DNA of 22,234 nucleotides. Source: a virus. The notes beneath the pieces are model-generated. The model was not told where the DNA came from, did no database searches, and saw only the letters and a list, made by a program, of their open reading frames with translations. Shown here piece after piece: positions 1-22,234 of the stretch. The stretch's first letter is position 1. Every line of letters begins with the position of its first letter. Where the stretch lies: IMG/VR virus record IMGVR_UViG_3300031658_000150, positions 1 to 22,234 of that record; one strand, written 5' to 3'. A program made the position numbers and the translations under genes.

Positions 1-1710
1 TACTGAATAAGTAGTATTAGTATCTGTGGAAGCTATAGTACCATTAGCAGCTATAGTTATATTCGTACCAGCGGTAAGAGCAGCTACAACATTAGTAGTA
101 TCAGTGACATCGGCACTCGCTTCGATACCGTCTAGTTTAGCTCCATCCACCGAGACATTACGTCCATCAAAGGTTGAGCTAGTTGTAATAGCACCAGTCA
201 TTGCACCACCAGTTTTTGGTAGTTTTGTTGCTAAAGCAGTAGTAAGAGTAGTATTGTAATTTGCATCATCATTGATCGCGGCCGCCAGCTCGTTTAAGTC
301 ATTGAGTGTACTCGGAGCGCCTCCAATAAGAGTAGTAATTTCTGAATTAACGTAAGATTCTGTTGCATAACCGGAAGGTAACACATAGTTATTTGCGTTA
401 GTGGCAATGCCTCCTAATTTTGTATGATCAGCATCAGTAAAGACATTCGAGTCTGTAGCTGCTTCAACAGCGGCTCTGATTTCTGCGTCAGTTTGGTCGT
501 TGGTATATCCAGCACTCGCATGATTACCCCAACCGTAAGCTGTGTTCCATTGTCCTGAGTTTCCACCTGTTGCTGTTACTACGCCCGATGAAAAAGTGCC
601 CGTAGTGCTCAGGTTCTCATTACCAAAGCTGATAGCACCTGATGTATCTGTGATGGAACCTGCACCAGCAGTAAGTGTTCCGGCAGTCATCCCACCTGTG
701 ACAAAAATTCCGGCTGCGGATGTTCGTAATTTTTCGTTGCCGGTGTGGTACAGCCGAAGAATATTTGCCCCGCCTTCTAAATATTTCGTGCCGCCAGCGG
801 TCGTGAGAACAACATTTGCCCCTCGAATAAAGAGGTTGCCAGTCCCAACGTCATTGATATAACTGTGGTTACCATCGTGATATATCTCTAGATCGTCAGT
901 TCCGAATGTGAGCTTCTTGTTGTCAACTAACGATATGCCTCCGTTGGCTGTGATTTCTCCTGTAAACGTGGCCGCACCTGCCGCTGACATATCAAGAGAT
1001 AAAACAGTGGTACTTACGCCACCATCATTCCCTTGGAATATTATATCCCCATCAGATACAGTTGACTTAATGTACATGTTGTTTCCAGACTGGAATACCC
1101 TACCAAACTCGGTGCCTCCGTCTTTGAACTGGATGTCACCACCATCAGCATCAAGGATAATATCCCCTACAGCATCAACGGTAAAAGCACCTGTAGCTGT
1201 AAGCGTTGCCGCGTCAAGCGTCATGGTATCTACCACTACACCTCCGTTGGCTGTGATTTCGCCTGCGAAGGTTGCACCCGTACTTGTCAGTCTTAAAGGC
1301 TGTACACTATTGTCTAACTCAAAGTATATTTCGCCGCCGTACCTAATGTTCTTGACTGCAAAGTTACCTCCGTTATTTGTGTTATGACCTCCATAAGCGA
1401 TTATGTATGCATCACTTGAACCTAAGTTAGTTACCCATCGTTGCGCAGTATAGTTTGTTGAACTACTTGAGCCAATAACTAAAGGAGTAGTACTTCCAGA
1501 ACCAGCTTCTATAGTAAGCGCGCCTGTCATAGTGCCACCAGCTTTTGGCAGTGCTGCACCAGCAGTAGTAGTAGTCGAAGTTAATACAGCATCTCGTGCT
1601 GCGATGTCTACGCCATCAACTGTGCCGGATACTGCGATATTGCCAGTTACAGCTACGTCATCACCTACCTCGAGGCCGTTCTTTACTCTAAAATTATGAT
1701 TGTCGGCCAT
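1..1710 (-). CDS. Large tail fibre protein, N-terminal 570 residues (runs off left edge)
   Basis: The frame opens at an ATG at 1710 and stays open for 570 codons to base 1 without a stop, so the C-terminus lies outside the window. GGGGAG sits about nine bases before the ATG. The protein begins MADNHNFRVKNGLEVG and is a low-complexity, Gly/Ala/Thr-rich beta-repeat protein. Visible motifs include PKAGGTMTGAL (about residue 58) and its variant PKTGGAMTGAI (about 517), two GEITANGG units, TDDLEIYHDGNHSYINDVGT (about 290-309) followed by GNLFIRGANVV, and AYGWGNHASAGY (about 411). Such motifs are widespread in marine phage tail fibres, which are elongated trimers that contact the host. A trimerisation or chaperone domain would be expected beyond the edge but is not seen. 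It has its own promoter at 1771-1799. Fibre identity is confident; receptor is unknown. Confidence 0.85.
   Translation of the reverse strand, partial: MADNHNFRVKNGLEVGDDVAVTGNIAVSGTVDGVDIAARDAVLTSTTTTAGAALPKAGGTMTGALTIEAGSGSTTPLVIGSSSSTNYTAQRWVTNLGSSDAYIIAYGGHNTNNGGNFAVKNIRYGGEIYFELDNSVQPLRLTSTGATFAGEITANGGVVVDTMTLDAATLTATGAFTVDAVGDIILDADGGDIQFKDGGTEFGRVFQSGNNMYIKSTVSDGDIIFQGNDGGVSTTVLSLDMSAAGAATFTGEITANGGISLVDNKKLTFGTDDLEIYHDGNHSYINDVGTGNLFIRGANVVLTTAGGTKYLEGGANILRLYHTGNEKLRTSAAGIFVTGGMTAGTLTAGAGSITDTSGAISFGNENLSTTGTFSSGVVTATGGNSGQWNTAYGWGNHASAGYTNDQTDAEIRAAVEAATDSNVFTDADHTKLGGIATNANNYVLPSGYATESYVNSEITTLIGGAPSTLNDLNELAAAINDDANYNTTLTTALATKLPKTGGAMTGAITTSSTFDGRNVSVDGAKLDGIEASADVTDTTNVVAALTAGTNITIAANGTIASTDTNTTYSV
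938..1260 (-). repeat. 20-bp direct repeat inside the tail fibre gene
   Basis: An identical 20-base word occurs at 938-957 and 1241-1260. On the coding strand it encodes the EITANGG unit of two successive fibre repeats (FAGEITANGGVVV and FTGEITANGGISL). Identity at DNA level in a protein-repeat context suggests fairly recent duplication, or a spot for recombination within the fibre. Confidence 0.7.
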
Positions 1711-1734
1711 GGTTCACATCTCCCCAAGTGGCTT

Positions 1735-1751
1735 GCCCCCTTTGCGAGGGC
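1735..1751 (-). promoter_or_regulatory. Leader hairpin of the tail fibre mRNA
   Basis: In RNA sense the segment folds into a 6-bp stem (GCCCUC with GGGGGC, including a U-G pair) around a GCAAA loop. It lies in the roughly 54-base leader between the fibre promoter and the Shine-Dalgarno. No U-run follows, so it is not a good terminator. It may protect the 5' end or tune translation. Its function is inferred only. Confidence 0.4.
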
Positions 1752-1770
1752 TGAATTTTGATTTGGATAC

Positions 1771-1799
1771 AGTATAAGAAATTTTAACTGTTTTGTCAA
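1771..1799 (-). promoter_or_regulatory. Sigma70-type promoter for the large tail fibre gene
   Basis: On the minus strand TTGACA (1799-1794) is separated by exactly 17 bases from TATACT (1776-1771). An A-rich tract (GTTAAAAATAAACC) lies directly upstream, like an UP element. The predicted start is near 1764, giving a leader of about 54 bases before the fibre ATG at 1710. The promoter lies in the 112-base gap after the 65-residue gene, and its architecture matches the promoters at 6974-7002 and 21711-21739. Confidence 0.85.
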
Positions 1800-1822
1800 G
1801 GTTTATTTTTAACACCTCACGA

Positions 1823-2020
1823 TTATCCCCAAACTTTAGTAGAACCTACGTAGATTGAGTTTATTGTTGTCGAGCCTATACTAAAACCAGTAAGGGCCGC
1901 GGAACCTAGATACACTTGAGTAATACCTGAACTGGTGGGTGTATAAGGGTTACTAGGTGCCCCGCCTGATTGTGTACCTAGCTTGAGATAAGGTAATTGT
2001 GTTCCGAGTTTTAAATACAT
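1823..2020 (-). CDS. Small beta-repeat tail-fibre-associated protein (65 aa)
   Basis: The 65-residue protein starts with a tandem YLKLGTQ repeat (residues 2-8 and 11-17). It continues as short beta-strand-like units with GS-T turns (VYLGSAALTG, FSIGSTTI, IYVGSTKVWG). The terminal VGSTKVWG is a motif I associate with small phage tail accessory proteins. Its ATG overlaps the stop of the preceding gene (TAATG), and GAGGTGG lies four bases upstream, so translation is probably coupled. It is the last gene before the fibre promoter. It could be a fibre tip, clamp or connector; no specific function is recognised. Confidence 0.6.
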   Translation of the reverse strand: MYLKLGTQLPYLKLGTQSGGAPSNPYTPTSSGITQVYLGSAALTGFSIGSTTINSIYVGSTKVWG

Positions 2021-3879
2021 TACACCACCTCAAGCTCAATGCTATCAATGCATATCTTAGCGACACCAGTTGGATTAGCTGCTTGGTGTCCTAATTTAAG
2101 GACACCTAACAGTTGTTGCGCCCCAACAATGTTAGAGGTAGATGAGCTAGTACCCGAAGTAAAAGTATCACTATAGATAACAGTACCTTCACCTCCATCA
2201 GAGGGTTGTATAAGCGTATTATAAGCACCAGTTGCAGCCCAGCTGGAGGAAATAGTATTACCCTCTAACTGCAGCCCAAGCTTCACACCAGTAGATACAG
2301 CACCGCCTAACGTATACTTTATACGAAGATTGGTATTAGCAGCAATCTCACTAACGCCTGTAGGCATGTCTATATAGACACGGTCATAACAATACCCATA
2401 ATTTGGAGTAGGCATAATGTGATGCACTAATTTGTTATTGTACTCAGTGGAGTTATACATCATCATCATTTCCTGGGCAGAGTATACAGTCCGACTAAAG
2501 GCAACTCTCCTACCTGAGTTTCTATCGACACCCCAAGCCTTGCCGTGAAAATTAGTCCAAGTGGCATATTGAGATGATTTAACATTATGAGATGTTGTGT
2601 TTTCTAAAGTGTCGCCAGTTGGTAATACTAAATCTCTAAAATAAACATCTCCTCTACTACTATCTATTTTTGCGCCATTAGCTAAGTAACCACCAGAAGT
2701 CACGATAGGTTCACGGTTATTAGTCCTGTAACTATAATTGTGGAGGGCATTTAAGACAGGGGCAAGGCTACCCATAGAGCCACTAAACTCGAAGACAGTT
2801 GCTAGATTAACTGCTGGGTCAACTGCCATTTCTGTAAGAGCCCCACGAGAGCCATTGAACGATCCCATATAAAAATAGAAATCATCATAGTAATCAAACT
2901 GAGTTGGGTCTGCTTGATCAATATAGTTGGTTAAGAAGGTCTTAAACTTTAAGCGGTTTGCAACAGAGCCCACCCTTCTCAGTGACATATAATACCCATT
3001 TAGGATATGCCTAATATCCCTGTTAATTCCTTGCGTGGGTGATGTGTCATGGTAAGGGCCGTAAATATCTATGTATCCAGCACTGACTAAACTATTAGCT
3101 TTGAATGTTGCACTAGCTCTTATTTGTATAAAACCTCCAGAGCCTTTACCAGAGCGTTCAATGATGTCATGCACCTCGACTGTCTTTCCATGGATAACTA
3201 TATACTTATTACTTCCAGTCGTTGAGTGCGATATGGTCAACTCAGGGGCATCTACTACCGTGTTATCTGAGTATGGGCTGTAACCAAACCACGTTTCTTT
3301 GTGATATGTCATGCCTATTCTGTGAATAATTGTCTCACCACCTCTTGCAGTTTCAGACACCCACCCTGCGGTAATGGTTACTTCCCCAGTGCCCGTGTAT
3401 AAGAGGTATTCCTTGTTGGGGTTGACTAGATTACTGAGGTAATACTGTGGGTCTAACTTATAGGCAGGTAGTAGCGTATTTGCCTTTGGACTAGAACTTT
3501 GCCAAGTCGCAGGCATGCTTCTTGTATATGCCCTGTTCGGTGTATTCCAACTAAGGTAGGTCTTCTCTCCTTTTCTCGAGGTGTATTTGATAAAAGAATG
3601 CTGGTCTGGGGCTGCTGCAAACCAAACACCGTAATTACTGCTATCCCCCGCGTACCACGCAAGTAGAGGGTCAGTGAGCCAAGGGTTTGCAGGTAAAGCC
3701 TTTAATCTAACTTCATCGCCATTGGTAATCACATTGTATCCAGACTGGCCGTGTGGCCCAGAAGGCATGTTGTCTAAGCTGTAGGGGTTAGAATATGATC
3801 CCAATGTGCCTGAACCCGTAGTTCCATCAACCCCTCCAGAAGGGGATTCTATGTAAGGGTCACACCAGAAAATAGCCAT
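2020..3879 (-). CDS. Putative tail spike / large receptor-binding structural protein (619 aa)
   Basis: The protein opens MAIFWCDPYIESPSGGVDG and then TGSGTLGSYSNPYSL, an N-terminus I recognise from structural or spike-like proteins of marine phages. It has no predicted signal peptide or membrane segment. The middle (about residues 150-470) has many short beta-strand and Gly/Asn turns and could form a beta-helix or beta-sandwich, but no catalytic motif is evident. The C-terminal 100 residues (IKYTLGGAVSTGVKLGLQLEG, then VAKICIDSIELEVV) look like a jelly-roll carbohydrate-binding or capping module. It overlaps its neighbours by TAATG on both sides, so it belongs to the fibre operon. Spike identity is inference from context and composition. 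Confidence 0.55.
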   Translation of the reverse strand: MAIFWCDPYIESPSGGVDGTTGSGTLGSYSNPYSLDNMPSGPHGQSGYNVITNGDEVRLKALPANPWLTDPLLAWYAGDSSNYGVWFAAAPDQHSFIKYTSRKGEKTYLSWNTPNRAYTRSMPATWQSSSPKANTLLPAYKLDPQYYLSNLVNPNKEYLLYTGTGEVTITAGWVSETARGGETIIHRIGMTYHKETWFGYSPYSDNTVVDAPELTISHSTTGSNKYIVIHGKTVEVHDIIERSGKGSGGFIQIRASATFKANSLVSAGYIDIYGPYHDTSPTQGINRDIRHILNGYYMSLRRVGSVANRLKFKTFLTNYIDQADPTQFDYYDDFYFYMGSFNGSRGALTEMAVDPAVNLATVFEFSGSMGSLAPVLNALHNYSYRTNNREPIVTSGGYLANGAKIDSSRGDVYFRDLVLPTGDTLENTTSHNVKSSQYATWTNFHGKAWGVDRNSGRRVAFSRTVYSAQEMMMMYNSTEYNNKLVHHIMPTPNYGYCYDRVYIDMPTGVSEIAANTNLRIKYTLGGAVSTGVKLGLQLEGNTISSSWAATGAYNTLIQPSDGGEGTVIYSDTFTSGTSSSTSNIVGAQQLLGVLKLGHQAANPTGVAKICIDSIELEVV

Positions 3880-4091
3880 TATGTATTCTCCAGTGCATAT
3901 AGTAAGTGACCGAGTACATCAATGTTATAAGCTTCTAAGGTTCCCCCTAGAACTAATTGTTCCCGTGAAGCAGTCGTGTCTACGACTACGTCCACTACGT
4001 CCCCATCATATTTTTGAACTTTAAATTCTATTGAGTTAGCATCAATTTCTGTGTGCTCATACTCAGCAATAGTATTATGAATAATATACAT
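3879..4091 (-). CDS. Small hypothetical protein in the fibre cassette (70 aa)
   Basis: This 70-residue acidic protein begins MYIIHNTIAEYEHTEID. No family is recognised. It has no transmembrane segment, and its alternating pattern (SIEFKVQKYDGDVVDVVV) suggests a small beta-fold. GGAGATTAAT before the ATG is a strong ribosome binding site that also contains the stop of the upstream gene. The stop overlaps the next ATG (TAATG). Strict coupling to the putative spike gene downstream suggests an assembly partner or a small structural subunit. Confidence 0.6.
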   Translation of the reverse strand: MYIIHNTIAEYEHTEIDANSIEFKVQKYDGDVVDVVVDTTASREQLVLGGTLEAYNIDVLGHLLYALENT

Positions 4092-4092
4092 A

Positions 4093-4374
4093 TTAATCTC
4101 CTGTTACAAAATAAATTGTATTGGCATCTGGCGAAGAAGGCAAGGACGCGACTACTGCTGTAGCGTATGCAGCCATATTATCGAGCTTACTATGGTCTGC
4201 GTTTGTAAAGTTGTTTTGTGAAAGCTGTCCATCTTGAACGCCTAGTGATAGCTTCGAGTTTGGAATAGAAGGTAAATCGTCAGCTGCAATAGTAGACGCT
4301 TCTGATTTTGTTCTTATTACCCTACCGTCTGAAGATAGAAGTTCCGCGAGGAATCTTGCTTTGGATTTTGCCAT
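4093..4374 (-). CDS. Small tail-fibre-associated protein (93 aa)
   Basis: The protein begins MAKSKARFLAELLSSDGRVI, a start I associate with short proteins in marine phage tail cassettes. A central NNFTNADHSKLDNMAAYAT segment resembles the DADHTKLGGIATNA segment of the large fibre at 1-1710, and a C-terminal SSPDANTIYFVTGD follows. The shared D-ADH-KL-xxA pattern suggests a common fibre module. AAGGAG lies about nine bases before the ATG and overlaps the stop of the upstream gene. It is probably a fibre segment or connector; its exact role is unknown. Confidence 0.6.
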   Translation of the reverse strand: MAKSKARFLAELLSSDGRVIRTKSEASTIAADDLPSIPNSKLSLGVQDGQLSQNNFTNADHSKLDNMAAYATAVVASLPSSPDANTIYFVTGD

Positions 4375-4386
4375 TTATATGTCTCC

Positions 4387-5154
4387 TTAGACTATGATAC
4401 TATGTCGGACAACTTTGAAAACCATAGTATCGCCCGACGCAGGAGTGGCACGAAGTCTTACATTTCCAGATGAGATATCTGCGTCAAAGGTAGCTTCTGC
4501 CGCGGCACCTGTAAATATAGTGCCATATTCGGTCATTTCAGGAGTTGTTCCATTATGAATTAAAATTATTTCTGTTATATAGTAAGTACTATCTGTCGAA
4601 TTTGTAATTTGAACTGTATATCTTGCTGATCTAAACTCAGATGCCGTAAAAGAATTCACTGTAGTGACGGCAGTAGATGTAGTAGTTACTGTACTTGCAC
4701 TTATATTTGCCTGAGTATCTATGGTAAGTGCAATAATGCCTGCAGAGGACTTATATGCAGATATTTGAATTAGGTCACCTGTCGAGACGCCTGAGGTTAA
4801 AACAACTGAGGTGCCGTTTGTTGCAGTATAGTCTGCACCTGAGCCTTCGTCGAGCAGAATACCATTTAGAAATACTTGAATTTTGGCAGGAGTGCCCGTG
4901 TCGTATGCTAAAGTAGCACTGTATACATCTGAGCCTGAGAAAGTAGTTTGATTACTAGTTGCAACATACTCATAAGTTGTATGAGTAGCTGTTAGAGGGC
5001 CTCCGATTTCTACAATAGATTCGGAGCCATCGTCTTTCTTGATGTACATCTTACCGTCGTAGGTGTTAATAGCTACTTCGCCAAGGGATAGTTGAGAAGT
5101 ACTTGGACTGCCGCCCTGCGTTGCAGAGCGTTTTAATTTGATCGTTTGTGCCAT
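4387..5154 (-). CDS. Tail fibre / adaptor protein with MAQTI-KRS N-terminus (255 aa)
   Basis: Residues 1-45 carry the MAQTIKLKRSATQGGSPST and LGEVAINTYDGKMYIKKDDG motifs, the N-terminal structural module seen in many marine phage fibres and shared with the next gene upstream (5200-6213). Residues about 60-140 form a second module (TTFSGSDVYSATLAYD, then IQVFLNGILLDEG, DYTATNGTSVVLTSG, DLIQISAYKS), a beta-sandwich pattern common in phage fibres. The last 100 residues (FRSARYTVQITNSTDSTYY to FKVVRHSIIV) resemble a terminal beta-domain. The ribosome binding site GGGGAG lies six bases from the ATG. A 12-bp palindrome lies in the gap before it. It is probably a short fibre subunit or attachment adaptor. 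Confidence 0.75.
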   Translation of the reverse strand: MAQTIKLKRSATQGGSPSTSQLSLGEVAINTYDGKMYIKKDDGSESIVEIGGPLTATHTTYEYVATSNQTTFSGSDVYSATLAYDTGTPAKIQVFLNGILLDEGSGADYTATNGTSVVLTSGVSTGDLIQISAYKSSAGIIALTIDTQANISASTVTTTSTAVTTVNSFTASEFRSARYTVQITNSTDSTYYITEIILIHNGTTPEMTEYGTIFTGAAAEATFDADISSGNVRLRATPASGDTMVFKVVRHSIIV

Positions 5155-5172
5155 GTGGCTCCCCTATTACTT

Positions 5173-5184
5173 GCGTATATACGC
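5173..5184. promoter_or_regulatory. 12-bp perfect palindrome in an intergenic gap
   Basis: GCGTATATACGC is fully self-complementary and sits in the 45-base gap between two fibre genes, upstream of the ribosome binding site of the 255-aa gene. It could be a protein-binding site or, in RNA, a weak hairpin. A 12-base palindrome can arise by chance, so confidence is low. Confidence 0.25.
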
Positions 5185-5199
5185 TAGGTTATAATGTTT

Positions 5200-6213
5200 T
5201 TAGAATGAGCCGCCGTCGAGTATACCTGTAAAGGAAGCTGCAAGATTGCCTGCGGTTATTAGTTTAGAAGTAGTGCTACCATCATTGATCTGCCAGTAGT
5301 CTGCTGTTTCATTCCAAAGTATAGATACATTAGTAGAGGTTCCACGTTCAATTTCCAACCCAGCATTCTCAGAAGGAGTGCCAGTTTCGTCAACATTTAA
5401 TACCATAATAGAGTCGCCAATAGCAACAGTATTAGAGTTAACAGTAGTAGTTGTACCGTTTACAGTAAGATTACCCTGAACAATTACGTGTCCAGAAGCT
5501 GTCATTGTTGAGGCCGTAATATCATCAGAAGATAAAGTACCGTCAACAGAAACGTTATTGAATGTTACGTTTGAAGTAGTTGCAACGGGCTGCCCAATCG
5601 CAATAGAAACAGTATTTCCAGATACAGCAGTGGCTACACCAGTACCGCCTGCAACAGTAAGAGTTTCTCCTCCCGCAACAGCATTAGTAGTCCCTGTATC
5701 TGCATCAAGATTCCAAGAAGTAACAATTGCAACAGTTGAAATAGCGGTTACAAGACCTTTAGCATTAACAGTAACAACTGGAATTGCTGTAGTAGAGCCA
5801 AAGCTACCAACATTACTGTTAACAGTTGCTAAAGTACCTGCTGAGGTTACATTGCTTGTTCCATCAAAGTTTCCAGAGTTCCATGTAAGGTCTCCTGTAA
5901 TAGCAGCAGTTCGAGCGGTTGCCCATTTAGTAGCAGTACTTGCATTACCCGTTAATGCTGCAGTAATTGTCCCTGCGACAAAGTTTCCTGAGCCATCTCG
6001 CAGTACGAGCTTGCTCGCGGTATTTGATGCGGTCGCTGCAGTAATAATATCAGTATAGTACTTACCGCCGATGGCATCAATATCACCAGTGCCGCCACCA
6101 GGACGACCTACGAATAACTTATCAGAGCTAGACGAATAGGCCAACTCTCCATTTGCTAAGGAGGTAGGTACTGCTGTACCACTACTTCTTTTAATTAAAA
6201 TTGTCTGAGCCAT
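5200..6213 (-). CDS. Tail fibre protein with MAQTI-KRS N-terminus (337 aa)
   Basis: It begins MAQTILIKRSSGTAVPTSLA, followed by NGELAYSSSSDKLFVG and IDAIGG, the same N-terminal module as the 255-residue gene downstream. The body is Ala/Thr/Gly/Val-rich with fibre repeats: ALTGNASTATKWATARTAAI (the A-LTGNA-TAT pattern of phage fibre repeats), VTVNAKGLVTAIS, and VQGNLTVNGTTTTVNS with NTVAIGDSIMVLN. The C-terminus ends GILDGGSF, close to LDAGAF at the end of the preceding gene. GGAG lies seven bases before the ATG. This is probably a trimeric fibre shaft with an N-terminal attachment domain. Receptor specificity cannot be read from sequence. Confidence 0.8.
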   Translation of the reverse strand: MAQTILIKRSSGTAVPTSLANGELAYSSSSDKLFVGRPGGGTGDIDAIGGKYYTDIITAATASNTASKLVLRDGSGNFVAGTITAALTGNASTATKWATARTAAITGDLTWNSGNFDGTSNVTSAGTLATVNSNVGSFGSTTAIPVVTVNAKGLVTAISTVAIVTSWNLDADTGTTNAVAGGETLTVAGGTGVATAVSGNTVSIAIGQPVATTSNVTFNNVSVDGTLSSDDITASTMTASGHVIVQGNLTVNGTTTTVNSNTVAIGDSIMVLNVDETGTPSENAGLEIERGTSTNVSILWNETADYWQINDGSTTSKLITAGNLAASFTGILDGGSF

Positions 6214-6227
6214 TTAGGAACTCCGTC

Positions 6228-6241
6228 AGCCTTAAAAGGCT
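6228..6241 (-). repeat. Small inverted repeat over a stop codon
   Basis: AGCCT and AGGCT arms flank a four-base loop and enclose the stop codon of the 127-residue gene. In RNA it makes a weak 5-bp hairpin without a following U-run, just before the ribosome binding site of the next gene. It may damp or couple translation; this is weakly supported. Confidence 0.25.
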
Positions 6242-6615
6242 CCTGCGTCAAGCGTTTCGTCGACTTCAGCTACAACAACGGTAGTCCAAGCAAAGGTTCC
6301 TGCGCTTATTTCGCGGTATACTTTAAGTATATTATCATCTGTATCATACCACGTATCGCCTTCTGAAACATTTGTTCCTGAGGGAGTACTTGTAGTACGA
6401 AAATCTTGATCTGCAAGCTGCTCTAAAGCATTTTGCACGTTAGTTGCTGTTACTGTGCCATGAGGGGTAAAAGCAAGACTCGCTGCACTCGCTAAAGAAA
6501 TAGCTAATCCCTTGGCCTCTATTGTAGTAACCTCAGGGGCTATATTAATTGTTGTAATATTGTCTTCAACTGTTACAGTTGTTACACTCTCTGAAACAGA
6601 TACGCTAGTGCTCAT
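6232..6615 (-). CDS. Tail fibre-type short structural protein (127 aa)
   Basis: The N-terminal half is a Thr/Ser/Val-rich beta segment (SVTTVTVEDNITTINIAPEV). Next comes PHGTVTATNVQNALEQLADQ, matching the GT-ATNVQ-ALE-L coiled-coil motif of phage fibres. The C-terminal half has GDTWYDTDDNILKVYRE, a beta-hairpin module frequent in fibre and baseplate-periphery proteins, ending LDAGAF. Its ATG overlaps the stop of the upstream gene (TAATG), so translation is coupled. It is likely a short fibre or connector between the baseplate-like protein upstream and the 337-residue fibre downstream. Confidence 0.65.
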   Translation of the reverse strand: MSTSVSVSESVTTVTVEDNITTINIAPEVTTIEAKGLAISLASAASLAFTPHGTVTATNVQNALEQLADQDFRTTSTPSGTNVSEGDTWYDTDDNILKVYREISAGTFAWTTVVVAEVDETLDAGAF

Positions 6616-6953
6616 TATCGTGTAACCTCTTGCGTAAGGGTCACCTCTCCGTAAAGCAATCTAGATACTAAAGAGCCATTACTAGTATAAATTTCTAAAT
6701 CATAGAAGAAGCGCCCCGCAGTTAACCCAGTAGAAGCACTATAAGGTAAAGCCATGGTTACTTTGCCGTTTGTAGGCGTGGGAATGCCGCAGGTAAACGT
6801 AGCAGATAAACTCGAAGAACTTTTGGACGGCCGAAGCTGCGCACGAGCAGAGTATCCGGTCAGGTTTTTAGCTACTCCTGAGGTGGACACTGTAAACTCT
6901 ATCGCAAAGTCGGAACCTTGGTCGATGACCAGGTCGTAACGGGCTGCACTCAT
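6615..6953 (-). CDS. Baseplate-upper-protein-like beta-sandwich protein (112 aa)
   Basis: The 112-residue protein starts MSAARYDLVIDQGSDFAIEF and contains KNLTGYSARAQLRPSKSS, NGKVTMALPYSASTGLTAGR, FFYDLEIYTSNGSLVSRLLYG and a terminal TQEVTR. The order QGSDF, LTGYSAR-QLR, G-FFYDLE, RLL-G and EVTR matches a family of small Ig-like proteins in marine phages, resembling the N-terminal module of BppU-type baseplate proteins. It is the first gene after the perfect promoter at 6974-7002, with GGAG eight bases before the ATG and a predicted leader of only about 14 bases. It probably anchors fibres to the tail tip. The family assignment is from memory of motifs, not a search. Confidence 0.65.
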   Translation of the reverse strand: MSAARYDLVIDQGSDFAIEFTVSTSGVAKNLTGYSARAQLRPSKSSSSLSATFTCGIPTPTNGKVTMALPYSASTGLTAGRFFYDLEIYTSNGSLVSRLLYGEVTLTQEVTR

Positions 6954-6973
6954 TTGATTTTCTCCATTTGAGA

Positions 6974-7002
6974 ATTATAACTTTCTTGAGATTGCTTGTC
7001 AA
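6974..7002 (-). promoter_or_regulatory. Perfect-consensus sigma70 promoter for the fibre cassette
   Basis: On the minus strand TTGACA (7002-6997) and TATAAT (6979-6974) are both exact consensus, with the optimal 17-base spacing. An A-tract (TTAAAAAAATATATC) lies immediately upstream. The predicted start near 6967 leaves a leader of about 14 bases that holds only the ribosome binding site GGAG before the ATG at 6953. It should fire constitutively with host RNA polymerase unless blocked. Confidence 0.9.
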
Positions 7003-7029
7003 GATATATTTTTTTAATGGTTTAACTAA

Positions 7030-7191
7030 TTACCAGTTATGTATATTACCTGCTATAATAACGAAGCATGTAGCAAAATTAACTAAAACTACTACTGATC
7101 TAATTATTGCTATTGCATCCGCCTCGTTGTCTGTCTCACCTTGCTTTTCTCCAAGACTTTTAGCCCACAATCTCCATACAGTTTTTAGCAT
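7030..7191 (-). CDS. Small single-span membrane protein (53 aa)
   Basis: This short gene has an ATG at 7191 with AGGAG seven bases upstream, starting directly after the stop of the dioxygenase gene. The protein has an N-terminal amphipathic part, MLKTVWRLWAKSLGEKQGET, a charged DNEADA segment, then one hydrophobic helix of about 20 residues (roughly 30-50: RSVVVLVNFATCFVIIAGNI), ending HNW. The WRLWAKSLGEK-EAD pattern is one I associate with short conserved phage proteins. A single membrane span suggests a holin-like, signalling or membrane-anchoring role, but none is established. It lies just upstream of the promoter at 6974-7002. Confidence 0.75.
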   Translation of the reverse strand: MLKTVWRLWAKSLGEKQGETDNEADAIAIIRSVVVLVNFATCFVIIAGNIHNW

Positions 7192-7203
7192 TAAATAACT
7201 CCT

Positions 7204-7692
7204 TTAGTATGAACTGTAGGTTGTTTGAACGTTGGGCTCTCTTATCTCTTCTGACCAAGGGTTAATCATTATAGAGACTCTAGAGCCTGTCCATTGCTCG
7301 ACTTTATGAGCTATTTTTTTATCAAAAATTACTAATCTATTTGTTTCCGGAACGATAGGAGCAGCTTTAGAAGGGAAAATAAGCCTGCCTCCCTCTAAGT
7401 CTTTAACGTCTAAGTAGTATATAATAGAACATATAGGTGTTCGTATTTCTCCATATTTTTCATAAGCTATTTCATCTTTATCTATATGGTAGACACTTCT
7501 TTTAAAGTTTTTTGCGTGACACCACATTTCGTAGCCTACATAATTTAATAAGTCATAGTACTGTGACGCTATCTCTAGCAAAGACTCGGCTAACTTAGAG
7601 TTTTGTTGTTGCTCTTCTTTTGCAAAGTATAGTACTTTTTCGTGCAAAGCAACCACTGGAATAGTAGAAAATACATTATCTAGAACTATCAT
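7204..7692 (-). CDS. 2-oxoglutarate/Fe(II)-dependent dioxygenase (prolyl 4-hydroxylase-like)
   Basis: The 162-residue protein fits the double-stranded beta-helix dioxygenase fold, which hydroxylates substrates using 2-oxoglutarate, O2 and Fe(II). The iron-binding triad is visible as H69-x-D71 (VYHIDKDE) and H129 (KKIAHKVEQW). R138 (GSRVSIMINPW) is the likely 2-oxoglutarate-binding arginine. Between them, SIIYYLDVKDLEGGRLIFP matches the YLN-EGGEL-FP pattern of P4H-like enzymes. The start is separated from the upstream GNAT stop by one base (TAAGATG), suggesting coupling. Such genes are frequent in marine phages and often have unknown targets. Here it lies just after a tip protein with a collagen-like Gly-X-Pro stretch, a possible substrate, but this is inference. 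Confidence 0.85.
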   Translation of the reverse strand: MIVLDNVFSTIPVVALHEKVLYFAKEEQQQNSKLAESLLEIASQYYDLLNYVGYEMWCHAKNFKRSVYHIDKDEIAYEKYGEIRTPICSIIYYLDVKDLEGGRLIFPSKAAPIVPETNRLVIFDKKIAHKVEQWTGSRVSIMINPWSEEIREPNVQTTYSSY

Positions 7693-7693
7693 C

Positions 7694-8440
7694 TTATATT
7701 ATTAGTCCATCAGTAAAGCTACTCTCTGCGGATGCTATTGAGGATACTTCCGGAATAGCCCACTTGGGGTCGTTTATAGGTACGTTTGTTAGTTGTAAGT
7801 CTGAGTATACATAATCAGAAGTAGTATACCTAGGATCTACTCCATAAGTAGAAGAGAGACTGATATCATATATTGTGTCACTAATAATACTATTATACCT
7901 ACTAGATACGGAGAATTCTGTGTCTGTGGAGTCTGCATTTCTCTTTGTTACGAGAGCCCTTAGTGCAGGCGCACTGTGTCTTATTGTATACTTTATATCC
8001 AATATCTCCCCAGAAACTCTAGCACCAAACACTGCGAGCATACCTAACAGATGTTTCATCCTACCCTGACCTCTATATGCAGGATCCACACAAAGACTAA
8101 GATTTCTTACATCAAGAGCATTGTTTGTTGCATCGGGACGAGTGCTGTAATCTGCTGCAATTACTGCTGCAATATTATTATTGAGCTCTACTATCTGGAA
8201 GCTATATCCTCCCTCTCCAGGACTATTAGGCAGAAATGAACAAATAGCTCTCATAAACTTTTTGGCAAACAGGTCACTTATATTTTGAGCAGTGACACCT
8301 GGTTTATAAATTGGATAATCCCAATCAAGTGCTTCCCACCAAGTTCGGTCGGAGGCTCTAACTTTTCTAAAGGTATATATATCTCCTGTAGACTGTATTG
8401 TAAGAGTCATGTTATAGTCTTGTACGTGTGTAGGTACCAT
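7694..8440 (-). CDS. GNAT-family N-acetyltransferase-like protein (248 aa)
   Basis: Residues about 112-135 (LSLCVDPAYRGQGRMKHLLG) carry the acetyl-CoA pyrophosphate-binding motif A, with the R123-G-Q-G126 loop after the beta4-type strand V-D-P. Before it, AAVIAADYSTRP and a central beta-sheet pattern fit a GNAT core. The usual R-G-Q-G-x-G/A ends in Met128 instead of Gly/Ala, a mild deviation. The last 80 residues (SRYNSIISDTIYDISL onward) are an extra tail not typical of the minimal fold. AAAGGA lies seven bases before the ATG, supporting the start at 8440. It sits between the tip protein and the dioxygenase. The target, whether a tail protein or a host protein, is unknown. Confidence 0.75.
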   Translation of the reverse strand: MVPTHVQDYNMTLTIQSTGDIYTFRKVRASDRTWWEALDWDYPIYKPGVTAQNISDLFAKKFMRAICSFLPNSPGEGGYSFQIVELNNNIAAVIAADYSTRPDATNNALDVRNLSLCVDPAYRGQGRMKHLLGMLAVFGARVSGEILDIKYTIRHSAPALRALVTKRNADSTDTEFSVSSRYNSIISDTIYDISLSSTYGVDPRYTTSDYVYSDLQLTNVPINDPKWAIPEVSSIASAESSFTDGLII

Positions 8441-8451
8441 CTTTTTTCCTT

Positions 8452-11400
8452 TTATCCTTTATTATGAACGCATAGAAAATCTGCGAAGTAAGTGTGATCT
8501 CCATCCAGATATAGGTTATATACTGGAAAGTCATTCGGTCTTGAGGGTCGTGAGTCTATAGAAGTTAGCACAATAGTATCGGAATCATTAAAACCTATGA
8601 TAGTGTCTCCTACCTGTAGTTCTCCGACAATTAGTTTGTAGTGTTCTTCCCCGTCTACCTCTAAGGCTGCTTCCTTGCTTATACACTTCCAACCTTCTGT
8701 GGTAAGAAAGGCATGATTATGTGTAGTAAAACAACCCAATCCATTAAAACCGTAGATACGCTCAAAATGTCTGTCGGTAGGGTGATTTTTTAATACTTGA
8801 TTGGTTTCTGACTTTCCTAACACTAAGTCTCCTTCGTTTATCTCAGAGATAGCTTGAACAGTACCATCTTCCATACAAACTAAAGTTGATGCTATAAAAC
8901 AGGCGCTAGCTATATTTACTTCTACATAGGACCATTTTATTATTACACTTCCAGGTGCTGTATCATGTGTTACAGTGCATGAAACGCCGTCAGTATTGTT
9001 GTTATATATAGTTTTACTAAAGCTATTTGTAGAATCGGTGTGCTCAGAGACACTTACAGTTTGATTAGTAGTATTAGCTGTCCCCCTGAAATGAGCCTGC
9101 TCGTTAGTAGTGCCATTAGTTGCGTATACTATAATATCTATAGTATTAGCAGGATTCGAATTTATTTGTGTAACAGGAGCAGAAGGAGTATCCCCTCGAC
9201 CACTTTCACTGAAGATTACATGCAGTTGATCCGCTCTTATAGTCCAAGGAGAAGTGCCTGCAGCCCCTGTATTGCCTGCAGCCCCTGGATTGCCTCTAGG
9301 CCCTGGGTTTCCATCAGTTCTCTGTGAATATATTACGGGAGCTGTCCATGTGGTTGTTTGAGGAGCCGAACCATTACTTGTAAATATTCTAGATACTAAG
9401 TATACTTTATCATTATTAGAGCCTACAGCAGGCACAGCATAACCCCATCCTGCTTCTACGCCACTTATAGGGTTTGTGAAACTACCAAAAGTATTAGAAG
9501 TAATGGTTGAATCATTTAATTTATATAAGTTAACCTGTCTTGTTCCTACACCTGATATAGTAGTACCATCTACTCTACGTGCATAAACTGCCGCAGCAGG
9601 CCATGCGTCTGTTTGAGGAACCGAACCATCACTAGTAAATATCCTACTCATAGCGTATACTACATCACCATTTGCAGTCATACCTGGGACTGAATAACTC
9701 CATGATGTGTTATTGTCTAGTGGATCTGCGAAAGTTCCACTACTATCATTCCGTGAAGCGCTATTTAATCTATAAAGTGTTGGGTATCTTGAATTTATTG
9801 CATTAGTTCCATCTGTTTTTCTGGCGTATATAGTAGGAGTAGACCATGTAATAGATACGTTAGTGTCCGTAACAGCAGACTGTAATAGAACATTACACGC
9901 ATATATTGTGTCTCCATTATTAGTTATACTAGGAGGGGCTAGATTCCAGCTGGCATTGTTAATTGTTAAAGTACCATTAGTTGAATTAAATTTAGATTGG
10001 CCATTAGAAGGTTTTGCAGGGGAGCTTCCATTGCTGGCTACAACATCTGAATAAACTTTTAATTCTGCTACCACACTACCTTCTACTTGGAATACAGCTC
10101 CCCATACATATGCAAGTGCTCCGACTGCTGCAAACCCTTTTGATGCCCATAAAGTAGTCGTGCCTGCAGGAGGACTATCATACCATTGAACATTGCTATA
10201 AGGTACATTGAGGCCATTAGCCGTTGGAGTGTTCGGCGCAGTGGCCGACCTATGAAATACCCAGTTAGTGCTAGCGCCATTATTACCATTAGTGCCCGAA
10301 GCACTTGTAACAACAGCATCAGAAAATTCACTGGCAAGAATACTATCGCTACCTGTATTAGAACTAGCCGTGGCTTGAATTATCCATAGAAAAGATCCTT
10401 GGGGTACTGTAGGAACTGTACGAGTCCAACTATTAAGATTACCACCTGCTGTTGCACTTTCTGTTACTAGACCAGAAGCAAAATTATATACAAGGGTACC
10501 TGTAGGATCATTGGGAGCAGCAGAGTCGCTCGAAGAAACTCTATATAAACCTACTAGTGCATTGGCGTTACCGGCTGCACCTGTTATACTTTGTCCATTT
10601 TCTCCTACTCCGCTATGCACTACAGCAGCAGAAAATTCACTGGTAGGAATACTATCGGTAGCAGCACTAGAACTGGCTGTAGCTTGTCTGACCCATGCAT
10701 ACTCTCCGTTAGATAAAGAGGGAACTATAGTAGTCCAACTATTAAGAGTACCACCTGTTACTGCACCAGTAGCAAAAGTATATGTAAAGGTGCCCGAGAA
10801 TTCAGCGGGAGCAACAGAGTCGCTCGTATTTTTACGGTATAAAGATAAGGTAGCACCGTTCGCCCCTGGACCTCCATCAATAACGGCAGCAGAAACACCC
10901 GCCAATCCGCTTACGCTTACGTCGATAGTATTGCTACCTGTGGTAGCACCAACTAAAGGAGAATTATTACGTCTAGAAGATTCAATAGATGCTAACTGAG
11001 ACCTTACTATAGCTACATGCCTTACCCAATAGTATCTAGTAGTTGCAGTAGTGTTACCTTGAACGGCCTGCCATTCCTGAGCAGTGGTCTCTCCTATTAG
11101 TTCTGCCGAGCTGAAAGGACTAGCACTAGTATGTCTCCATACCTCCGTAATATGATGTTGAGGATCAAACTGCGAGGAATTTGTCCAAGTTAATTCAACA
11201 TTACCCTTTTTTGTATTTGACGTAAAATTAGTAAGAGCTGCTTGGTCATTTTTATTTTGAATAGAGCCTGTTTCTATTTCACTACCTACAGTCGGTTTAG
11301 AGACATTTTTTATTAAATAAGCTGAATTATTGTGTTCATCTGCCGTAATACTAACTAAACAATCTGACTGAGTTATATGACTTGAGATTCTAAACTCTTT

Positions 11401-14400
11401 ATTAACCCAACCAAATCTAGGGTAGTTCAGCTGAATAATACTACCTGGTAGCAGCAATAGACCTTTCGGCATCATCTTAAAGGATACCGATAGCCCGTAA
11501 CGAGACTCGTCAAGCATTTGATTAATGTTATATCGAGCATTAAAGTAGTTCGTAACGCCTGGCATTCCGAAAGTACCCTTCTTAGGTATAAATTTATCCT
11601 CATTCAAGTAAGTAGAGTTAAAGAAGGATACAGATCTAGACTCAAACTTAGTAGCAGGGTCTTTAATGCTAGTACTGATAGAGTTATAAGACTTTTTTAT
11701 GCCTGCGTCCTTTAAAGAGATATCTCCTATAATATCGTCTTCATATATTCTTTCCCCAACAACGAAAATATCAGGCGATTGTCCTTTTATATCTAGCTGG
11801 TACTTGCCATTGCTATATCTTAGAATACCATTAAACTGTTTGAGCATATTATTGATATTATCAAATATAGGAGAAGACGTTGTTACTATTTGATTCATCT
11901 GATGTCGCGTAACATTACGCTGCTCATGTTTATCCCAGCCTAAATATTTCCAGTACTTTACGTCGTCGCTATCATATAAAGCGTAACCAGAGCCTTCGAA
12001 TCTACCTTTTGCCCCTACAGTAGCCTTCCAGGATTTTACCAAAGGATTATAATGTGAGGTAGGTGCTACAAGATCAAGAGCTAAGTTAGTAGGACCTGTT
12101 CCTGAAACCTTACCTAAAGAGAACGAAGTTATTCTATTACCAGCAACAATAGTGTATACTCCGCTAGAAGTAGTTTTGTACAGGCGACCGTTTAAGGGAT
12201 TCCACACTAACTCATGAGCTCTCCGCGTCTTCCAGTTATTATCTCTATGACCCAGTTTACCGATAACGTTACTAAAAACTACTTCTTTATATGCAGTATT
12301 ACCTGCAGAACCCGCAGATACTGAGGTAATCGACTGTATAGTACCTCTAAAATGCACTACGCCACTAGGAGCATACTGATATACTGCCCCAACGGCTGCA
12401 TTGCTTATTTGACTAGATAGCACAGCTACAGATACAGTCGAACGGGTATCACAAAGACGTGCAGACTGTAAAAAGCTTTGTAGGTCAATATCTTCCTCTA
12501 AATCTAATCCTCTTCCGTAAAGGGGGCTAGTTAAGTAGTCTAACAGCTGTAACGCAGGGTTTGTAGACACTCGTACGTCTGTCTTAAAGTCGCTTATAAA
12601 GTACTTAGAGCCTGCGGTAGGAAGATAGGCGGGGTCCCAAGGAGCATTAACTACAGCTACATTACCGGAATTTTTGTATTCTATAATGTCTCTTTCTTGT
12701 ATATTAGGAACTCCAGCAGAGTCAAAATGCTTAAGAACTATCTTATAACCTTTATAAAAGTCATCTGCTGCTGAGTCTCCCGAGGCAAGCACTATACCAT
12801 TTTTCATGTGAACTTCTGTAATAGTACTGTTTAGTGAAGTAACAGCGGTTCCTACACCGACTCCTGTAAACGTATTATTTGCAAAAGAAACATTATTAAA
12901 AGTACTTGCCCGCAACCCTAAACGGGCAGAGCTTGAAAATGATATATTTCCAGCTCCACCCTCTCCTCCAATACCCGCTGCGTAAGCAGACGAAAAAGGA
13001 GTTGATGCAGCAACTACTACATCAACACCTGATCCTGTAGAACTTGAACTGCTGCTACTAATCGTTGTTTTACACTCATCAACTACTGTACCTTCTACCT
13101 GCCCTGTAGTAGTCTCAGGCGACATATACCACCTAGAATTATTCGAAGATTTCATATAGTGAGCTTCTGTTATGTCAGCATTATGGTCTGTTCTAAAGCG
13201 TGTTTGACTGACTCCTTCAGGGTCAATAAGAATCCATTTATCTATAATAGTAACGCCCGAAGCTATAGTAGCGTTATTAGACGTCTTTATTAAAGTAACA
13301 GTATCACCTAGTTTAAACTGTGAGGGAGCTGCCGAGGTTGCATTAGTTTGATTATAGCTTCTATCATAGTTGTAACATTTTACACCTTTACCTCTTACTA
13401 CAAAGTCTAGTTCCGGTACGCTTGTCTCTCCTACACCTATAGTAAACTCCCCTACAACATAAGCAGTATCTAGCAACCTGTGCTGCGCACCCCAATAAGG
13501 GTCTGTATCAGTATAGTAACTATTTTGTATTTTAAAACCGTTTGCATTTGCTTTAGCTACCATACGAGGGTTAGCTTGCTGATCTGGCTTACCTACATGT
13601 ATTTGAAAGTTAGCTGTTAGGGGAGAAGTAATCGTATGAGTTTGTTCATGAAGCATTCCTGTATCTGCATCAACAGCAGTAGCATTAGTCTGAATACTTG
13701 TTTGATAGTACTCGCTCTGCTGATATGCCTCTACGGCCGCGTCAAAGTCCGCACCAAATGCACCCCAAAGTTCATAACTACCGCCCATAATTGTTATAGT
13801 AGAACTTGTTAGATGGTGCCCTCTAAAAGTATCTCCTCTATCCATTCGACCTCTACAAACAAGATCTACGGCGGGGCTTGCGGTGGATCTTGCATCAAAG
13901 TCAGCTTGATCTACACAAATACTACTATTGCCATCAATATATATATCGAACAAGCCAGAGATAGGTCCTTCACAAATTGCGTACACTACAGTAAGTTTTG
14001 AAGCATCAGCTTGATCAGTATCTACAAATATAGGTATAGCGTCTGTTTTCTGTACTCCATAAATAACAGGTAAGTACTTAGGAGACAAATTAAAAGATAA
14101 ATCTACACGTTTTTGAACTGTAGTTTCAACCTCTTTTAGTCTTTTACCTCCAGGCCATCCACCATTAATATCTACTTGTTTGTAGCTTATTTCCACATCA
14201 TTGTACAATGCCATAACATTTAAAGCTTGGTTCGCATGAGCAAAGCCTAGGTCGCCTGCATACTCAGGTCTTAAAGTATTATTTGCGTCAGAGTTGCCAG
14301 CGCCATCTAAAGATCTATGGCTTTCATCAATTGTTAATCTTCCTGCTACTCTTTGAAAGTCCCCCCAATGGCTTGATAAGCCCCAAGTTACTGTAGAGCT

Positions 14401-15210
14401 TTTATCAGGTGATTCTTTTATTTGACCGTTTGAGATTATACCTTTGAAAAGTAGATAAGGGTCTCCTATAATTGCATTCGTATCAGAGTCTAAGTGCGCC
14501 TTATATATAAACACTTCTCTATTAAGGTAAGTCTTATAGGCTGTAGTATCTTTATTTATAACTAAAGCATTTATCTCTTCGGCTGCTAGAGAGATTTTGT
14601 ACGACCCCATAGCGGTTCCTGTAGTTATAGAAGCTGTTTGAGCCAGTGTATAAGTAATATGATTACCATTAGACTTAAAGGTATCTATAGTTACATATAT
14701 ACCTCCTCCGGTGTTTATATTGCCATTACTAGTAGTGATATGTATTTTATCGCCTTCTCTAAAGCCCTCTTCTCTTAGATCAATACCTACAGCAGCATGT
14801 ATTTCGGTAGCACTAAGCCACAAATCTAAGGAGGTAGCGGAGGCTCCAAGACCTGAAGCATCTAACGACAGGGACATATTTGTAGACTTTGCCTCAGTAG
14901 TTTCAGTTACAGAACCTACTTTAGAAACTTTATTAGCGTGGTAGTTTTGAGTGCCATTAGCTGTACCTCCAGCATCAATAGATAAGTCATCCCATTCAAC
15001 ATCAAAAGCACTGTCTGTTATATAAGAATATGTATTAGCCTTTCTAGAGGTTTTTCCTTTTATGGAGACTGTTGTAGGTCTTTCAAACTTTACAAGATGA
15101 GCGTAATTAAACGTAACATTCTCAAGTAAAGAGTCTGATAAAGGAGTGGGCGTTGTTGTGTCGCTGCTGTCTAGATTTCTTAGCCTTCTGTCTATGTCAC
15201 GAATTGTCAT
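8452..15210 (-). CDS. J-like tail tip / host specificity protein with C-terminal Hint domain (2252 aa)
   Basis: This is the central tip protein, which in lambda-type tails forms the hub and contacts the receptor. Residues 1-360 are a beta-rich region with WGLSSHWGDFQRVAGRL and DESHR (about 276-300). J-like signatures follow: PVIYG and AICEGPISGLFDIYIDG (about 378-425), PALQLLDYLTSPLYGRGLDL (about 885-905) with IDLQSFLQSARLCD, and LLPGSIIQLNYPRFGWVNKEF (about 1250). A fibronectin III-like domain lies near 1325-1420. Next come two related blocks (about 1445-1635), a three-unit repeat (about 1715-1966), a collagen-like stretch (1967-1985), a beta-domain (about 1988-2103) and a Hint domain (2104-2250). 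At 2252 residues it is about twice lambda J. Its ATG overlaps the upstream stop (TAATG), and GAGGAGG is nearby. Confidence 0.85.
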   Translation of the reverse strand: MTIRDIDRRLRNLDSSDTTTPTPLSDSLLENVTFNYAHLVKFERPTTVSIKGKTSRKANTYSYITDSAFDVEWDDLSIDAGGTANGTQNYHANKVSKVGSVTETTEAKSTNMSLSLDASGLGASATSLDLWLSATEIHAAVGIDLREEGFREGDKIHITTSNGNINTGGGIYVTIDTFKSNGNHITYTLAQTASITTGTAMGSYKISLAAEEINALVINKDTTAYKTYLNREVFIYKAHLDSDTNAIIGDPYLLFKGIISNGQIKESPDKSSTVTWGLSSHWGDFQRVAGRLTIDESHRSLDGAGNSDANNTLRPEYAGDLGFAHANQALNVMALYNDVEISYKQVDINGGWPGGKRLKEVETTVQKRVDLSFNLSPKYLPVIYGVQKTDAIPIFVDTDQADASKLTVVYAICEGPISGLFDIYIDGNSSICVDQADFDARSTASPAVDLVCRGRMDRGDTFRGHHLTSSTITIMGGSYELWGAFGADFDAAVEAYQQSEYYQTSIQTNATAVDADTGMLHEQTHTITSPLTANFQIHVGKPDQQANPRMVAKANANGFKIQNSYYTDTDPYWGAQHRLLDTAYVVGEFTIGVGETSVPELDFVVRGKGVKCYNYDRSYNQTNATSAAPSQFKLGDTVTLIKTSNNATIASGVTIIDKWILIDPEGVSQTRFRTDHNADITEAHYMKSSNNSRWYMSPETTTGQVEGTVVDECKTTISSSSSSSTGSGVDVVVAASTPFSSAYAAGIGGEGGAGNISFSSSARLGLRASTFNNVSFANNTFTGVGVGTAVTSLNSTITEVHMKNGIVLASGDSAADDFYKGYKIVLKHFDSAGVPNIQERDIIEYKNSGNVAVVNAPWDPAYLPTAGSKYFISDFKTDVRVSTNPALQLLDYLTSPLYGRGLDLEEDIDLQSFLQSARLCDTRSTVSVAVLSSQISNAAVGAVYQYAPSGVVHFRGTIQSITSVSAGSAGNTAYKEVVFSNVIGKLGHRDNNWKTRRAHELVWNPLNGRLYKTTSSGVYTIVAGNRITSFSLGKVSGTGPTNLALDLVAPTSHYNPLVKSWKATVGAKGRFEGSGYALYDSDDVKYWKYLGWDKHEQRNVTRHQMNQIVTTSSPIFDNINNMLKQFNGILRYSNGKYQLDIKGQSPDIFVVGERIYEDDIIGDISLKDAGIKKSYNSISTSIKDPATKFESRSVSFFNSTYLNEDKFIPKKGTFGMPGVTNYFNARYNINQMLDESRYGLSVSFKMMPKGLLLLPGSIIQLNYPRFGWVNKEFRISSHITQSDCLVSITADEHNNSAYLIKNVSKPTVGSEIETGSIQNKNDQAALTNFTSNTKKGNVELTWTNSSQFDPQHHITEVWRHTSASPFSSAELIGETTAQEWQAVQGNTTATTRYYWVRHVAIVRSQLASIESSRRNNSPLVGATTGSNTIDVSVSGLAGVSAAVIDGGPGANGATLSLYRKNTSDSVAPAEFSGTFTYTFATGAVTGGTLNSWTTIVPSLSNGEYAWVRQATASSSAATDSIPTSEFSAAVVHSGVGENGQSITGAAGNANALVGLYRVSSSDSAAPNDPTGTLVYNFASGLVTESATAGGNLNSWTRTVPTVPQGSFLWIIQATASSNTGSDSILASEFSDAVVTSASGTNGNNGASTNWVFHRSATAPNTPTANGLNVPYSNVQWYDSPPAGTTTLWASKGFAAVGALAYVWGAVFQVEGSVVAELKVYSDVVASNGSSPAKPSNGQSKFNSTNGTLTINNASWNLAPPSITNNGDTIYACNVLLQSAVTDTNVSITWSTPTIYARKTDGTNAINSRYPTLYRLNSASRNDSSGTFADPLDNNTSWSYSVPGMTANGDVVYAMSRIFTSDGSVPQTDAWPAAAVYARRVDGTTISGVGTRQVNLYKLNDSTITSNTFGSFTNPISGVEAGWGYAVPAVGSNNDKVYLVSRIFTSNGSAPQTTTWTAPVIYSQRTDGNPGPRGNPGAAGNTGAAGTSPWTIRADQLHVIFSESGRGDTPSAPVTQINSNPANTIDIIVYATNGTTNEQAHFRGTANTTNQTVSVSEHTDSTNSFSKTIYNNNTDGVSCTVTHDTAPGSVIIKWSYVEVNIASACFIASTLVCMEDGTVQAISEINEGDLVLGKSETNQVLKNHPTDRHFERIYGFNGLGCFTTHNHAFLTTEGWKCISKEAALEVDGEEHYKLIVGELQVGDTIIGFNDSDTIVLTSIDSRPSRPNDFPVYNLYLDGDHTYFADFLCVHNKG
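8455..8901 (-). other. C-terminal Hint (hedgehog/intein) domain of the tip protein
   Basis: Residues 2104-2252 form a minimal Hint module of about 149 residues. Block A is C2104-FIASTLVCMEDG. EINEGDLVLG follows. Block B is the T2163-H-N-H2166 motif (CFTTHNHAFLTTEGW). Block F is VYNLYLDGDHTYFAD (2230-2244). The end is V-H2249-N2250-K2251-G2252 then stop. All self-cleavage residues are present, but the residue after Asn2250 is Lys rather than Cys/Ser/Thr, and only two residues follow. Normal splicing is therefore not expected. N-terminal thioester formation at Ala2103-Cys2104, cleavage, or transfer to another nucleophile is possible. There is no homing endonuclease insert. Confidence 0.85.
9249..9315 (-). 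repeat. Collagen-like Gly-X-Y stretch in the tip protein
   Basis: Residues 1966-1988 read as six consecutive Gly-X-Y triplets plus a seventh Gly (GNP, GPR, GNP, GAA, GNT, GAA, then G). Two triplets have proline in the Y position, where collagen prolines are hydroxylated. Such stretches make triple-helical linkers in phage fibres, implying that this part of the tip protein is trimeric. Confidence 0.75.
9311..10068 (-). repeat. Three tandem beta-rich protein repeats in the tip protein
   Basis: Three units of about 83 residues, roughly 9813-10068, 9563-9812 and 9311-9562, share the pattern W-xx-P, NGD-VYA, then SRIFTS-GS-PQT, W-xP-IYARR-DGT. The last two are closest, and DNA similarity is visible (for example 9613-9660 against 9350-9400). 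The first unit is more divergent. They likely form stacked domains extending toward the receptor. Boundaries are approximate. Confidence 0.7.
10310..10880 (-). repeat. Two tandem beta-rich protein repeats in the tip protein
   Basis: Two units of about 90-100 residues (roughly 10622-10880 and 10310-10620) share LYR-xx-SDS-AP, TGTLVYNFASG or SGTFTYTFATG, NSWT-xx-VP, WV-QATASS and DSI-xSEFS-AVV. Nucleotide similarity is obvious near 10320-10380 and 10628-10690. They precede the second repeat family and probably form a rod. Boundaries are approximate. Confidence 0.7.
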
Positions 15211-16076
15211 TATGATTGAGCCTCCTCAAGCTTTAAAGAAAAAGAGTATAAATTATTAGTATTTAAGTCGTATTGTTGAACATCTGAAGCTAGCACTACT
15301 CTCATCAAAGGGTTGTGGAAGTTAAGTACAACATTGTTTAATGTCTGCTTTTGAAGCCCCGGCATAAAATGAATTATACGTTCAGTTTCTGCAGGCCGTG
15401 TGCTATTATATACAGTATTTGTTTCAACTTGAGTAACTTTGTACATTTTTAAGTGACTTGTATCATTCGTATCTGATATAGTAAACATGTCTCCAGGTCG
15501 AGGGTCTCTACCGATTGTACTGCCGAAACCATCTACCATAATAGACGTAGTACCTGCTGTTGCTATGACTATACCGGAGCCTGCTGCTGGTCCTGTAGCT
15601 GTAAATACAGTACCTATAGTATTAGTTTCAGCACCTACTGAAACAAAGTTAGTGGTTCCAAGTGTATTTATTTTATATGCGTTTCCTGGTATAAGATTAC
15701 CCGCCGCTTCAGTGTTTGTTCGGAGTGCAGTTAAATTAGATGCAGCATATGTAGCAAACGCAGCATTCTGGGGTACGTTGTTCTGAGGTAGAGAAATAAA
15801 GAAAGCTTTAAGCCCTCCTCTAGTATTAAGCAAAAAGTTCTGGATTGGCTCGAATTCTTCGCGAGTCATGGGATTATATTTTATAGCTACGCTCCACTTA
15901 TGTCCTACTACAGACCTGGATACTAACCTTCCTGAGTTAGTACGAGTCTGCATAACAGGGGAGGAAGAGGTTAACTGCATGCTTGCAAAGCCCGGGCCTG
16001 CAGTGCCTCCTACTTGTCCGGCATTGCCTATGGCAGTGCTAGGGTCGGGTAAGCGATTTTGGTAAGTAATGGTCAT
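15210..16076 (-). CDS. Minor / distal tail protein (lambda M-like), with inserted domain (288 aa)
   Basis: Residues about 40-97 (TRTNSGRLVSRSVVGHKWSV, then IKYNPMTREEFEPIQNFLLN and RGGLKAFFISLPQ) follow the pattern of lambda gpM and distal tail proteins, which join the tube end to the tip. The C-terminus returns to this fold (NNVVLNFHNPLMRVVLASD and LYSFSLKLEEAQS). Between them, about residues 120-173, is a separate module AAGNLIPGNAYKINTLGTTN followed by FVSVGAETNTIGTVFTATGP, a G-rich repeat unit found in many marine phage structural proteins. The ATG overlaps the tape measure stop (ATGA), and the stop overlaps the tip gene start, so the three are coupled. The distal-tail role is inferred from motif and position. 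Confidence 0.75.
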   Translation of the reverse strand: MTITYQNRLPDPSTAIGNAGQVGGTAGPGFASMQLTSSSPVMQTRTNSGRLVSRSVVGHKWSVAIKYNPMTREEFEPIQNFLLNTRGGLKAFFISLPQNNVPQNAAFATYAASNLTALRTNTEAAGNLIPGNAYKINTLGTTNFVSVGAETNTIGTVFTATGPAAGSGIVIATAGTTSIMVDGFGSTIGRDPRPGDMFTISDTNDTSHLKMYKVTQVETNTVYNSTRPAETERIIHFMPGLQKQTLNNVVLNFHNPLMRVVLASDVQQYDLNTNNLYSFSLKLEEAQS

Positions 16077-19000
16077 GCTGAATACGCCTCATCAGATACT
16101 CCTTCAAGGAAAAACTCTCCATGTTCGTTAGCTGCTTCTCTTATCATTCTTATAATATGTCCTTTCTGTGCTATTAGTACTTCTTCAACGCCTGCGGCAT
16201 CTACGGCCTGAATGTTGAAGCTTACATTTGTGGGTGCGCCAGTACCTTTTCCTGAGGCTATAATTTCACCTGGTACGTCTGGCATGAATACTTCTGGCCC
16301 TTGTTCTCCGACAATATAACCACCGGCTGCTCTGTTTTTGTAACCAGAAAAAGCTGAAGTAGGTTTAAAGTTTGTAGCTTGTCCCTGCCCTTGAGCTCCT
16401 CTCATGTAGGATAGTTCGCCTCCGGCATTGTTACCTTTTGCGAGGTCTACTGTGTTACTTCGCTCGCCCATGGTAAGAGCAGAGGGTGCTGAACCTGCTG
16501 AAGGTGCTGAACCTGCACCACCTTGATACGAAGAAGAAGAGATTGCAGATAACTGTGCAGCACCCAGAGCAGCAGCAGCGGCTCCAAAAACAGCAGTCCA
16601 AGGTAGTCCTGGTGGTGCACTTACCGCTGACATAATAGCATTCGCAGTAGACATAACAACTTGAGCCATTTGCATTTTCTTATTTTGCTCAAAAGCTTTT
16701 CTTTTTATTTTATCCTTTTTCTTCTCCATAGCAGCAATTTTTGCAAGGCTTCCTGCGGATTTACCGTCTCTTCTCTTTTCTGCGTTAATTTCACTATCTA
16801 TGCCTGCTACCGCTGCTTTTGCTTGTGCCTGTTGCATATTCCCTAAAGCAGCTACTCCTGCGGAAGCAAGCTGTAGGCCTTCTGCTAAACCAAATTCCTT
16901 TTCTTTTATTTGGTCAAAAGCAGTCGACAGTGCCTCTGCCATTGTAAAAGCCCCTGCAGATACAGCAGCTATAAGCTCTCCTTCAGGGCCTAGCTGTTTT
17001 GCTTGGTCCATCATACCTTTCATGGATTCGCCCATCATTTTAAATTTTTCACTAGTGCTCACGTCTTCGCTATTATTGTACAAATCGGCGTTTGCCTGAA
17101 TTGAAGAGGATGCATCCAAGGACGCCCCCATTTGACCTCCAGAGATTCTGGTAGCATTGTCTACTCTGTTTTGTCTTTCCTTTTCTTGCTCTTTTAGTAA
17201 GCTTAACTTTAGGCCCTCTATTTTTGCTTCTTCTTTAGTAGCTTCTAGAGATAAGCCTAGACTATCATACTTGTCTGCCATAGCCTTTGCTAAAAGTAAT
17301 TCTGTATTTAAAGAGCTTTGACGAGTCATGCTTGCCGCGACTTCTAATCCGGCCATTTCATACATTCCCTCTGTCGAAGCGTGAGTAGCTTTTGTAACTT
17401 CCATGCCTGCTGTAATTGCATCTAAAAGTAATAACTCCTTATTTAGTGCCTTTAAACCTGCAACATCTCCCTCTGGTATATTAAAGAGTTTGAAAATTTG
17501 ACTATATTTTTTAATAATAGCATCAAAATCAATACCCCCTTGCATGTCTTTAAGAGCTGCAGTTAAATCATTCGTATAACCAGAAAAATCTCCAGTGGAT
17601 TTTTCACCTTTCGCAAAAACACCAACTAAATTGGCTACATGTTGTGCCGCCGCTTTGGCAGAATTTGAAATATTTTGTTGCTCTATGTTGTAAGCTCTAA
17701 AGTTGCTCAAAACGGTTTCAGGGTCCATTCCTTTTTCTAAGTCCGATAAGAAACCTGCAGTAGCCGATATTTTTGTATTCAAAAGTGCTACTTCTTCGGT
17801 ATTCTCAAATACTACGCCCTTCATGGTTTCATAAACTGCTACCTCTCTAGATAGTATTTCTATCATACCTTCTTTTGTTTCTAAAGTGGATATAGCAGAG
17901 GAATTTTGAATAGCTTGTAACTCTTTCTCTGCTTCTATTACTTTTTGTGTCTCAAAGGCGCCTTTTGCTGTGGCTTTAATATTCTTCTGCTGTATATTAA
18001 GTTGTGCTGTTGATATTCCATTTACATTCGACGTCATCAAGATATATTTTTCAAGCCAACTCATCTCCGAGGCCTGTTCGCCTTTAGCAACCTTAGCTCG
18101 CGTCGTCTCAGCAGCGTATAGCTTTTTTCTAGCTTCTACTAGTTTCGTTACTTTCATAGCTTGCTGTACTTGCACTAACTCAAATAAAGAATCATTTATC
18201 TGTTGAGTTACTCCAGTAGACGCGTTTAAAACAGTAAAAAATCTCTCGGCATTAGTAGTGGCTTCTAAGTAGGTTGTGGCCATTTGAGCTGTAACATTAT
18301 TCAACTCTTCCATTCTTTCGGTTATGCCTTCCATAGTTTTAGACACTAAAGTTGTTGGTGTTGAGAAGAATTTTTCAAAAAGAGGATATAATAAAGAGCC
18401 TATGAACAAGACTTGACCAATAATAGGTATTGCATTTAAAGCTGCAGTGCCAAAAAGAGTAACAGCTCCTGTAGCCGCTCTAGCTCCTACTGCAATTTTA
18501 TTAAATATGCCTGATGTTTTTCCTAGGTTGGCCATCTGTAGACCGGAGTACTTTGCAGCTTTACCAAAACCTCCCATAATCGTAGTAGAATTACTAATCT
18601 CATTCAGACCTCTTCCAGTTAAACCAGATGCAGTAGACTTACCAGAGGCTCTTTGTCCTGCACCCGAAGTAACCATTCTATTTTTTTCTATCGACTGAAG
18701 TTTTAACATTTCTACTTGTAACATTCTTATTTCTGCAAGCTCTCTCTTTTTGTTTACAGATAATAGTTTTCCTGCTTTCTTATTAGCAACTGATCTTAGT
18801 TTCTCTGATTTAGCTAAATTAGTTACGGCTTCTTTTAGCTGTTTAGTACTTAAAGTTCCTGATCTTATCTCTTTTTCCATTTTTTTAACACTAGGAGGTA
18901 CCGTTTTAAATGCTTTGCTTACGCTTGCTACTGCGTTTGTATATTCTTTGGATATAACTTTTGAAGCTTTTTGAGCCGAAACTGCTGCTGCCGTTGCCAA

Positions 19001-19960
19001 AGCTTTTTGACGGCCGATAACTATATCCATAGCGGGCACTAATTGCTTAAGTATTGTAGCTCCAAATAATATCAGTATACTTAATAGGGCTGTAGGAGAA
19101 GATGCTAGTAAAGAAACTAAAGGGTTTAGAGCGGTGGACAGACCAGCTAGAAGAGTTTGAGTCAAGTCTGCAAAACTTGCAGATAATTTATTATAAGGAT
19201 TTTCATCTATAGCTTTAGATAGATTACCGAATTTTTTTGTACCTTGATCTATAATGGCATTCGTAAAGGCCATTCTTTTTTCAAAGCTACTTAACTCAGT
19301 TACGGACTTGCCTACAGATGCGGCATAGTCTTGAGATACTTCATCGAGTCGCACTAGTATACCTAGCTCATCTAAGATCTCTGGCTCTAGTTTCGCTGCA
19401 CCACGGGTTAAACGATCCATAGCATCCGTCATATCCCGACCCAAGGCTAAGGAGGCTCCTTTTGCTACTCTAGTCAAGCCTTCCATCTGACCTTGGCTAA
19501 ACCCTGCTGAGATACCTACTGCTACGGATTTCATAGCATCTGCTGTGGAAACTGCTGCTCCTGTAATCTCTTTCAACCTATCTGCGATATAAGGTAAGTT
19601 CTGGCCTGCAGCTCTACCTGTAAAAGTCAAGCCTTCTCCTAGCTTTTGAATACCTCCGGCTCTTTGTAAGACCCCAAATGCAGCAGTAATGGCAAAAACA
19701 TTCGCAGCTAAAGTTGCGTATGCAGGTACTAAAGTGCCTCCAACAGTTTGAGCTTGTTTGGAAAACGCTTTTGTACTATTAGAAGTAAGGGCTCCAACGC
19801 CCTTTTCTTGACGATTGTACCTATTTTTCTTCTTATTAAGTTTTTCTTGGGAATTGCCTAAACCGTCTGTTTCTTTAGCGGCTTTCTTTGCTTTAACGGC
19901 AAGCTTCTCTAAGCTACCGTCTTCGTTAACTTTGTACGTTACCGTAATTTTATCAGCCAC
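16073..19960 (-). CDS. Tail tape measure protein (1295 aa)
   Basis: This long, helix-rich protein sets tail length during tube assembly and is ejected with the DNA. The start is GTG at 19960, in a TAGTG overlap with the chaperone partner. Residues about 1-280 contain a Lys-rich start and the Ala/Gly-rich segment YATLAANVFAITAAFGVL. Hydrophobic, membrane-capable segments lie near 284-306 (LLASSPTALLSILILFGATI), 494-530 (TAALNAIPIIGQVLFIGSLL) and 1094-1140 (VVMSTANAIMSAVSAPPGLP). Long helical or coiled-coil stretches fill 540-1090. The C-terminal GGYIVGEQGPEVFMPDVPGE (about 1208-1230) is a frequent tape measure motif. At the usual 0.15 nm per residue the tail would be about 190 nm, an estimate only. 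Confidence 0.9.
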   Translation of the reverse strand: MADKITVTYKVNEDGSLEKLAVKAKKAAKETDGLGNSQEKLNKKKNRYNRQEKGVGALTSNSTKAFSKQAQTVGGTLVPAYATLAANVFAITAAFGVLQRAGGIQKLGEGLTFTGRAAGQNLPYIADRLKEITGAAVSTADAMKSVAVGISAGFSQGQMEGLTRVAKGASLALGRDMTDAMDRLTRGAAKLEPEILDELGILVRLDEVSQDYAASVGKSVTELSSFEKRMAFTNAIIDQGTKKFGNLSKAIDENPYNKLSASFADLTQTLLAGLSTALNPLVSLLASSPTALLSILILFGATILKQLVPAMDIVIGRQKALATAAAVSAQKASKVISKEYTNAVASVSKAFKTVPPSVKKMEKEIRSGTLSTKQLKEAVTNLAKSEKLRSVANKKAGKLLSVNKKRELAEIRMLQVEMLKLQSIEKNRMVTSGAGQRASGKSTASGLTGRGLNEISNSTTIMGGFGKAAKYSGLQMANLGKTSGIFNKIAVGARAATGAVTLFGTAALNAIPIIGQVLFIGSLLYPLFEKFFSTPTTLVSKTMEGITERMEELNNVTAQMATTYLEATTNAERFFTVLNASTGVTQQINDSLFELVQVQQAMKVTKLVEARKKLYAAETTRAKVAKGEQASEMSWLEKYILMTSNVNGISTAQLNIQQKNIKATAKGAFETQKVIEAEKELQAIQNSSAISTLETKEGMIEILSREVAVYETMKGVVFENTEEVALLNTKISATAGFLSDLEKGMDPETVLSNFRAYNIEQQNISNSAKAAAQHVANLVGVFAKGEKSTGDFSGYTNDLTAALKDMQGGIDFDAIIKKYSQIFKLFNIPEGDVAGLKALNKELLLLDAITAGMEVTKATHASTEGMYEMAGLEVAASMTRQSSLNTELLLAKAMADKYDSLGLSLEATKEEAKIEGLKLSLLKEQEKERQNRVDNATRISGGQMGASLDASSSIQANADLYNNSEDVSTSEKFKMMGESMKGMMDQAKQLGPEGELIAAVSAGAFTMAEALSTAFDQIKEKEFGLAEGLQLASAGVAALGNMQQAQAKAAVAGIDSEINAEKRRDGKSAGSLAKIAAMEKKKDKIKRKAFEQNKKMQMAQVVMSTANAIMSAVSAPPGLPWTAVFGAAAAALGAAQLSAISSSSYQGGAGSAPSAGSAPSALTMGERSNTVDLAKGNNAGGELSYMRGAQGQGQATNFKPTSAFSGYKNRAAGGYIVGEQGPEVFMPDVPGEIIASGKGTGAPTNVSFNIQAVDAAGVEEVLIAQKGHIIRMIREAANEHGEFFLEGVSDEAYSA

Positions 19961-20325
19961 TAGTGTTTTCTCTTTAGCTTATCCATCTCTCTTTTAAGCT
20001 GCGCCTGAGAGTCTTTGATAGCCCTTGATTCTAGGTAAGTTAGAATCTCTAAAAATAATTCTTTATCCTCTATACCGTGTATATCCATATAGAAAGGCAA
20101 GTTAGTAAAATCTTTTCCCATATACCCTATTTCAGGGTATACTCTATCTCCTAAACTTTGGAAGGTAGTTATGGCTTGTATTACTATCTCTGGAAAGTCC
20201 TCCCAATCAGGAGGAATTTCGTCTTCTTCAGGTTCTTTCTCTAACTGCTCGCACATCTTAAAATAACGCTCTCGCGTCATCTTAGATTCATTATTCTTGA
20301 AGTACCTCTCCAGCCGGGCTAGCAT
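19960..20325 (-). CDS. Tail assembly chaperone, frameshift partner (121 aa if independent)
   Basis: It sits where lambda T follows G: it overlaps the end of the chaperone gene in another frame and precedes the tape measure. It contains PPDWEDFPEIVIQAITTFQS, LGDRVYPEIGYMGKDFTNLP and IEDKELFLEILTYLESR, ending in a basic helix REMDKLKRKH. This pattern I associate with the second chaperone frame in marine siphophages. The ATG at 20325 has AGGAG directly abutting it with no spacer, which is poor for initiation. Expression as a fusion by -2 or +1 frameshift is therefore more likely than a free protein. The frame is closed by a TAG at 20356-20358, limiting where the shift can occur. Confidence 0.8.
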   Translation of the reverse strand: MLARLERYFKNNESKMTRERYFKMCEQLEKEPEEDEIPPDWEDFPEIVIQAITTFQSLGDRVYPEIGYMGKDFTNLPFYMDIHGIEDKELFLEILTYLESRAIKDSQAQLKREMDKLKRKH

Positions 20326-20355
20326 CTCCTCTCTCTGGTCTTGTACGAAAGTTAT
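20291..20355 (-). promoter_or_regulatory. Predicted programmed frameshift region (-2 or +1)
   Basis: The downstream frame is +1, equal to -2, relative to the G-like frame. The shift must lie between the TAG in the downstream frame (20358-20356) and the upstream gene's stop (20291-20293). The coding strand has AGAGAGAG (20336-20329). The Arg codon AGA at 20332-20330 can slip back two bases onto an identical AGA, giving a fusion of about 260 residues. A +1 slip at TTT-C (20350-20347) is an alternative. A Shine-Dalgarno-like AGGAG lies just 3' of the tract and may stimulate slippage. Confidence 0.6.
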
Positions 20356-20740
20356 CTAGATCAAAGACTACCTCATTAAGCCAGGTATCAAACTCAGAAG
20401 AAGAAGAGACTAAAGTCTCGGCATTGTCTATACTGTAGTCTAGCTCTTGAGAAGGGTCTTGACCTTCAATATCTACTAGGATTAAAGTCTCTAGATGAGC
20501 AAGAGTTAGTCCTTTCCAGTTTTTTACTACTGATTTTGTAAACTCTACAATGAACTTCTCTTCGTCCAAGTCTTCTACAGCTTGTCTGGTTTTACGATCA
20601 AACTTCTTAGTAGTGCATTTTTTACGAAGTCCTGTCAATTCTTTTCGTGAAAGGTTGGCTACTTCTACTTCAAAGCCTGGCAGTCCTGGAAACTCTACCC
20701 AGACTGCTTTAGTGTCAACCATTAATTTTTTAAGATCCAT
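20291..20740 (-). CDS. Tail assembly chaperone (lambda G-like, 149 aa)
   Basis: G-type chaperones coat the tape measure protein and recruit tube subunits. The sequence has VWVEFPGLPGFEVEVANLSRKELTGLRKKC (about 13-42), KKFDRKTRQ, LDEEKFIVEFTKSVVKNWKG (about 59-78), a Ser-rich linker and FDTWLNEVVFDLDNF (about 117-131), all consistent with the family. AAGGAATAACA precedes the ATG, nine bases after the upstream stop. The last 35 bases overlap the next gene in the -2/+1 frame. The final tail PERGDASPAGEVLQE is what is made without frameshifting. Confidence 0.85.
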   Translation of the reverse strand: MDLKKLMVDTKAVWVEFPGLPGFEVEVANLSRKELTGLRKKCTTKKFDRKTRQAVEDLDEEKFIVEFTKSVVKNWKGLTLAHLETLILVDIEGQDPSQELDYSIDNAETLVSSSSEFDTWLNEVVFDLDNFRTRPERGDASPAGEVLQE

Positions 20741-20749
20741 TGTTATTCC

Positions 20750-21652
20750 TTATATATTATTAAATTTAAGTAAACTAGCGCCGAGGGCGGTAGGATTGTC
20801 ATTCATCTTCCAATCATATGTTTGAGTAAATACGTCTTCAACACCAGCTCTGTTAGTAAAACTTGCATCGGCTAGGCTTACTTGAAAACCTAAAGTTGCG
20901 CTAGCACCTGCTTTTATTACAAGTGCGACACCTATGCCCCAAGTTTGCACGTCAACATTAAAAGCTGTGTTAGCAATATATTGACCTACAGAACCTGAAA
21001 GAGTTCTTTTCTCTAGTGTGAATTTAGAAGGGTACATAGAGGTTGCAGCGTTAGTAACTCCTAATGCATTATGGATAGTTTCGTATGGAACCCACTTAAT
21101 ATCGTTTTGGAGTTCTATCGCAACTTTGTATATCCCTTCAGTAAGGGATAAACCATCTACGGATACTAAAAGGTAGTCTACAAGCTGCTCGGTACGTGTA
21201 CCTCTAGCAACAGTGCTTATAGATGCTCCTCTTGTAAGCTTAGACGCCTGACCTTGAATGCCCAACTTGAGATTCTGTAATTTCTCAATTATGAATGTCC
21301 CATTAGTTATAACACAAGTTTCAAGCTTAAAAACGTCGTTCGGTACTTTTATATATAAGTCAAAAGTATCTAAAGTACTAGTACCTGCTTTAAAGTCTAC
21401 TAATAAGTTAAATACCTTATCTAAAGTATTTTGAGTAAGAGCAGGTATTGTGAATTCAAAACTTGCAGGATTGGCCTTAGTTATGCTGGAGGCTTCGTGC
21501 AGTTTATGTTGCTCTTGCAAAGTTTTCTTTGGATAAGTTTTATCCGTAAAAGTCTGGCTAAAACTTATTTCTCCTGTAACATCCAGCCTAACTGTATCTG
21601 AACCATGTACAATATAAACCTCTGCGTCATTCTTGAAATTGTAAGTAGCCAT
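20750..21652 (-). CDS. Second tail-tube-like / tail structural protein (300 aa)
   Basis: The protein begins MATYNFKNDAEVYIVHGSDT and has tube-like features: ISFSQTFTDKTYPKKTLQEQ, an EFTIPALTQNTLDKVFNLLV segment (about 65-85), LDTFDLYIK and FIIEKLQNLKLGIQGQASKL. The N-terminal half resembles siphophage tail tube or tail-completion folds. The C-terminal half (LVSVDGLSLTEGIYKVAIEL onward) looks like an added beta domain. GGAGAAGT precedes the ATG. It sits downstream of a promoter and a terminator-like hairpin, and immediately upstream of the chaperone gene. It could be a tube variant, a tail terminator or a decoration protein; position favours a tube-type protein. Confidence 0.6.
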   Translation of the reverse strand: MATYNFKNDAEVYIVHGSDTVRLDVTGEISFSQTFTDKTYPKKTLQEQHKLHEASSITKANPASFEFTIPALTQNTLDKVFNLLVDFKAGTSTLDTFDLYIKVPNDVFKLETCVITNGTFIIEKLQNLKLGIQGQASKLTRGASISTVARGTRTEQLVDYLLVSVDGLSLTEGIYKVAIELQNDIKWVPYETIHNALGVTNAATSMYPSKFTLEKRTLSGSVGQYIANTAFNVDVQTWGIGVALVIKAGASATLGFQVSLADASFTNRAGVEDVFTQTYDWKMNDNPTALGASLLKFNNI

Positions 21653-21667
21653 ACTTCTCCGGATAGC

Positions 21668-21693
21668 AAAAGGGGCTCAGAAAGAACCCCTTT
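21668..21693 (-). terminator. Terminator-like hairpin in the promoter-proximal leader
   Basis: In RNA sense AAAGGGGUUC pairs with GAGCCCCUUU around a UUUCU loop, giving a 10-bp stem with one U-G pair, followed by one more U and then GCU. The U-run is short, so termination may be partial. The hairpin lies about 10 nt downstream of the predicted start of the promoter at 21711-21739, and upstream of the ribosome binding site of the 300-residue gene. Confidence 0.65.
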
Positions 21694-21710
21694 ACCTTTT
21701 CTATTAACAT

Positions 21711-21739
21711 AGTATAGTCCAAAAGACATTGTATGTCAA
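21711..21739 (-). promoter_or_regulatory. Sigma70-type promoter after the tail tube gene
   Basis: On the minus strand TTGACA (21739-21734), 17 bases, TATACT (21716-21711), with an A-tract (TTAAAAAAAGTTC) directly upstream. The -35 box begins ten bases after the tail tube stop codon. The predicted start near 21704 gives a 52-base leader containing the terminator-like hairpin. It is built like the promoters at 6974-7002 and 1771-1799. Confidence 0.85.
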
Positions 21740-21748
21740 GAACTTTTT

Positions 21749-22234
21749 TTAAGCACCTATATACTTGATTGCTATCTCATCAGTAGAGCTAATATCCGTG
21801 CCAAGAGCGTGGAAATTAACTTCTAAAGAGATTACGTCATCAATAGAATGTGTTGGTACTTCTAGGTGGCAAGCTGCCATATCGAACTCAATACGAGGTA
21901 CGGAACTTGCTCCGCCCACTTTAAAGCTCAGATCGAACTTATTAGTAATAGTATCACTATCTTCAATAATGCGTTCGAATAGATCCATGCTAGAATCAGC
22001 AGTAGAATTCAAGTAGCAAGTGAAACTTCCGCCAATTGTACGAGTCCCAGTTACGTGGCCCAAAGGCTGGTTAACTACACCTAAAGTTTCAGGTGTTAGG
22101 AATGTCATATTATTAGAAATAGTAATGTTACCACCTGTTAGGGTTAAGTTGTAAGTCTCTGCATCTGAATCACCATCATCGTTCTCACTAACAGACCTCA
22201 AATGGTCATCAGCAGTAGTCATAACAAGCTGAGT
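21749..22234 (-). CDS. Major tail tube protein (N-terminus cut by window edge)
   Basis: The frame is open to the right edge (162 codons including stop visible). An ATG at 22222 has no Shine-Dalgarno before it, and the frame continues upstream (TQLV before the Met), so the true start lies outside. The visible protein has YNLTLTGGNITISNNMTFLT, GVVNQPLGHVTGTRTIGGSF, FERIIEDSDTITNKFDLSFK and VPTHSIDDVISLEVNFHALG. Beta-strands with a T-G-R-IGGSFT core and an ED-D-T-N loop match siphophage major tail proteins, which stack as hexamers into the tube. Position before tail proteins and chaperones supports this. It is followed ten bases later by a promoter. Confidence 0.75.
   Translation of the reverse strand, partial: TQLVMTTADDHLRSVSENDDGDSDAETYNLTLTGGNITISNNMTFLTPETLGVVNQPLGHVTGTRTIGGSFTCYLNSTADSSMDLFERIIEDSDTITNKFDLSFKVGGASSVPRIEFDMAACHLEVPTHSIDDVISLEVNFHALGTDISSTDEIAIKYIGA

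Follow-up and report, generated by a model that had tools for sequence, protein, structure and literature searches.

A candidate A-type BIL-like Hint domain at the C-terminus of a phage tail-tip protein

What could a Hint autoprocessing domain do at the very end of a phage tail tip, where only Lys-Gly follows it? The question is raised by a 22,234-nucleotide stretch (the window) that comprises the 22 kb IMG/VR record IMGVR_UViG_3300031658_000150 of an uncultivated virus. The minus strand of the window carries a siphovirus tail module that encodes, in order, a tube-like protein, a pair of assembly chaperones, the tape measure (phrog_3779), the distal tail protein (phrog_1302) and a J-type tip. 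The match of the last gene to the central tail fiber J (phrog_31, E 2.7e-29) and its position behind the phrog_3779 and phrog_1302 genes assign it as the J-type central tail fibre. The tail region also encodes a 619-residue protein (2020-3879) without any Pfam match. The features of the tip and of the genes that follow it are:

8452..15210, minus strand: J-type tail-tip protein of 2252 aa, carrier of the Hint domain (open reading frame; phrog_31 match)
11335..11907, minus strand: conserved J core, residues 1102-1292 (best phrog_31 stretch; 56-78% identity to the sister tips L004-L007)
9256..9312, minus strand: collagen-like Gly-X-Y stretch GNPGPRGNPGAAGNTGAAG, residues 1967-1985 (read in the sequence)
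8902..9255, minus strand: last tip domain ahead of the Hint domain, residues 1986-2103 (homologous to the C-terminus of sister J)
8455..8901, minus strand: Hint autoprocessing domain with its trailing Lys-Gly, residues 2104-2252 (E 1.5e-34 to a profile that excludes the window; predicted fold)
8899..8901, minus strand: Cys2104, block A nucleophile, with the putative scissile bond at Ala2103-Cys2104 (invariant in an 18-sequence alignment)
8713..8724, minus strand: block B, T2163-x-x-H2166 (His invariant in the same alignment)
8461..8466, minus strand: block G, H2249-N2250 (His in 18 of 18 sequences, Asn in 17 of 18)
8458..8460, minus strand: Lys2251, the +1 residue (Lys/Arg in 21 of 22 distinct domains, +1 left free)
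7694-8440: GNAT-like acetyltransferase gene directly after J (match below the Pfam cut-off)
7204-7692: 2OG-Fe(II) oxygenase gene, two genes after J (PF13640, above its cut-off)

The Hint domain of the tail tip

The open reading frame and its translation confirmed the coordinates given for the Hint domain in the original prediction (8455-8901) and a tip ending in HNKG. The catalytic positions were likewise found where they had been placed: Cys2104, T2163-x-x-H2166, the VYNLYLDGDHTYF block, as read in the sequence, and H2249-N2250-K2251-G2252. The Hint domain proper spans residues 2104-2250 of the 2252-residue tip and has the full set of catalytic residues. The J gene closes with AAA GGA TAA (...CVHNKG in the protein) and the next gene begins 11 bases past this stop with its own AAGGA and ATG; the stop is therefore real as far as the sequence tells. 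We found J together with this Hint domain on a single contig only, and the GC3 of the Hint region (0.289) is in line with the rest of J (mean 0.260, sd 0.042) and thus does not suggest a chimeric join.

Curated models were weak on this domain. Pfam and NCBIfam both detected it below their own cut-offs (25.3 bits against 29.7 for Pfam Hint, PF01079), so that a wider family was needed as proof. Direct searches with the domain as the query retrieved no relative from IMG/VR and only internal inteins from cultured phages, which again called for a family profile; two other family members, used as queries against cultured phages, retrieved inteins at best and otherwise no match. When a profile was built from 24 relatives, with the window excluded, the domain matched it along its entire length (113.8 bits, E 1.5e-34). 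Shuffled sequences, 1000 in all, scored no higher than 4.2 bits with the same profile and, thus, the match is not due to chance.

The AlphaFold2 model computed from the 18-sequence alignment (pLDDT 90.7, pTM 0.86) shows the horseshoe fold, which, together with the block A Cys1 and block B TxxH, assigns the domain to the Hint superfamily. The best PDB matches of the model were BIL and intein folds (Foldseek E 8e-9). BIL2 gave the top structure match (Z 20.1, rmsd 1.9 over 139 residues), with lower scores for the gp41-1 intein (Z 16.8), the Clostridium thermocellum BIL (2LWY, Z 16.4) and hedgehog (1AT0, Z 14.5). The best matches therefore include BIL2 and 2LWY, but inteins too.

The junction in sister phages

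Using residues 1102-1292 of the J core as the query, we retrieved sister tips on four IMG/VR contigs (L004, L005, L006 and L007). The nearest one, L004 (60% identity over residues 2-1298), is on a contig that ends inside the gene; the other three tips are complete and have no Hint domain. L005 and the window tip are colinear in one piece from residue 9 to residue 2079, beyond which 29 residues remain in L005 and 24 precede Cys2104 in the window. Hence, the colinear sister J stops within about five residues of the Hint start. BLAST alone gave no link between L005 and the final 350 residues of the window J, and nothing was found in a search with the last tip domain as the query. The homology of this domain is based on the full-length colinear alignment plus a shuffle test, in which the local alignment to sister J scored 77-78 and the shuffle maximum was 67 (0/2000).

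Because the Hint domain starts where the sister tip simply ends, it is best described as an add-on behind a complete tip and not as an insertion. The three complete sister tips, which lack the domain and stop at its start, further indicate that a tip without Hint is a working tip. We detected no decayed Hint domain beyond the stop codons of the sister J genes, despite a tblastn match that seemed to cross the stop, and none elsewhere in the sister contigs, which are fragments. Absent from sister J and located at their variable C-terminus, the domain occupies a variable place rather than a conserved intein site. The genes after J differ as well: the GNAT-like and oxygenase genes have no match in the sister contigs examined, where two other ORFs follow J in their place. 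The end of J therefore belongs to a variable cassette.

The collagen-like stretch of the tip (GNP GPR GNP GAA GNT GAA) has prolines that are partly in the Y position. Y-position prolines of collagen are substrates of prolyl hydroxylases, and the predicted 2OG-Fe(II) oxygenase may hydroxylate this segment of the tip.

A family with Lys or Arg after His-Asn

To define the family, viral contigs and bacterial and archaeal genomes were scanned with patterns of the block that precedes the terminal His-Asn, leaving +1 free. The viral scans used restrictive patterns, and one scan with Lys/Arg fixed in its pattern was excluded from the +1 count. Lys or Arg stood right behind His-Asn in 21 of the 22 distinct domains, the sole exception (L082) having lost the Asn (His-Gly). 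The binomial chance of such a count is about 1e-18 with a 12% background and relatedness ignored. Further, the strong matches of a profile search of 398 genomes (L094 and L095) have Lys, as does L088 from a plasmid collection; weak matches have Asp, Cys, Ala or Gly at +1, or no His-Asn. Family members share only 26-43% identity with the window Hint, in whose relatives the catalytic residues are all kept, and are on unrelated carriers. These comparisons indicate that the basic +1 residue is part of the Hint module and not a product of chance. The Lys-Gly that the original prediction had treated as a mere leftover thus includes a family-wide feature. Six members end one or two residues past His-Asn: the window (KG), L045 (K), the second copy of L070 (KW), L076 (RE), L079 (K) and L087 (K). 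The family tree placed the window Hint weakly.

Among the carriers are J, tail-assembly protein I, DUF4815/VrlC virion proteins and glycine-rich proteins (L070 and L076). The downstream tail genes of L070 are common to the window (50% and 36% identity). In L043, a Hint domain ending in AHNRGDN lies behind a tail-assembly protein I that is itself complete (it covers positions 4-200 of 203 in phrog_32), an add-on arrangement like that of the window tip, and the gene right after it is a J with a different, N-terminal Hint domain. In this region (L043/L057, 2375-9573), adjacent tail-tip genes each carry a Hint domain, C-terminal in I and N-terminal in J; the J domain ends in RVSNGGGG, with the penultimate His replaced by Ser, and resembles Vibrio phage helicase inteins. 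Tandem Hint pairs close the proteins of L070 (5773-7899) and L045 (5824-8091), the second copy being C-terminal (HNKW and HNK, respectively). The N-terminal segments of some bacterial carriers (L079 and L088) resemble signal peptides, judged by eye. The L088 protein (8839-9570, Aeromonas caviae) has this signal-peptide-like start, almost at once a Hint-Lys domain, and then a Gly/Ser-rich tail; its record is listed as a plasmid of 4.9 Mb and is probably a mislabelled chromosome.

A-type BILs are defined by a C-terminal His-Asn without a +1 nucleophile (PMC4031507, PMC7765530), and the HNKG ending of the tip fits this definition. The closest solved relative is BIL2 from the Tetrahymena BUBL1 polyubiquitin locus (6Y75, 6TMM), the top match in sequence (E 1.7e-12, at 21-23% identity) as in structure, which has the same Cys1, block B His and terminal His-Asn. 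BIL2 lies, however, between ubiquitin-like domains and passes one of them to Lys, whereas the window Hint has a phage tip as its N-flank and is followed by Lys-Gly only. A-type BILs such as 2LWY share with it the terminal His-Asn, the lack of a +1 nucleophile, the fold and a location at variable ends of proteins. The window family differs in its near-invariant basic +1 residue and often extreme C-terminal position, neither of which, to our knowledge, characterizes the classical BIL set.

Other classes fit less well. Class 1 inteins (gp41-1, DnaB) resemble the domain in fold (Z 16-17) and catalytic residues, but the tip continues only with Lys2251, Gly and the stop, without a +1 Cys/Ser/Thr or C-extein, and the domain is not at a conserved site of its host protein. 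The hedgehog Hog domain is also a C-terminal Hint that acts on its N side; unlike it, the window Hint has a terminal His-Asn, two residues past which the protein ends, leaving no sterol-recognition region or sterol-binding-like extension, and we rejected hedgehog-like sterol transfer. B-type BILs lack the C-terminal His-Asn motif present here (H2249-N2250), and Pretoxin HINT (PF07591) scored 16.3 bits against a cut-off of 27.7. Hint domains in phage proteins are not new as such, since 'Hint domain containing protein' entries from uncultured Caudovirales, so far unstudied, are already in public databases. In the open-access literature searched, phage Hint domains occur solely as inteins or as insertions resembling them, in terminase, reductase or helicase, and none is on a tail protein. 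For this reason we regard the window Hint as a new form of A-type BIL-like domain, one that would work like an A-type BIL.

Candidate fates of the tip

The active site is intact and the domain is, from its residues, apparently active. Cys2104, aided by His2166, would attack the carbonyl of Ala2103 and form a thioester at the Ala2103-Cys2104 junction. This thioester would be resolved mostly by hydrolysis, separating the tip chain from the A-type-BIL-like module behind it and leaving a mature tip that ends at Ala2103. We rate this maturation highest, at roughly even chances, because reviews describe mostly cleavage for domains that end in His-Asn and lack a +1 nucleophile (PMC4031507; PMC7765530) and because sister tips without Hint exist. 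The same reviews support the original prediction in expecting cleavage or transfer instead of canonical splicing. Its premise that splicing requires Cys/Ser/Thr at +1 was too strict, given that aminolysis allows type A BILs to splice as well (PMC4031507) and that BIL2 joins its N-flank to a Lys epsilon-amine through an isopeptide bond (PMC8616854).

Before departing, the Hint domain may assist folding or trimerisation of the chain, as C-terminal domains that are later removed do in other fibres. The C-terminal chaperones of the peptidase S74 type in phage fibres cut themselves off; the role proposed here is the same, with an unrelated fold and chemistry. Asn2250 could cyclise and free Lys-Gly, which alone would change nothing useful, and the six members that end one or two residues past His-Asn suggest that a useful product would arise only on the N side. 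Speaking against cleavage, the combination of J and Hint in the window is a singleton, searches of IMG/VR and cultured phages retrieved no close relative of the domain, and the contig of the nearest sister, L004, is cut before the C-terminus. Further, we know of no N-side-only Hint domain (hedgehog, B-type BILs) that keeps the terminal His-Asn. The retention in this family of both His-Asn and a basic +1 hints, therefore, at coupled C-side chemistry and counts against hydrolysis.

The main rival to hydrolysis, by analogy with BIL2, is transfer to an amine: the thioester would pass to a Lys on the host surface, on a neighbouring tip chain or on a different tail protein, and the tip would become covalently attached via Ala2103. 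Transfer is a serious rival because the closest solved relative forms just such a bond, and the carriers are surface or assembly proteins. Yet no acceptor is visible, the ubiquitin-like surroundings of BIL2 are missing from the window J, and several members have Arg instead of Lys at +1, so that the +1 side chain is not a general acceptor; we consider transfer possible but unlikely. It is doubtful, too, that the Hint-Lys/Arg module serves many unrelated virion and surface proteins as a self-catalysed means of attachment, by which the C-terminus of the tail tip would be activated as a thioester and passed to an amine on the host or on another tail protein. If so, phage tails would have built-in isopeptide cross-links that need no enzyme or ATP.

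Improbable, in our view, is a domain that has lost its processing activity and remains on the tip as an inactive passenger or structural element: the sisters manage without Hint and the Asn can be lost (L082), but the catalytic set is intact in the window and nearly all relatives. The retained His-Asn-Lys/Arg is explained by neither hydrolysis nor transfer. Splicing of the BIL type, in which cyclisation of Asn2250 frees Lys-Gly, whose amine then attacks the thioester and leaves the tip with a C-terminal Lys-Gly, would explain it, also where only one or two residues follow, and aminolysis has the type A precedent (PMC4031507). Such splicing looks inefficient, however, as a released dipeptide or single Lys would diffuse away and the studied BILs mainly cleave; we regard it as quite improbable. 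A remnant of an ordinary intein that lost its C-extein is scarcely credible, for although the fold is common to inteins in phage terminase or helicase genes, sister J ends at the junction with no extra C-terminal part beyond it, the +1 Lys/Arg is family-wide and the same ending recurs in several unrelated carriers.

If the domain is active, phage adhesion proteins would carry at their own end a single-turnover domain that matures them, as in the hydrolysis we favor, or couples them; the open-access literature searched describes no such route for tails. The Lys/Arg-ended family would also provide C-terminal thioester-forming domains from a new source, and several relatives are small, testable constructs.

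The VrlC/DUF4815 carriers offer a separate view of the junction. In these proteins the Hint domain precedes a PLAQTF domain. In L055 and L066, the DUF4815/phrog_358 virion protein ends in Hint and the remainder of the same protein, with the PLAQTF domain, is encoded as the next gene; in L054 the Hint domain is inside one chain, directly ahead of DPIAQTF. Pelagibacter phage HTVC008M has one 2001-residue VrlC/DUF4815 chain without Hint. The split genes on the one hand and the single chain of HTVC008M on the other indicate that this junction tolerates a break. Together, these arrangements (L066, 5814-11557; L055, 2317-8121; L054, 4672-8094; and HTVC008M) outline how autocleavage might have led to split genes.
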